A program made the position numbers and the translations under genes. The notes under the pieces were generated by a model. The model was given only the letters and a program-made list of their open reading frames with translations, made no database searches and was not told the DNA's origin. A DNA stretch of 64,000 bases from positions 2,046,001 to 2,110,000 of the forward strand of contig NZ_CP108488.1 in the NCBI RefSeq assembly GCF_035987325.1. Direction: 5' to 3'. Below, piece by piece: positions 1 through 64,000 of this stretch; the first letter of the stretch is position 1; each line of letters starts with the position of its first letter. The DNA is from Streptomyces sp. NBC_01244. Lineage in GTDB: Bacteria; Actinomycetota; Actinomycetes; Streptomycetales; Streptomycetaceae.

Positions 1-348
1 CGGCGCAGGCCCGCGCGGGGGTGGGAGGCGCTGACTCCGGCGGAGCTGAAGGTGGCGCTGCTGGTCGCGCGGGGCCGGACGAACCCCGAGATCGCCTCGG
101 CGCTGTTCCTGTCCCGCCGGACCGTGCAGACCCACGTCTCGCACATCCTGGGGAAACTGGAGGTCCGCTCACGCGCGGAGGTGGCCGTCATCGTAGCCGG
201 GCAGGAGGGCGCGCAGGGCCCGCAGGGCGTAGTACGTACGGGATTTGACCGTACCGGCGGGCACCCCGAGCGCTTCGGCGGCCTCGCAGACGCTGGCCCC
301 GCGGAAGTAGATGAGCAGGAGCACGGCCCGGTGATCGGGGCTGAGTAA
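1..348 (+). CDS. LuxR-family response regulator, C-terminal part (5' end outside the window)
   Basis: The frame is open from base 1. It encodes the C-terminal helix-turn-helix of a LuxR/NarL-type DNA-binding protein: LTPAELKVALLVARG, then NPEIASALFLSRRTVQTHV, then SHILGKLEVRSRAEVAV, which are the scaffold, turn and recognition helices of GerE domains. The domain ends near base 195. The reading frame then continues about 50 more codons, antisense to the end of the ECF sigma gene that converges on it, to a TAA at 346-348. LuxR proteins normally stop shortly after the fourth helix, so this tail is either a real extension or the result of a lost stop codon. The N-terminal part and the signal it senses are not visible. 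The family call is firm; the exact C-terminus is not. Confidence 0.8.
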   Translation, partial: RRRPARGWEALTPAELKVALLVARGRTNPEIASALFLSRRTVQTHVSHILGKLEVRSRAEVAVIVAGQEGAQGPQGVVRTGFDRTGGHPERFGGLADAGPAEVDEQEHGPVIGAE

Positions 349-777
349 TCGCAGGGCCTCGCGGACGTCGAGGACGGCGGCGGACCGCTCGGTGCGGTCC
401 TCGTCGGCGGGCGACTGTTCCAGCCCGTCGGGCCCGACTTCGGCGGGGCGCGACAGCCGGGCCCTGCGGGCGTCGATGGCCACGCGCCGGGCGACGGTGT
501 AGAGCCAGGGCCGCATGGAGGCGTGGGCGCCGCTCTCCAGGGCCTCGGGGTGCTTCCAGGCCCGGAACAGGGTCTCCTGGACGAGGTCCTCGGCCCGGTG
601 GCGGTCACCGAAGGTGAGGCCGAGGAGGAATCCGTGGAGCGCCTTGCCGTGTTCCCGCTCCAGCCGGGCGAGGGCGTAGGCGTCGGTGCGGCGGCGGGTG
701 ACCGGGACGGCGCCGGTGCCGGTGCCGGCATCCGCCGGCATGGGCGACCTGGACGTCATGGACGACACGAGCGACAT
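169..777 (-). CDS. ECF-type RNA polymerase sigma factor
   Basis: The product is 202 aa, the usual size for a group 4 sigma factor. Region 2 (about residues 33-105) contains the core-binding motif RAEDLVQETLFRAW. Region 4 (about 137-190) contains LLSPDHRAVLLL and the recognition helix GVPAGTVKSRTYYALRAL. The start at 777 is chosen because GGAAGG lies about 8 nt upstream; longer in-frame extensions have no ribosome binding site. No anti-sigma factor gene follows: the gene ends head-on against, and overlaps, the LuxR-type gene. The protein should direct RNA polymerase to a small regulon of unknown identity. Family certain, subgroup not assigned. Confidence 0.88.
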   Translation of the reverse strand: MSLVSSMTSRSPMPADAGTGTGAVPVTRRRTDAYALARLEREHGKALHGFLLGLTFGDRHRAEDLVQETLFRAWKHPEALESGAHASMRPWLYTVARRVAIDARRARLSRPAEVGPDGLEQSPADEDRTERSAAVLDVREALRLLSPDHRAVLLLIYFRGASVCEAAEALGVPAGTVKSRTYYALRALRALLPGYDDGHLRA

Positions 778-968
778 GGGCTTCCCCTTCCGAGTCGGGA
801 TGCCCTGAGCGTGCCGGACCGTGCGCGCGGAGTTATCCGCCGCCTGACGTATCCCGGCGCACCCTGCGCCCACCGGTCGTCCCCCGTCGGTGAACGGTCG
901 TCCCGGGCGCCGCGGCGGGCGGTGTGGCCGGGGGAAAGGCGGCGGTCCGGGCCCCCGATCTCAGGTCG

Positions 969-1766
969 TCAGTCCTTGGTCGGGTCCAGCACCACGAAGT
1001 CGGCGTTCGACGGGTCCAGGCAGACGGCCAGCCGGCCGACGCCCTCGGCGTCCGCGGGACCCATCTGTACGCTGCCGCCGCGCGCGGTGACCCCGGCGAC
1101 GGCCGCGTCACAGTCGGTGACGTGGAAGACCGGGTGCCAGTACGGCCGCCCGCCCGCCACGGCGAGGTCGTCCGCGGAGAGTTCCATGAGGCCGCCCTGC
1201 ATGCTCCCCTCGGGCTGCCCGGCGGGGGTGATCAGGGTGTACGTGCCTTCGCCTCCCGGCATCCGCATGTCGCTGAACTGCCAGCCGAAGACGGTCCCGT
1301 AGAACTCCCGGGCGGCCGTTGCGTCGCTCGTGTACAGCTCGGTCCAGGACAACGACCCCGGCTGGTCCACGAGGTCGACGCCCTTGGTCTCGCCGGGCTG
1401 CCAGACGGCGAACTGGCCTCCCAGCGGGTCGCTGAACTGCGCCATCGTGCCCCACTCGTCGAGCTTCCTCGGCTCCACCCGGACGGTGCCGCCGGCGCTC
1501 CGGACGGCCCGGGTCGTGGCCTCGGCGTCGGGGACGCTGTAGTAGATCATCCAGGCCGGGCGGGCGCCTTCCTCGGTGAGCTTGCCCAGCCCGGCGACGA
1601 TCTTGCCGTCCTTCCGGAACATGCCGCCCTCCATGTCCTCACCCTCGCCCATGGACTCGTAGTCCCACCCGAGGACGGCCCCGTAGAAGGCCGCCGCGGC
1701 GGGGACGTCGGGTGCGCCGAGGTCGAGCCAGCAGGGGGAGCCGGGGACGAAGTCAGTGGTGATCAT
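969..1766 (-). CDS. Two-domain VOC (glyoxalase/bleomycin-resistance fold) protein
   Basis: The product is 265 aa with two tandem vicinal-oxygen-chelate domains, about residues 8-125 (PCWLDLGAPDVPAAAAFYG) and 135-262 (LSWTELYTSDATAAREFYG). Each has the beta-alpha-beta-beta-beta pattern and ends in a DPLGG- or DPSNA-type turn. Proteins of this layout are common in streptomycetes, and most have no proven substrate; some are called hydroxylases or glyoxalases without biochemical support. ATG at 1766 is preceded by AAAGG. It is a single gene, followed by the sigma factor 191 bp downstream and preceded by guaB1. The fold is secure, the reaction unknown. Confidence 0.82.
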   Translation of the reverse strand: MITTDFVPGSPCWLDLGAPDVPAAAAFYGAVLGWDYESMGEGEDMEGGMFRKDGKIVAGLGKLTEEGARPAWMIYYSVPDAEATTRAVRSAGGTVRVEPRKLDEWGTMAQFSDPLGGQFAVWQPGETKGVDLVDQPGSLSWTELYTSDATAAREFYGTVFGWQFSDMRMPGGEGTYTLITPAGQPEGSMQGGLMELSADDLAVAGGRPYWHPVFHVTDCDAAVAGVTARGGSVQMGPADAEGVGRLAVCLDPSNADFVVLDPTKD

Positions 1767-1929
1767 GACGACTGCCTTTCGCGGATCGGGTACGACCAGC
1801 GTGGCACCGGACCCCTGCCCCCGCCCGTCGGTCCCCTGCCCGTCGGTCCCGCGGCCCCGGTCCCGGGCGGGTCCGGACAGCACTGCGCCGGGGCCCCCAC
1901 GGGGACCCCGGCGCGGTGGTGAGGCTCGA

Positions 1930-4693
<2,764 letters not shown>

Positions 4694-4694
<1 letters not shown>

Positions 4695-6007
4695 CAGCGG
4701 ATGTACTCGCGACGCGGGCTCTGCCCGGGGATGACCGGTCTCGGCGGCAGGGCGGGAGCGCCGGCGGCGTGCGCGGCGGTGACCGTACGGGCGGGGGCGG
4801 TGCGGGCCGGGCCGGGGTACGGCTCGGCTCTTGGCGGGTGGGGTTCCCGCCCGCGGGCACCGAGGAGCATCGCGGCGTGGGCGACGCTGGCGAGGGTGGC
4901 GTGGTGGTGCCAGCCCCGGAAGGAGCGGCCCTCGAAGTCCCGGATTCCGGCGGGCTCGCAGATCTCGGCGAAGTCGAGGGCGACCCGGTCGGTGAGTTTG
5001 GCGAGGAGGAAGAGCTGCGCGAGCGGCCGGTCGCCGATGTTGGTGATCCAGAACTCCGAGGGCAGCAGGGCCGTCTCGGTCCAGGCCCCGACGAGCAGCA
5101 GCGGGGTGGGCGGGGCCGGCACGATGCGGTCCTCCCCGGGGGTGGCGAAGATGGCGGCCGAGGTGAGCAGGGTGACCGCTCCCTCGGCGCGGCCGTGCCG
5201 GGTCCATTCGACGACGCGCCGCTGGGAGCGCAGGGAGTCGATCAGCTCGCGGGCCGGCGCGGTGTGCGGGCCGGGCTTGTGCCGGCCCGCCCCGCCGAAG
5301 GAGACGGGCAGGGTGCCGTCCACTTTGAATACGAAGGGGATGTCCTGCATCGCGAACGACTCGATGCACTGGGGCAGTTCGCTGTTGGAGACTTCCATCA
5401 CCACGGGCCTGCGCTGGAGTTGCCAGGTGGAGGCCATCCGCTGGACCGCGTGTACCGCGTCCTGGGCGGGGGTGAGCGAGCGGGCCGTGTCGGGGATCCC
5501 GGCCCGCCGGCGGCGCAGGAGTTCCGCCGTCCAGGGCCCGGGGAGGGTGAGGGTCCATTCGACGGGGAAGCCGGCATCACTGGAGGTGAGCCAGATCCCG
5601 CTGGCCTGCTGACAGTTGGCGGTGCGGCCCAGCTGGGGGACGAACTGCCGTCCCACGCCGACCGACCGGTCGCCGGCCTTCTCGATGACCATGGGCTGCA
5701 CCACCCAGGCCAGCGGGCGCTGCGCGGTGCGTTCCAGGTGCTGGGCGAGGGAGCGGCGGACGGGGGTCCAGTCCCAGGGGGATTTGCTGATGAACTGCTG
5801 AAGGCTCTGCTCGACGGAACTGGCCCCGGTTCCGGCAATGTTACGAATTGTTTTCTTGCCGTTCGTCTGCACCAGGCCGTTCAAGTATACGCGGGCCCAG
5901 TTTCGCTGGTCCCGCCGAGGTAACGACTCGAAGAAGAGCGAGATCAGTACGTCGATCAATTCGGAGATTTCCTTCGTGGATTCCTCCGGCAGGACTACGC
6001 GAGCCAT
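4694..6007 (-). CDS. IS701-like transposase homologue, catalytically degenerate, probably domesticated
   Basis: The product is 437 aa and resembles IS701-family DDE transposases: the N-terminal part has RRDQRNWARVYLNGLV, and the core has SVGVGRQFVPQLGRTANCQ, a hallmark stretch. Where active relatives carry VIDDTGF just before this stretch, this protein reads VVQPMVI, so the first catalytic Asp is absent. Where a second Asp lies in a V-ADA-YG context, the protein reads VVMEVSNSE. No flanking terminal inverted repeats or target duplication are visible. A strong GGGGGAGG ribosome site precedes ATG at 6007, and the stop overlaps the xdhC start. This looks like a retained DNA-binding or regulatory derivative rather than a mobile element; that role is inference. 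Confidence 0.75.
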
Positions 6008-6079
6008 CTGGGCCTCCCCCGCGACCAGCTAGATCCATTACCCTACTTGACCGCGGAGAACGGCCGTAGGTCCCGACGG

Positions 6080-6727
6080 CTACTTCCTGAGGTCGCTGGC
6101 AGATTCGAGCCGCTCTTCTTCTACCACGAGGGGGATGGGGATCTGGTTCGCCGCATAGTAGAGCGCGATCAGGAAGTGGGCGACGAGAGTGAGCGGAGCG
6201 GAGAAGAACGCCAGGAGGACGGTGCAGGGGTAGGCGATGGCACCCAGACCGAACCGGACCCTGGTGGCCCGGGCGCCGTCCTTGTCCACCTGGTCGTGGA
6301 AGAGGTGCCCGACGCGGGTGACGTACCACCAGAAGGCCATGAACGCCAAGGCGTAGGCCACGGTGACGAGGCTGTAGAGGACGGCCGCCGCATTGGCCGA
6401 TCCCCCTTCTTCCATGAGGTGTTCGGCGAGCACATTGGTGGTGTACGGGACCACCGACACCACCATCAGCACCAGGAGGTTCAGGAACAGCAAAGGGCGG
6501 TCGACCCGCTTGATGTGACTGAAGATGGTGTGGTGGTTCACCCACATCACGCCGATGATGAGGAAACTCACCACATAGGCGGCGTAGTGCGGCCACTGCT
6601 CCCGCACTCCGTGCCAGAAGTCGGATCCGGTTTCTTCCGGAACCTTCAATTCCAGGACAAGGATGGTGATGATGACAGCGAATACGCCGTCACTGAATGC
6701 CTCGACCCGGCCGGTTTCCGTTTCCAT
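6080..6727 (-). CDS. TMEM175/DUF1211 family integral membrane protein
   Basis: The product is 215 aa with about six hydrophobic segments. It begins with TGRVEAFSDGVFAV, containing the R-x-x-x-F-S-D signature of the TMEM175 family in transmembrane segment 1. Bacterial members are tetrameric or dimeric potassium-permeable channels set in the cytoplasmic membrane. The MWVNHHTIF motif after the third segment is also typical. The start at 6727 has a GGGGAGG ribosome site; an in-frame extension upstream lacks one. It is the last gene of the long minus-strand run, separated from the SnoaL-like gene by 101 bp. Family confident; physiological ion and role inferred from homologues. Confidence 0.85.
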   Translation of the reverse strand: METETGRVEAFSDGVFAVIITILVLELKVPEETGSDFWHGVREQWPHYAAYVVSFLIIGVMWVNHHTIFSHIKRVDRPLLFLNLLVLMVVSVVPYTTNVLAEHLMEEGGSANAAAVLYSLVTVAYALAFMAFWWYVTRVGHLFHDQVDKDGARATRVRFGLGAIAYPCTVLLAFFSAPLTLVAHFLIALYYAANQIPIPLVVEEERLESASDLRK

Positions 6728-6828
6728 GACCTCCCCTTCACGCTTCTTGCATATATCTACGGCTGTCGCACATACGGGGAGGGTGCGCATCCCCACCCTC
6801 CCCGCACACGCTACCCAGATTTCGGCAA

Positions 6829-7170
6829 TCAGCCGCCAAAGCCGGCAGTCTGCCGCCAGATCCGGCCATCGCGGACGACGAGCGTCCCGAACGCGTGCTC
6901 CGGTTCGCCGTTCAGGTTCATGATCGCCCGGTAGAAGATGGTGTCGTCGGTCTCGACGTATTCCTGCAGCTCCACGAGGGTGGGCTTCACCGTCAGGTAC
7001 CCGGTGAACGTCTCGCGCACCGCGTCGATGCCGACGGAGACGCCCTCGAAGCGCAAGAGCACCGCGTCATCGGTGTAGTTCTTCATGACCGCCTCGATGT
7101 CCAGGGCGGCGAGTGCGTCCATCTGCCGGACGAACACCGGGTGCAGCGTGGAGATGTCGTACTTGGGCAT
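6829..7170 (-). CDS. SnoaL/NTF2-like protein (copy 1 of 4)
   Basis: The product is 113 aa with a cone-shaped SnoaL/NTF2 fold pattern: N-terminal helices (HPVFVRQMDALAALDIEAVM), YTDDAV, then strands ending VVRDGRIWRQ. Such proteins bind small hydrophobic ligands, and some are isomerases, cyclases or dehydratases; no catalytic residue pair is diagnostic here. ATG at 7170 has AAAGGGAG upstream. It lies 12 bp after the histidine kinase gene, so it is probably in the same transcript. The function is unknown. Confidence 0.75.
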   Translation of the reverse strand: MPKYDISTLHPVFVRQMDALAALDIEAVMKNYTDDAVLLRFEGVSVGIDAVRETFTGYLTVKPTLVELQEYVETDDTIFYRAIMNLNGEPEHAFGTLVVRDGRIWRQTAGFGG

Positions 7171-7182
7171 GTCGACTCCCTT

Positions 7183-8703
7183 TCAACTCTTCGATGGGGT
7201 TGGAGCGGTGGGAACGGTGGGGCCGGCCGGTACGGCGCAGGACGGATCGGTCCCCGACAGCGGCAGCCGGACGGTCATCCGGGTCTCCCCCGGACGCGAG
7301 CGCGCCGTGATCGAACCGTGGTGGCGCTGCGTCACGATGCGGTAGCTGAGGTGCAGACCGAGACCGGTTCCCTTCCCCACGTCCTTGGTCGTGTAGAAGG
7401 GTTCGAAGATCCTCGGCAGCGATTCCACGGGAATGCCCGAGCCGGTGTCGGCGATCTCCACCACCATGCAGACGCCTTCGACCCGGGCGCGCAGGGTGAG
7501 GGTTCCGGCGCCTTCCATGGCGGCCGCCGCGTTGTCGACCAGGTTGGTCCACACCTGGTTCAGCTCGCTCGGATAGCCCGTCAGTTCGGGCAGGTCCGGT
7601 TCGTACGCGCGCACGATCCCGATCCCGGCGAGCTTGGCACGCAGCACGACCAGCGTGTTCTCCAGTCCGTCGGTGACCGCGAAGCGCTGCTCGGGGGCCC
7701 GGTCGAGATTGGCGTAATCCCGGGTGGCCGACACCAGCTGCGAGATCCGCGGACCGGCCGCCCGCAGCTCGGCGGCGAGCGAGCGGATCTCCAGGAGGGC
7801 CGCCAGGTGGTCCAGGGCCGCGGGCAGGGCCGGCTCCCCGACACCCTCCAGCCGCTCCAGCAGCCCGCCCAGATCCAGTCCGAGGTCGGAGACCCCCGAA
7901 CCGAGCAGGCCCGCCCGCTCCGCGCCGGCTTCCTCGGCCCAGTCGGCGATCTGCTCCTCCGCGTCCGCCTGGTCCAGCGGGTCGGTGACCAACGGCGGTG
8001 TCAGCTTGTCCAGTTCGTCGGCGAGCTGGTCGAACACGGAGCGCTCGGCGTCCGAGGCGGCCGCGCCCCAGACCTGGGCGGTCCGCGTGAGCTGGTCCAG
8101 GGCGGGCGCCAGTTCCTGCGCGGCACGGGCCACCGCGGCGGCCGGGTTGTTCAGCTCGTGGGCGAGGCCCGCCGCCAAGGTGCCCAGGGCTTCGACGGTG
8201 GCCCGCTTGCGGGCCTGGACCTCGGAGGACTTGATGCGCCAGGCCAGCACGGGGATCAGTACGGCGGCCACCCCGTGGCAGCGGGTCAGCATCTCGAAGA
8301 AGACCGGCTTCGCGTACGCCACCACGGTGGTGGCCGGCCCGCTCGCCGCGGCCGTGGCCACGTACGACCCGTCCGTCAGCAGCGGCAGTTCGCCGGTGAA
8401 CCGGTGCGCCGCCGAGGGTTTGCCGTCGTGGTCCTCGGCGGCCGCGCTCTCCACCTCGGTGGAGTGCCGGGTCAGGACCTCCTCGCGGCCGTCGACGACC
8501 TTGGTCACCACGAGGCCTCCGGAGAGCAGGACGTGGAAGCCCGTGGCCTCCTCCCCGTCGCGGAAGAGGACCTCCCCGTCGGAGAGCACCCGGGGTTCGG
8601 AGACCGAGACCAGCCAGTCCAGCTGCTCCTCGGTGAGGCCCTCGAAGATCTCCAGCCCGCGCAGGGCGGTGCGCAGCGCGGCGGTGGGCGCGGATCCCGT
8701 CAT
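7183..8703 (-). CDS. Sensor histidine kinase with N-terminal cyclic-nucleotide-binding-like domain
   Basis: The product is 506 aa. Residues about 10-140 form a cNMP-binding-like beta barrel (IFEGLTEEQLDWLVSVSEPR, SDGEVLFRDGEEATGFHVLL), but the phosphate-binding cassette reads TGELPLLTDGSYVATAA, lacking the arginine that normally contacts the cyclic phosphate. The H-box is GTLAAGLAHELNNPAAA with phospho-acceptor His182. The ATPase domain has the N box (NQVWTNLVDNAAAAM), the G1 box (DTGSGIP) and the G2 box (GKGTGLGLHLSY). No transmembrane segment is seen, so it is a soluble kinase. Its ATG overlaps the MFS stop (ATGA). No response regulator gene is adjacent; the only intact receiver domain in the window is fused to the reductase at 31.2 kb. 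Confidence 0.88.
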   Translation of the reverse strand: MTGSAPTAALRTALRGLEIFEGLTEEQLDWLVSVSEPRVLSDGEVLFRDGEEATGFHVLLSGGLVVTKVVDGREEVLTRHSTEVESAAAEDHDGKPSAAHRFTGELPLLTDGSYVATAAASGPATTVVAYAKPVFFEMLTRCHGVAAVLIPVLAWRIKSSEVQARKRATVEALGTLAAGLAHELNNPAAAVARAAQELAPALDQLTRTAQVWGAAASDAERSVFDQLADELDKLTPPLVTDPLDQADAEEQIADWAEEAGAERAGLLGSGVSDLGLDLGGLLERLEGVGEPALPAALDHLAALLEIRSLAAELRAAGPRISQLVSATRDYANLDRAPEQRFAVTDGLENTLVVLRAKLAGIGIVRAYEPDLPELTGYPSELNQVWTNLVDNAAAAMEGAGTLTLRARVEGVCMVVEIADTGSGIPVESLPRIFEPFYTTKDVGKGTGLGLHLSYRIVTQRHHGSITARSRPGETRMTVRLPLSGTDPSCAVPAGPTVPTAPTPSKS

Positions 8704-10058
8704 GCGGTGCTCCCTTCCGTCCTGTTCCGGGCGGCCATCCGCAGGGTGGCCAGCAGGGCGAGCGCGCACACCGCGGCGACGGTGGCCATGAAGCCGACCG
8801 AGGTGCGGTGCAGCCCGTGGATGTTGGTGAGCAGTCCGGCGAGCACCGCCGGCACGCTCATCGCGAGGTACGCGAACACGTAGACGGCGGCGGTCAGTTC
8901 CCCCCGGTGTGCGGGTTCGGCCAGTGCGCTGAGCGCCCGGAAGGAGCCGAGGAAGGCGGCGCCCCAGCCGGCTCCGAGGACGGCGGTGGCCACGAGGAAC
9001 ACGGGGGCCGAGCCGAGCCCGAGCGCGAGGAGCACCAGGGCCAGCCCGCCGAGCAGTCCGAGCAGGCCGAGGACGGCGGTGCGCAGGGCTTCGGTGCGGC
9101 CCAGCAGGAGCTGGGCGGCGGTGGCGGCGCCGGCGAGGAGGGCCACGGTGGCTCCGCCGACGAGGTAGTTGGTGCTCTGGAGCAGGGAGAGGGCCAGGTG
9201 CGGGCCCAGCGAGAGGTAGAAGCCGCCGACCGACCAGACGGCCACGATGGTCAGGATCAGCACGGCGAAGCGGCCGCGCACGGCGGCGGGGATGTGGATC
9301 CGGTGCGGGGCGATCTTCAGCCGGCCGCTGCCCGGCCCGCCGCTCGCGCCCGGCCCACCCTTCGCGCCCGGCCCACCGCTCCCACCCGGCCCCCCGCTCC
9401 CGCCCGCCCGCCCCGGGGCGCTCTCCGCCATCCGGGCCACGCCGACCAGGGAGACGGTGAAGGCCCCCACGAGCAGCAGGTAGGTCAGGACGGTCGGAGC
9501 GGGCGCGTACTGCACGAGCAGTCCGGCCCCGATGCCGCCGAGGCCGATGCCCACGGTCGGGCCGGCGCTGTTGACCTGGGCGCCGAGCGCGGGACGGGAG
9601 CGCGGGGCGAGTTCCAGCAGGGCGGCGCCCATGGCCCCGGTGGCCAGGCCCACCGCCAGCCCCTGTACGGCGCGGGCGGCGAGCAGCAGGCCGAGTCCCC
9701 GGGCCGAGGCGAAGAGGCCCATGGAGACGATGGCGAGGACCAGTCCCGCGGCGAGTACGGGGCGCCGGCCGACGGTGTCGGACAGCGAGCCGAACAGCAG
9801 GAGTCCGGCGAGCACGGTGACGGCGTACAGGGCGAAGACCACCGTGATCGTGCCGGAGGACAGGCCCCACTCCTGCTGGTAGAGCACGTAGAGGGCGGAG
9901 GGGACGGAGGAGGAGAGCATCAGCAGGACGAGGACCGTGCCCACCACCCAGAAGCCGGAGCCTCCCGGTGCGCCTGCGGAGCCGGCGGCTGGACTCAAGG
10001 GGTCCCCCGTGGTGGGCGCGGACGGTCCGGTCCGTGCTGTCGTGGGCAACGGTTCCAC
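8700..10058 (-). CDS. MFS transporter
   Basis: The product is 452 aa with about 12 hydrophobic helices. It carries the MFS motif A between segments 2 and 3 (GSLSDTVGRRPVLAAG). The central cytoplasmic loop is an unusual glycine-rich linker at about residues 213-245, made of GGPG and GGSG repeats encoded by imperfect 9-18 bp DNA repeats at 9343-9418. It begins at GTG 10058 with GGGGGAG upstream and is coupled to the histidine kinase by a 4-bp overlap. Substrate unknown; a role in exporting a compound handled by the neighbouring oxidoreductases is inference. Confidence 0.85.
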   Translation of the reverse strand: MEPLPTTARTGPSAPTTGDPLSPAAGSAGAPGGSGFWVVGTVLVLLMLSSSVPSALYVLYQQEWGLSSGTITVVFALYAVTVLAGLLLFGSLSDTVGRRPVLAAGLVLAIVSMGLFASARGLGLLLAARAVQGLAVGLATGAMGAALLELAPRSRPALGAQVNSAGPTVGIGLGGIGAGLLVQYAPAPTVLTYLLLVGAFTVSLVGVARMAESAPGRAGGSGGPGGSGGPGAKGGPGASGGPGSGRLKIAPHRIHIPAAVRGRFAVLILTIVAVWSVGGFYLSLGPHLALSLLQSTNYLVGGATVALLAGAATAAQLLLGRTEALRTAVLGLLGLLGGLALVLLALGLGSAPVFLVATAVLGAGWGAAFLGSFRALSALAEPAHRGELTAAVYVFAYLAMSVPAVLAGLLTNIHGLHRTSVGFMATVAAVCALALLATLRMAARNRTEGSTA

Positions 10059-10084
10059 TGCTTCAACTCCCCCGTCGTGGGCGG

Positions 10085-10912
10085 TCAGGCGGGTGCCTGC
10101 ACGGCCCTCGTGAGCGCGCGGGCGGTGAGTACGCCCGCGAGGTGGCCGAGGTACTCGGCCGAGGTGCCGCGCCCCGGGACGAACAGCTCCCGGGGTTCGG
10201 CGCGGAAGGCCGCGAGCACGTTCTCCGTGGTGTACGGGCCCCCGCCGATCCGTTCTTCGACCCCGCGCAGCCGCAGCGCGCGGGCGGTGGCCCCGGTGAC
10301 CGCGATCCGCGGCCCGTCGGGGGTGATCCGTACCGCGGCGGCGCAGACCGGGTAGCGGGTCGCCCGGTCGGCGGTCTTCTCGAAGGCGGCGCCGCCCCCC
10401 GCGGCGGCCGGGACGAGGAGGGCGGTGATGACGGTGCCCACCGGGACGCCGGAGGCGGCCAGTTCCTCGGCGGTGATCGTGGACACCCCGCCCGGACCGG
10501 CCAGTTCGGCCGTGGCTCCCGCGGCGATGGCCGCGACGGGCAGGTCGGTGGCCCGGCCGGTGGCGGCGAGGTTGCCGCCGGCGGTACCGAGGTTGCGCAC
10601 CTGGGGGTCCCCGTTGGCGCGGGCGGCGGCGGCGATCTCCGGTGCCTCCGCCAGCAGCAGGGGGTCCGCGGCCAGTTCGGCCAGCGTCGTCATCGACCCG
10701 ATCCGGATCCCCGCGGGGGTCCGCCCGATCCCCCGGAGCTCTTCGAGCCGGCGGACGTCGACGAGCAGGGAGGCCCGCTCCTCCCCCGTGCGCAGACCGG
10801 GCAGCAGGCTCTGCCCGCCGGCCAGCACCCGGGCGCCGGGGCGGCCGGCCAGCAGGGTCAGGGCCTCGTCGAGGCCGACGGGGCGTACGTAGTCGAACTC
10901 GGTGAGGATCAC
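10085..10912 (-). CDS. Molybdenum hydroxylase FAD-binding (medium) subunit
   Basis: The product is 275 aa, typical of CoxM/CutM/xanthine dehydrogenase medium subunits. FAD contacts are seen in AGGQSLLPGLR (about residues 31-41) and TAGGNLA (about 108-115), with the C-terminal CO_deh_flav_C domain after residue 170. The GTG start at 10912 overlaps the stop of the large subunit gene as GTGA. The subunit passes electrons from the 2Fe-2S subunit to an acceptor such as NAD or a quinone. Only 26 bp separate it from the MFS gene. Confidence 0.9.
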   Translation of the reverse strand: MILTEFDYVRPVGLDEALTLLAGRPGARVLAGGQSLLPGLRTGEERASLLVDVRRLEELRGIGRTPAGIRIGSMTTLAELAADPLLLAEAPEIAAAARANGDPQVRNLGTAGGNLAATGRATDLPVAAIAAGATAELAGPGGVSTITAEELAASGVPVGTVITALLVPAAAGGGAAFEKTADRATRYPVCAAAVRITPDGPRIAVTGATARALRLRGVEERIGGGPYTTENVLAAFRAEPRELFVPGRGTSAEYLGHLAGVLTARALTRAVQAPA

Positions 10913-13314
10913 TGGGCTTCCCCTCTCAGGCGGCGCCAGACCTTCTCGGGGGTGACGGGCATGTCGATGTGCCGGACGCCCAGGTCGGACAGGGCGTCGA
11001 CGACGGCGTTGACGACGGCCGCGGCGGGCGGCACCGTGGCGATCTCGCCCGCGCCCTTGGCTCCCAGCGGGTTGTGCGGGGAGGGGGTGACCGTCTTGTC
11101 GAGGGTGAAGAAGGGCGCGTCGATGGCCCGCGGCAGGGCGTAGTGGTTCAGGTCGCGGCTGACGAGCTGCCCGTCAAGGTCGTACTCGGCGTGCTCCATG
11201 AGGGCCTGGCCCAGGCCGTGCAGGATGCTGCCCTCGATCTGTCCGAGCACGATCTTCGGGTTGCCGATGTTTCCCGCGTCGTCGACGGCGGTGTAGGCCA
11301 CCACCTCGGTCTCGCCGGTCAGTTCGTCGATCTCGACGACCGCCACGTGCGTTCCGAAGGGGTAGTTGAAGTCCGGCGGGTCGAAGTGGGTGGTCTCGTC
11401 GAGGGCGGGCTCGATCTCGGGGGGCAGCCCCCAGCCGTACCACATGGCCATCGCCAGCTCGGCGAAGGTCTTGGTGTTCTCCTCGTTGCCCTCTTCGAAG
11501 ACCTGGCCATCCGCGTAGACGACCTTCTCCTCGGGGACGCCGAGGAAGACGGCACCGGCCTTGACCAGCTTGCTCTTGATCTTCCGGGCGGTGAGGGCGA
11601 TGGCCGGCGCCGCCATGCTGTAGGAGCGCGAGCCGTAAGTGCCCTGCCCGTACGGGGCCTTGAGCGTGTCCCCCTCGTACACCTGGACCGTCGCCGGGTC
11701 GATGCCGAGTTCGTCGGCCGCGACCTGCGCGAAGACGGTGCCGTGGCTCTGGCCGGTGGAGGCGGAGCCGACGGTGACGGTGACCTCGCCGGTCGGGTGG
11801 ACGCGGATGTTCGCGCTCTCCCAGGTCCCGCCGAGCATGCCCTCCTTGGACATCCGGGTGGAGGGGCCGACCCCGCAGATCGCCACGTAGGAGGCGATGC
11901 CGACGCCGAGCCGCTTGCCGCGGGCGCGGGCCTCGGTCTTGCGGGCGGGCATGTCGGCGTAGCCCGAGAGCTCGATGGCCCGGTCGAAGTTGAGCTGGTA
12001 GTCGCCCGAGTCGTAGGTCCAGCCCAGGCCGTTGTCGTACGGGAACTTCTCCTTGGGCACCAGGTTCTTGCGGCGCACCGCCGCCGGGTCCATGCCGATC
12101 TCGGAGGCGTAGCGGTCCACGAGCCGCTCCATCAGGAACGCGGCCTCGGCGCGCCCGCTGCCGCGCTGGGCGCCGAGCGAGACGGTGTTGGTGAAGGCGG
12201 CGTACACCTCGCAGAACGCGGCGTCGATGTCGTACATGCCGCTGATGGAGCGGCCCATCAGGGCGGTGGCGACACCGGGGCCGATGGTGGAGGGGTAGGC
12301 GCCGAGGTTGGCGTAGCTCGTGCAGCGCACGGCGGTGATCCGGCCGTCGCGGGTGCCGGCCAGGGTGACGTGCTGGCGGTGGTCGCGGCCCTGGACGGTG
12401 GAGTTCATCAGCCCGGTGCGGGTGTCGACCCATTTCACGGGCCTGCCGAGCGCCTTGGAGAGCAGCAGGACCAGCGGCATGTCGGGGTACAGGTACCCCT
12501 TGGTCCCGAAGCTGCCGCCAACGGTCGGGGCCACGACCCGGAGCTTGTTGAAGGGGATGCCGAGGACCAGGGCGGACAGCAGGAAGCGGTGGTTGTGCGG
12601 GCCCTGGGTGGAGGCGTACAGCGTGTACTCGCCGGTGGCGGCGTTGTAGTCGCCGACCGCGCCGCGCGGCTCGATGGGGCTGTTGATGGTGCGCTGGTTG
12701 ACAAGATCGAGCTCTACCGTGACCTCGGCCGCGGCGATGGCCGCGTCGGTGCGGTCCTTGTCGCCGCAGGTCCAGTACGCGTTCAGGTTGCCGGGGACGG
12801 CCTCGTGGAGCTGGGGAGCGCCTTCGGCGAGGGCCTCGTCGGCGCGGGTCACCACGGTCAGCGGCTCGTACTCGACGGAGATGGCGGCGAGCGCGGCGGC
12901 GGCCTGGCGCGGGGTCTCGGCGACGACCACGGCGATGGGGTCGCCGACGTGGCGCACGGTGTCGCCGGACAGCACCGGGCGGGAGCCGGGAAGTCCGTAG
13001 GGGTGGGGCGGGAAGTGGCTCTCGACCCCGCCGGGTATCCAGATGCAGGGCAGCGGCATGACGTCGGTGAAGTCGGCCGCGGTGGCCACCTTCAGCACGC
13101 CGGGCAGCTGCTCGGCGGCCTTGGTGTCGATGGAGAGGATCTTCGCGTGGGCCACGGAGCTGCCGAGGATCGCCATGTGGGCGGTGCCCGGCAGGTCGAT
13201 GTCACCCACGTACGTGGCCTCGCCGCGCAGCAGCTGCGGATCCTCGCGGCTGTCCAGCGGCTGTCCCAGCACTCCGCCCCCCTGGGGCGAGGTCTCCCCC
13301 GTCACTGTGGTCAT
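10909..13314 (-). CDS. Molybdenum hydroxylase large subunit (xanthine dehydrogenase/CoxL family, form II-like)
   Basis: The product is 801 aa, the usual length. The active-site loop reads GAQRGSGR, resembling the AYRGAGR of form II CoxL-like hydroxylases and not the AYxCSFR of true aerobic CO dehydrogenase. The C-terminal catalytic glutamate is in [16 protein letters not shown]. The Moco-binding QGSHG-like segments are [11 protein letters not shown] and [11 protein letters not shown]. It should oxidise an aldehyde, purine or other heterocycle with water as oxygen donor; the substrate cannot be read from sequence. ATG at 13314 is preferred because GGAGG lies 10 nt upstream. The genes are ordered small, large, medium, the reverse of many cox operons. 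XdhC at 3.4 kb may mature it. Confidence 0.9.
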
Positions 13315-13319
13315 CTCCG

Positions 13320-13844
13320 TCACCCCTCCTGTCCGGACGCGGCGGCGGTGGCCGGCTGCGCGGGGGCGTCCGCGCGGGCGGCGGAGCAGGCGCGCTGCAC
13401 GCCCCGTACGACGCTGTGGTAGCCCGTGCAGCGGCACAGGTTGCCGGTGAGCCACTCGCGGATCTCGGGCTCGGTGGGCGCCTCGCGGTCGGCCGTGCCG
13501 TCGACCAGTTCGCCCAGGGCCATGACCATCCCCGGGGTGCAGAAGCCGCACTGGGTTCCGTGCTCCTGGCGCAAGGCCTCCTGGAGGCCGCTGAGTTCAC
13601 CGCCGGGGGTGGTGACCCCCTCGATGGTGGTCACCGCGGAGCCGGCGGCCGCCGCGGTGAGGATCAGGCAGCTCTTGACGGAGCGGCCGTCGAGCCGGAC
13701 GACGCAGGTTCCGCACTGTCCGGTGTCGCAGCCGACCTTGGTGCCGGTCAGTCCGAGGCCGTCGCGGAGCCGTTCCACGAGCAGTTCGTTCGGCTGCGCC
13801 GCGAACTGCTCGGGTCTTCCGTTGACATTCAGTGAGAGGTCCAT
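13320..13844 (-). CDS. Molybdenum hydroxylase small subunit, two 2Fe-2S clusters
   Basis: The product is 174 aa. The plant-type ferredoxin cluster motif is GCDTGQCGTCVV, with the further Cys in SCLIL. The second all-helical cluster motif is CGFCTPGM followed by CRCTGY. This is the standard CoxS/XdhA arrangement that shuttles electrons from molybdenum to FAD. The C-terminal 25 residues are alanine-rich. The start at 13844 overlaps the end of the preceding dehydrogenase-like gene by 16 bp, and the ribosome site is weak, so coupling is likely. Confidence 0.92.
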   Translation of the reverse strand: MDLSLNVNGRPEQFAAQPNELLVERLRDGLGLTGTKVGCDTGQCGTCVVRLDGRSVKSCLILTAAAAGSAVTTIEGVTTPGGELSGLQEALRQEHGTQCGFCTPGMVMALGELVDGTADREAPTEPEIREWLTGNLCRCTGYHSVVRGVQRACSAARADAPAQPATAAASGQEG

Positions 13845-14443
13845 GCCAGCGCCTGCGCTTCCGTGAGCGGCCGGTTGAAGAGGGGCCCGCCGGGCTGCTG
13901 GAGAATTCCTCCGGAGTGCAGCGGGCCGGTGTCCACGGGAGCGAATCCGAGATCCGTGATGATTCCCGCGACAATTTCTTTGGCTTTTCCGTCGTCGCCC
14001 GCCGTGAAATGGGCCAGACGCGGGCCCGGCGCGGTGCCGGCGACGGCGAGCGTCTCGAAATGCATGGTGTTCAGGGATTTGACGATCCGGGTCCCCGGAT
14101 ACCATTCGGCGACGAGTTCGCTGGATCCCCGGTCGCCGAGATCCCGGGGGGCGCCGGGGCCGCTGAACGCGTTGGTGGCGTCCACCAGCACGGTGTCCCG
14201 TACGGCTTCCTGCTCCAGCAGCCCCCGGACGCTGTCGAACGGCAGCATCAGTACGAGGACTTCGGCCCGGGCCGCGGCCTCGGCGGGGTGCGCCGCCGAG
14301 GCCGCGGGGCCCAGTTCGCCGAGGAGGGCCGCGAGGCTCTGCGGGCCCCGGGCGTTGGCGAGCACGACCTGGTGGTCAGCCGCCACGAGGATCCTGGCCA
14401 GGGTCGATCCGATCCGGCCTGTGCCGATGATGCCGATCCGCAT
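13829..14443 (-). CDS. NADP-binding reductase-like protein (F420-dependent NADP oxidoreductase family)
   Basis: The product is 204 aa with the Rossmann motif GIIGTGRIGSTLARIL at residues 4-19. The layout matches NADPH-dependent F420 reductase-like proteins: VLVLMLPFDSVRGLL, then VDATNAF, then RIVKSLNTMHFETLA. Such enzymes bind NADP and reduce coenzyme F420 or a related acceptor; many actinomycete paralogues are uncharacterised. GAGGAG precedes ATG 14443. It sits between an aldehyde dehydrogenase and the Mo hydroxylase subunits, so a role in recycling reducing equivalents for these redox enzymes is plausible but inferred. Confidence 0.8.
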   Translation of the reverse strand: MRIGIIGTGRIGSTLARILVAADHQVVLANARGPQSLAALLGELGPAASAAHPAEAAARAEVLVLMLPFDSVRGLLEQEAVRDTVLVDATNAFSGPGAPRDLGDRGSSELVAEWYPGTRIVKSLNTMHFETLAVAGTAPGPRLAHFTAGDDGKAKEIVAGIITDLGFAPVDTGPLHSGGILQQPGGPLFNRPLTEAQALAWTSH

Positions 14444-14482
14444 GAGGGCTCCTCAGGTGGGTGCGGGGGGATCAGGCGGGTG

Positions 14483-15967
14483 TCAGTCCATTCCGATCCA
14501 GACCGACTTGGTCTGGGTGTAGCTCTCCAGGGACTCGGGGCCGCACTCGCGCCCGTAGCCGGAGGCCTTGTAGCCGCCGTAGGGCACGGCGGGGTCGTAC
14601 TGGTTGTAGCAATTGACCCAGACCGTGCCGGCCTTGATCTGCGAGGCGACCCGGTGGGCGCGCCGCAGGTCCTTGGTGTGGACGCCGGCGGCGAGGCCGT
14701 ACGCGCTGTCGTTGGCGATGCGTACGGCGTCCTCCTCGGTGTCGAAGGGGATGATCGACAGGACGGGTCCGAAGATCTCCTCCTGGGCGATCCGCATGGA
14801 GTTGTCGACGCCTGTGAAGATGGTCGGCAGGAAGTACAGGCCTTCGGAGGAGGCCCCTTCGGGGGTCCAGCCGGTGCCGCCGATGCGCAGGACGGCGCCT
14901 TCCTTCTCGCCGACCTCGATGTACGAGCTGACCTTGTCGAACTGTCCGCGGTGGGCGAGCGGTCCGAAGAGGGTGGCCGGGTCGCGCGGGTCTCCGGGCA
15001 GCAGGGCGGCGGCGCGGGCCACGAGCCGTTCGACCATCTCGTCGTGGATCGGGCGGTGCAGCAGCAGCCGGGAGCCGGCGGTGCAGATCTCGCCCTTGTT
15101 GTAGTAGATGCCGAAGAAGGCGAGCTCCTCGGCGGCGTCGAGGTCGGCGTCGGCGAAGACGATGTTGGCGGACTTGCCGCCGAGCTCCATCGTCACCTTC
15201 TTCAGAGTGCCGGCCGCCTTGCGGATGATCGACTGGCCGACCGAGGTGGAGCCGGTGAAGGCGATCTTGTCGATGCCCGGGTGGCCGGTGAGGGTCTCGC
15301 CCAGTTCCACGCCCGGACCGGTGATGACGTTCAGCACGCCGTCCGGGATCTCCGCCTCCTGGAACAGCTCGGCGATCTTCAGGGCGGTGAGCGGGGTGGC
15401 GGGCGAGGGCTTGTGGACCACCGTGTTCCCGGCCGCGAGGGCCGGGGCGATCTTCGTCATCGACAGGAGCAGCGGGAAGTTGAAGGGGGTGATGGCGCAG
15501 ACCACGCCCAGCGGTTCGCGCAGGGTGTACGCGAGCTGCCCGCCGGCCGGGGCCCGGGAGGAGCCGTCCACCCGGGTCACGGCGCCGGCGTAGTAGTGCA
15601 TGAGCTGGGCGGCCATGGGGGCGTCGACCGTGGAGGAGAAGGCGAACGGCTTGCCCATGTCCACCGTCTCCAGCAGGGCGATCTCCTCCAGGTCGCGCTC
15701 GATGAGCTCCCCGACCCGGTTCAGCCGCAGCGCGCGTTCCTGCGCGGACAGTCTGCTCCAGGGACCTTCCTCGTACGCCGTGCGGGCGGCGGCCACGGCC
15801 GCGTCCGCGTCGGCGGCGGCCGCCTGGGCCACCGGCACGATCTCCTGGCCGTCCACGGGGCTGATGTCCGGTTCGGTACGGCCGTCCCGGGCGGGGACCC
15901 AGGTGCCGCCGATGAACAGTTTCCCGGGGTTGGCCAAGGGCTGGTCGCTGAGCGCGCGCTTGGTCAT
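14483..15967 (-). CDS. NAD(P)-dependent aldehyde dehydrogenase
   Basis: The product is 494 aa, full length for the ALDH superfamily. The cofactor region shows TPFNFPLLL and HKPSPATPL. The general base Glu is in MELGGKSANIV and the nucleophile Cys in KGEICTAGSR. The C-terminal EEIFGPVLSI is also conserved. Close homologues are annotated as betaine- or phenylacetaldehyde-type dehydrogenases, but the specificity is not visible. GGAAGG lies upstream of ATG 15967. It may consume aldehydes made by the GMC oxidoreductase or the ThDP enzyme of the same run (inference). Confidence 0.92.
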   Translation of the reverse strand: MTKRALSDQPLANPGKLFIGGTWVPARDGRTEPDISPVDGQEIVPVAQAAAADADAAVAAARTAYEEGPWSRLSAQERALRLNRVGELIERDLEEIALLETVDMGKPFAFSSTVDAPMAAQLMHYYAGAVTRVDGSSRAPAGGQLAYTLREPLGVVCAITPFNFPLLLSMTKIAPALAAGNTVVHKPSPATPLTALKIAELFQEAEIPDGVLNVITGPGVELGETLTGHPGIDKIAFTGSTSVGQSIIRKAAGTLKKVTMELGGKSANIVFADADLDAAEELAFFGIYYNKGEICTAGSRLLLHRPIHDEMVERLVARAAALLPGDPRDPATLFGPLAHRGQFDKVSSYIEVGEKEGAVLRIGGTGWTPEGASSEGLYFLPTIFTGVDNSMRIAQEEIFGPVLSIIPFDTEEDAVRIANDSAYGLAAGVHTKDLRRAHRVASQIKAGTVWVNCYNQYDPAVPYGGYKASGYGRECGPESLESYTQTKSVWIGMD

Positions 15968-16009
15968 GGCTGTGGCTGCCTTCCGGTTTCGGGTGCGAGG
16001 GGCAGGGCG

Positions 16010-16750
16010 CTAGGCCTGCGCGAGCTGACGTAAGAACGTCTCCGCGAGGGCCTTGGAGGAGTAGGGGTTCTGGCCGGTGGTGAGCTTGCGGTCCACCACC
16101 ACGTGCGAGTCCCAGATCGCTTCGGCCTTCTCGTAGCGGGCGCCGAGCCGGGTGAGTTCGGCCTCCAGGATCAGCGGGAGGCGGCCGGCCATGTTGGTGA
16201 CGAGCTCCTCGCTGTGCGAGAAGGCGGTCATCCGGTAGCCCGCGAAGGGCCACTGGCCCTCGCCGTCGCGCAGGGCCAACAGGGCGGTGTGCCCGTGGCA
16301 GACGGTGGCCAGCGGCTTGTCCTGGGCGATGGCCCAGCGCAGGATCTGCGCGAGCTCGTCGGACTTGGGCAGGTCGCCGATGGCCCCGTGGCCGCCGCTG
16401 ATGTAGATGCCGTCGTAGTCGGCGATGTCCTTCTCGCCCAGGGTCTCCAGGGCGATCGGGTTTCTCAGCTGCGGGGTGTTCTCTATGACGCGGCTGTACT
16501 CCGCGGCGCTGGCCGCGTCCGTGTCCGCGGAGCCCTGGGGGCGGACCCACTGGAGGAACTGGGGGTCGATGCTGGTCTGGTCGACCGTCGGGGTCTCGCC
16601 CGCGATCGTCGCCACGTCGACGGTGTGACCCGCGTTCTTGAAGAGGGTGTAGGGAACGGCGAATTCCTCGGCCCAGAAACCCGAGGGGTGTTGTTCCCCG
16701 TCCAGCAGATGGAGCGTGGCCTTGGCCGTCATGACGACGAGAATCTTCAT
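16010..16750 (-). CDS. DJ-1/PfpI superfamily protein, Hsp31-like (copy 1 of 3)
   Basis: The product is 246 aa. The nucleophile elbow is TVCHGHTALL with Cys151; the acidic partner lies in GFWAEEF (residues 25-30); GGHGAIGDL precedes the elbow. The length and the extra cap segment fit the Hsp31/class I glutamine-amidotransferase-like group, whose members act as glyoxalase III-type enzymes or chaperones. GAAGGAG precedes ATG 16750. It lies directly upstream of the aldehyde dehydrogenase. Activity on methylglyoxal or related carbonyls is expected from the family but not shown. Confidence 0.85.
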   Translation of the reverse strand: MKILVVMTAKATLHLLDGEQHPSGFWAEEFAVPYTLFKNAGHTVDVATIAGETPTVDQTSIDPQFLQWVRPQGSADTDAASAAEYSRVIENTPQLRNPIALETLGEKDIADYDGIYISGGHGAIGDLPKSDELAQILRWAIAQDKPLATVCHGHTALLALRDGEGQWPFAGYRMTAFSHSEELVTNMAGRLPLILEAELTRLGARYEKAEAIWDSHVVVDRKLTTGQNPYSSKALAETFLRQLAQA

Positions 16751-16827
16751 GACTCTTCTCCTTCATCTGGCTGCGCGATTCGCTGCCGATTCAACACGCC
16801 CCCCGCTAGGGGCGTAAGGGGGAGACG

Positions 16828-17592
16828 TCAGGCACGCGATACTTCGTCACGTGCGTCCAACGCCGAGATGATGGTGCGGAATTCACCGACCAGGGGGTGG
16901 TCGGGATGGGCTTCGGAGAATATGCGTTCCCCGTAGAGCGCGGCCATTTCCGGCACGTAGGGCAGGATTCCGGCCAGGGGGGTCCGGTAGACCTCCTCGG
17001 CCCGCCGCCGGGCTGCCGCCCGGTCGATGCCCTCGGGCGCCATGCTCATCACCAGGGTCCGCCGGCAGGCGAGCCGGCCGGTCAGGGCGATGGTCTCCTC
17101 GACGCCGAGGAGGTCGATCCGGTCGGCCCGGGCCATGATCAGCAGTACGTCGGCGCTGGCCATCGCGGTGACCGACTCGTTGTTGAGCCCGGCATGGGTG
17201 TCGAGCAGCAGGACGTCCAGGGCGTGGTGCACGGCCAGCCGGTCGAAGCCCTCGGGCAGCAGCCCCACGTCGTAGCCGGTGGTCATGAGTTCCCGCAGGG
17301 CCGCCGTACCGGTCCGCGCCGGCACGACGTACAGGCTCCCGCGGCCGCCGCCCGGTCGTCCGCGCTGGACCTCCTGGGCGGCGGCCTCGATCTCGCACCG
17401 GCCGAGCAGGTAGTCGGCGAGCGAGGGGCCGGGGCGCAGCCGGAAGAGCAGGTCCAGGGTGGGCGACTGGATGTCCGTGTCGATCACCCCCACCCGGCGT
17501 CCCTCGCCCGCGAGGAGCAGGGCCAGGTTCGCCAGTACCGAGGACTTTCCGGTACCGCCGCGGTACGAGTGCACCACGATGGTCAGGGTCAT
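16828..17592 (-). CDS. MinD/ParA-like P-loop ATPase of the partner-switch cluster
   Basis: The product is 254 aa with a deviant Walker A motif, YRGGTGKSS (residues 10-18), the Walker A' acidic motif GVIDTDIQSP, and a hydrophobic strand LDVLLLDTHAGL. It therefore belongs to the SIMIBI class with MinD, ParA and Soj. There is no ParB or replication gene beside it. The start ATG shares a base with the stop of the SpoIIE phosphatase gene (TGATG), so it is co-translated with signalling proteins. Related ATPases accompany SpoIIE/RsbW modules in streptomycetes. A role in placing or gating the switch at the membrane is speculative. Confidence 0.82.
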   Translation of the reverse strand: MTLTIVVHSYRGGTGKSSVLANLALLLAGEGRRVGVIDTDIQSPTLDLLFRLRPGPSLADYLLGRCEIEAAAQEVQRGRPGGGRGSLYVVPARTGTAALRELMTTGYDVGLLPEGFDRLAVHHALDVLLLDTHAGLNNESVTAMASADVLLIMARADRIDLLGVEETIALTGRLACRRTLVMSMAPEGIDRAAARRRAEEVYRTPLAGILPYVPEMAALYGERIFSEAHPDHPLVGEFRTIISALDARDEVSRA

Positions 17593-18851
17593 CAGGCCAC
17601 GACCTGGCGATCGGCGCCGTCCGCGTGCGGCCCCCGCGCCGCGCGTGGCCGGTGCAGGGCCAGCATGGTGACGTCGTCGTGCTGTTCGGCTGTTCCCGTG
17701 TGTTCGCGTACGGCCGTGTCCATCCGGTCGACCACCTCCCTGCCGCTGACCGGGGGGCCGGCCAGCAGCTCCAGCATCCGCTCGTCGCCGAGGAAACTGC
17801 CGCTGGGGCAGCGCGCCTCGGGCACTCCGTCGGTGAACACGAAGAGCGTGTCACCCGGGTTCAACTGGGCGTAGCCGAGCGTGTACACACAGTCCGGGAG
17901 CACCCCGACGGCGGGTCCGGTGACCTCCAGGGTGCGCGGCTCGCCCCCGTCCGCGTCCAGCAGCAGCGGCGGGTTGTGGCCGCCGTTGATGTAGACGAGG
18001 GATCCGGTGAGCGGGTCGAGCACCCCGAAGAAGAGGGTGGCGAAGTAGCCCTGCCGCAGGTGGTTGCGGGTCAGGTAGCCGTTGGTCGCGGTGACCGCGT
18101 TGAGCAGCGGTGTGGCACCCACCACGGGGATGCGCCGGCTGTTGCCGGTGCGGCCGGCGGCCACCAGGTGCTGGAGGCCGCTGTTCTCGGCGGTGTGCCG
18201 CAGCAGGGAGCGGATGAGCGCCATGAAGAGCGCGGCTCCGACCCCCTTGTCGCAGACGTCGGCGACGACGAAGGCCAGGCGCCGGCCGCGGGAGAGCTCG
18301 AAGACGTCGTAGAAGTCTCCGGCGACCTGCCGGGCGGGCCGGAAGCACACGTCGATCTCCCAGCCTTCGGGGACCGGCAGTGATTCCGGCAGGAACCCGG
18401 CCTGGATCTCGCGCCCGATCTCCAGTTCCTTCTCGTAGCCCATCAGTTCGGCGCGGGCGTCGGCTTCGCGCAGGGTGCGGCCGAGTCCGGCGCGCTCCGA
18501 GCAGCTGTGCAGCCGGGCCCCGACGAGGGCGGGCAGGAAGGGCGGTACGAGGTAGTCGTGGCCGATCCGGACGTGTTCCTCCAGGGCGGCGAACTCCGTC
18601 ACGGTCCAGACGACCACGATGGGTGCCCCGCCCCAGCGGCGCAGTCTGCGTACGACGGTCCGTACGGACTCCCCGTCGGCCTGGGCGGGGGCGAGCAGCA
18701 CGTCCGCTTCGGGCAGCTCCTCCAGGGGGCCGGCCAGCAGGTCGGCCAGCGTGCGCGGGACGAGTTCCGCGCCCATCTCCTCCAGCGCTCCGAGGAGTTC
18801 GAGGGGTGGTGGCGGATACTCGTCGAGGATGATCACGGTCGTGGAGGGCAT
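17592..18851 (-). CDS. SpoIIE-family PP2C phosphatase with N-terminal pseudo-receiver
   Basis: The product is 419 aa. Residues 1-115 look like a receiver fold but lack the phospho-acceptor Asp (ADVLLAPAQ at the expected strand). A short coiled coil follows (LREADARAELMGYEKELEIG). The PP2C/SpoIIE domain (about 165-400) has its metal ligands in AGDFYDVF, VADVCDKGVGAALFMA, FTDGVPEA and HDDVTML, plus the NGGHNPPLLL motif. It should dephosphorylate a STAS anti-anti-sigma protein such as the ones at 19.3 or 21.8 kb. The start overlaps the RsbW-like gene by 19 bp. Confidence 0.9.
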   Translation of the reverse strand: MPSTTVIILDEYPPPPLELLGALEEMGAELVPRTLADLLAGPLEELPEADVLLAPAQADGESVRTVVRRLRRWGGAPIVVVWTVTEFAALEEHVRIGHDYLVPPFLPALVGARLHSCSERAGLGRTLREADARAELMGYEKELEIGREIQAGFLPESLPVPEGWEIDVCFRPARQVAGDFYDVFELSRGRRLAFVVADVCDKGVGAALFMALIRSLLRHTAENSGLQHLVAAGRTGNSRRIPVVGATPLLNAVTATNGYLTRNHLRQGYFATLFFGVLDPLTGSLVYINGGHNPPLLLDADGGEPRTLEVTGPAVGVLPDCVYTLGYAQLNPGDTLFVFTDGVPEARCPSGSFLGDERMLELLAGPPVSGREVVDRMDTAVREHTGTAEQHDDVTMLALHRPRAARGPHADGADRQVVA

Positions 18852-19297
18852 GGGTCCGTCCCCTCAGCCATCACAGTCAGCGTGCTGATGTTGCGGCCGT
18901 CCCTGCGTACGTAGTCGAACTCGTCCACGCTGGTCAGTGCGAGGTGGATGCCGAGTCCACCGATCCGCCGCCGCTCGGGAGCGGTGTGCGGCTCGGGCGG
19001 CAGTCGCCCCTGGACGGGGTCGAAGGCCGGGGCGCGGTCCTCTATGGAGATCTGTACCCGGCCCGGCCCGGAGCGGCCCCGGACGGTGATCCGTCCGTCG
19101 CCGCCCCGGTACCCGTGCATCACGATGTTGGTGGCCAGCTCGTCCACGGCCAGCCGGATCCGGTACGAGGCGCCCTTGCCCAGGCCCGCCCCGCCGGCCA
19201 GCCGCAGGACGAGCGCGGCGATGTCGCCCAATGCCCCCAGGGTGGCGGGTACTTCCAGCTCGGCGGACATCCTCGCCGTCTTGACCGCCTCGTCCAT
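18833..19297 (-). CDS. RsbW-like anti-sigma factor / serine protein kinase
   Basis: The product is 154 aa with a GHKL ATPase fold: N box LAVDELATNIVMHGY, a region ISIEDRAPAFDP, and G box RRIGGLGIHLALTSVD. Such kinases bind a sigma factor or phosphorylate a STAS partner. No sigma-B-type gene is adjacent, so the controlled sigma factor is outside the window or the output is not a sigma factor. It is the middle member of a STAS-kinase-phosphatase-ATPase series with gaps of 5 bp and an overlap of 19 bp. Confidence 0.9.
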   Translation of the reverse strand: MDEAVKTARMSAELEVPATLGALGDIAALVLRLAGGAGLGKGASYRIRLAVDELATNIVMHGYRGGDGRITVRGRSGPGRVQISIEDRAPAFDPVQGRLPPEPHTAPERRRIGGLGIHLALTSVDEFDYVRRDGRNISTLTVMAEGTDPCPPRP

Positions 19298-19302
19298 CGG
19301 AC

Positions 19303-19614
19303 TCAGTCGTCGGTGAGCACGATGCTGCGGTCGAGACCGGCCGTCCGGATGGTCCGGGACACGGGCTCGATGGCGCCGACCACCTTGATGGTGACGTGCT
19401 CCCCCACCTTCTGCTGGGCGAAGACCAGGGAGCGCAGTCCGGCGCTGGCCATGTAGCCGACCCCGGCCATGCGGATCTCGACGGTGCTGGTGCCGTGACC
19501 GGCGGCCTTCTCGATGGTCTGGTGGAAGTCCGGCGCGGTCTTGGCGTCCAGTTCGCCCTCCAGCTCGATCACGGTGGTGTCGCCCTCGATGCTCAGGGAC
19601 ACGGAAAGCGGCAT
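19303..19614 (-). CDS. STAS-domain anti-anti-sigma factor
   Basis: The product is 103 aa, a single STAS domain. The conserved phosphorylatable serine is Ser57 in GYMASAGLRSLVFA, at the start of helix 2. In partner switching, the unphosphorylated form sequesters the RsbW-like kinase encoded 5 bp downstream, and the SpoIIE phosphatase after that regenerates it. The start at 19614 is preceded by GAAGGAGA. It lies 44 bp after glgX. Confidence 0.9.
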   Translation of the reverse strand: MPLSVSLSIEGDTTVIELEGELDAKTAPDFHQTIEKAAGHGTSTVEIRMAGVGYMASAGLRSLVFAQQKVGEHVTIKVVGAIEPVSRTIRTAGLDRSIVLTDD

Positions 19615-19658
19615 GTCAGGTCTCCTTCGGTGCGTGGGTCACAGCACTAGAGCGCGGG

Positions 19659-21794
19659 CTAGAGCTCGGTGTCGGGCGTGCGGCCGACCAGGATCACGAC
19701 CGAGCGCGGGCCGATCAGGTACTTGCCGGCGTTCTCCAGTTCGAGTTCGGCGCCGGGGGTGCGGATGTCGTGCGGGGCCTCGGCCCCGGTGTCCGCGAAC
19801 AGGTGCCAGCTGCGGCCGCCCGGGAGGGCGGGCAGTTCGAGGTCGTGCGCTTCCCAGTGGGAGTTCATGGCCGCGTACACCACGTCGTCGTCACCGGTGC
19901 CGCAGCGGGCCACCGCCAGCAGCCGGCTCTCCGCCGACCAGTCGGGCTGCCAGGCCCGCTCCCCGTGCCAGCTGATGTCGGGCAGTCCGAGGGTGTCGCG
20001 GAGCTGTCCGGTGGGGTGGGAGGTGGAGCGCAGTTCGCGGTGGCGCTTGCGGAAGGCGATCATCTCCCGGGTGAACCGGAGCAGTTCGGAGTTCTCGTCG
20101 ACCTGGCTCCAGTCGAACCAGGACAGTTCGTTGTCCTGGCAGTACGTGTTGTTGTTGCCCTGCTGGGTGCGCGCCACCTCGTCGCCGGACAGCAGCATCG
20201 GGATGCCCTGACTGGTGAAGAGGATGGCCAGGGCGTTCTTCATCTGGCGCAGCCGCAGCGCGCCCACCTCGGGATCGTCGGTCGGCCCCTCGGCCCCGCA
20301 GTTCCAGCTCGCGTTGTCGTTGCCGCCGTCGTTGTTGCCCTCGCCGTTGGCCTCGTTGTGCTTGTCGTTGTACGAGACCAGGTCGGCCAGGCTGAAACCG
20401 TCGTGCGCGGTCAGGAAGTTGACCGACGCCGAGGTCCCGCGGCTGGAGTACAGGTCGGGCGAGCCGGCGAGCCGGGTGGCGAGCTCCCCGGTGACCCCGG
20501 GGTCGCCCTTGAGGAAGCTGCGCACGGTGTCGCGGTACTTGCCGTTCCACTCCGCCCAGCGGCCGTACGCCGGGAAGTTGCCGACCTCGTAGAGGCCGCC
20601 GGCGTCCCAGGCCTCGGCGATGAGCTTGGTGTGCCGCAGCACCGGGTCGTAGGCGAGCAGTTCCAGCAGCGGCGGGTTGGGCAGCGGGGTGCCGTCCGGG
20701 GAGCGGCCGAGGATGGCCGCGAGGTCGAAGCGGAAACCGTCGATGTGGTAGTCGGCGACCCAGTGGCGCAGGCAGTCGAGGACGAAGTTGCGCACGACGG
20801 GGTGGTTGCAGTTGACGGTGTTGCCGGTGCCGCTGAAGTTGAAGTAGTACCCCTCGGGCGTGAGCATGTAGTACGTGGCGTTGTCGAGCCCCTTGAAGGA
20901 GATGGTGGGGCCCTGCTCGTTGCCCTCGGCGGTGTGGTTGAAGACGACGTCGAGGATGACCTCGATGCCGGCCGCGTGCAGGTCCTTGATCAGGGTGCGG
21001 AACTCGTCGCCCTGCATGCCGTAGCGTCCGGTGGCCGCGTAGCCGGCCTTGGGGGCGAAGAAGGAGACGGTGTTGTAGCCCCAGTAGTCGAAGAGCTGTT
21101 CGCCCGTCTCCGGGTTGGTGCGCGGGTTGTCGCTCTCGTCGAACTCGAACACCGGCAGCAGCTCGATGCAGTTGATCCCGAGCTCCTTCAGGTACGGGAT
21201 CTTCTCCCGCAGCCCCGCGAAGGTGCCGGGGGCGGTGACCTGCGAGGAGGGGTGCCGGGTGAAGCCGCGCACGTGGGTCTCGTACACGACGAGGTCCTCG
21301 GCGGGGATGCCCAGCGGGGTGTCGTCGCCCCAGTCGAAGTCCTGGAGGCAGACGCGGGAGCGGTACTGGTAGCCGCGGCTGCGGTCCGGCTCCACGCCCC
21401 ACACGTCCCGGCCGGCGATCAGCCGGGCGTACGGGTCGGAGAGCACCTGGCGGGCGTCGAAGCGGTGCCCGGTGACGGGGTCGTAGGGTCCGTCGGCCCG
21501 GTACCCGTACTCGATGTTCTCGTGGTCGAGGCCGAAGACCGTCATGGCGAAGACGCTGCCGGTGCGGAATTCCTGGGGGAACTCCAGCTCGGCCGTCGGC
21601 TCGGGCTCTCCGCGCTTGTAGATGACCAGGGTCATGGAGGTGGCCTGGTCGGAGAAGACGGAGAAGCTGACCCCGCCGGGGACCACGTTGGCCCCGAAGG
21701 GGAACGGCTTGCCGGCGCGGACGCGGTACCCGCCCACCTCGTGGGTCGGGTACGCGTCGACGCGCAGCACCTGTTCGGACGCCGGCTCGCTCAT
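19659..21794 (-). CDS. glgX: Glycogen debranching enzyme GlgX
   Basis: The product is 711 aa, full length for GlgX/isoamylase GH13_11. An N-terminal CBM48-like domain (about 25-125) is followed by the barrel. Conserved regions are DVVFNHT (I), GFRFDLAA with the Asp nucleophile (II), IAEAWD with the acid/base Glu (III) and LTAHDGF (IV). It hydrolyses alpha-1,6 branches of limit dextrins from glycogen. Its ATG overlaps the stop of an upstream STAS gene (ATGA) and another STAS gene follows 44 bp later. This glycogen enzyme is therefore embedded in a signalling operon. Streptomycetes usually have more than one glgX. Confidence 0.95.
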   Translation of the reverse strand: MSEPASEQVLRVDAYPTHEVGGYRVRAGKPFPFGANVVPGGVSFSVFSDQATSMTLVIYKRGEPEPTAELEFPQEFRTGSVFAMTVFGLDHENIEYGYRADGPYDPVTGHRFDARQVLSDPYARLIAGRDVWGVEPDRSRGYQYRSRVCLQDFDWGDDTPLGIPAEDLVVYETHVRGFTRHPSSQVTAPGTFAGLREKIPYLKELGINCIELLPVFEFDESDNPRTNPETGEQLFDYWGYNTVSFFAPKAGYAATGRYGMQGDEFRTLIKDLHAAGIEVILDVVFNHTAEGNEQGPTISFKGLDNATYYMLTPEGYYFNFSGTGNTVNCNHPVVRNFVLDCLRHWVADYHIDGFRFDLAAILGRSPDGTPLPNPPLLELLAYDPVLRHTKLIAEAWDAGGLYEVGNFPAYGRWAEWNGKYRDTVRSFLKGDPGVTGELATRLAGSPDLYSSRGTSASVNFLTAHDGFSLADLVSYNDKHNEANGEGNNDGGNDNASWNCGAEGPTDDPEVGALRLRQMKNALAILFTSQGIPMLLSGDEVARTQQGNNNTYCQDNELSWFDWSQVDENSELLRFTREMIAFRKRHRELRSTSHPTGQLRDTLGLPDISWHGERAWQPDWSAESRLLAVARCGTGDDDVVYAAMNSHWEAHDLELPALPGGRSWHLFADTGAEAPHDIRTPGAELELENAGKYLIGPRSVVILVGRTPDTEL

Positions 21795-22165
21795 CGCGCG
21801 GCCTTGGCGGCCGTCTTGGCGGGCGTCTTGGCGGCCGTCTTGGCGGCGGCCGCCTCGGCCTCCCCGGTCGAGAAGAAGTCGAGGAATCCGGTGGCCGACA
21901 TGACGAACCGGACTTCCTCGCTCACCCCGTAGAGGGTGACGGCGACCCCGGCGTGCTGGGCCTCGCGGTAGACGACGAGCAGCGTGCGCAGCCCGGCGCT
22001 GGAGACGTAGGTGACGGCCGTCAGGTCGATGCGCAGCGGCCGGCCCTCGCGGACCAGCGGCAGCAGTGTCTGCAGCAGCGATCCGGAGGTCTCACTGTTG
22101 ATCTCGCCGGTGGCGACGAGCACGATGCCCGTCTTGTTGCGGCGTTCCTTCACGTTCAGGGTCAT
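21791..22165 (-). CDS. STAS-domain protein with lysine/alanine-rich tail
   Basis: The product is 124 aa. The STAS domain covers residues 1-100, with the serine motif TYVSSAGLRTLL (Ser55/Ser56). The last 20 residues are a basic histone-H1-like run of A-K-T/P/A units (AAKTPAKTAAK), encoded by imperfect 15-bp DNA repeats at 21797-21850. Similar tails bind nucleic acid or membranes in other proteins; here that is untested. The stop overlaps the glgX start. It could be a second client of the SpoIIE/RsbW pair downstream. Confidence 0.85.
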   Translation of the reverse strand: MTLNVKERRNKTGIVLVATGEINSETSGSLLQTLLPLVREGRPLRIDLTAVTYVSSAGLRTLLVVYREAQHAGVAVTLYGVSEEVRFVMSATGFLDFFSTGEAEAAAAKTAAKTPAKTAAKAAR

Positions 22166-22201
22166 TGCTTTCCCCTCTGAGTGGGGCGCCCCCGTTGAGC
22201 G

Positions 22202-24022
22202 CTACTGGGCGGTCGGGCGCAGCCGGACCTTGACCTTGACCCGGCCCTGGACGTCGGGCAGCCGGACGGTGAGTCCGTCGGCGTCGAAGTCCGTGTACGG
22301 CTTCTCGTCGATCTCGACGGACGCGATCCGCACCGAGCCGGCGGGGAGCAGGTCGGGCGAGACGCGCAGCACGCGGTCGGGCAGGTTCGTCGGGTCGGGC
22401 TGGAAGTGGAAGTCCATCTCCCGGCCGTTGATGAGCAGGTTGTTGTAGACGGCGGACAGGTAGCAGAGCTCCGCCGAGTGGTACATGGACATCGAGTGGC
22501 TGCCCTTGAGCCGCTCGGTCCCGAGCAGGTACGGCGTACCGCTGGCGAGCACGTTGAAGTAGACGGCGCCCTCGTCGTGGTCGAGGAAGAAGGTGTTGTA
22601 GAAGGCCTGGGCCTGCCGGGCCTCGCGCAGGTTCGCGTCGCCGCCGACGGTGCCGTTCAGGATGAGGTAGGCGAGGATCGCCTGCTCCTGCTGCCACCAG
22701 GCCTTGCGGTCGTGCCAGGCGAAACGATACGTCTCCTCGTCCCCCGACTTCACGCGCTCGACCACGTCGTACCAGCCGCCGCGCTGCACGTCGCTGCCGA
22801 CGGCCGGCATGATCTCGCCGATCTTGCGGGCGAGCTCCTCGTAGGCCGGCTTGGCCTTCAGCGAGTTCATCCGCATCAGGTTCCAGGCGATCTTGAGGTT
22901 GTGTCCGACGACGGCACGGTTCTGCTGCCAGCTGTGCGCGGTGTCGTGGGACCAGTCGCGGAAGAAGCGCTCCTGGACGAAGGGGCTGTTCTTGTAGTCC
23001 GGGAACTTGTCCGCGATCGTGTCGAAGGTGTACTCGAGGAAGTCCGCGTAGCGCTGCTCCCCGGTCGCCAGGTACAGGTTGATCAGGTACGCGGGCGCGT
23101 GGTCGCCGACCGAGTTCCAGTTCTTGCGCTCCGCGTTCTCCCCGAGGGACTCGTGGTCGGCGCTGAAGAGGATCGGGTCGATGTGCGAGTAGTAGCCGCC
23201 CTGCTCCGGGTCCTTGAAGAACTTGTCGAACAGCCGGATGGTGGCGTCGGCGTCGTTCTTGATCCGGATGTCGCCGGTGATCCGGTAGGTCTGGATCGGG
23301 CCGGCCAGCGCGTAGATCTGCTCGTACATCGGGATCGCGTCGTAGTCGTCGGAGAACTCCGAGGTGAACAGCTTGCGTTCGCTGTCCCCGTCGACGCTGA
23401 TGCCGTGGTACCAGAAGACCACGTCCTCCTCGCTGTCCACGACGCGCATGTGCTTGCGCAGGTACTCGGTGCCGCGCTCGGCGACCTCCAGGTACTCGTC
23501 CTTGCCGGTCAGCAGGTAGGCGGAGGCCATGCCGTAGACCAGGCGGGAGATCGTGTCGGTCTCCTGGACGTGGCTGGCGGTCTTGTCACCGCCGAGCCGG
23601 ATCTCGGTGCGGTACTCGGTGAAGTCCACCGGCCCGTCGCCGAACTGCGCCCGCTTGTAGAAGTCGGCCAGCGATTCGATCTGCTTGATCCACCAGCTGG
23701 GCTCCTCGAAGCGGTAGTCCTCGGCCCCGCGGCCCAGGAACACCAGGCGCTTGGCCTCGAAGCGGCCGCCCTGCTCGGGGTAGTGCACCCCGTAGACGTA
23801 GAGGAACCGTCCCGGCGAGAGCATCTCGTCGATGTGCCCGGAGGCGTCGATGTACGGCTCGTCCAGGTTGCGGACCAGCTCGGCGCTGGGGTCCCCGGCC
23901 AGCGAGACGTCGAACTCGCGGCCGTCCGAGGTCTTCAGCCGCAGCAGCCTGGACTCGGAGTCGAAGCGGCCGACGTAGCCGGCGATCGTGTCGGAGAAGG
24001 AGAAGCTCACGGCGTCCGCCAT
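22202..24022 (-). CDS. AGE-family (N-acylglucosamine 2-epimerase fold) epimerase/isomerase
   Basis: The product is 606 aa. An N-terminal segment of about 100 residues is followed by an alpha6/alpha6 barrel of the AGE/cellobiose epimerase type (about 110-500). The barrel has repeated aromatic and His positions such as FWYHGIS, SVGDHAPAYLINLYL, DWSHDTAHSWQQNRAVVGHN and WWQQEQAILAYL. A C-terminal beta-rich part of about 90 residues is extra. Family enzymes epimerise or isomerise sugars, often at mannose/glucose C2. With GlgX next door, action on a glycogen- or trehalose-derived sugar is a reasonable guess only. One base separates it from the VOC gene upstream. Confidence 0.8.
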   Translation of the reverse strand: MADAVSFSFSDTIAGYVGRFDSESRLLRLKTSDGREFDVSLAGDPSAELVRNLDEPYIDASGHIDEMLSPGRFLYVYGVHYPEQGGRFEAKRLVFLGRGAEDYRFEEPSWWIKQIESLADFYKRAQFGDGPVDFTEYRTEIRLGGDKTASHVQETDTISRLVYGMASAYLLTGKDEYLEVAERGTEYLRKHMRVVDSEEDVVFWYHGISVDGDSERKLFTSEFSDDYDAIPMYEQIYALAGPIQTYRITGDIRIKNDADATIRLFDKFFKDPEQGGYYSHIDPILFSADHESLGENAERKNWNSVGDHAPAYLINLYLATGEQRYADFLEYTFDTIADKFPDYKNSPFVQERFFRDWSHDTAHSWQQNRAVVGHNLKIAWNLMRMNSLKAKPAYEELARKIGEIMPAVGSDVQRGGWYDVVERVKSGDEETYRFAWHDRKAWWQQEQAILAYLILNGTVGGDANLREARQAQAFYNTFFLDHDEGAVYFNVLASGTPYLLGTERLKGSHSMSMYHSAELCYLSAVYNNLLINGREMDFHFQPDPTNLPDRVLRVSPDLLPAGSVRIASVEIDEKPYTDFDADGLTVRLPDVQGRVKVKVRLRPTAQ

Positions 24023-24023
24023 G

Positions 24024-24506
24024 TCATGCACCGTCCTTGTCGTGGTGGGAGCCCATCGGCGCACGGTCGTCCTCGTGGCCGTGCTCGTCCTCGTGTCCCT
24101 GCTCGTCCTCGAATCCCTGGCTGACCTCGACGATCACCCCGTCGGGATCGCGGACCCACACGGTCCGCCACCCGCAGATGAAGTCGTCGAAGTCCAGTGG
24201 CCCCAGGGTCACTTCGGCCGCGTCGCCGAGCGTGGCCAGGAAGGCGTCCACGCTGTCGGTCTGGAAGGCCAGGTGGCGCATCCGGCCCGGCGCCGCCGGA
24301 CCGTCGTGGTACTCCCGGGCGGGCGGCTCGGTGCCCGCCGCGAAGAGCTCCAGGTACACGTCCCCCTGGCGGAGGAAGATGATCCGGGCGTCTCCGAGGT
24401 CGACCACCCGGGCCCGGGCGAAGCCGAAGTACCGGGTGTAGAAGTCCTCGGTGGTCTTCTGGTCGGCGCAGTTCAGTCCCACGTGCGACCAGACCATCGG
24501 GGCCAT
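24024..24506 (-). CDS. VOC-family protein with His/Asp/Glu-rich C-terminal tail
   Basis: The product is 160 aa. A single glyoxalase-fold domain (residues 5-135) contains WSHVGLNCADQKTTEDFY and VYLELFAAG, and ends VRDPDGVIVEVSQG. After residue 138 the tail is a repeated Glu-Asp-Glu-x-Gly-His unit encoded by tandem 18-bp repeats at about 24067-24112. Such tails can bind divalent metals. The start shares a base with the stop of the DJ-1 gene (TGATG). Activity is unknown; a lyase, dioxygenase or glyoxalase role are all possible for this fold. Confidence 0.8.
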   Translation of the reverse strand: MAPMVWSHVGLNCADQKTTEDFYTRYFGFARARVVDLGDARIIFLRQGDVYLELFAAGTEPPAREYHDGPAAPGRMRHLAFQTDSVDAFLATLGDAAEVTLGPLDFDDFICGWRTVWVRDPDGVIVEVSQGFEDEQGHEDEHGHEDDRAPMGSHHDKDGA

Positions 24507-25156
24507 CAGGCCGTGCCCCGCGCGCCCGGTACGCCCCCTGCGCCGCGAGCGCCCCGCGCGCCCCGGTCGGCGGCGATCAGCTCGATGATCCGGCGGGCGA
24601 ACAGGTGGTGGTGGGCCCCGGTGCGGCCGGTGACCAGGTCGCCGTCGACCACCACGTCCTCGTCCACGTACTCGCCGCCCATGTTGCGGACGTCGCCGAT
24701 GAGGTTGTTGTGACAGACGACCTTGCGGCCGCGCACCTTGTCCGGGATCGAGGCGGCCAGCCACATGCCGTGGCAGATGATCCCCTTGAGGACCGTCGGC
24801 TCCTCGAAGGCCCGGCGCAGCAGCTCCGTCGCCGGCGCCAGTACGTCCACGTCCTCCGTGTACCGCAGCCGGTCGGCCACCATGCCCGAGGGCACGATGA
24901 TCGCCGCGTACCGGCGCAGTTCCTCGTCGCTCAGCCCCTCCAGGGACTGCGTCGCGGTGAACGGCGCCCGGTACTCGTGCCCGGAGAAGGTGATGGAGTC
25001 GTTGCCCCACAGCCGGGTCAGGAAGTCGACCTCGGCGCCCTCCTCCGCGAACCGGCGGCCGTAGTAGAAGATCTCCGGTTCGTAGAAGTCGCTCTCGACC
25101 AGGACCGCGATCCGGGTTCCGGTCAGCGCACCCTCGCGCAGGACCACGTCAGACAC
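24506..25156 (-). CDS. DJ-1/PfpI superfamily protein (copy 2 of 3)
   Basis: The product is 216 aa with nucleophile elbow KGIICHGMWL (Cys128) and a conserved acidic residue in YEPEIFYY near residue 27. It resembles the PfpI/YhbO group, which is linked to carbonyl and oxidative stress. The last 20 residues are a low-complexity Gly-Ala-Arg tail (GARGARGAGG). The start is GTG 25156 with GAAGGGGG upstream; it overlaps the end of the GMC gene by 8 bp. Confidence 0.85.
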   Translation of the reverse strand: MSDVVLREGALTGTRIAVLVESDFYEPEIFYYGRRFAEEGAEVDFLTRLWGNDSITFSGHEYRAPFTATQSLEGLSDEELRRYAAIIVPSGMVADRLRYTEDVDVLAPATELLRRAFEEPTVLKGIICHGMWLAASIPDKVRGRKVVCHNNLIGDVRNMGGEYVDEDVVVDGDLVTGRTGAHHHLFARRIIELIAADRGARGARGAGGVPGARGTA

Positions 25157-26753
25157 GGGACACCCCCTTCAGGAAGTCCGCCGCGCGCTCGGCGATCATC
25201 GCGATGGCGGTGTGGCAGTTGCCCGACGGGACGGCGGGCATCACGCTCGCGTCGACGACGCGCAGGTTCCGTACGCCGTGCACCCGCAGTTCGGGGTCGA
25301 CGACGGCGAGGTCGTCGATGCCCATGCGGCAGGAGCCGGCCTGGTGGTGGTAGCTCTCCGACTTCTGCTTCACGAAGGTGCGCAGGTCCTCGTCGGACAC
25401 GTAGCCGGGTCCGGGCTGGAGCTCCTGCTTGTACCAGGGCGAGAAGGCGGAGGTGGCGAAGAGCTCCCGGGCGGTCTTGACGCCCTGGACCATCCGCTCC
25501 AGGTCCCAGCGGTCGCCCAGGTAGTTCGGGTTGATCAGCGGGTGGGCCAGCGGATCGGCGCTCGCCAGCCTGATCCAGCCCCGCGAGACGGGACGGACGA
25601 CCCCGGGCAGGATGGACACCGTGTTCGGGTGGTCCCGGCCGACGATCACGTCGAACGGCACGTGCACGAAGGCGATCTGCAGGTCCGGCGCCGGCAGCCC
25701 CGGCCGGGACGAGAGGAACAGCGCGCTCTCCGACAGGTTCTGTGCGGGCGGCGGCAGTTCCTGGGTGACCTCGGCCATCAGCCCGGTCAGGACGTGGTTG
25801 TGGAAGTTCTCCCCGACCCCGGGCAGGGCGGCGACGGTCCCGATGCCGTGCTCGCGCAGCTGCTCGGGGTGCCCGATCCCGGAGAGCAGCAGCAGCTTCG
25901 GCGATTCGATCGCCCCGGCGGCCACGATCACCTCCCGGCGGGCCCGGACGGTGTGCGGCCCGGGCTCGGCCGCCGCACTGTGGCCGTCGCGCACGGTCCG
26001 CCCCGGGATCTCCGCGGGAGCCTGGAGCTGGACGTACTCCACACCCGTGCAGGTGTCCCCGTCGAAGAGCAGCCGGGTGCTCTGCGCACTGGTGCGCAGG
26101 GTCAGGTTGGAGCGGTCGAGGGCCGGCTCCAGGTAGGCGGCGAGGACGCCCTGGCGGCGACCGTCGGCCACGTCGATGTGGTGCCAGCCGGTGCCGAAGA
26201 GCCCGCGCCGCGGCCCGTCGGTGTTGAAGTCGGCGATCTCCTCGTGGCCGAGCTCGACGGCGGCGTCGATGAAGGCGCGGGAGACCGGGTTGGGGCCGTG
26301 CCGCCCCGCGTGGGTGATCCGCTGCGGCCCGCGGGTGCCGGTGGTCGGCGCGGTGACGTCCTCCTGGCCCTCCAGCAGCGAGAAGTAGGGCAGTACGTCC
26401 TCGTGCGCCCAGCCGGCCGCACCCTGATAGGCCCAGTTGTCGAAGTCCGAGGCGTGGCCCCGGATGTGCATCATGATGTAGAGGTTGCTGCTGCCCCCGG
26501 GGGCCTTGCCGCGCGGTTCGTACGTGCGGCGGCCGTCCAGACCGGGCTGCGGGACGCTGGTGTAGCCCCAGTCGACGGGCCCGCCGAGCAGCTTGTACCA
26601 GGAGGACGGATCGTCCACCTCGGGAGGGATGCGGCCCGCTCCCGCCTCCAGGACCAGGACGGTGACGTCCGGATCCTCGGAGAGGCGGTTCGCGAGGACG
26701 CTGCCGGCGGTGCCGGATCCCACGACGATGTAGTCGTACTCATCCACGGCCAT
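25149..26753 (-). CDS. GMC-family FAD-dependent oxidoreductase
   Basis: The product is 534 aa. The FAD-binding motif is YIVVGSGTAGSVLANRL near the N-terminus. The GMC signatures GKAPGGSSNLYIMMHIRG and GAIESPKLLLLSGIG are present. Active-site histidines lie in SYHHQAGSCRMG and GNCHTAIAM. Family members oxidise alcohols (choline, glucose, aliphatic or aryl alcohols) to aldehydes or lactones. The substrate here is not deducible. It is the first of the overlapping GMC, DJ-1 and VOC genes and lies 11 bp after a SnoaL-like gene. Confidence 0.92.
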   Translation of the reverse strand: MAVDEYDYIVVGSGTAGSVLANRLSEDPDVTVLVLEAGAGRIPPEVDDPSSWYKLLGGPVDWGYTSVPQPGLDGRRTYEPRGKAPGGSSNLYIMMHIRGHASDFDNWAYQGAAGWAHEDVLPYFSLLEGQEDVTAPTTGTRGPQRITHAGRHGPNPVSRAFIDAAVELGHEEIADFNTDGPRRGLFGTGWHHIDVADGRRQGVLAAYLEPALDRSNLTLRTSAQSTRLLFDGDTCTGVEYVQLQAPAEIPGRTVRDGHSAAAEPGPHTVRARREVIVAAGAIESPKLLLLSGIGHPEQLREHGIGTVAALPGVGENFHNHVLTGLMAEVTQELPPPAQNLSESALFLSSRPGLPAPDLQIAFVHVPFDVIVGRDHPNTVSILPGVVRPVSRGWIRLASADPLAHPLINPNYLGDRWDLERMVQGVKTARELFATSAFSPWYKQELQPGPGYVSDEDLRTFVKQKSESYHHQAGSCRMGIDDLAVVDPELRVHGVRNLRVVDASVMPAVPSGNCHTAIAMIAERAADFLKGVSRV

Positions 26754-26764
26754 CGCGCGCCCCC

Positions 26765-27136
26765 TCAGCCCTGGCCGAGCACCTGGAAGGGAACCGTGTC
26801 GTGGTAGTTCGCCATGTAGGCGATCTTTCCGTCCACGATCCGGAAGAAGTTCATGACCTCGGCCTCGATCTCCTCCCCGGAGGGGGTGACCGCGGTCAGG
26901 TGGGAGACGGCCGCGGCCTTCTCACCGTCGACGAGGAAGTGCACGGGCTCGTTGCGGAAGACCCGGTACATCGTCCCCATGCCCTTCATCATCGACCGGA
27001 GCAGTTCCAGGCCCTCGATGTGGCCGGCGAGCTGCTCGTCCATGACCTGGTCCTCGGCGAACAGGTCACACCAGCTGTCCCAGTCACCGGCGTTGGCGTA
27101 CTCGTAGTACTTCTGCAAGATCTGCCGCGCGTCCAT
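26765..27136 (-). CDS. SnoaL/NTF2-like protein (copy 2 of 4)
   Basis: The product is 123 aa with the fold pattern ILQKYYEYANAGDWDSWCDLFAEDQ, a central helix, then strands ending FFRIVDGKIAYM. ATG 27136 with GGGGG 9 nt upstream is preferred to a TTG at 27145. It is the last of three consecutive, mutually divergent SnoaL-like genes between the ThDP enzyme and the GMC oxidoreductase. A cyclase, dehydratase or ketosteroid-isomerase-type function is possible; none is proven. Confidence 0.78.
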   Translation of the reverse strand: MDARQILQKYYEYANAGDWDSWCDLFAEDQVMDEQLAGHIEGLELLRSMMKGMGTMYRVFRNEPVHFLVDGEKAAAVSHLTAVTPSGEEIEAEVMNFFRIVDGKIAYMANYHDTVPFQVLGQG

Positions 27137-27149
27137 GGCGCTCAACCCC

Positions 27150-27605
27150 CTACTGGTCCCTGCGGGTTCCGTCCGGGGCGAAGGGCGCCCAGAACTGGCT
27201 GAAGGCGGTGGCCGTGTCGCCGAAGAGGCCGTCGTGGCCCTCGACGATCCGGCCGTCGCGCCAGCGCATGAAGTGGAAGACCGGGTAGTCCATCCGCTCG
27301 TACGGGGAGCGGCTCGACTCGTCGGCGCCGCCGCGCACGGCGACGTTGCGGCAGACGTCCGCGCTGCAGTCCTCGCCGACGAGAACCGCTTCGATGTCCA
27401 TGCGGAAGGTGCCGCCCGTGAGCTTGTGGGTCTGGCCCATCAGCTCCAGGAAGGCGTCCAGGCTCTCGTACCAGCCGGCGAGCGGGTGGTTGCCGGGGAC
27501 CTGCCAGCGCAGGTCCTCCGCGTAGTACTCCAGGATCCTGGCCCGGTCGCCGGAGCCGAGGGCGCGGTACGCCGCCTCGACCCGCTCCCGTGTCACTTCG
27601 GTCAT
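27150..27605 (-). CDS. SnoaL/NTF2-like protein (copy 3 of 4)
   Basis: The product is 151 aa. The pattern is VEAAYRALGSGDRARILEYYAEDLRWQVPG, a WYESLDAFLELM helix, and a strand FMRWRDGRIVEGHD. That is the YesE/limonene-epoxide-hydrolase-like variant of the NTF2 fold. It lies 20 bp after copy 4 and 13 bp before copy 2, so the three are cotranscribed. The substrate is unknown. Confidence 0.78.
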   Translation of the reverse strand: MTEVTRERVEAAYRALGSGDRARILEYYAEDLRWQVPGNHPLAGWYESLDAFLELMGQTHKLTGGTFRMDIEAVLVGEDCSADVCRNVAVRGGADESSRSPYERMDYPVFHFMRWRDGRIVEGHDGLFGDTATAFSQFWAPFAPDGTRRDQ

Positions 27606-27625
27606 CGTCGCTTCTCCTACGGCAC

Positions 27626-28057
27626 TCAGAGGGAGGCGGAACCGGGCATGGGCGCCAGTTCGTTGACGGTGTACTGCCGGATCAGCGGCCCGTCGGGGCC
27701 GGCGACCACGGTCCAGGTCTGGTCGGCGTCGAAGCCCAGCCACACGCTGCGGGCGGCCGGCGGGTCCCAGATCTTGGCCTGCCAGTTGACGAGGACCCGG
27801 ACGACCGCCCGGTCGCCCTCGATGACGGGCTCCACCTTCGTGACCGTGTGCACCTCGTCGAAGAAGCGGTTCGTGACCGCCTCGTACCAGCGGCCGAAGC
27901 CCTGGTGGCCGAGGAAGGTGTCCTCCGGGACCTTGAACTCCAGGTCCTCGGTGATCAGGGCCAGCACCTGGTCCGGCCGGACGTGCTGGTCCAGGGCCAC
28001 GTACCACTTCTCGGCGAAGACGCGGATCGCGTCCTCGGTCAGCCGCTCGGCGGGCAT
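27626..28057 (-). CDS. SnoaL/NTF2-like protein (copy 4 of 4)
   Basis: The product is 143 aa. It contains FAEKWYVALDQHVRPDQVLALITEDLEFKVP and ends in an unusual strand order with NWQAKIWDPPAARSVWLGFDADQTW. A strong AGGAGGAG ribosome site precedes ATG 28057. It is separated from the ThDP enzyme by 100 bp that hold imperfect CGGATCCGGC repeats. The function is unknown; it probably acts with the two SnoaL-like proteins that follow. Confidence 0.75.
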   Translation of the reverse strand: MPAERLTEDAIRVFAEKWYVALDQHVRPDQVLALITEDLEFKVPEDTFLGHQGFGRWYEAVTNRFFDEVHTVTKVEPVIEGDRAVVRVLVNWQAKIWDPPAARSVWLGFDADQTWTVVAGPDGPLIRQYTVNELAPMPGSASL

Positions 28058-28157
28058 GCGGTCTCCTCCTGTCTGTCCGTGCTCTGCGTGGGTCCGTGCG
28101 GGTGTGGTGCGTCGGATCCGGCGGTGCTCACATCCGGCGTTGTCGGATCCGGCCGTG

Positions 28158-29813
28158 TCAGATCTGGATGTCCACGAGGAACGGCCCGGGGTGGGCGAGC
28201 ATCCGGCCCACCGCGGCGACCGCCTCGTCGGGCTTCTCCACCCGCATCCCGCCCGCCCCGAGCGACCGGGCCAGGGCGGCGAAGTCGATCTCGGGGTGCG
28301 AGAGGTCGAAGGAGCCCGGAAAACCGTGCTGCGGGATCTCCCGCTCCCGCCAGTACTGGGCGATGTTGTCGTCCAGCAGCCGGTACTTGCGGTTGTTGCA
28401 GACCACGAACTTGGCCTCGATGCCGTGCCGGGCCGCGGTCCACAGGGCCTGGTAGGTGTACATCGAGCCGCCGTCGCCGGCGAAACCGACGACCAGCCGC
28501 TCCGGCCGGGCCAGCTTGACGCCGACCGCGCCCGGGAAGCCCACGCCCAGCGATCCGCCCCGGGTGAGGTGGTAGTCGCCCGGCCGCTCCGGCGGCAGGT
28601 ACCGGGTGACCAGCGGGGAGGTGGTCAGCGCCTCGTCGAAGACGATCAGGTCCCCGCCCGTCCGCTCGGCCAGGGTCCGCAGGAACACCGCCATCGGCGA
28701 CCCGTCCGCGTCCCTGGCCTCCCGCTCGGCCTGGCCCGCCCGCACCCGCTCCCGGGTCCGCGCGTCCAGCCGCCCGGCCGCCGCCGCCCGCTGCGCGGGG
28801 GTGAGCACGTGTTCCAGTACGCCGGCCAGCGCGCGCAGCGCCTGCCGGGGATCGGCGGCGAGCCCGAGGTCCACCGGATGGTTCTTGGCGATCTCGTAGG
28901 CGTTCAGGTCGATGTGCACGACCCTCGCACCGGCCCGGAAGGGGCTCTCCAGCTCCGGGAACACCTCGGGGAAGACGTAGGTGCCGACGATCAGCACCCC
29001 GTCCGCGTCCCCGATCAGCTCCTTGCTGTGCGGGCCGAACATGTGGCCCGTCTGACCGCGGCGCAGCGGGTGCGAGGCCGCGATGTTCACCTCGGAGGAG
29101 TCGACCTCGTACACGTCGGCGCCGAGCAGCTCGGCGACGGCGACGAGTTCGCGCTGCGCCCCGGAGAGCGAGACCCCGTCCCCGACGAGGACCACCGGCC
29201 GTTCGGCGGAGGCCAGCAGCTCGGCCGCCCGCCCCACCGAGGCGGCCGAGGGGGCCACGTCCGTGAGGGGCACCGTGGCGGGCAGTACGAGCTCGGAGTT
29301 GAGCTCGTCCAGCACGTCCATCGGCAGCGCCACGAACACCGGGCCGCGCGGCGGGGTCAGGGCGATCTTCACCGCCCGGCGGATGGTGCGCAGCACGGAA
29401 TGCCGGTCGGTGACCCGGGTCGCGTACTTGGTCACCGGCTTCGCCATCGCCACCAGGTCGGACGCCATCTGCGCGTCCATGGCGTCGTAGCGCACCCCGG
29501 CGTCACCGGCGACGACGACGAGCGGGGTGTGGCCGCGCAGCGACTGGTAGAGCATGCCGATGCCGTTGCCCAGCCCCACCCCGGAGTGGAGCTGGAGCAG
29601 CGCCGCCCCGCCGGTGGCCCGGGCGTAGCCGTCGGCGATGCCGGCGGCCACGGTCTCCTGGAGGGCGAGGACGTAGTGGAAGTCCTCCGCCGCGTCGACC
29701 GCGTCGAGGAATCCCTGTTCCACCGTCCCCGGATTTCCGAACATGACGTCCAGGCCGTCGGCCTTGAACTGCTCGATCAGCCTTTCCCGTCCGGGAGTGG
29801 CTCCAGAACCCAT
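28158..29813 (-). CDS. Thiamine diphosphate-dependent enzyme (acetolactate synthase / benzoylformate decarboxylase family)
   Basis: The product is 551 aa with the three-domain ThDP fold. The activating glutamate lies in LALQETVAAGIADGYAR (about residue 53). The central domain is at about 190-320. The ThDP-Mg motif runs from GFAGDGGSMYTYQALW to KFVVCNNRKY. It resembles benzoylformate decarboxylase and other 2-oxoacid decarboxylases rather than true acetolactate synthase, since no regulatory subunit gene follows. The product of such a reaction is an aldehyde, a natural substrate for the aldehyde dehydrogenase or Mo hydroxylase of the same run. Substrate identity is inference. Confidence 0.87.
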   Translation of the reverse strand: MGSGATPGRERLIEQFKADGLDVMFGNPGTVEQGFLDAVDAAEDFHYVLALQETVAAGIADGYARATGGAALLQLHSGVGLGNGIGMLYQSLRGHTPLVVVAGDAGVRYDAMDAQMASDLVAMAKPVTKYATRVTDRHSVLRTIRRAVKIALTPPRGPVFVALPMDVLDELNSELVLPATVPLTDVAPSAASVGRAAELLASAERPVVLVGDGVSLSGAQRELVAVAELLGADVYEVDSSEVNIAASHPLRRGQTGHMFGPHSKELIGDADGVLIVGTYVFPEVFPELESPFRAGARVVHIDLNAYEIAKNHPVDLGLAADPRQALRALAGVLEHVLTPAQRAAAAGRLDARTRERVRAGQAEREARDADGSPMAVFLRTLAERTGGDLIVFDEALTTSPLVTRYLPPERPGDYHLTRGGSLGVGFPGAVGVKLARPERLVVGFAGDGGSMYTYQALWTAARHGIEAKFVVCNNRKYRLLDDNIAQYWREREIPQHGFPGSFDLSHPEIDFAALARSLGAGGMRVEKPDEAVAAVGRMLAHPGPFLVDIQI

Positions 29814-29858
29814 CGAACTCCCCCTCCTTTGCTTACCGTCGTGCCGGAGTTACCGGAA

Positions 29859-30683
29859 TTACCAGCCGTACCGGGTGAGACCGTTCTCCAGGACTTCCAC
29901 GATCTTCTGCCCCGTGAGATACGAGTCGGGGGTCGAACGACCGGTCACGAACGGGAAGTCGACGATCACCGAAAGGGGATGGCCGAAATTCCCGTGGTAC
30001 GCGCCGCGCGGCCCGGTCGCATCGCGCAGGATGTACTCCAGCGGATACGGCGGCGGCCCCATGTTGAAATCGGTGCCGAGGAATCCGGTGCCGTCCTTGT
30101 AGTCGTACTCCTTGCAGTGGCCGGTCACGTGCTTGCCCCAGATGATGCTGCGGCGGTCGCCCCAGTCCCGGGCGAAGGCCAGGCAGGCGACGCCGTAGCA
30201 CTCGGCCGCGACGACCTTGCCCGCGTTCTTGAAGGCGAGGATCAGGGCGTGCACGCGCTCGTTGTTGGCGAGGTCCACGATCGGACCGCTGCCGCCCACG
30301 ATGAGCACGGCGTCGAAACCGGCGATGTCGGCCTGGAGCTTGTCCAGATCGCGGTGGTACTGCTCCAGCTTGGGCAGATAGGCCGAGTCGCTCGTGTACG
30401 GGCGCTCGGGGGCCCACGCTTCGATGTCGAGGGGGGAGTCGAGTCGGCTCGACTGCTCGAACTCCCGGCCCAGCCGGGCGTTCTCCTCGGTGGTGACCGA
30501 GCGTCCCAGCGGAGGATCGATGTAGTTCGCGTCGAGGCTCGGCGGGAGAGCGTGGGCACGCTTTCCGGTCGGCGTGGCGAATACGACTTCATAGCCCTGC
30601 TCGTCGAACTGCGATACGGGGCCGATCAGTTCCTCGGCCCAGTAACCGTGTTCGGAGACAATGACCAGAATCTTTCTGCTCAC
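29859..30683 (-). CDS. DJ-1/PfpI superfamily protein (copy 3 of 3), first gene of the long minus-strand run
   Basis: The product is 274 aa from GTG 30683, chosen for the GGAGGA ribosome site directly upstream. It contains KILVIVSEHGYWAEEL, with the acidic residue near 17-18. A central insertion is followed by VLIVGGSGPIVDL and the elbow VAAECYGVACL (Cys162). The length and insertion fit the larger Hsp31-like branch, so this is a second long DJ-1 protein beside that at 16.0 kb. Its promoter should lie in 30684-30978, shared with the divergent UBP zinc finger gene. Confidence 0.83.
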   Translation of the reverse strand: MSRKILVIVSEHGYWAEELIGPVSQFDEQGYEVVFATPTGKRAHALPPSLDANYIDPPLGRSVTTEENARLGREFEQSSRLDSPLDIEAWAPERPYTSDSAYLPKLEQYHRDLDKLQADIAGFDAVLIVGGSGPIVDLANNERVHALILAFKNAGKVVAAECYGVACLAFARDWGDRRSIIWGKHVTGHCKEYDYKDGTGFLGTDFNMGPPPYPLEYILRDATGPRGAYHGNFGHPLSVIVDFPFVTGRSTPDSYLTGQKIVEVLENGLTRYGW

Positions 30684-30978
30684 GGATTCCTCCAGGCGCC
30701 GCCTGTTGTCGTTGGCGTCCCCCACACTGGCCGCGCCGGGGGTTCCCGTCAAAGCGCTGGTGTGCGACTTCGTGAGGTAGTCGCCCAGGTCATGGGGGCA
30801 CCTCAGGAAGTCGTCCGGCGATGTCATGAAGTAGCTTCCGGACTACCTGACTTCGGCCGAATACCTGAACCGTCGTCGGGGCCCCGCCTTATGGTCTGGA
30901 CGCGCCGGAATCACGGGCGCGCTGCAATCACGGGCGCGAAGCGCGAGAGCGCGATCGCGCGAGAGAGGGACGGGGACG
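30684..30978. promoter_or_regulatory. Divergent intergenic region with short repeats
   Basis: This 295-bp gap separates the first gene of the long minus-strand run from the plus-strand UBP zinc finger gene and must hold both promoters. Direct repeats of AATCACGGGCGCG occur at about 30909 and 30927. They are followed by a self-complementary GCGCG-rich stretch at 30936-30962, just before the UBP ribosome site. Around 30770-30860 the motifs TAGTC and GAAGT recur. No clear -35/-10 pair could be assigned. Confidence 0.4.
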
Positions 30979-31251
30979 ATGACGATGGACCTGTTGTGCA
31001 CCCACATCGAGTCGATACGTCCGGTGAAACCCGGCACCGAGGGCTGCGAGGAGTGCCTCGTCTCCGGTGACACCTGGGTGCACCTGCGGATGTGCCTGAG
31101 CTGCGGGCACGTCGGCTGCTGCGATTCCTCGAAGAACCGTCACGCCACCAGGCACTACGGGACCACCGCGCACCCCATCGCGGCCTCCCACGAGCCCGGC
31201 GAGGACTGGGCCTGGTGCTACGCCGACAAGCTGATGCTGGACCCGGCGTGA
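30979..31251 (+). CDS. UBP-type zinc finger protein
   Basis: The product is 90 aa and is almost entirely one zf-UBP domain. Cys/His ligands are spread as in the ubiquitin-hydrolase zinc finger: CTHIES, CEECL, CLSCGHVGCCDSS, NRHATRHYGTTAHP. Bacterial members bind zinc; since there is no ubiquitin system, the ligand is unknown. ATG 30979 follows GGGACGGGGACG; a second ATG lies two codons on. The stop overlaps the GTG of the reductase fusion as GTGA, so the two proteins are made together and probably act together. Confidence 0.88.
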   Translation: MTMDLLCTHIESIRPVKPGTEGCEECLVSGDTWVHLRMCLSCGHVGCCDSSKNRHATRHYGTTAHPIAASHEPGEDWAWCYADKLMLDPA

Positions 31252-33059
31252 GCGCGGCCCCGGAGAGCGCCGCTGCCGCGGGCACCGCGCCCACGAGCAG
31301 CACGCCGACGAGCAGCACGCCCACGACCAGCGCGCCTTCGAGCACCGCGCCCACGAGCACCGCCACCGCGACCGCCGAAGCCGCGGCGCGCGCGGAGAAC
31401 CGCAAGCCCGTCATCCTGGCCGTGGACGACGACCCGCAGGTGCTGCGCGCCGTCCGCCGCGACCTGCGCAGCGCGTACGGCGACCGCTACCGGGTGCTCG
31501 GCGCCTCCTCGGCGGCCGACGCCCTCAAGATCCTGGACTCCCTCGACGAGCGCGGCCACGACCCGGCGCTCTTCCTCGTCGACCAGCGGATGCCGGACGT
31601 CACCGGGGTCGAGTTCCTGCTGGAGGCCGTCAGCCGGTTCCCCGACGCCCGACGCGTGCTCCTCACCGCGTACGCCGAGACGGACGCGGCGATCACCGCC
31701 ATCAACCGGGTCCGCCTGGACTACTACCTGCTCAAGCCCTGGGACCCCCCGCACGAGCGGCTCTTCCCGGTCCTGGACGACCTCCTGTCCGACTGGCTCG
31801 CCACCTACCGCCCGGCGTACGACGGGATCATCGTCGCGGGTCACCTGGTCTCCCCCGGCACCCACGCCGTCCGGGACTTCTTCACCCGCAACGGCCAGCC
31901 CTTCCGCTTCCTCAACGTCGAGCGGGACCCCGAGGCGCTGACCGTGATCGCCGCCGCCCAGCCCGACGCCGCGCTGCCCCTGGTCCGCTTCCCGGACGGG
32001 TCGGTGCTCTCCGCGCCGACGGACACGCAGCTCGCCCAGCGCCTGGGGCTGGCCACCACCGCCTCGCGCCCGCACTACGAGTGCGTCATCGTCGGCGCGG
32101 GCCCGGCGGGCCTCGCGGCCGGCGTCTACTCGGCCTCCGAGGGCCTGTCCACGCTCATGCTGGACTCCCGCGCCCCGGGCGGCCAGGCGGGCACCTCCAG
32201 CCTGATCGAGAACTACCTGGGCTTCCCCTCGGGTCTCTCCGGCGGCGACCTGACCCGCCGCGCCACCATCCAGGCCTCCCGCTTCGGAGCCGAGATCCTG
32301 CACCCGGTGGAGGTGACCTCGCTGACCCGCGACGACCCGGCGAAGATCCTGACCCTGGCGGACGGTACGGAGATCAGCGCCGAGACGGTGCTCCTGGCCA
32401 CCGGGGTCTCGTACAACCGCCTGGACGCCCCCGGCGCCGACCGATTCGAGGGCGCCGGGCTCTACTACGGCGCGGCGACCACCGAGAGCTCGGCGTGCAT
32501 CTCGCAGCACGTGTTCATCGTCGGCGGGGCCAACTCGGCCGGCCAGGCCGCCGTGCACTTCGCCAAGTACGCCGCCAGGGTCACCATCCTGGTCCGCGCG
32601 GCCTCGCTCGACGACAGCATGTCCCGCTACCTGATCGACGAGATCGAGCGCACCCCCAACATCGAGGTGCGGGTCCGCACGACGGTCGTCAGCCTGCACG
32701 GCGAGGACCACCTCGAACGCCTGACCCTCCACGACTCCGAGACCGGCGAGGACAAGGAGATCCCGGCCCGCTTCATGTTCACCTTCATCGGCGCCCGCCC
32801 GCACACGGGGTGGCTGGCCGGGGTGGTCGAGCGGGACGAGTACGGGTTCGTCCTCACCGGCTCGGACCTGATCTCCAACGGCGGCGAACTCCCGGCGGAG
32901 TGGAGCCTGGAGCGCGCCCCGTACCCGCTGGAGACCAGCGTCCCCGGGGTCTTCGCGGCGGGGGACGTACGGGCCCACTCGGTCAAACGGGTCGCCTCGG
33001 GCGTGGGCGAGGGAGCCATGGCGGTCTCCCTGATCCACCGCTACCGCTCGATGGGCTGA
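31248..33059 (+). CDS. Receiver / thioredoxin-fold / thioredoxin-reductase-like FAD fusion protein
   Basis: The product is 603 aa from GTG 31248. Residues 1-48 are a low-complexity Thr/Ser/Pro/Ala linker encoded by tandem DNA repeats. A complete receiver domain follows (about 53-180): acidic pair AVDDDP, phospho-acceptor Asp112 in FLVDQRMPD, Thr140 in LLTAYAE, Lys163 in LLKPWD. Residues about 188-270 resemble a thioredoxin fold (GIIVAGHLVSPGTHAVRDFF) but without Cys-x-x-Cys. Residues about 276-600 are a thioredoxin-reductase-like FAD/NADPH unit: VIVGAGPAGLA for FAD, FIVGGANSAGQAA for NADPH, FAAGDVRAHSVKR at the C-terminal FAD site. The redox CATC motif is missing; AATTESSAC stands there. It may be a phosphorylation-controlled flavin enzyme; the partner kinase is unknown. 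Confidence 0.88.
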   Translation: MSAAPESAAAAGTAPTSSTPTSSTPTTSAPSSTAPTSTATATAEAAARAENRKPVILAVDDDPQVLRAVRRDLRSAYGDRYRVLGASSAADALKILDSLDERGHDPALFLVDQRMPDVTGVEFLLEAVSRFPDARRVLLTAYAETDAAITAINRVRLDYYLLKPWDPPHERLFPVLDDLLSDWLATYRPAYDGIIVAGHLVSPGTHAVRDFFTRNGQPFRFLNVERDPEALTVIAAAQPDAALPLVRFPDGSVLSAPTDTQLAQRLGLATTASRPHYECVIVGAGPAGLAAGVYSASEGLSTLMLDSRAPGGQAGTSSLIENYLGFPSGLSGGDLTRRATIQASRFGAEILHPVEVTSLTRDDPAKILTLADGTEISAETVLLATGVSYNRLDAPGADRFEGAGLYYGAATTESSACISQHVFIVGGANSAGQAAVHFAKYAARVTILVRAASLDDSMSRYLIDEIERTPNIEVRVRTTVVSLHGEDHLERLTLHDSETGEDKEIPARFMFTFIGARPHTGWLAGVVERDEYGFVLTGSDLISNGGELPAEWSLERAPYPLETSVPGVFAAGDVRAHSVKRVASGVGEGAMAVSLIHRYRSMG

Positions 33060-33119
33060 GAGCGAACACGGAGCCGACCCACTTGCGATCAAGGAGCGAC
33101 CGGACGCACCGTTGATTAC

Positions 33120-33617
33120 ATGATTACAACCGAGCAGAACGAACAGCTCCGCACCTGGTTCGCCGAGCACCTGCCGGTGGACGTCTACACCTCGCTCCTC
33201 TCGGTCACGGTCGACCGGGAGGAGATCACCGTCGTCGGCGCGATCCCCGACAACGAATCGGTCGCCGCCTTCCGCGAGCGCACCCGCGAACAGCGCATGG
33301 ACGTCGCCCGGGAGGCGGAGGAGCTCTACCGCCGCAAGGTGTCCTGGGCCGCCCGGTCCGGCGAGGAGCAGACCCTCTTCACCCACCTCGCCGTCCCCGT
33401 CATGACCCGCCTGCGCCAGCCCGAGCGCCAGGTCCTCGACACCCTGGTCGCGGGCGGCGTCGCCCGCAGCCGCGCCGACGCCCTGGCCTGGTGCGTCCGC
33501 CTGGTCGGGCGCAACACCGACACCTGGCTGACGGACCTGCGCGAGTCCCTGGACCGGGTCCAGCAGGTCCGCGCGGAGGGTCCGGACCTCGCCGACTCCC
33601 AGAAGTCCGGGTCATAA
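33120..33617 (+). CDS. Hypothetical protein with ribbon-helix-helix-like C-terminal segment
   Basis: The product is 165 aa. The N-terminal 60 residues are predicted alpha/beta (LRTWFAEHLPVDVYTSLLSVTVDREEITVVG). The middle is strongly helical and charged. The segment QVLDTLVAGGVARSRADALAWCVRLVG resembles the helix-turn-helix of MetJ/CopG-type proteins. It lies 60 bp after the reductase fusion, without a ribosome site at normal spacing (AAGGAG is about 22 nt upstream), so the start could be leaderless or later. I do not recognise the family. Position suggests an accessory protein of the redox unit. Confidence 0.65.
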   Translation: MITTEQNEQLRTWFAEHLPVDVYTSLLSVTVDREEITVVGAIPDNESVAAFRERTREQRMDVAREAEELYRRKVSWAARSGEEQTLFTHLAVPVMTRLRQPERQVLDTLVAGGVARSRADALAWCVRLVGRNTDTWLTDLRESLDRVQQVRAEGPDLADSQKSGS

Positions 33618-33708
33618 CGGCGAAAGATCTCCCCGCGCCCGCAAGATCGCGCAAGCCTGGCACGGACCACCGGCGATCAACGCCCGACCCCAGGGAGAGG
33701 CCCGCACC

Positions 33709-34038
33709 ATGACCACCACCGTCGAATACATCCGCTACCGGATCGCATTGGACGATCAGCCGGCTTTCGAAGAGGCGTACGTCAGGGCCTCCGAGGCCCT
33801 GGCCGCCTCGCCGGAGTGCATCGACTACGAACTCGCCCGCTGCGAGGAAGAGCCCGAGCGCTACATCCTCCGCATCCGCTGGACCTCGATCGACGCCCAC
33901 CTGAACGGATTCCGCAAGGGCGAGCACTTCCCCGCGTTCTTCAGCGCGATCCGCCCGTACGTCACGGCCATCGAGGAAATGCAGCACTACCTCGTCACCA
34001 AGGTGGCCGGCCCCGGAAAGGCTTCCACCCCGTCATGA
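33709..34038 (+). CDS. ABM-family (antibiotic biosynthesis monooxygenase fold) protein
   Basis: The product is 109 aa with the dimeric ferredoxin-like ABM fold: IRYRIALDDQPAFEEAYVRASEAL, then CIDYELARCEEEPERYILRIRW, then HLNGFRKGEHFPAFF. Members include quinol monooxygenases and haem-degrading enzymes. The stop overlaps the start of the truncated haemoglobin gene (ATGA), a pairing also known in mycobacteria and other actinomycetes, where ABM/MhuD-like proteins occur with globins. A ribosome site, GGGAGAG, precedes ATG 33709. Confidence 0.82.
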   Translation: MTTTVEYIRYRIALDDQPAFEEAYVRASEALAASPECIDYELARCEEEPERYILRIRWTSIDAHLNGFRKGEHFPAFFSAIRPYVTAIEEMQHYLVTKVAGPGKASTPS

Positions 34039-34514
34039 GCACCACACCGGACACCACGCCCACCATCTACGAATGGATGGGCGGCGCGGAGGCGATGAAC
34101 CGCCTCACGGACGTCTTCTACGCCCGAGCCCTGCAGGACGAGATCCTCGCCCCGGTCTTCGCGGGCATGGACTCCGAGCATCCCCAGCACGTCGCGGTCT
34201 GGCTGGCGGAGGTCTTCGGCGGCCCGAAGCAGTACACCGCCGCCCACGGCGGCCACCAGCACATGGCCACCAAGCACCTGGGCCGCGGCATCACCGAGCA
34301 GCAGCGCCGCCGCTGGGTGGACCTCCTGACGGACACGGCCGACGAGGTGGGCCTCCCCACGGACCCGGAGTTCCGCGCGGTCTTCGCGTACTACATCGAA
34401 TGGGGCACCCGCATGGCCCTGATCTACTCGGGCCCCAACCCACCCCCGGTCGACGCGGCCGACATCCCGGTCTGGTCCTGGGGCCAAACCCCACCCTGGA
34501 TCCCGAAGTCCTGA
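34035..34514 (+). CDS. Truncated haemoglobin (group II-like)
   Basis: The product is 159 aa. It has IYEWMGGAEAMNRLTDVFYARAL, with the B10 Tyr at about residue 29. The helix E region is GGPKQYTAAHGGHQHMATKHLG. RRRWVDLLTDTAD carries the G8 tryptophan typical of group II/III globins, and the F-helix histidine lies before it. It binds haem and probably O2, NO or peroxide. The C-terminus is proline- and tryptophan-rich (VWSWGQTPPWIPK). It is translationally coupled to the ABM protein. Confidence 0.87.
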   Translation: MSTTPDTTPTIYEWMGGAEAMNRLTDVFYARALQDEILAPVFAGMDSEHPQHVAVWLAEVFGGPKQYTAAHGGHQHMATKHLGRGITEQQRRRWVDLLTDTADEVGLPTDPEFRAVFAYYIEWGTRMALIYSGPNPPPVDAADIPVWSWGQTPPWIPKS

Positions 34515-34576
34515 CCCACCAGCCCCCGGCGGAGCCCCTGAGCTCCGCCGGGGACAGCTCCAGCCCCGGGCAAATC

Positions 34577-34618
34577 CAGCCTCGCCGGCGTTTGAGGCGC
34601 GGGGTCCGGGGCGGAGCC
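34577..34618 (+). repeat. Dispersed GC-rich intergenic repeat, copy A
   Basis: The core reads CGCCGGCGTTTGAGGCGCGG followed by GGTCCGGGGCGGAGCC. Near-identical copies occur at 34667, 44603 (inverted), 53320 (inverted) and 53421, always at gene ends. This copy lies in the convergent gap between the haemoglobin and barstar genes and may act as a bidirectional terminator together with copy B. Confidence 0.8.
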
Positions 34619-34665
34619 ACGAATCCTTCAGCCCCGGCGCGCCATCCGGCCCCGCCGGGGCAAAA

Positions 34666-35103
34666 TCAGCCCCGCCGGCGTTTGAGGCGCGGGGTCCGGG
34701 GCGGCGCCCCGGCAGCCGGCCCCGGGCCGGACTCGGCGAGCAGCACCGTCAGTCCGGGCCCCGCACCCTCGTCCTCGGACTCGGCCCGCCAGAAATCGAC
34801 GGCCTCCTCCAGGATCTCGCTCAACGTCTCCCAGTCCGCAGGCCGAGCCTCCGCATACGCCCGCCAGGCGGTCACCACGAACAGCCGCCCCGGCGCAGCC
34901 GGCAACCACGACAGATCCCTCAGCGCATCGGCCAGCGCGTCCCAGTTCCCCCCGAAGTACTCGGGAACCTCCAGCGCGAGCCCCACGCGCCGCATCAGCT
35001 CCGCCTTGCTCCGTACGCCGCCCAGATCCAGCCGTACGGTCGCCCAGCCGGCGGCCTCGGCCGCTTCGAGCGCGGGGTCCAGGGGCCGCGGGTCCAGAGT
35101 CAT
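34666..35103 (-). CDS. Barstar-family RNase inhibitor
   Basis: The product is 145 aa. Residues 20-115 are a barstar domain: TVRLDLGGVRSKAELMRRVGLALEVPEYFGGNWDALADALRDL contains the EYFGGNWDAL signature that binds the RNase active site. The tail from about residue 130 is repeat-derived and not part of the fold. The start overlaps the stop of the RNase gene (ATGA), so inhibitor and enzyme are co-produced. It should stay in the cytoplasm and protect the cell from its own RNase before export. Confidence 0.9.
   Translation of the reverse strand: MTLDPRPLDPALEAAEAAGWATVRLDLGGVRSKAELMRRVGLALEVPEYFGGNWDALADALRDLSWLPAAPGRLFVVTAWRAYAEARPADWETLSEILEEAVDFWRAESEDEGAGPGLTVLLAESGPGPAAGAPPRTPRLKRRRG
34667..34714 (+). 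repeat. Dispersed GC-rich intergenic repeat, copy B, forming the barstar C-terminus
   Basis: The copy is almost identical to copy A, in the same orientation about 90 bp away. It lies inside the barstar reading frame: read on the minus strand it encodes the tail GAPPRTPRLKRRRG, and the barstar TGA falls exactly at its edge (34666-34668). This shows that the repeat was inserted into, or captured by, the 3' end of the gene. Confidence 0.8.
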
Positions 35104-35585
35104 CGGAGAACCGCCTTGAAGGTCTCGTAGTGGTCGTCCGTGTAGAAGAACTCCCCGCCCCCACCGGTCACGATCCGCCGGGCCCCACGGTCCCGCTCAC
35201 CGGGCGTCTTCACGGTGAACTCGTGGTAGTAGCCGCGCTTCTTCTGCGGCAGGACCTTCTCGAAGTTGCCGAAGACGGTCCCGTCCTGCCGGTACTGGTA
35301 CGGCCCGCCCTTGTCGATCAGCGCAAGGACGTCCCGGGCCTGCTGCGGCAATGCCGAGGCCCGTACCGTCGCCATCCCCTTCGCCCATCCGGGCGTCGGC
35401 ACAGCGGAACTCGCCGCCCCGCTCGGGGCAACGTCAACGCCGGAGCCGGCGCTCGCGCTCGTACTGGTGGCCGCGGCAGGCGCGGGTTTCTTCCCGCTGC
35501 AACCCACCGCACCGACCAGCGCCGCGCAGAGGAACACGGCCCCCAGCACACGCAGCAACGATCGGGGCACGTTCCGAAAGATCAT
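35100..35585 (-). CDS. Guanyl-specific ribonuclease (RNase Sa/barnase superfamily), predicted lipoprotein
   Basis: The product is 161 aa. The N-terminus is a signal peptide (RSLLRVLGAVFLCAALVGAV) ending in a lipobox-like AVGC with Cys29. A Ser/Ala/Pro-rich spacer (30-70) follows, then an RNase N1/T1 domain (about 72-160) very close to Streptomyces RNase Sa: ASALPQQARDVLALI, GYYHEFTVKTPG, GARRIVTGG, TDDHYETF. The catalytic set is Glu122, Arg137 and His152. RNase Sa proteins are secreted free; this one is probably anchored outside the membrane. Barstar follows directly. A role as antibacterial or self-regulating RNase is inference. Confidence 0.88.
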   Translation of the reverse strand: MIFRNVPRSLLRVLGAVFLCAALVGAVGCSGKKPAPAAATSTSASAGSGVDVAPSGAASSAVPTPGWAKGMATVRASALPQQARDVLALIDKGGPYQYRQDGTVFGNFEKVLPQKKRGYYHEFTVKTPGERDRGARRIVTGGGGEFFYTDDHYETFKAVLR

Positions 35586-35634
35586 GCACCGATCGTGCCA
35601 AATATCCGATTCGCCCGCGAATCGCGCGATGGCT

Positions 35635-35859
35635 TCAGAGGGCGGCCATCTTGGTGTACGGACTCAGGATGCGCTTACGGACCTCAGGCCCGAATTCAAC
35701 GAGGACAGCGATCCCCTCCTCAACGGCGACGACACGGCCGAGGCCGTGCTCATCGTGAGTAACCCGGTCGCCGACGCTGAAGTGCCGGAGCGGCGCTTCC
35801 ACGGGGGCCTTGAACGGGCTGGACGGCAGGTGGCGGCGAGGTACTGCGGACTTTGTCAT
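35635..35859 (-). CDS. Small conserved hypothetical protein with beta-rich (CarD/Tudor-like) segment
   Basis: The product is 74 aa. The core, HFSVGDRVTHDEHGLGRVVAVEEGIAVLVEFG, reads like the small beta barrel found in CarD/RNAP-interacting and UvrD C-terminal domains (GDRVxHxxxGxGxV). The rest is basic. The start at 35859 is chosen because the extension upstream is atypical; the ribosome site is weak. Similar small proteins are widespread in streptomycetes without known function. Confidence 0.65.
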   Translation of the reverse strand: MTKSAVPRRHLPSSPFKAPVEAPLRHFSVGDRVTHDEHGLGRVVAVEEGIAVLVEFGPEVRKRILSPYTKMAAL

Positions 35860-35995
35860 TGCACCCAGTATGCGCCCAGCAGGCCGCCCAACGGTCCGCC
35901 GTTCGGATCTCAATTACGGCACCATCCGCATCGGCGAACATCACGTGCCCGCGTTTGACCGGCATTCGTCCGGACAATCGGACCAATCCGAACAA

Positions 35996-37018
35996 TCACT
36001 CGTCGGGGTCGGCCCGCTCCAGCGCCGGCCGCAAACCGGGCTCCGATTCGGTCAGCAGGTAGTCCGCGACGGCAGTGTCGGTGACCAGGCTCGTCACGAG
36101 CCCCGAGCGCAGCACCGCCCCGATCGCGGACGCCTTGCGCAGCCCGCCGGCGATGGCGACGACCTCGGGGATCCGGCGCAGCCGGTCGGCCTCCACGGTG
36201 ATGCACCGCTCGCCAAGGTCCCGCCCGACCCGACGCCCCTCGGCGTCGAACAGGTGGGCGGACATTTCGGCGGCGACGCCCAGCGAGGCGTAGTGCGCCC
36301 GCTCCTCGTCGCTCAGCATGTCGTGGACGGTCGAGATGCCCGGCTCCCAGGACCCGATGGAGACGGCGGCGACCGTCACCTTGTCGAAGTACTCGAAGGC
36401 CCGGGCGATCCCCGTCTGGTTCCGCAGGGCGGCCGCGGTGGCCGGATCGGGCAGCAGCATCGGCGCGTAGATCGGGTGCGCGTCCCCGCCCGACACCTGC
36501 GCGGCCCTGCGCACGGCCTCCACGGAGCCGCGCTCGGCCGTACCGGCGTCGTACACGCCCGTCAGCTGGACGACGGTGCAGGGAGGCAGCCGGTGCAGGG
36601 AGGCGGCCATGTGGATGGTCGACCGCCCCCACGCGAGGCCGAGCACGTCCCCCTCGTTGACGAGCTCACCCAGCAGATCGGCGGCCACGGCACCCAGGTT
36701 CTCCGGGTCCGGCGCGTCCTCGGTGGCATCGGCGGGGGACTCCACGACCACGGCGTGCCGCAGCCCGTACCGGGCGCGCAGCGCGTCGGACCGCTCCGCG
36801 TCCAGCTCGGCCGGCACGCGGATCTCGATGCGTACGAGGTCGCGCTCCAGGGCGGTCTCCAGGACCCGGGCCACCTTGAAGCGGCTCACGCCGAACTCCT
36901 CGGCGATCTGGATCTTGGACTTCCCCTCCAGGTAGAAGCGGCGCGCCATGGCCGCCGCCTGCACCAGCTCCGCGGGTCCCATCCGCAGGGCTGACCGTCC
37001 CGCCGACATTGCAGACAC
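35996..37018 (-). CDS. SorC/DeoR-type sugar-responsive transcriptional regulator
   Basis: The product is 340 aa. The N-terminal HTH is KSKIQIAEEFGVSRFKVARVLETAL. The effector domain (about 80-335) is the SorC sugar-phosphate-binding fold, with NEGDVLGLAWGRSTIHMAASL and TDTAVADYLL. GTG 37018 is preferred because GAGGAG lies just upstream; a start at GTG 37042 would run into a tandem 14-bp repeat that looks like an operator. Rpe lies 105 bp upstream on the same strand, so a pentose-phosphate or related sugar signal is plausible. Confidence 0.87.
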   Translation of the reverse strand: MSAMSAGRSALRMGPAELVQAAAMARRFYLEGKSKIQIAEEFGVSRFKVARVLETALERDLVRIEIRVPAELDAERSDALRARYGLRHAVVVESPADATEDAPDPENLGAVAADLLGELVNEGDVLGLAWGRSTIHMAASLHRLPPCTVVQLTGVYDAGTAERGSVEAVRRAAQVSGGDAHPIYAPMLLPDPATAAALRNQTGIARAFEYFDKVTVAAVSIGSWEPGISTVHDMLSDEERAHYASLGVAAEMSAHLFDAEGRRVGRDLGERCITVEADRLRRIPEVVAIAGGLRKASAIGAVLRSGLVTSLVTDTAVADYLLTESEPGLRPALERADPDE

Positions 37019-37036
37019 CGCGTTCTCCTCACTGCT

Positions 37037-37064
37037 GTTCACACTCTCGTGTTCACACTCTCGA
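37037..37064. promoter_or_regulatory. Tandem 14-bp repeat upstream of the SorC-type regulator, possible operator
   Basis: GTTCACACTCTCGT at 37037-37050 is repeated as GTTCACACTCTCGA at 37051-37064. Further GTTCA motifs lie at 37071, about 37110 and about 37130. Direct repeats are a usual binding layout for SorC/DeoR-type regulators, so autoregulation is likely. Confidence 0.45.
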
Positions 37065-37147
37065 CTCGCCGTTCATCCTGTCAGATCCGACGGCCGTTGA
37101 TCAGCCTGGACAGCTCCCGTTCACCGAGCTGTTCACCAAGCCTTGGT

Positions 37148-37834
37148 TCAGTGGTTGCAAGCCCAGGGCGCAGCGGCGATCGCCGCACCCGCCTGGTCAC
37201 GCAGCGTGCGTACGGCTGCCGCCGGATCGACCGCTCCGTAGACCGCGCTGCCCGCCACGAACACGTCCGCGCCGGCCTCCGCGCACCGCTCGATGGTCGT
37301 GGCGGAGACCCCTCCGTCGACCTGCAGCCACAGCTCCAGGCCGTGCTTGGAGATCAGCTCCCGGGTCCGGCGGATCTTGGGCAGCATGATGTCGAGGAAG
37401 GGCTGACCGCCGAAGCCGGGCTCCACGGTCATGATCAACAGCATGTCGAGCTCGGGAAGGATGTCCTCGTACTGCTCGATCGGCGTCGCGGGCTTCAGCG
37501 CCATGGACGCCCGCGCCCCCTTGGCCCGGATCTCCCGCGCGAGCCGCACGGGCGCGGCGGCGGCCTCGGCGTGAAAGGTCACGGAGCCGGCACCGGCCTC
37601 GATGTACTGGGGGGCCCAGCGGTCGGGGTCCTCGATCATGAGGTGCAGATCGAGCGGGATGTCCGTGGCCCGGCTCAGCGACTCCACGATCGGCACGCCG
37701 AGGGTGAGGTTCGGGACGAAGTGGTTGTCCATGACGTCGACATGCAGCCAGTCGGCCCCCTGAACGGCCTTCGCCTCTTCGGCGAGCCGGGCGAAGTCGG
37801 CGGACAAGATGCTGGGATTGATCTGAACGGCCAT
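37148..37834 (-). CDS. rpe: Ribulose-phosphate 3-epimerase
   Basis: The product is 228 aa, a complete TIM barrel. It shows [13 protein letters not shown], the metal ligands in [36 protein letters not shown] and [10 protein letters not shown], ending VAGSAVYGA. It interconverts ribulose 5-phosphate and xylulose 5-phosphate in the cytoplasm. It lies upstream of the SorC-type regulator. Between it and the VOC gene are low-complexity GGTGGTGGG sequence and the left arm of a large inverted repeat. Confidence 0.95.
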
Positions 37835-37919
37835 GCCCCAAGCGTGCCATGCCGCCAACGCCTTCCGGCCACTACCCCGGAACTGGGGGTGGAGGGCGGG
37901 AGCGGGGGTGGTGGTGGGC

Positions 37920-38247
37920 GTGCTTGTGCTGCGGGTGGGGTGGTGGCTTTGACAGTGGTTCGGGGGGCGTCCCGGTAGGGAAGTGTGGGGAGGAGCGGCC
38001 TCGTCTGACATGCGCAGCCCCCAAGGGCCGGTGGTCATCTGGACACGGCCCCGGCAGGACCGTGACCTCGGCCGGTACGAACGCGCGGGGCGATCAGAGC
38101 ATCCAGGACCGGGCGCCTGAACACCCTTCCCGTGACCGTCGGCCGCCACCATGAGCGAGAGAGTGACGAGAAGGGCTTCAGGGTCGGTGGGCCCGACAGA
38201 TCGCTACACACTCCCACTCGGCCAAGCGACTACCGACCGTCCGTGGC
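37920..38247 (+). repeat. Left arm of a large inverted repeat flanking the VOC gene
   Basis: Two blocks are present: 37920-37977 (58 bp) is the exact reverse complement of 39460-39517, and 37978-38247 (270 bp) is the reverse complement of 39043-39312 with three mismatches. The arm is intact here but interrupted by 147 bp on the right. It contains short open frames but no protein I recognise. The near identity implies recent duplication or continuing gene conversion. Confidence 0.95.
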
Positions 38248-38268
38248 CGAGGGGCGAAGAGGGAAGGA

Positions 38269-38315
38269 ACTAATCAAGTTTGACTAGTTGAGATGCTGGT
38301 TCTACGGTCGGAGGA
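38269..38315 (+). promoter_or_regulatory. Sigma-70-type promoter with overlapping palindromic operator, leaderless transcript
   Basis: A 20-bp palindrome, ACTAATCAAG TTTGACTAGT (38269-38288), has one mismatch per half and is AT-rich against its surroundings. A -35 TTGACT (38280-38285), a 17-bp spacer and a -10 TACGGT (38303-38308) place the start of transcription at about the ATG at 38315, so the mRNA is probably leaderless. A repressor bound to the palindrome would cover the -35. Confidence 0.6.
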
Positions 38316-39022
38316 TGAACGAGAAACTAGCCGCGATGCTCCCCTGCAGGTCCATCCCTGAGACAGTCGACTTCTACAAGGCCATAGGTTTCGAGGTCAC
38401 GTTCTACCAAGAACGTCCGTACGCCTATGCCGTCGTGCAGCACGGTGAAGTCGAGTTGCAGTTCGCGGCATTGAAAGGCTTCGAGCCGGCCGCTTCGTAC
38501 GGCGCGTGCTACATCACGACGGACGACGTCGATGGCTTGTACGCGAAGTTCCGCAAGGGACTGAAGCAAGAACTCGGCAGGATCCCGACCCGTGGCCTCC
38601 CCCGGATCGGTCCGCTGAAGGACACCACCTACGGGATGCGGCAGTTCATCATGGCCGACCCGGGCGGCAACAGCATTCGCATCGGCCAACCGATCAGCGA
38701 AGACTTCCACCACTCACCGGTTCCGAAGGAACCGGTGGCCAAAGCCCTCCACATGGCCTCACTCCTCGGGGATTCCAAAGAGGACTACGCAGCCGCCGCC
38801 AAGATCCTCGACCGCCTCCTCTCCTCCGACGTGCCTCCCCCGTCCCGCGTCAAAGCCCTGATCCTCCGCGCCGCCATGGCCGTCCACCTGGGCGACACCC
38901 CTCTAGCCGCCCGCCTCCTGTCCGAGGCCGACCAGATCCCCCTCCCGGCCACCGACCGCATCTCCCTGGCCGACGATCTCCTCCGCGCCGAGGATCTCCG
39001 CGACAACCTCTCCGATAGTTGA
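38315..39022 (+). CDS. VOC-fold protein with C-terminal helical domain, carried between inverted repeats
   Basis: The product is 235 aa. Residues 1-130 are a bleomycin-resistance/glyoxalase-like domain (LPCRSIPETVDFYKAIGFEV, VELQFAALKGFE, FIMADPGGNSIRIGQP). Residues 140-230 form a helical repeat-like domain (AKALHMASLLGDSKEDYAAAAKIL, RAAMAVHLGDTPLAARLL). The gene uses rarer Streptomyces codons (CTA, ATA, TTG, AAA) more than its neighbours do, suggesting transfer. A drug- or carbonyl-binding resistance function is likely from the fold but not proven. It is bounded on both sides by 328-bp inverted repeats. Confidence 0.82.
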   Translation: MNEKLAAMLPCRSIPETVDFYKAIGFEVTFYQERPYAYAVVQHGEVELQFAALKGFEPAASYGACYITTDDVDGLYAKFRKGLKQELGRIPTRGLPRIGPLKDTTYGMRQFIMADPGGNSIRIGQPISEDFHHSPVPKEPVAKALHMASLLGDSKEDYAAAAKILDRLLSSDVPPPSRVKALILRAAMAVHLGDTPLAARLLSEADQIPLPATDRISLADDLLRAEDLRDNLSDS

Positions 39023-39042
39023 CAGAAGACCTCCCTAGATCA

Positions 39043-39517
39043 GCCACGGACGGTCGGTAGTCGCTTGGCCGAGTGGGAGTGTGTAGCAATCTGTCGCGCC
39101 CACCGACCCTGAAGCCCTTCTCGTCACTCTCTCGCTCATGGTGGCGGTCGACGGTCACGGGAAGGGTGTTCAGGCGCCCGGTCCTGGATGCTCTGATCGC
39201 CCCGCGCGTTCGTACCGGCCGAGGTCACGGTCCTGCCGGGGCCGTGTCCAGATGACCACCGGCCCTTGGGGGCTGCGCATGTCAGACGAGGCCGCTCCTC
39301 CCCACACTTCCCTCCCGGCCGTTCCCCGGGGGGATCCCGGAAGTCTTGTGGCTTTTCGGCGTGGGTCGGTCGGTCAAGGGTGGCCGAAGGCCATCGCGAA
39401 GCGACGCGACCGAAGGGAGCGCCCTTGAGGGACCGGCCCACGCCGAAAGAACACTGGACTACCGGGACGCCCCCCGAACCACTGTCAAAGCCACCACCCC
39501 ACCCGCAGCACAAGCAC
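39043..39517 (-). repeat. Right arm of the large inverted repeat, interrupted by 147 bp
   Basis: 39043-39312 pairs with 37978-38247 and 39460-39517 pairs with 37920-37977. The segment 39313-39459 has no counterpart in the left arm. The outer end stops 2 bp before the TGA of the WYL regulator gene (39520-39522). Confidence 0.95.
39352..39449. mobile_element. 98-bp palindromic (MITE-like) element inside the right arm
   Basis: It has about 28-bp imperfect terminal inverted repeats, CTTTTCGGCGTGGGTCGGTC at the left and GGACCGGCCCACGCCGAAAG at the right. A central part also carries small palindromes (TGGCCGAAGGCCA). It encodes nothing. It accounts for most of the extra 147 bp of the right arm. 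No clear target duplication is seen, so mobility is not established; it could be a miniature inverted-repeat element or a structured intergenic repeat. Confidence 0.45.
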
Positions 39518-39519
39518 AC

Positions 39520-40542
39520 TCACCCGCAGCCCACCGCCCCCTCCTCGCTCCCCCCCGCCCCCCGAGGCAACCCCCCATAGCGTGCCGCGACCGCCGCAGC
39601 CCGGTCGTGCAGCAACGTGCGCAACGACTGCGGGGCCAGGGCTTCCCCGTCCATGCCGAGCTGCCACAGGGCCCACTGGGCATGTCGTGAATCCTGGAAG
39701 GTCACCTCCAGGCGCAGCCAGCCGTCCGCGTCTGCGTCGGGCTCTTCCGCACGGACCGCCAGTGCGGTGTTCAGCAGGTCTTCCCGCCGCGCCGGGTTCA
39801 CCCGGACCAGCACGACGATGTGGTCGCCGCCGGAGAGGAACTGCGCGGAGCGTTCCCGCCAGATCCGGTCCAGGTCGACCCGGTTCGGTCGCTGTGCCGC
39901 TTCGGGGAGTTCCTCGGCGGCCAGCACGCGCGACAGCCGGTAGGTGCGGTCCTCGCCGGACTTCGTGGCCAGCAAGTAGCCCCGGTCCCGTACGGTGACC
40001 AGCCCGATCGGGTCCACCGTGCGCCACTGTGGCGGCTCGCCCGTGGCCGCGTACTGGATCCGCAGCTTGTGTCCGGCGAGCACCGCGCGCCGGACCTCGA
40101 CCATCGTGGTTCCGGGCACCTCCTCGGCGACGAGCCGGCGCGAGAGCAGATCGGCCTCCGGGTCCACGAGAAATCGCTGGGCCGCGTCGCTCGCCGTGGC
40201 CCGGTGGCTCTCGGGCAGTGCGTCGACCACCTTGCGCATCGCCGAAGCGAGCGCCGAGCCCAGGCCGAACACCTGCTCGCCGCGCCCCGACCCGGCGGCC
40301 AGCAGGGCAAGGGTCTCTTCGTGGTTCAGGCCGGTGAGCTCGGTCCGGAATCCGGGAGACAGCGCGAAACCACCGTGTCGGCCGCGTTCCGCGTAGACCG
40401 GCACCCCGGCAGCCGACAGCGCCTCGATGTCGCGCAGCACCGTACGGGTGGACACCTCCAGCTCGCGGGCCAGCGTGTCCGCAGTCAGCCGACCGCGCTG
40501 ACGCAACAGCAGCACCAGCGAGACCAACCGGTCTGCGCGCAT
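39520..40542 (-). CDS. YafY-type transcriptional regulator with HTH and WYL domains
   Basis: The product is 340 aa. The N-terminal HTH is RADRLVSLVLLLRQRGRLTADTLARELEVSTRTVLRDI. A WYL ligand-binding domain lies at about 135-210 (LRIQYAATGEPPQWRTVDPIGLVTVRDRGYLLA), with a WCX extension to about 320. The ATG at 40542 has no ribosome site; instead GATAAT (40551-40556) sits 8 nt upstream, so translation is probably leaderless. It is divergent from the RidA-like gene, with a perfect palindrome between them. Transcriptional control of itself and the RidA gene is likely. Confidence 0.87.
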   Translation of the reverse strand: MRADRLVSLVLLLRQRGRLTADTLARELEVSTRTVLRDIEALSAAGVPVYAERGRHGGFALSPGFRTELTGLNHEETLALLAAGSGRGEQVFGLGSALASAMRKVVDALPESHRATASDAAQRFLVDPEADLLSRRLVAEEVPGTTMVEVRRAVLAGHKLRIQYAATGEPPQWRTVDPIGLVTVRDRGYLLATKSGEDRTYRLSRVLAAEELPEAAQRPNRVDLDRIWRERSAQFLSGGDHIVVLVRVNPARREDLLNTALAVRAEEPDADADGWLRLEVTFQDSRHAQWALWQLGMDGEALAPQSLRTLLHDRAAAVAARYGGLPRGAGGSEEGAVGCG

Positions 40543-40562
40543 GCAAAAACATTATCGGAATA

Positions 40563-40581
40563 CACGACAGAGGGTGTCGTG
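40563..40581. promoter_or_regulatory. Perfect palindrome CACGACA-N5-TGTCGTG, probable operator of the WYL regulator
   Basis: Seven-base arms are separated by GAGGG. It covers the expected -35 region of the WYL regulator promoter (-10 GATAAT at 40551-40556) and is about 120 bp upstream of the RidA-like gene, so it could control both. Confidence 0.55.
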
Positions 40582-40631
40582 ATTCGCTGCGAGGCTCGTC
40601 AACAGAACAACCGGCGGCGCCAACGGGGCCA

Positions 40632-40692
40632 CCGCACCCCCACCCCCACGCACGCACCCACACCACGCACCCACACCACCACCCACCCGATG
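40632..40692 (+). repeat. CACCC/CACACC low-complexity tract in the RidA-like gene leader
   Basis: Runs of CACCC and CCACAC make up almost all of the 60 bp before the ribosome site GGAGA. The strand bias (nearly no G) is extreme. It could be an unstructured leader or simple-sequence expansion. Confidence 0.6.
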
Positions 40693-40702
40693 GAGACCAG
40701 AC

Positions 40703-41104
40703 ATGGCAATGCAACGAACCGCAGTCAACCCGGTGACCTGGTCGGTCGACATGGGCTTCAACCAGGGCGAGGTCGTCTCCGGCCAGACCCGGACCCTGTA
40801 CCTCTCGGGGCAGACCGCGATGAACGCGGACGGCAAGCCCGAGCACGACGGGGACATGGCGGCGCAGTTGGCGCTGAGCATCGACAACGTGGAGGCCGTG
40901 CTCGCCGAGGCAGGCATGTCCCTGGCGAATCTCGTCCGCCTCAACGTCTACACGACCGACGTCGACGTGCTCTTCCGGCACTACGGCGTGCTGGCGGCGC
41001 GGCTGGGCGCCGCCGGGGTGGCGCCGACCACCACCATGCTCGGCGTGACGCGGCTGGCGATCCCCGGCCAGCTGGTCGAGCTGGAGGGAACCGCCGTCGC
41101 GTAA
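40703..41104 (+). CDS. RidA/YjgF family protein
   Basis: The product is 133 aa with the trimeric RidA fold: LYLSGQTAMNADGKPEHDGDMAAQLALSIDNVEAVLAEAG, then LVRLNVYTTDVDVLFRHY, ending TMLGVTRLAIPGQLVELEGTAVA. Archetypal RidA proteins deaminate reactive enamines/imines, using an arginine at about the position of R in GVTRLAIPG. The start ATG 40703 follows GGAGA. It is divergent from the WYL regulator, a common pairing. Confidence 0.85.
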   Translation: MAMQRTAVNPVTWSVDMGFNQGEVVSGQTRTLYLSGQTAMNADGKPEHDGDMAAQLALSIDNVEAVLAEAGMSLANLVRLNVYTTDVDVLFRHYGVLAARLGAAGVAPTTTMLGVTRLAIPGQLVELEGTAVA

Positions 41105-41112
41105 CGCGACCT

Positions 41113-41149
41113 CGGCTACCCGGCTACCCGGCTGCCCGGCTACCCGGTC
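41113..41149. repeat. Octamer tandem repeat CGGCTACC at the rsmB end
   Basis: CGGCTACC is repeated four times (one unit with a single change). It overlaps the rsmB stop codon on the minus strand and fills the short convergent gap with the RidA-like gene. Confidence 0.7.
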
Positions 41150-42588
41150 CGGCGGATCAGCGCCAGGTACATCGCGTCCGTCCCGTGCAGGTGCGGCCAC
41201 AGCTGTACGTCCGGGCCGTCGCCCAGGGCCGGGACCTCCTGCATGTACGGGCGTGCGTCGATCAGTTCCGCCGCGATCGGGGCCGCACCCGCGCCCCGTC
41301 CCTTCAGCACGTCCTCCACGACCACCCGGGTCTCCGCCAGGTGCGGGGAGCACGTCGCGTAGCCCACGACGCCGCCCACCCGGACGGCCGACAGGGCTTC
41401 GCGCAGCAGCCCGCGCTGGAGCGGCGCGAAGCTCTCCAGGTCCTCCGGCCGGCGGCGCCAGCGCGCCTCCGGCCGGCGGCGCAGTGCGCCCAGGCCGGAG
41501 CAGGGCACGTCCATCAGGACGCGGTCGAAGGAACCCGGCAGCCACGGCGGGCGCGTTCCGTCGGCCGTGATGACCTGGTACGGGCCGGGGTTGCCGGCGA
41601 GCGCCCGCTCGACCAGCCGGGCACGGTGGGGCTGCTTCTCGGAGGCCAGCAGGAACGCCCCTCGCTGGGCGGCGAGCGCGGCGAGCAGCGCCGCCTTGCC
41701 GCCCGGGCCCGCGCAGCCGTCCAGCCAGCGCTCGTCGCGGCCCTCGACCGGGACGGCCGCCAGGGCCATCGCCACCAGCTGGCTGCCTTCGTCCTGGACA
41801 CCGGCGCGGCCTTCGCGCACCGCCTCCAGGGCGCCCGGTTCGCCACCCTCGGCCATCCTGACCGCGTACGGGGACCAGCGCCCGGGCAGCGCCGAGTCCT
41901 CGCCCACCGCTTCCAGCAGCTCCTGTGCGGTGGACCGCCCGGGCCGCGCCACCAGCGTGACCTCGGGCCGCTCGTTGTCGGCCTCCAGCAGGTCCTCGAT
42001 CCCGGCGCGGCCGCCGCCCAGCGAATCCCACAGGGCGCTGACGACCCACCTCGGGTGCGAGTGGAACACCGCGAGGTGCTCCTCCGCGTCGTCCTCGTAC
42101 GGCGGGGCGACCTTCTCCAGCCACCCCTCCAGGTCATGCGCGGAGATCTTCCGCAGCACCGCGTTGACGAACTTCGCCCGCCCGTCGCCGAGCACCACCC
42201 GGGCCAGCTCCACGCTCGCGGACACCGCCGCGTGCGTGGGAATCCGCGTCCCGAGCAGCTGGTGCGCGCCGAGCGAGAGCACGTCGAGCACCGGCGGGTC
42301 GACCTCGCGCAGCGGCCGGTCGATGCAGGCCTTGATGACCGCGTCGTACGTGCCCTGGCGGCGCAGGGTCCCGTACACGAGCTCGGTGGCCAGCGCAGCG
42401 TCCCGCGCCTGGAAGGTCTCGTCCTTGCGGGCCTTCTTCAGCAGCGGGGGCAGCACGAGGTTCGCGTACGCGTCACGCTCGTCCACCGCCCGCAGCACCT
42501 CGAAGGCCAACATCCGGACGGGGTCCTTCTTGGGCCTGCGGTACGGCTTGGCCGTCTTGGCCGGCTTGCTACGAGGCTGCTCGCTCAC
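41140..42588 (-). CDS. rsmB: 16S rRNA (cytosine-C5)-methyltransferase RsmB-like
   Basis: The product is 482 aa. The N-terminal NusB-like RNA-binding domain (about 20-155) is followed by a SAM-dependent m5C methyltransferase. The SAM site is LDGCAGPGGKAALLAAL; motif IV is DVPCSGLGALRRRPE, with the first catalytic Cys; motif VI is GYATCSPHLAET, with the nucleophile Cys. It methylates 16S rRNA at C967 (E. coli numbering) in homologues. GTG 42588 with GGAG 10 nt upstream is chosen. It follows fmt by about 140 bp that hold simple repeats. Confidence 0.93.
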   Translation of the reverse strand: MSEQPRSKPAKTAKPYRRPKKDPVRMLAFEVLRAVDERDAYANLVLPPLLKKARKDETFQARDAALATELVYGTLRRQGTYDAVIKACIDRPLREVDPPVLDVLSLGAHQLLGTRIPTHAAVSASVELARVVLGDGRAKFVNAVLRKISAHDLEGWLEKVAPPYEDDAEEHLAVFHSHPRWVVSALWDSLGGGRAGIEDLLEADNERPEVTLVARPGRSTAQELLEAVGEDSALPGRWSPYAVRMAEGGEPGALEAVREGRAGVQDEGSQLVAMALAAVPVEGRDERWLDGCAGPGGKAALLAALAAQRGAFLLASEKQPHRARLVERALAGNPGPYQVITADGTRPPWLPGSFDRVLMDVPCSGLGALRRRPEARWRRRPEDLESFAPLQRGLLREALSAVRVGGVVGYATCSPHLAETRVVVEDVLKGRGAGAAPIAAELIDARPYMQEVPALGDGPDVQLWPHLHGTDAMYLALIRRTG

Positions 42589-42609
42589 GTGAAAGGTGCT
42601 CCGGGGGTT

Positions 42610-42725
42610 ACGGGAAGAACTGCAAGAACCGAAGTACAAGGAACCAGGAACCAGGAACTACAAACCAGGAACCACGCACTACGGACTACGCACACGGACT
42701 ACGGACTACGGACTACTCACTACGA
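42610..42725. repeat. Short tandem repeats between fmt and rsmB
   Basis: GGAACCA/CAGGAAC-type heptamers at about 42638-42675 are followed by ACTACGG/GGACTAC heptamers at about 42676-42724. The whole 116 bp is much less GC-rich than the rest of the window and looks like slippage-expanded intergenic DNA. Confidence 0.7.
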
Positions 42726-42728
42726 AAA

Positions 42729-43676
42729 TCAGCCTACGTCGGCCCCGCCGCCCAAGCGCTCACCAGGAGCGATCCGCACCCCGCGCGCCCAGTCGGCGGC
42801 CTTCATCGGCTTCTTGCCCTGCGGCTGCACCCAGAGCAGTTCCACGGCGTGCGAGCCGGTGCCGACGTAGACGTTGTTCTTGGCCACGCTGAGGTCGCCC
42901 GGCTTCAGGTCGGTCCGGTCCGCGACCAGTCCGACCGAGATCAGCTTGAGCCGCTCGCCCCGGAAGACCGTCCAGGCGCCGGGCGCCGGCGTGCAGCCGC
43001 GCACCAGCCGGTCGGCGCGCATCGCGGGCGCGTTCCAGTCGACCCGGGCGTCCTCGACCGTGATCTTCGGCGCGAGCGAGATCCCGTCGGCGGGCTGCTC
43101 GACCGCTCGCAGGGTGCCGTCCTCGATGCCGTCCATGGTGGCGACCAGCAGCCCGGAACCGGCGAAGGCGAGGCGGGTCAGCAGGTCGCCGCTGGTGTCG
43201 GTGGGCCGGATCTCCTCGGTGAGGATGCCGAAGACGGGGCCGGTGTCCAGCCCCTCCTCGATCCGGAAGGTGGAGGCGCCGGTGACCTCGTCCCCCGCCA
43301 TGATCGACTGCTGTACGGGCGCCGCACCGCGCCACGCGGGCAGCAGCGAGAAGTGCAGGTTGACCCAGCCGTGCTTGGGGATGTCCAGGGCACCCTTGGG
43401 AATGAGCGCCCCGTACGCGACCACCGGACAGCAGTCGGGCCCGATCTCCCTCAACCGGGCCTGGAAGTCCGGGTCGCGCGGCCGGGCGGGCTTGAGCACC
43501 TCGATGCCGGCTTCCTCGGCGCGTTCGGCGACGGGGCTGGCGACGAGGCGACGGCCTCGGCCGGCCGGCGCGTCGGGCCGGGTGACGACGGCGGCGACCT
43601 CGTGGCGCCCGGAGGCGATCAGAGCGTCCAGGGCGGGCACGGCGACCTCGGGGGTGCCTGCGAAGACGAGCTTCAC
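42729..43676 (-). CDS. fmt: Methionyl-tRNA formyltransferase
   Basis: The product is 315 aa, typical size. It begins [18 protein letters not shown]. The formyltransferase active site is in [20 protein letters not shown] (conserved Asn/His) and GLDTGPV (Asp). The C-terminal tRNA-binding domain follows (about 205-310). It formylates initiator Met-tRNA. GTG 43676 with GAGGT upstream. Rsm and fmt are adjacent in many bacteria. Confidence 0.95.
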
Positions 43677-43937
43677 TGGGGTCTACCTCGCTATCTCGGC
43701 TGTCAGCAGCACATCAGTCTATGGTCTGTCCGCCCACGGTCCCACCTGCGTCGCGGTGCCCGCCCGAGGGGGCGTACGCACACACGCGCGCTCCTCGCAT
43801 ATGCCGACACGCCCCCACAGCGTGACCTGCCCACCGGGTAGCGCGTTGGTCAAGAGAGATTGACCGAAACGGGCCGCGAAACAGAACGGTGTCTGCGGCC
43901 CTATCCGCTCTTCAGCACCGGTTCGAGAGGCTTCTTC

Positions 43938-44453
43938 ATGGCCGACCACGCCACCCACGACGCCCAAGCACGGGCCAGCCTGCACCTCCTGGTGCGGGAC
44001 ATCGAGCGGGTTCGCCGGCAGGTGGATGCTCTGCGTACGCTCACCGCCCAGCTCGGCAACGTCTACCGCCCGCGCCGCTCAGGCCCCTCCACGGGCTTCG
44101 TCGTCTATGGCCGGGCACCCGCGCCCACCGTCCGCCTCGCGCAGGAGCTGCGGGACAGCGTCGAGACGCTGGTCACCGCCGCGGTGGACTTCGACCGCTC
44201 GCTCGGCTTCTCGTGGGACGCGGTCGGCTCGGCGCTCGGCGTCACCAAGCAGGCCGTCCACCGGCGCTACGGCGCCCGGCGGGCGCAGAGCGCCGAGTCC
44301 GCCGAGCGGGAGCCGCTGGCCGAGGGCACGACGCCCCGGACCCTGGGCCCCCTGCCCACCGTCCCGGCGGCGCGCTCGGTGCCGCCGCAGCCGGTGCGCG
44401 AGGAGGCGGGCGCGTCCCGCCCCGGCGCCTTCCCCGGCCCCCGCAACGGCTGA
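43938..44453 (+). CDS. Hypothetical protein with helix-turn-helix-like segment
   Basis: The product is 171 aa. The N-terminal helical region ([27 protein letters not shown]) may be a coiled coil. The segment [22 protein letters not shown] looks like a helix-turn-helix. The C-terminal 55 residues are Pro/Ala/Glu-rich and disordered. The start at 43938 has GAGAGG upstream. Similar genes next to fmt/priA occur in other streptomycetes as I recall. A DNA-binding role is likely but unproved. Confidence 0.72.
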
Positions 44454-44798
44454 CCCCCAGCCGCCGGGACGCCGACCCCCGACGGCCTCCAGCCCCCGCC
44501 GGAGCGACCCACGAGGCCGCCCCGCCGGGGGCTTCCGTCGTCCCCGGCGGGTCCCGCCCGTCGCCCTGCGGGCGGCTTCCCCCACCCCGCCCCTTCCCGA
44601 AACCGGAGCTCCGCCCCGGACCCCGGTCCTCAAACGCCGGACGGGCTGAATGCATCCAGCCCCGCCGGCGGGGTCCGGGGCCCAGCCCCGGGGAACGGGC
44701 GAAGGGCGGGTAGGGGACGGCCCCGAAGGGCCCGCCTGTCCGGGCCAGGCCCCGCCTGTCCAGCCCGGACCTGCCCAGGCCAAGCGGGCAGGCCGCGC
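44454..44798. terminator. Convergent intergenic region with paired GC-rich repeats
   Basis: No gene is seen. An inverted copy of the dispersed repeat (44603-44647, CTCCGCCCCGGACCCCG ... CAAACGCCGG) and a shortened direct copy (44656-44705, lacking the CGTTTGAGG block) can pair to form a large hairpin. A further GCCCGCCTGTCC repeat lies at 44729-44775. The region separates the plus-strand hypothetical gene from priA and probably terminates both transcripts. Confidence 0.6.
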
Positions 44799-46925
44799 CT
44801 AGCCGATGTCCAGCGGATCGATCCGGATCCGGACCGCCTCCGCCGCCGGAACCCCCCGCGCCATCCGAGCCACCTGCGCCGCCTTCAGCGCGGCCGCCAG
44901 CGCGGCCCCGCTCCCCGGCGGGACCCGGACCAGCGCACGCTCCCCCGCGGACGGCTCCCCCCGGAGCCCGGGCAGTGGCACCGGTCCCAGGACCTCCGCG
45001 TCCGGCGGCAGCCCGGCCCCCGCCAGGAACGCTGTGACGACCTCGGCGCTGCCGGCGGCGACCGCCGCCATCCGGGAGACCGGCGGGAACCCGAGCTGCG
45101 CCCGCTCGGCGAGTTCCCGGACCGCGTGCCCGACGGGATCCCACCGCACCAGTGCCTGGACGGGCCGCAGCGTCGGCTCGGCGACGACCACCACCTGCCC
45201 GTCCCCCCGTACCAGCGAGGCCGCCGCGATCCACCGCCGCAGCGCGTCCTCGCTCGCCCGCAGGTCGGGCCGGCTCAGCATGGCCCAGCCGTCCAGCAGC
45301 AGCGCCGCCGCGTACCCGGCGCCCGCCGCGACCGGCTCGGCGCCGGGCGTGGACACCACCAGCGCGGGCCGGTCCGGCACCTCGTCCAGGATGTGGTCGC
45401 GTCCGGAGGTCCGTACGGGGACGGCCGGGAAGGCCCGCCCCAGCTCCTCGGCGGTCCGCCGCGCGCCCACCACCTGGGCCCGGAGCCGGAACGATCCGCA
45501 CTCCTCGCAGTGCCAGGCCGGCTCGGCCCGCCCGCACCACCCGCAGTGCAGGTCCCGCGTGTCGGGCGCCTCGAGCGGTCCCGCGCAGACCGTGCACCGA
45601 GCCGGCGTCCGGCACCGTTCGCACGCCAGCCGGGGCACGTAGCCGCGCCGGGGCACCTGTACGAGCACGGGCCCCGCCTTCAGGCCCTCCCGTACGGTCT
45701 CCCACGCGAGGCTCGGCAGCCGGGCGGCCCGGGCGGCTCCGTCACGGGCCAGGAGCTCGTCGCCGACGGTCCGGATCCGGGGCGCGTACGTGCGTACCGT
45801 CTCGCGGTCGGCGACCAGCGGGCGGGCCCAGCCGGACTCGACGAGCTGCGCGGCCTCCACGGTGCAGCTGGTGCTGCCCACCAGGAAGGCGCAGCCGTCG
45901 GTGACCGCACGCAGTTCCAGCACCTCCCGTACGTGCGGGAAGGGGGCGTGGACGTCGCTGTGGCTGGAGTCTCCGTCGTCCCAGACGGCGACGAGCCCGA
46001 GGTCCCGTACGGGAGCGAACATCGCGGCCCTGGTGCCGACCACGGCCCGCACCGAGCCCCGGCTGACGGCCAGCCACTGGCGGTAGCGCTTCTCCGGCCC
46101 GGACTCGGCGGTCAGCAGCGCGTGCCGCCCCTCGCCGAGCAGGGCGGTGAGCGCCGCGTCGACCCGGGCGGCGGTGCGCCCGTCGGGGACCACCGCGAGG
46201 GCGCCGCGTCCGGAGGCGAGGGTGGCGGCCATGGCGCGGGCCAGCTCGTCGGCCCAGCCGGGGCCGGGCAGGGCCGTCCACACGGCACGCGGGGTTCCGC
46301 CGCCCGCGAGTGCCCGCAGGAAGCCGGGGCCGGCTCCGTACCGCTCCCAGCCGGCGGGCTCGGGCGCGGCGGGCGGGGGCAGCGGTTCGGGCGAGGGCTT
46401 GGCCTCGGCGCGGGCGCTGCGCGCGGGCAGCGCGAGCTGGAGCACGTCGGCGAGGCTGCCGGCGTACCGGTCGGCGACGGCGCGGGCGAGGGCGAGCATG
46501 CGCGGGCCGAGGACGACCTCGGGCGAGACCACCTGGGCGAGGGCGGCGAGGGCTCCGTTGTAGTCGGACTCGGCGCGGCGCTCGATGACGAAGCCGTCGA
46601 TGAGCCCGCCGCCCTCGCGGCGGCCGCCGTGGACCCGGTGGGAGCCCGCGCCGAAGCGGACCCGGACGCGGACGCCGGGCTGGGCGGACTCGGCGAGCTC
46701 GGCGGGGACGGCGTAGTCGAAGAGGCGGTCGAGGTGGAGCACGCCCTTGTTCACGAGGACCCGGGCCACGGGCAGTTCCTCGGCCACGGAGGCCCCGCGC
46801 CAGGTCCGCGGCTTGGCCTTGGGCGCCTTGGCCTTCGCCTCGGCGACCATCTCCCGCATCAGCGCGAGCTGCTCCGGCGGACCGCCCGGCCCGCTCTGCT
46901 CCCCCGCGTCATTGGTGCTGCTCAC
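44799..46925 (-). CDS. priA: PriA-like primosomal protein N', actinobacterial form without helicase motifs
   Basis: The product is 708 aa. The N-terminal 3'-end-binding domain (about 50-150) has RVLVNKGVLHLDRLFDYAVP. The zinc-binding insert keeps eight cysteines: CERCRTPARCTVC, CGWCG, CEECG. The helicase ATP site is missing: the Walker A position reads WTALPGPGWADEL and the DExH position reads VWDDGDSSH. This is known for actinobacterial PriA, so the protein probably loads or bridges primosome parts without unwinding DNA. The GTG at 46925 lacks a ribosome site; a TAAGAAT box 9 nt upstream suggests a leaderless start. Confidence 0.9.
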   Translation of the reverse strand: MSSTNDAGEQSGPGGPPEQLALMREMVAEAKAKAPKAKPRTWRGASVAEELPVARVLVNKGVLHLDRLFDYAVPAELAESAQPGVRVRVRFGAGSHRVHGGRREGGGLIDGFVIERRAESDYNGALAALAQVVSPEVVLGPRMLALARAVADRYAGSLADVLQLALPARSARAEAKPSPEPLPPPAAPEPAGWERYGAGPGFLRALAGGGTPRAVWTALPGPGWADELARAMAATLASGRGALAVVPDGRTAARVDAALTALLGEGRHALLTAESGPEKRYRQWLAVSRGSVRAVVGTRAAMFAPVRDLGLVAVWDDGDSSHSDVHAPFPHVREVLELRAVTDGCAFLVGSTSCTVEAAQLVESGWARPLVADRETVRTYAPRIRTVGDELLARDGAARAARLPSLAWETVREGLKAGPVLVQVPRRGYVPRLACERCRTPARCTVCAGPLEAPDTRDLHCGWCGRAEPAWHCEECGSFRLRAQVVGARRTAEELGRAFPAVPVRTSGRDHILDEVPDRPALVVSTPGAEPVAAGAGYAAALLLDGWAMLSRPDLRASEDALRRWIAAASLVRGDGQVVVVAEPTLRPVQALVRWDPVGHAVRELAERAQLGFPPVSRMAAVAAGSAEVVTAFLAGAGLPPDAEVLGPVPLPGLRGEPSAGERALVRVPPGSGAALAAALKAAQVARMARGVPAAEAVRIRIDPLDIG

Positions 46926-46976
46926 ACCCGCATTCTTACCAAACCCCACCGACAACGGCGGACGGGGCGCCGCACG

Positions 46977-47013
46977 CGGACGGCCCCGGACCGCAAGGGT
47001 CCGGGGCCGTCCG
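46977..47013 (-). terminator. Perfect 16-bp hairpin after metK
   Basis: CGGACGGCCCCGGACC at 46977-46992 pairs perfectly with GGTCCGGGGCCGTCCG at 46998-47013 across a 5-base loop. It starts 26 bp after the metK stop and has no T-tract, as is usual for streptomycete terminators. Confidence 0.85.
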
Positions 47014-47038
47014 TCGATCAGGCGGGTACTACGCGGTG

Positions 47039-48247
<1,209 letters not shown>

Positions 48248-48442
48248 AACGCTCCCTGGGGTTGCAGCGGCTGCTGGCTGAAATATTGGTGGAACCACAT
48301 CGGAGGCTGCGCCCGATCACGTTCCGGCTGCAGTTTATCGGTCGCCACCGTTCGCCGGACCACCCGTCTCGCCCTATGGGAGCCGTGTGACCTGCGACAC
48401 TCCATTCTTACTCAAGGATCAGTCTGCGGAAAGAGCCTCCGC

Positions 48443-49675
48443 TCAGGCGCGTCGCGCTCCGATGCGCGGTGCCACCTGATCCCAAATCACGTCTGCGAGC
48501 GTTTCCTTCGGACCGTAGGGGACGGCGAGCTCGCTTCCGTCGGAGGACAGGATGACCGCTTCGTTCTCCTCGGAACCAAAGGTCTTCGCTTCACCCACCT
48601 CGTTGACGACGAGAAGGTCACACCCCTTGCGGAGGAGCTTGCTCCGCCCGTTGGCGAGTACGTCGTCGGTCTCGGCCGCGAAACCCACCACGACCTGACC
48701 CTCCCGGGCCCGGTCGGCGGAAATCTCCGCGAGAATGTCCGGATTGCGTACGAGGGCGACCGGTGCGGGGTCCTGCCCGTCCTTCTTCTTGATCTTCCCG
48801 CCCGCGTACTCGGCGGGCCGGAAGTCGGCCACGGCCGCGGCCATCACCACCGCGTCGGCGTCCGCGGCGGCCTTGAGCACGGCCTCGCGCAGCTGCAGGG
48901 CCGTTCCCACCCGTACGAGGTCCACCCCGGCCGGGTCGGCGAGCGCGGTGTTGGCGGAGACCAGGGTGACCCGGGCCCCGCGGGCCACGGCCGTACGGGC
49001 GAGGGCGTACCCCTGCTTGCCGGAGGAGCGGTTGCCGAGGAAGCGGACCGGGTCCAGCGGTTCGCGCGTGCCGCCCGCGCTGATCACCACGTGCCGGCCG
49101 GCGAGGTCGGGCTCGGCCACCCCGCGGGCGAGGCTGTGCCTTCTCAATACGCTCGCGCAGACTTCGAAGATCTCCTCGGGGTCGGGCAGCCGCCCCTTGC
49201 CGGTGTCCTTGCCGGTGAGCCGGCCGACGGCCGGCTCGATGACCACGGCGCCGCGGCGGCGCAGCGTGGCCACGTTCTCCCGGGTGGCCGGGTGCTCCCA
49301 CATCTCGGTGTGCATCGCGGGTGCGAACACCACGGGGCAGCGCGCGGTGAGCAGGGTGTTGGTGAGCAGGTCGTCGGCCAGCCCGTGGGCGGCCTTGGCG
49401 AGCATGTCGGCGGTGGCCGGGGCGACGACGACGAGGTCGGCGCTCTGCCCGATGCGCACGTGCGGCACCTCGTGGACGCTCTCCCAGACCTCGGTGGAGG
49501 CCGGGTTCCCGGAGAGGGCGGCCCAGGTGGCCTCCCCGACGAAGTTCAGTGACGCCGCCGTCGGCACCACGCGTACGTCGTGCCCGGACTCGGTCAGCCG
49601 GCGCAGCAGCTCGCACGCCTTGTAAGCGGCGATCCCGCCACTGACTCCGAGCACGACCTTCGGCTTACCCACCAC
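48443..49675 (-). CDS. coaBC: Bifunctional phosphopantothenoylcysteine decarboxylase / phosphopantothenate-cysteine ligase
   Basis: The product is 410 aa. The CoaC flavoprotein half (about 1-180) begins KVVLGVSGGIAAYKACEL and keeps the active-site segment HEVPHVRIGQSAD and FAPAMHTEMW. The CoaB half (about 190-405) has VVISAGGTREPLDPVRFLGN and the AAVADFRP and KIKK region. It performs two steps of coenzyme A synthesis. GTG 49675 with GAAGGGG upstream. It lies between rpoZ and metK, as in other streptomycetes. Confidence 0.96.
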   Translation of the reverse strand: MVGKPKVVLGVSGGIAAYKACELLRRLTESGHDVRVVPTAASLNFVGEATWAALSGNPASTEVWESVHEVPHVRIGQSADLVVVAPATADMLAKAAHGLADDLLTNTLLTARCPVVFAPAMHTEMWEHPATRENVATLRRRGAVVIEPAVGRLTGKDTGKGRLPDPEEIFEVCASVLRRHSLARGVAEPDLAGRHVVISAGGTREPLDPVRFLGNRSSGKQGYALARTAVARGARVTLVSANTALADPAGVDLVRVGTALQLREAVLKAAADADAVVMAAAVADFRPAEYAGGKIKKKDGQDPAPVALVRNPDILAEISADRAREGQVVVGFAAETDDVLANGRSKLLRKGCDLLVVNEVGEAKTFGSEENEAVILSSDGSELAVPYGPKETLADVIWDQVAPRIGARRA

Positions 49676-49745
49676 ACACGCCCCTTCGGCTGACGACCGC
49701 CGTCACACCTGTACGGCACCACGACACCTGTGAACACCTATGACA

Positions 49746-49784
49746 CACCACAGGCCCGGCAGATGTTCTGCCGGGCCTGTGGTG
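49746..49784 (-). terminator. Perfect 17-bp hairpin after rpoZ
   Basis: CACCACAGGCCCGGCAG at 49746-49762 pairs with CTGCCGGGCCTGTGGTG at 49768-49784 around a 5-base loop. It lies 18 bp after the rpoZ stop codon. Confidence 0.85.
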
Positions 49785-49801
49785 AAAGGAAAACTCGTGC
49801 C

Positions 49802-50074
49802 TTACTGAGCCGGGGCCTCGATGGCCTCGGAGGTCAGCAGACCCGCGTTGATCTCGCGCAGCGCGATCGAAAGCGGCTTCTCGTGGACGTGGGTGTCCAC
49901 CAGCGGGCCGACGTACTCGAGCAGGCCCTCACCGAGCTGCGAGTAGTACGCGTTGATCTGACGCGCGCGCTTGGCCGCGTAGATCACGAGGCTGTACTTC
50001 GAGTCCGTGGCCTCGAGCAGCTCGTCGATCGGCGGGTTGATGATGCCCTCGGGCGCAGTAATGGAAGAGGACAC
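49802..50074 (-). CDS. rpoZ: RNA polymerase omega subunit
   Basis: The product is 90 aa. It has [34 protein letters not shown], the beta-prime-binding core of omega, and a C-terminal actinobacterial extension ending [11 protein letters not shown] 50074 is preceded by GGAAGG. It lies after gmk, the usual gene order. Confidence 0.96.
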
Positions 50075-50153
50075 GCTCTACCTTCCGAAGATGGGGTAAG
50101 ACCTAGATGTGTCGGATTCGGACCGTCCGGACCGATTGAACACCGGTCAACGA

Positions 50154-50717
50154 TCAGACGACATTCATCAACGTTAGCAGCTCGCGCGCCACGTCCTCGA
50201 CCGAGGTGTTGACCAGGGTGGTGTCGAACTCGGATTCGGCAGCCAGTTCGATCTTGGCGGCACCGAGCCTGCGCTCGACGACCTCCGCGGATTCGGTGCC
50301 CCGGCCGGTGAGCCGGCGGACCAGTTCGTCCCAGCTCGGAGGAGCCAGGAAGACGAGCTGCGCCTCGGACATGGACTCGCGCACGAGCCGTGCGCCCTGG
50401 AGATCGATCTCCAGCAGGACCGGCTCGCCGTTTTCCAGGCGTTCCAGCACTGCGCCGCGCGGTGTGCCGTAGCGGTTGCCCGCGAACTCGGCCCACTCCA
50501 GCAGCTCGCCATTGGCGATCAGCTTGTCGAACTCGTCGTCGTTGACGAAGAAGTAGTGGACTCCGTGTCGCTCACCGGGCCGCGGCTTGCGGGTGGTGGC
50601 CGACACCGAGAGCCAGACCTCGGGGTGAACCTTGCGCATATGCGCGACGACCGTGCTCTTGCCGACCCCCGAAGGGCCGGAGAGCACGGTCAGCCGCGGA
50701 CGAACCTCTGCTGCCAT
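50154..50717 (-). CDS. gmk: Guanylate kinase
   Basis: The product is 187 aa. The P-loop is GPSGVGKST (residues 14-22). The GMP-binding motif is [22 protein letters not shown]; the lid region is [18 protein letters not shown]. It phosphorylates GMP to GDP. The ATG at 50717 has no Shine-Dalgarno; GATAAT at 50724-50729 lies 6 nt upstream, so a leaderless transcript is likely. Confidence 0.96.
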
Positions 50718-50778
50718 AGAGCGATTATCCAGCTTCTCGGGACTGCCTGAGAACGCCGGGAGAACTTCGGACGACGCC

Positions 50779-51102
50779 TTAGGCGGCGTTGCCGCCGAAC
50801 TCGCGCTCCAGAGAGGCGATCTGGTTGGAACCGAGACCTCGGACACGCCGGGACTCGGAGATGCCGAGGCGCTCCATGAGCTGCTTGGCGCGCACCTTGC
50901 CGACGCCAGGCAGGGACTCCAGGAGAGCGGAAACCTTCATCTTGCCGATGACGTCGTTCTCCTGCCCCAGCTTGATGACGTCATGCAGGGAGGCGCCGGA
51001 GTGCTTGAGTCGATTCTTCACCTCGGCCCGCTCCCGGCGAGCCGCGGCGGCCTTTTCGAGCGCTGCTGCGCGCTGTTCAGGGGTAAGGGGCGGAAGAGCC
51101 AC
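50779..51102 (-). CDS. ihf: Actinobacterial integration host factor (sIHF)
   Basis: The product is 107 aa, identical in layout to Streptomyces s[41 protein letters not shown], then the helix-two-turns-helix segment [27 protein letters not shown]. It is a nucleoid-associated protein that binds duplex DNA and affects topology, sporulation and antibiotic production in S. coelicolor. GTG 51102 is taken as the start because GAGGTGA lies upstream and it matches the known N-terminus. Confidence 0.96.
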
Positions 51103-51223
51103 GCCTACGTCACCTCGGATGTCGAACTGTCGGATACGGACCAGTGGAATGCCGGAAGGCATCACACCAGGCGAGCGCCCGAACAGCGGTGGTGCTCGAT
51201 CGCTGCTCGTTCACTCTGCTCGG

Positions 51224-51252
51224 AGACTAGCGGCCATGACCGCTCCAGTCAG
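51224..51252 (-). promoter_or_regulatory. Candidate promoter of the sIHF gene
   Basis: On the minus strand, CTGACT (51247-51252) and TAGTCT (51224-51229) are separated by 17 bp, giving a leader of about 115 nt. It is the best -35/-10 pair in the 245-bp gap. Not experimentally supported here. Confidence 0.4.
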
Positions 51253-51347
51253 CGAGAACGGACGAAAAGTCCTGGTCAGCCTCCACTGAACCGTACATCA
51301 CGGACAAAACACCCCGGATTTGTCCGGTGAAGGACGTTCGAATTTCG

Positions 51348-52283
51348 TCAGAGAGTGCGATGAGCCAGTCCGACGGCGTCCTCGAACGCCCCGATCCCGC
51401 GTCCGGCGAGTGCCGCGCGGAGGTCGTCGCGGATCCGCAGGGGCGCGGACGGATCGTTGAACAGGGCGGTCCCCACCGCCACGCCCGAAGCGCCCGCGAG
51501 GACGAACTCGAGCGCGTCCCGGCCGGAGGCGATCCCGCCCATCCCGAGGATCGGGACCCGCCGGACGGCGCCGGCCAGCATCGCGCCGTACACCTGGAAG
51601 ACGCAGCGGACGGCGACGGGCCGGATCGCCGGGCCGGAGAGGCCTCCGGTGACCCCGGCGAGGGCCGGGCGCATGGTGTCGGTGTCGATGGTCATCCCGA
51701 GGACCGTGTTGATCATCGAGAGCCCGTCGGCGCCCCCTTCCGTGCAGGCGGCCGCGATGTCGGTGATCCGCGTCACGTCGGGGGTCAGCTTGGCGTAGAC
51801 GGGCAGTGCGGGGTCGGCCGCCGCCTTGACCGCCTTGACCACCTCGAAGGAGGCATCGGCGTCGCAGGCGAAGACGAGGCCGCGGTCCGCGACGTTGGGA
51901 CAGGAGATGTTGGCCTCGATGCCGACCACTGCGGGCTGACGGGTCAGCCGGGCGGCCGCCTCGGCGAACTCCTCCGTACGCTCCCCCGCGATCGATACGA
52001 GGACCCGCGCCCCGCGCTCTGCCAGCCAGGGCAGCTCGTGCTCGACGAAGCGGTCGATGCCGGAGCCCTGGAGCCCGATGGAGTTCAGCATCCCGCTGGG
52101 GGTCTCGGCCATCCGGGGAGTGGCGCGGCCGGAGCGGACGTACGGCATCACGGTCTTGGTGGTGATGGTCCCGAGCTCGTCCAGGGGGGTGAACCGGTGC
52201 AGCTCTCGGCCGTAGCCGGCGCAGCCGGAGGCGGTGGAGACGGGGTTGGGGAGGGTGACACGGGCACCGAGGGGCGCGGACAT
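51348..52283 (-). CDS. pyrDB: Dihydroorotate dehydrogenase class 1B, catalytic subunit
   Basis: The product is 311 aa. It starts LGARVTLPNPVSTASGCAGYG and keeps the class 1 active-site Cys in GIEANISCPNV. FMN-binding features are VYAKLTPDVTRI, GLSMINTV and ILGMGGIASGRDALEFVLAGASGVAVGTALF. With the electron-transfer subunit encoded just upstream, it should oxidise dihydroorotate using NAD. ATG 52283 is used; a GTG at 52313 overlaps the pyrK stop (GTGA) and would add ten residues. A class 2 enzyme is encoded 2 kb away, so this is a second route. Confidence 0.9.
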   Translation of the reverse strand: MSAPLGARVTLPNPVSTASGCAGYGRELHRFTPLDELGTITTKTVMPYVRSGRATPRMAETPSGMLNSIGLQGSGIDRFVEHELPWLAERGARVLVSIAGERTEEFAEAAARLTRQPAVVGIEANISCPNVADRGLVFACDADASFEVVKAVKAAADPALPVYAKLTPDVTRITDIAAACTEGGADGLSMINTVLGMTIDTDTMRPALAGVTGGLSGPAIRPVAVRCVFQVYGAMLAGAVRRVPILGMGGIASGRDALEFVLAGASGVAVGTALFNDPSAPLRIRDDLRAALAGRGIGAFEDAVGLAHRTL

Positions 52284-52309
52284 GTCCACGTCTTCGGGGT
52301 TCAGGGGAT

Positions 52310-53167
52310 TCACCGGTGGCTCGCCTTCGGGGTCATGGCGGCCGCGCCTTCGAGGTCCTCGGGCAGCGTTCCGGCGTCGTCCCAGCGGACGGTGGTGCCG
52401 TCGAAAACGGGTCCGGATGTGCAGGAGCGAAGGAAACGGGTGACGCCGTCGGGGCCGGTGACGGGCAGGACGCAGCTCATGCAGATCCCGATCCCGCAGG
52501 CCATGGCCTCTTCGACGGCGGTGTGACTGGATGCTCCGGCGGCCGTGGCGACCTCCGTGACGGCCTTGAGCATGCCCATCGGGCCGCAGGAGTGGACCTC
52601 GGTGGCGCCGGTCACCGTGATGGCCTCGGGGAGCACGTCCGTGACCCGGCCCCGGCGTCCGGCCGAACCGTCGTCGGTGACCACGTACACCTGCTCGGCG
52701 AGGGCCTCGGCCCGCTCCACGCCGAACAGCCGGTCCTCGGTGGCCGCGCCGAGCACGAAGGCGACCCGGCCGCCGCGCCCGAGGATCTCCTCGGCGAGGG
52801 CGAACATCGGGGCGCTGCCGTAGCCGCCGGCGACGAGGACCGCGCCGACCGGGCCGTCGGGGAGCGGGAAGGGGGTACCGAGGGGGGCGATGAGGTCCAC
52901 GGTGTCGCCGGGGTGGTGCGCGGCCAGCGCCCTGGTCCCGCGGCCGGCCTCGGCGAAGACGAACTCGACGGTGCGGGTGGCGGGGTCGGCGCGGTGGATG
53001 GAGAGCGCGCGGCGGAGCAGCGTGCTCGTGTCCCGGCCGCCGATGGCGAGGGCTCCGAAGTGGCCGGGGCGCACGCCGGTCACGCCGGGGGCGTCGAGGA
53101 CGAGGTGGTGGTAGGCCCCGACGGGCGTGATCCGCCGGATGGTGGCGACGGTCTGTACTGGGGGCAC
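52310..53167 (-). CDS. pyrK: Dihydroorotate dehydrogenase class 1B, electron transfer subunit
   Basis: The product is 285 aa. It has a ferredoxin-reductase-like FAD domain (RRALSIHR), an NAD domain (VLVAGGYGSAPMFALAEEIL) and a C-terminal 2Fe-2S cluster with CGIGICMSCVLPV plus a later Cys in FLRSC. That is the PyrK signature. GTG 53167 is preferred for GGAG 9 nt upstream. It couples with the catalytic subunit by GTGA if the longer form of that gene is used. Confidence 0.9.
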   Translation of the reverse strand: MPPVQTVATIRRITPVGAYHHLVLDAPGVTGVRPGHFGALAIGGRDTSTLLRRALSIHRADPATRTVEFVFAEAGRGTRALAAHHPGDTVDLIAPLGTPFPLPDGPVGAVLVAGGYGSAPMFALAEEILGRGGRVAFVLGAATEDRLFGVERAEALAEQVYVVTDDGSAGRRGRVTDVLPEAITVTGATEVHSCGPMGMLKAVTEVATAAGASSHTAVEEAMACGIGICMSCVLPVTGPDGVTRFLRSCTSGPVFDGTTVRWDDAGTLPEDLEGAAAMTPKASHR

Positions 53168-53524
53168 GCGGGGCGCTCCGTCCGGGGTAGGGGGCCTGAC
53201 CCCCCACCCCATGATCGCCCGGGCCCGCCCCGCACCGCACCGGTCCGAAGCCCCCACCCTCCGGGCCCTACGCCCTGGCCGCACACCGGTTGCCGCTGCG
53301 CGGGGCGAGGACCCTTCCTGGGGCTCCGCCCCAGACCCCGCGCCTCAAACGCCGGCGGGGCTGGAATTGCCCTGCGGGCAATCCGGCCGCGCGCACGCGC
53401 AGGCTGACGTCAGCCAAAATCCAGCCCCTCCGGCGTTTGAGGAGCGGGGTCCGGGGCGGAGCCCCGGGGAACGGGCGAAGGGTGGGTCGGGGACTTCGCC
53501 CCGCGCAGCGGCGCCGCCGACGGG
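53168..53524. repeat. Non-coding region with two inverted copies of the dispersed repeat
   Basis: No gene is seen in these 357 bp between pyrF and pyrK. An inverted copy (53320-53363) and a direct copy (53421-53481) of the GC-rich repeat face each other across 57 bp and can fold into a long hairpin. This would terminate the pyr operon before the class 1B pair. A promoter for pyrK should lie in 53168-53310 but none was clear. Confidence 0.7.
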
Positions 53525-54373
53525 CTAGGCCGCCACGGCCGCGCGGATCTCCTCCGCGAAGGTATGGGCGGCAGCCCGCAGCGCGGCCGCGTCCGGGCCG
53601 TGCTTCAGGACGCCCCGCGACACGTTCGGGACGACGTTGCGGACGGCCGCGCCGAACACCGCCGGGAGGTCCGCCGCGGTAGCGCCCTGCGCCCCGATGC
53701 CGGGGGCGAGCAGCGGCCCGTTGATGTCCAGGTCGAAGGAGGACAGGTCCCCCAGCGTCGCCCCGACCACGGCTCCGAAGGAGCCCATCGGGGCGGCCCC
53801 CGCGTTCTCCGCCGCGAGGTGCGCCAGCATCGTCGCGCCGATCGAGCGGCCGTCCTCACGTACCGCCCGCTGGACCTCCGCGCCCTCCGGGTTGGAGGTC
53901 AGCGCCAGGACGAACAGACCGGCCCCCGACTCCCGCGCCAGGTCGACGGCCGGCTTCAGCGAACCGTAGCCGAGGTAGGGGGAGACCGTCAGCGCGTCGG
54001 AGAACAGCGGCGAGGAGGGCGAAAGGAAGGTCTCCGCGTACGCGGCCATCGTCGAGCCGATGTCACCCCGCTTCGCGTCCATGAGGACCAGCGTGCCCGC
54101 CGCACGGGCGTCGGCCACGGTCTGCTCCAGTACGGCGATGCCGCGCGATCCGAACCGCTCGAAGAACGCCGCCTGCGGCTTGAAGACCGCGACCGAGTCG
54201 GCCAGCGCCTCGACGACCGTGCGGGAGAACTTCTCCAGGCCCGCGACGTCGTCGTTCAGGCCCCAGGAGGCCAGCAGCGCCGCGTGCGGGTCGATGCCCA
54301 CGCAGAGCGGCCCACGGGCGTCCATCGCCGCGCGCAGGCGCGTACCGAAGGGGATGACGGGGGCAGAGGTCAC
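53525..54373 (-). CDS. pyrF: Orotidine 5'-phosphate decarboxylase
   Basis: The product is 282 aa, the longer actinobacterial (type 2) form. The substrate site is LCVGIDPH, and the catalytic lysine is Lys101 in VLMDAKRGDIGST. LAPGIGAQG binds phosphate. It makes UMP from OMP. GTG 54373 overlaps the pyrD stop (GTGA). It is the last gene of the main pyr operon before the repeats. Confidence 0.95.
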   Translation of the reverse strand: MTSAPVIPFGTRLRAAMDARGPLCVGIDPHAALLASWGLNDDVAGLEKFSRTVVEALADSVAVFKPQAAFFERFGSRGIAVLEQTVADARAAGTLVLMDAKRGDIGSTMAAYAETFLSPSSPLFSDALTVSPYLGYGSLKPAVDLARESGAGLFVLALTSNPEGAEVQRAVREDGRSIGATMLAHLAAENAGAAPMGSFGAVVGATLGDLSSFDLDINGPLLAPGIGAQGATAADLPAVFGAAVRNVVPNVSRGVLKHGPDAAALRAAAHTFAEEIRAAVAA

Positions 54374-55479
54374 AGGGCGGCCTTTCGGGTTTCCGCGCCC
54401 ACCGCTTCGGCGAGCGTCGCGTACGGGCTGGCGGCCAGGCGCGCGGCCAGGCCCTTGTGGATGGCACGGGCGTAGCAGGGGCCCTCGTAGATGAAGGCGC
54501 TGTAGCCCTGGACCAGGCTCGCGCCGGCCAGGATCCGCTGCCAGGCGTCCTCGGCGTTCTCGATGCCGCCGACGCCGACCAGGACCAGCCGGTCGCCGAC
54601 GCGGGCGTACAGCCGGCGCAGAACCTCCAGGGAGCGCTCCTTGACGGGCGCGCCGGACAGGCCGCCGGTCTCCTTGATCAGCGAGGGGTCGGACTTCAGG
54701 CCCAGGCCCTCGCGGGCGATCGTCGTGTTCGTCGCGATGATGCCGTCCAGACCCAGCTCCAGGGCCAGGTCGGCGACCGCGTCCACGTCCTCGTCCGCGA
54801 GGTCCGGCGCGATCTTGACGAGCAGCGGGACCCGCCGGTCGGTCACGACGCGGTCCGCCGCCTCGCGCACGGCGCTCAGCAGGGGCCGCAGCGACTCCGT
54901 GGCCTGGAGGTTGCGCAGGCCCGGGGTGTTCGGGGAGGAGACGTTGACGACGAGGTAGTCCGCGTGCCGGGCGAGGCGCTCGGTGGAGGCGACGTAGTCG
55001 GCGACGGCCTCTTCCTCGGGGACGACCTTGGTCTTGCCGATGTTGACGCCGACGACCGTCTTGAAGACCGGATTGCGGGCGGCCAGGCGGTCCGCGACGG
55101 CCGCCGAGCCCTCGTTGTTGAAGCCCATGCGGTTGATCAGCGCGCGGTCCGGGACCAGCCGGAACAGCCGCTTCTTCGGGTTGCCGGGCTGGGGTTCGGC
55201 GGTGACGGTGCCGATCTCGATGTGGTCGAAGCCGAGCATCGACATGCCGTCGATGGCGACGGCGTTCTTGTCGAAGCCGGCCGCGAGACCGAAGGGGCCG
55301 TGCATCCGCAGTCCGAGGGCCTCGGTGCGCAGTTCCGCGTAGCGGGGTGCGAGGGCCGCGGCGACGAAGGTGCGCAGCACGGGCGTGCGGGCCGCGAGGC
55401 GGATCCAGCGGAAGGCCGTGTAGTGGGCCTGCTCCGGGTCCATCCGCTTGAAGACGAGGTTGAAGAACAGTTTGTACAT
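54370..55479 (-). CDS. pyrD: Dihydroorotate dehydrogenase, class 2 (quinone)
   Basis: The product is 369 aa. The N-terminal helices ([17 protein letters not shown]) form the membrane/quinone tunnel typical of class 2. The active site has Ser in [16 protein letters not shown], not Cys. [16 protein letters not shown] and [10 protein letters not shown] bind FMN. It feeds electrons to menaquinone at the inner membrane. ATG 55479 follows AAAGGG. It lies between carB and pyrF; a hairpin precedes it. Confidence 0.95.
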
Positions 55480-55506
55480 CGTCCGAAATATCCCTTTGGT
55501 CCTCAT

Positions 55507-55548
55507 GAAAGGGGGGACACCGGTCGCTGTCGCCGGTGCCCCCCTTTC
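55507..55548 (-). terminator. Hairpin between carB and pyrD
   Basis: GAAAGGGGGG and CACCGG at 55507-55523 pair with CCGGTG, CCCCCC and TTTC at 55533-55548, with one bulged A and a 9-base loop: 16 base pairs. It lies 11 bp after the carB stop and just before the pyrD ribosome site. It could stop part of the transcription, or protect the upstream mRNA end. Confidence 0.6.
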
Positions 55549-55558
55549 GTACGGGCTA

Positions 55559-58859
<3,301 letters not shown>

Positions 58860-58867
<8 letters not shown>

Positions 58868-60023
58868 GATCGGCCTCCATCTGGGCGGTGTTCATCAAAG
58901 ACGTGAAGCGGTCGAAGAGGTACGCGGCGTCGTGCGGGCCGGCGGCGGCTTCGGGGTGGTACTGGACGGAGAAGGCCGGCTGGTCGAGCAGCTGGAGGCC
59001 TTCCACGACGTTGTCGTTCAGGCAGACGTGGGAGACCTCGGCGCGGCCGTAGGCGGTCTCGGACACCTTGTCGAGGGGCGCGTCCACGGCGAAGCCGTGG
59101 TTGTGCGCGGTGATCTCGACCTTGCCGGTGGTGCGGTCCTGGACCGGCTGGTTGATGCCGCGGTGGCCGTACTTCAGCTTGTAGGTGCCGAAGCCGAGCG
59201 CGCGGCCCAGGATCTGGTTGCCGAAGCAGATGCCGAAGAGCGGGGTCTTGCGGGCGAGGACGCCCTGCATGACGGAGACCGCGTGGTCGGCGGTGGCCGG
59301 GTCGCCCGGGCCGTTGGAGAAGAACACGCCGTCGGGGTTGACCGCGTACACGTCCTCGACGGTGGCGGTGGCGGGGAGCACGTGCACCTCGATGCCGCGC
59401 TCGGCCATCCGGTGCGGGGTCATGCCCTTGATGCCGAGGTCCACGGCGGCGACGGTGAACTTCTTCTCACCGATCGCGGGGACGACGTACGTCTCCTTGG
59501 TGGCGACCTCGGCGGAGAGGTCGGCGCCCTTCATCTGCGGGGCGGCCTGGACCTTGGCCAGCAGCGCCTCGTCGCGCACGCCCTCCCAGGCCTCGCCCGA
59601 GAAGATGCCGACGCGCATGGCGCCGCGCTCGCGCAGGTGGCGGGTCAGGGCGCGGGTGTCGATGCCGGAGATCCCGACGACGCCCTGGTTGACGAGCTCC
59701 TCGTCCAGCGAGCGCACCGAGCGCCAGTTGGAGGGGACGCGGGCGGGGTCGCGTACGACGTACCCGGCGACCCAGATGCGGGAGGACTCGGGGTCCTCGT
59801 CGTTGACTCCGGTGTTACCCACGTGCGGGGCGGTCATCACGACGACCTGCCGGTGGTACGACGGGTCGGTGAGGGTTTCCTGGTAGCCGGTCATGCCGGT
59901 GGAGAACACGGCCTCGCCGAAGGTCTCCCCCACAGCGCCGTAGGCGCGGCCGCGGAAGATCCGACCGTCCTCCAGGACGAGTACGGCGGGAGCTTTGGCT
60001 GCTCCCCTGGTGGAGGTCGTCAT
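58860..60023 (-). CDS. carA: Carbamoyl phosphate synthase, small (glutaminase) subunit
   Basis: The product is 387 aa. The N-terminal CPSase small-chain domain is followed by a class I glutamine amidotransferase with nucleophile Cys in [12 protein letters not shown] and His/Glu in [12 protein letters not shown]. It supplies ammonia to CarB through a tunnel. ATG 60023 overlaps the stop of the membrane protein gene (ATGA). Confidence 0.97.
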
Positions 60024-60604
60024 CGTTCGGCGCCTTCCGTCGTGGTGATTGAGTGGTTCATGTCGTTGATCGCTTCGACCCATGCGGCGTGTTCCGCCGC
60101 GCGGTCGGAGCGGAATCCGGAGTCGATCAGCCTGTCGCCGTGCGCCCATGTGACGACGAGGAGACCGCCCTCGGTGAGTACCTTGCCCGCGATTCCCTTG
60201 TCGAGGCGGGCGCCGCGCAGTTGCGCGGCCGGTACGAAGAAGTCGGTGGCACCCGGACGGACCACGTCGAGGCCCGCGTCGGTGAGCGTGAGCTCGACCC
60301 GGCTGCGGACGCCCAGTCCGTGGGCGACGATCCGGTCGAGCCATTGCCCGGCGGTGGTGGACCCGTGGTACCGGCCGGTCAGGGCCAGCCGGTGTTCGGG
60401 GAGACCGCCCGGGGCGGCGGGCAGCTCGGGCAGATCGCTCTGCAGGGTGCCGCGCCATTTCCAGCCCTGCCGCATCAGCCAGTACACGAACGCGATGAAG
60501 ACGAGCAGACCGATCACCCACGCGATGCGGGCGCCCCAGTCCGTCACCTCCGCCGACTGTCGCTCGGCGGCCTCGGCGGCCAGTTGGATTACTGCAGGTG
60601 TCAC
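60020..60604 (-). CDS. Membrane-anchored protein of the pyr operon, unknown function
   Basis: The product is 194 aa with one transmembrane helix ([20 protein letters not shown], residues 25-44). The C-terminal cytoplasmic part (about 65-190) looks like a PH-type beta sandwich ([40 protein letters not shown]). GTG 60604 overlaps the pyrC stop (GTGA) and its stop overlaps the carA start. An equivalent gene lies at this place in the S. coelicolor pyr operon, as I recall. Its conserved position suggests a link to carbamoyl phosphate or pyrimidine enzymes; this is inference. Confidence 0.82.
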
Positions 60605-61887
60605 GCCAGCGTCCCGTCCACGACCGTTGCCCGGCCCCGCAGGAAGGTGTGAGTGACGCGACCCGGCAGCTCACGGCCCTCGTAAGGCGTGTTGCGGCTG
60701 CGGGAGGCGAAGTGTGCGGGGTCCACGACACCACGGTACGAGGTATCGACCAAGGTCAGGTTCGCGGGTTCACCTGCCGAGACGGGGCGTCCGTGGTTCG
60801 GAAGGCTGCCGATGCGCGCCGGGGCGAAGGACATCCGCTCGGCGACGCCCGCCCAGTCGAGCAGTCCGGTCTCCACCATCGTCTGCTGGACGACGGAGAG
60901 CGCGGTCTCCAGGCCCACCATGCCCATGGCGGCGGCGGCCCACTCGCAGTCCTTGTCCTCGTGCGGGTGCGGGGCGTGGTCGGTGGCGACGATGTCGATC
61001 GTGCCGTCGGCCAGCGCCTCGCGCAGGGCCAGGACGTCGGCCGCGGTGCGCAGCGGCGGGTTGACCTTGTAGACCGGGTTGTACGAGCGCACGAGCTCGT
61101 CGGTGAGGAGCAGGTGGTGCGGGGTGACCTCGGCGGTGACGTCGATGCCGCGGGACTTGGCCCAGCGGATGATCTCGACGGAGCCGGCGGTGGAGAGGTG
61201 GCAGATGTGGACGCGGGAGCCGACGTGCTCGGCGAGCAGGACGTCGCGGGCGATGACCGATTCCTCGGCGACGGCCGGCCAGCCGCCGAGGCCGAGCTCG
61301 GCGGAGACGATGCCCTCGTTCATCTGGGCGCCCTCGGTGAGGCGGGGCTCCTGGGCGTGCTGGGCGACGACGCCGCCGAAGGCCTTCACGTACTCCAGGG
61401 CGCGGCGCATGATCACGGCGTCGTCCACGCACTTGCCGTCGTCGGAGAAGACGGTGACGCGGGCGGCGGACTCGTGCATGGCGCCCAGCTCGGAGAGCTG
61501 CTTGCCCTCCAGGCCGACGGTGACGGCTCCGATGGGCTGTACGTCGCAGTAGCCGGATTCCTTGCCCAGGCGCCACACCTGCTCGACGACGCCGGCGGTG
61601 TCGGCGACGGGGAAGGTGTTGGCCATGGCGAAGACGGCGGTGTAGCCGCCGGAGGCGGCGGCGCGGGTGCCGGTGAGGACGGTCTCGGAGTCCTCGCGGC
61701 CGGGCTCGCGCAGGTGGGTGTGGAGGTCGACGAGGCCGGGGAGGAGGACCTGGCCTTCGGCTTCGATGACGGTCGCGTCGCCGGCGTCGAGGCCGGTGCC
61801 GACGGCGGCGATGGTCTCGCCGTCGATCAGGACGTCCTGGACGTCGCCACCGAGTACCTTCGCGCCACGGATAAGGATCTTGCTCAT
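60601..61887 (-). CDS. pyrC: Dihydroorotase
   Basis: The product is 428 aa, type I dihydroorotase. The metal-binding motif is [11 protein letters not shown] (His56, His58); later metal ligands lie in [18 protein letters not shown] and [12 protein letters not shown]. It cyclises carbamoyl aspartate. The start is ATG 61887, 2 bp after the pyrB stop. Confidence 0.97.
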
Positions 61888-61889
61888 CT

Positions 61890-62879
61890 TTACTTGCTCT
61901 CCTCGGTGCGGGGCGTGCTGGTGGTGGTGACGGCGGGCTCGGAGCCTCCGAGCAGCAGGTACAGGACGGCCATGCGGATCGAGACGCCGTTGGTTACCTG
62001 CTCGATGACCGTGCAGCGGTCGGAGTCGGCGACCTCGGCGGTGATCTCCATGCCGCGGACCATCGGGCCGGGGTGCATCACGATGGCGTGCTCGGGCATC
62101 CGCGCCATGCGGGCGCCGTCCAGGCCGTAGCGGCGGGAGTACTCGCGCTCGGTCGGGAAGAAGGCGGCGTTCATCCGCTCGCGCTGCACGCGCAGCATCA
62201 TCACGGCGTCGGACTTCGGCAGCACCGCGTCCAGGCTGTACGAGATCTCGCAGGGCCAGGCCTCGACGCCGACGGGCACCAGGGTGGGCGGGGCCACCAG
62301 GGTGACCTGGGCGCCGAGGGTGTGCAGCAGGTGGACGTTGGAGCGGGCGACCCGGCTGTGCAGGACGTCGCCGACGATGGTGATCCGGCGTCCGTTCAGG
62401 TCCTTACCGAGCCCCGCGTCCTTGCCGACCAGGCGGCGGCGCATGGTGAAGGCGTCGAGCAGGGCCTGGGTGGGGTGCTCGTGGGTGCCGTCGCCGGCGT
62501 TGATCACCGGGGCGTCGATCCAGCCGGAGGTGGCGAGGCGGTAGGGGGCGCCGGAGGCGTGGTGGCGGATGACGACCGCGTCGACGCCCATGGCCTCCAG
62601 GGTCTGGGCGGTGTCCTTGAGGGACTCGCCCTTGGAGACGCTGGAGCCCTTGGCCGCGAAGTTGATGACATCGGCGGAAAGGCGCTTCTCGGCGGCCTCG
62701 AAGGAGATCCGGGTCCGGGTCGAGTCCTCGAAGAAGAGGTTGCAGATCGTACGGCCGCGCAGGGTGGGCAGCTTCTTGATCGGCCGGTCCGCGACGCGGG
62801 CCATCTCCTCGGCGGTGTCGAGGATCAGGACGGCATCGTCGCGCGTGAGATCGGCGGCCGAGATGAGGTGGCGCTTCAT
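61890..62879 (-). CDS. pyrB: Aspartate carbamoyltransferase
   Basis: The product is 329 aa. Carbamoyl-phosphate-binding STRTR lies in FFEDSTRTR (residues 49-57); [13 protein letters not shown] and the aspartate-site MLRVQRER segment follow. No pyrI regulatory chain gene is nearby. It catalyses the first committed step of pyrimidine synthesis. A 153-bp gap with 17-bp direct repeats separates it from pyrR. Confidence 0.97.
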
Positions 62880-62905
62880 CCGGGTGCTCCGTAGGTCGGT
62901 GAATT

Positions 62906-62958
62906 CAAAGCCGTGGTGAGGTCAAAGCCGTGGGTGAGGCCAAAGCCCTGGGGAGGGC
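62906..62958. repeat. Three 17-18-bp direct repeats between pyrR and pyrB
   Basis: CAAAGCCGTGGTGAGGT, CAAAGCCGTGGGTGAGGC and CAAAGCCCTGGGGAGGG follow one another just upstream of the pyrB start. No terminator or attenuator hairpin is seen here. They may be slippage products; each contains GAGG and could compete as a ribosome-binding stretch. Confidence 0.6.
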
Positions 62959-63032
62959 AGACGGGCTGGCTGGGGGTGCGGGCAGGGCAGGCTCCGGCGC
63001 GGACCCCGAGGGGGCCCGGCCGTCGCCAGGGG

Positions 63033-63665
<633 letters not shown>

Positions 63666-63772
63666 TTAAAGGACGTCGGATGTACGCGTTCCACGGTACC
63701 AGGGGGATTCCCGCGACCTGGCATCGGGGCAGACCAGGACCCCTCTTACGTGGGCGTCGGAGACCATTCGGC

Positions 63773-63815
63773 TTGACGCATCCAAGTAACGCTGCGTAAC
63801 CTCACAGTGAGTTAC
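63773..63815 (+). promoter_or_regulatory. bldD promoter with BldD-box-like palindrome
   Basis: TTGACG (63773-63778), an 18-bp spacer and TAACCT (63797-63802) form a sigma-70 type promoter. GTAACCTCAC-AGTGAGTTAC (63796-63815) is an almost perfect palindrome over the -10 and contains the TCAC/GTGA halves of BldD sites. BldD is known to repress its own gene in S. coelicolor. Confidence 0.6.
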
Positions 63816-63869
63816 CAGCCGCGCGGCGGAGCCGCACGTGGTCATGTCGTCACAGCGTCCGGGAGCGTT

Positions 63870-64000
63870 ATGTCCAGCGAATACGCCAAACAGCTCGGGG
63901 CCAAGCTCCGCGCCATCCGCACCCAGCAGGGCCTTTCCCTCCACGGTGTCGAGGAGAAGTCCCAGGGCCGGTGGAAGGCCGTGGTGGTCGGTTCTTACGA
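63870..64000 (+). CDS. bldD: BldD developmental regulator, N-terminal part (3' end outside the window)
   Basis: The first 43 codons read SSEYAKQLGAKLRAIRTQQ, then GLSLHGVEEKSQGRWKAVVV, matching the helix-turn-helix of Streptomyces BldD. BldD with cyclic di-GMP represses sporulation genes during vegetative growth. The start follows GGGAG. The C-terminal c-di-GMP-binding domain lies beyond base 64000. Divergent from pyrR, as in S. coelicolor. Confidence 0.96.
   Translation, partial: MSSEYAKQLGAKLRAIRTQQGLSLHGVEEKSQGRWKAVVVGSY

Follow-up and report, generated by a model that had tools for sequence, protein, structure and literature searches.

We consider it fairly probable that a gene for a VOC protein in Streptomyces, together with the long inverted arms that frame it, is one long-arm cassette that a trans-acting enzyme inserted as a unit and whose arms are kept alike by gene conversion. 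The cassette lies in a 64,000-nucleotide stretch of DNA from Streptomyces sp. NBC_01244 (contig NZ_CP108488.1), the whole of which we analyzed and refer to as the window; the genome it comes from is called its own genome, or G000. Accessory genes of Streptomyces are rapidly gained and lost, often without a recognizable mobile element nearby. If mobile, polar gene-framing arms with a branched fold and varied cargoes would represent one route of this turnover, and their common fold would provide a handle for finding the enzyme.

The framed gene at the window locus

The two arms at this locus share a 58-bp block, identical between them (37920–37977 and 39460–39517), and an inverted 270-bp inner block with three mismatches, as a preliminary description of this DNA had reported (Table 1). 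Its distances also hold: the gap between the left block and the rpe start (37834) is 85 bp, on the upstream side of rpe, and that between the right block and the stop of the WYL gene (39520–39522) is 2 bp. The continuous 328-bp arm that it described applies to the left side only; on the right, the blocks are split by 147 bp. The second arm match has an E value of 6e-136, far above chance, and weaker arm similarity extends to about 37885 and 39552, the latter within the WYL gene. In an alignment of nine own-genome copies, the 147-bp block is present in the right arm and in six others, and the ninth copy ends before it. Because these copies carry the block, the left arm would most simply have lost it; the near-repeats CCGGTAG and CCGGGAG border its place there and may have bounded the loss. 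An assembly artefact is unlikely, since the arms differ from one another and the same framed gene is found in two other assemblies.

Table 1. Positions of the cassette, its parts, and its neighbors in the window, and of related loci in the own genome
Feature	Position	Strand	Remark
Left arm	37920..38249	+	58-bp outer block joined directly to 270-bp inner block; 147-bp hairpin block missing
Right arm, full form	39040..39517	-	inverted relative to the left arm
147-bp hairpin block	39314..39460	-	shared by the right arm and six further own-genome copies; missing from the left arm
57-nt cloverleaf core	39373..39429	-	outer stem TCAAGGG/CCCTTGA enclosing three triloop hairpins
Cargo gene, VOC protein (235 aa)	38315..39022	+	between the arms
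Flanking gene rpe	37148..37834	-	
Flanking WYL-domain regulator	39520..40542	-	last codons overlap the outermost arm similarity
Paired loci in own genome	window, 4.18 Mb, 6.57 Mb		
Single-arm loci in own genome	2.99, 4.21, 5.59 Mb		

The single gene that the preliminary description placed between the arms is indeed there, and its product has the glyoxalase/bleomycin-resistance fold, with a C-terminal TPR match that falls below Pfam's cut-off. The codon use described as atypical proved only mildly so (GC at third positions of 0.83, against 0.87–0.95 in five neighbors), and the suggested role in resistance was not borne out: the protein scores 42 bits against the 210-bit cut-off of a bleomycin-binding family and resembles bleomycin-binding proteins only distantly. 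Beyond the own genome and two others that carry the same framed gene (G281 and G098), no VOC homologue exceeds 59% identity, and the 27 that we fetched all lack an arm match within 1.5 kb.

We scanned the arms of the window for coding content. The four reading frames that overlap them contain no transposase domain, in agreement with the earlier statement that no transposase is present, and their one Pfam match lies below its cut-off, so the arms were dropped as candidate coding genes. An Rfam 15 scan of the window gave no arm match and one chance-level match (E 0.54) inside the cargo; at the gathering score, there was no match at the window cassette, nor was there any Rfam match in 10 related loci. 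The window also contains a Streptomyces-metK RNA (RF03063; 101 bits, minus strand, 48252–48372). The labels rpe, rsmB, RidA, LysE, sugar regulator, lipoprotein, MFS, and DinB-like are provisional throughout, some of them being taken from the preliminary description.

A dispersed family with fixed polarity and varied cargoes

The own genome contains nine arm-length matches at six loci (Table 1). We ran a strict 38-nt core pattern, allowing up to three mismatches, on 199 congeneric genomes and obtained matches in 13 of them, with 96 cores in total and none with the reversed control; this pattern undercounts, as diverged copies in G063 were missed. Wherever two of these cores lie within 5 kb of one another, they follow in the order plus then minus (19 of 19). 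An exact-pattern scan of named genomes returned 83 stretches, 82 of them titled Streptomyces and one "Actinobacteria bacterium OV450," and the same order holds in all 13 two-core stretches; some strains are common to both sets. Inverted repeats of at least 60 bp occur in 36 of 39 core-bearing stretches and in 17 of 26 in a second set (three stretches common to both), and self-comparison found inverted repeats in 44 of 80 stretches, drawn from the 83, with the provisos that some unpaired stretches sit at contig ends and that some of the repeats found exclude the core itself. The window arms comprise 328 bp of matched sequence, and arms elsewhere in the family reach 600 bp.

In a covariance-model search of 394 genomes from 137 genera of the class, 87 genomes and 30 genera gave matches, counts obtained with a model that had one erroneous row; the corrected model scored 20 fetched loci at 59.8 bits or more. 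Of 14 loci fetched from outside the genus, L341 alone is paired; the other 13 lack an inverted partner within 1.5 kb. At five loci of other actinobacterial genomes (L334, L335, L340, L342, and L346), the cloverleaf near position 1501 forms a single repeat and stands atop a longer stem of the type GGGGCCGCCCCTCC ... GGAGCCTCTGCGGCCCC; the three of these that were scanned have no Rfam match. The core was also found on plasmids of one Mycobacterium and two Streptomyces. Three of the six records from the plasmid search match the VOC gene alone (H1–H3) and three match short arm or core stretches (H4–H6), with no annotated transposase feature within 6 kb of the plasmid matches. The arms had no match in phages, and viral contigs searched with two core patterns gave none either.

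The window locus lies at 22% of its 9.5-Mb contig. Across four genomes (G000, G098, G062, and G158), 2 of 33 element loci fall in the outer 20% of either chromosome side (binomial p about 1e-5), a statistic that leaves out G107, G078, G012, G004, and fragmented genomes; the four cores of G012 lie in the final tenth of a contig that shows no telomere hairpins at its ends. Such avoidance of the ends by the elements of these four genomes is unusual for Streptomyces mobile DNA.

The cargoes are diverse. Elsewhere in the family, framed genes encode GNAT, GntR/UTRA, phosphotransferase, aminotransferase, GyrI-like, HAD, NUDIX, MarR, DNA alkylation, and beta-lactamase-fold domains, as well as an aldo/keto reductase with TetR and PadR with a hydrolase. 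One scanned cargo is a DDE transposase, which may be a passenger, and the cargo of a sister cassette in the own genome has no Pfam match. In S. lavendulae CCM 3239, the arms frame a two-gene unit (L183:5285-5964) that resembles a toxin–antitoxin pair and includes a PIN-domain match below Pfam's cut-off. The centres measure from about 120 bp up to about 3 kb, and many short centres contain no gene by a simple codon-position rule. Three gene-less copies in G062 are 94–95% alike over about 1.1 kb in unrelated flanks; G/C runs at gene-less elements obscure the reading of target duplication.

Site history and evolution of the arms

The sister cassette at 6.57 Mb provides the best evidence for insertion. 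In G012, 20 bp separate its flanks, a clean empty site; the corresponding distances of 169 bp in G062 and 131 bp in G063 leave no room for the cassette. The sequence CCCCTACC occurs on both sides of this cassette and may be a target duplication, a single case in G/C-rich sequence. The L136 site in G012, considered as another empty site, was not clean, and a search through WYL homologues did not find rpe within 1.5 kb of them. The preliminary description's term "non-autonomous cassette" accords with this empty site, the dispersed family, the varied cargoes, and the transposase-free arm frames. We found no transposase or recombinase tied to the arms and observed no movement in any strain.

That description also spoke of a recently duplicated segment. 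A recent origin is not supported: the VOC cassette is present between rsmB and rpe in three genomes (G000, G281, and G098), with arms that have diverged to 77–86% identity. Nor is it an old structure fixed in all relatives, the converse possibility raised there, as the VOC gene is present at 3 of the 32 rpe loci viewed (30 of them to 1.5 kb on each side, plus G098 and G281). Gene order in G281 is the same as in the own genome (rsmB, RidA, WYL, framed VOC gene, rpe), and in G098 the framed gene lies between rsmB and rpe without WYL and RidA. The rsmB–rpe spacer of G012, whose rpe is 98% identical to that of the own genome, is short and holds neither arms nor VOC gene; G063 and G062 have different genes there, as read by eye. 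Across genomes, the spacer (37835–41139 in the window) contains the VOC cassette, WYL and RidA, lipoprotein-like or MFS-like genes, or nothing, and it looks like a spot of gene turnover. At two other loci, the sister-cassette cargo is found within arms (G000, G098, and G345 at one, G062 and G197 at the other); its copies at the two loci are only 71–73% alike and may represent two acquisitions.

The proposal that the inverted repeats flip the gene found no support in the alleles at five orthologous loci, where cargo orientation relative to the flanks is constant. These are the VOC locus (G000, G281, and G098), the sister-cassette locus (G000, G098, G345, and G070), a second locus of that cargo (G062 and G197), a GNAT locus, and a DNA-alkylation locus (both in G000 and G098). 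The only hint of inversion is in G034, where an arm-less homologue of the GNAT cargo has the opposite orientation beside the same neighbor. Cassettes appear to decay by losing one arm or the hairpin block, the window's left arm being an example. The DNA-alkylation cassette has only its left arm in G000, only its right arm in G098, and both in strain H27-H1. In G070, the sister cargo sits at the same place without arms, which we read as arm loss, with a short stretch like the inner arm end that is possibly a stub; alternatively, the arms may have been gained around a resident gene. In G281, an IS110 transposase gene (identified by Pfam; L309:6760-7866) lies inside the rpe-side arm beside the cloverleaf core, and IS110 may target the cloverleaf hairpin.

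Comparison of the inner 279 bp of 22 arm copies suggests that the arms evolve in concert. Mean identity is 89.2% within G000 (36 pairs) and 88.1% within G098 (55 pairs), against 81.6% between the two genomes (99 pairs; maximum 87.8%). The left and right arms of the VOC cassette are 98% identical in G000 and likewise in G281, and 82–84% identical between these two genomes; the flanking genes rpe, sugR, rsmB, and WYL of G000 and G281 are 95–97% identical and the VOC gene itself 94%. Left/right identity of the inner arms is lower elsewhere, at 85% in the 6.57-Mb cassette of G000 and 83–91% in five cassettes of G098 (83% for the VOC cassette there, 86–91% for the others). With weak support, two arms of G098 are placed apart from the main group of that genome, toward other genomes, and this third genome shows the pattern weakly. 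Gene conversion is the likely cause of the similarity, because purely inherited arms would differ from one another at least as much as they do between species.

The cloverleaf, its likeness to telomeres, and other explanations

The most conserved part of the arm, the core listed in Table 1, folds as DNA with a predicted −17.3 kcal/mol (z −4.3). In a set of 40 distinct 57-mers, 97.5% of cells are paired, and 119 of 120 loops read T-N-C, where three or four different bases occur in the middle of the loop. Eleven natural variants, among them some that differ in stem length and one that comes from another family of the order, have 97.8% paired cells and four pairs with changes on both sides. Control slides gave no two-sided pairs at any offset, and of 500 shuffles, 5 reached four such pairs and none reached the covariation score. 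We propose that the trans-acting enzyme would recognize the folded ends of the arms and insert the unit as a whole.

On the opposite strand, T-N-C reads G-N-A. Published Streptomyces telomeres have a clover-leaf fold with hairpin loops that, on the 3′ strand, are mainly GAA, GGA, and GTA (PMC8743542); two telomere hairpins have been described as closed by sheared G:A pairs and as Tap-bound (PMC4513846). In G000, G098, and G062, the chromosome ends share both the loop pattern and the outward polarity of the arms. Counted from outer to inner, triloop hairpins in the arms comprise 74 TNC, 1 GNA, and 29 others, mostly one repeated core and thus not independent; the corresponding counts are 30, 1, and 6 for six telomere ends and 37, 39, and 516 for the background. 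These six telomeric-looking ends come from 16 fetched contig ends; the count leaves out the telomeric-looking G000 C2 and nine more, seven without telomere-like tip hairpins and two (G158 3′ and G015 5′) with some.

We tried the genome's own telomeres as the sequence source of the arms and rejected them. No match between 72 arms and the 16 contig ends exceeds 43 nt (best, 18 nt with E 4e-4), and the covariance model on seven ends gave only 16 and 13 bits, both in one end. Because of these short matches and low scores, we regard the likeness as one of hairpin style and claim no descent. The arms share with telomeres several short GNA-type triloop hairpins on the strand whose 3′ end points outward and a clover-leaf (PMC8743542, PMC4513846). 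Unlike telomeres, which end a replicon, they are internal and duplicated around a gene, have no sequence identity to telomeres beyond the short matches, and carry the outer stem TCAAGGG/CCCTTGA and three hairpins.

Several other explanations were weighed against the insertion of whole cassettes. The greater likeness of arms within a genome than between genomes makes recombination among copies plausible, and the arms could act as portable homology, themselves spreading by recombination, with RecA-mediated crossing over in both arms swapping cargo between loci or species and no dedicated enzyme involved. We regard this as unlikely: the clean arm-free empty site and the gene-less whole elements in unrelated flanks are left unexplained. 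It is quite unlikely that the arms serve to shield a foreign gene, as transcription terminators or insulators, with mobility incidental. At least one predicted neighbor ends toward the element at 40 of 46 loci, slightly above a chance expectation of three quarters, and the fold of the cloverleaf is strong; however, some frames have no predicted gene, arms of hundreds of base pairs exceed what a terminator needs, and the core is without a T run.

The cassette might also be what remains of a gene molecule, linear or single-stranded, that was capped by telomeres; its cloverleaf ends would be bound by a telomere-type protein, and the unit would have integrated between linear ends. The predominance of TNC triloops in both arms and telomere ends and the published loops and fold fit this idea, but the arm matches to contig ends are short, the covariance scores low, and the elements scarce toward chromosome ends, and we judge it decidedly improbable. 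The least credible explanation, to which we give very little weight, is that an ordinary dispersed repeat inserted twice, independently, and flanked the gene by chance. Single arms do occur at three of the six own-genome loci; two independent repeats would nevertheless be expected in mixed orientations, and the explanation was dropped on the strict inward polarity of every pair. The cassette that has one arm in G000, the other in G098, and both in H27-H1 also speaks against it.

If the likeness to telomere hairpins is functional, gene mobility would be linked to the ends of linear chromosomes. A broader conjecture, unlikely as it stands, is that Actinobacteria have a gene-cassette system in which hairpin-capped units, either single-stranded or linear, carry accessory genes and have telomere-style cloverleaf ends recognized by a telomere-type or HUH-type protein, so that the chemistry of chromosome ends has been reused for gene exchange.

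Returning to the long-arm cassette, we compared it with known systems; the literature outside subscription journals and preprints yielded no description of such cassettes. Like mobile insertion cassettes (MIC/MICE) and MITEs, it carries a passenger or an empty core between inverted repeats, with no transposase domain in the arm-overlapping frames of the window. Its arms, in contrast, are hundreds of base pairs long, contain a folded cloverleaf, and tend to evolve in concert; the inverted repeats of a qnrS2 mobile insertion cassette are 22 bp (PMC5444012). Since the repeats of the long-arm cassette are not short and we came upon no parent insertion sequence, we describe the cassettes as working like mobile insertion cassettes and keep them out of that class. 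A composite transposon would be flanked by insertion sequences with transposases, and the four arm-overlapping frames of the window do not encode any.

Integron gene cassettes tie diverse small accessory genes to folded single-strand recombination sites. The present cassettes differ in having two inverted arms each and in occupying scattered loci, with no array at the loci viewed. Foldback elements, mainly eukaryotic, have long inverted arms, a variable centre, and cargo. The cassettes may be likened to these for their long inverted arms and cargo; here, the elements are bacterial and have a conserved branched core.
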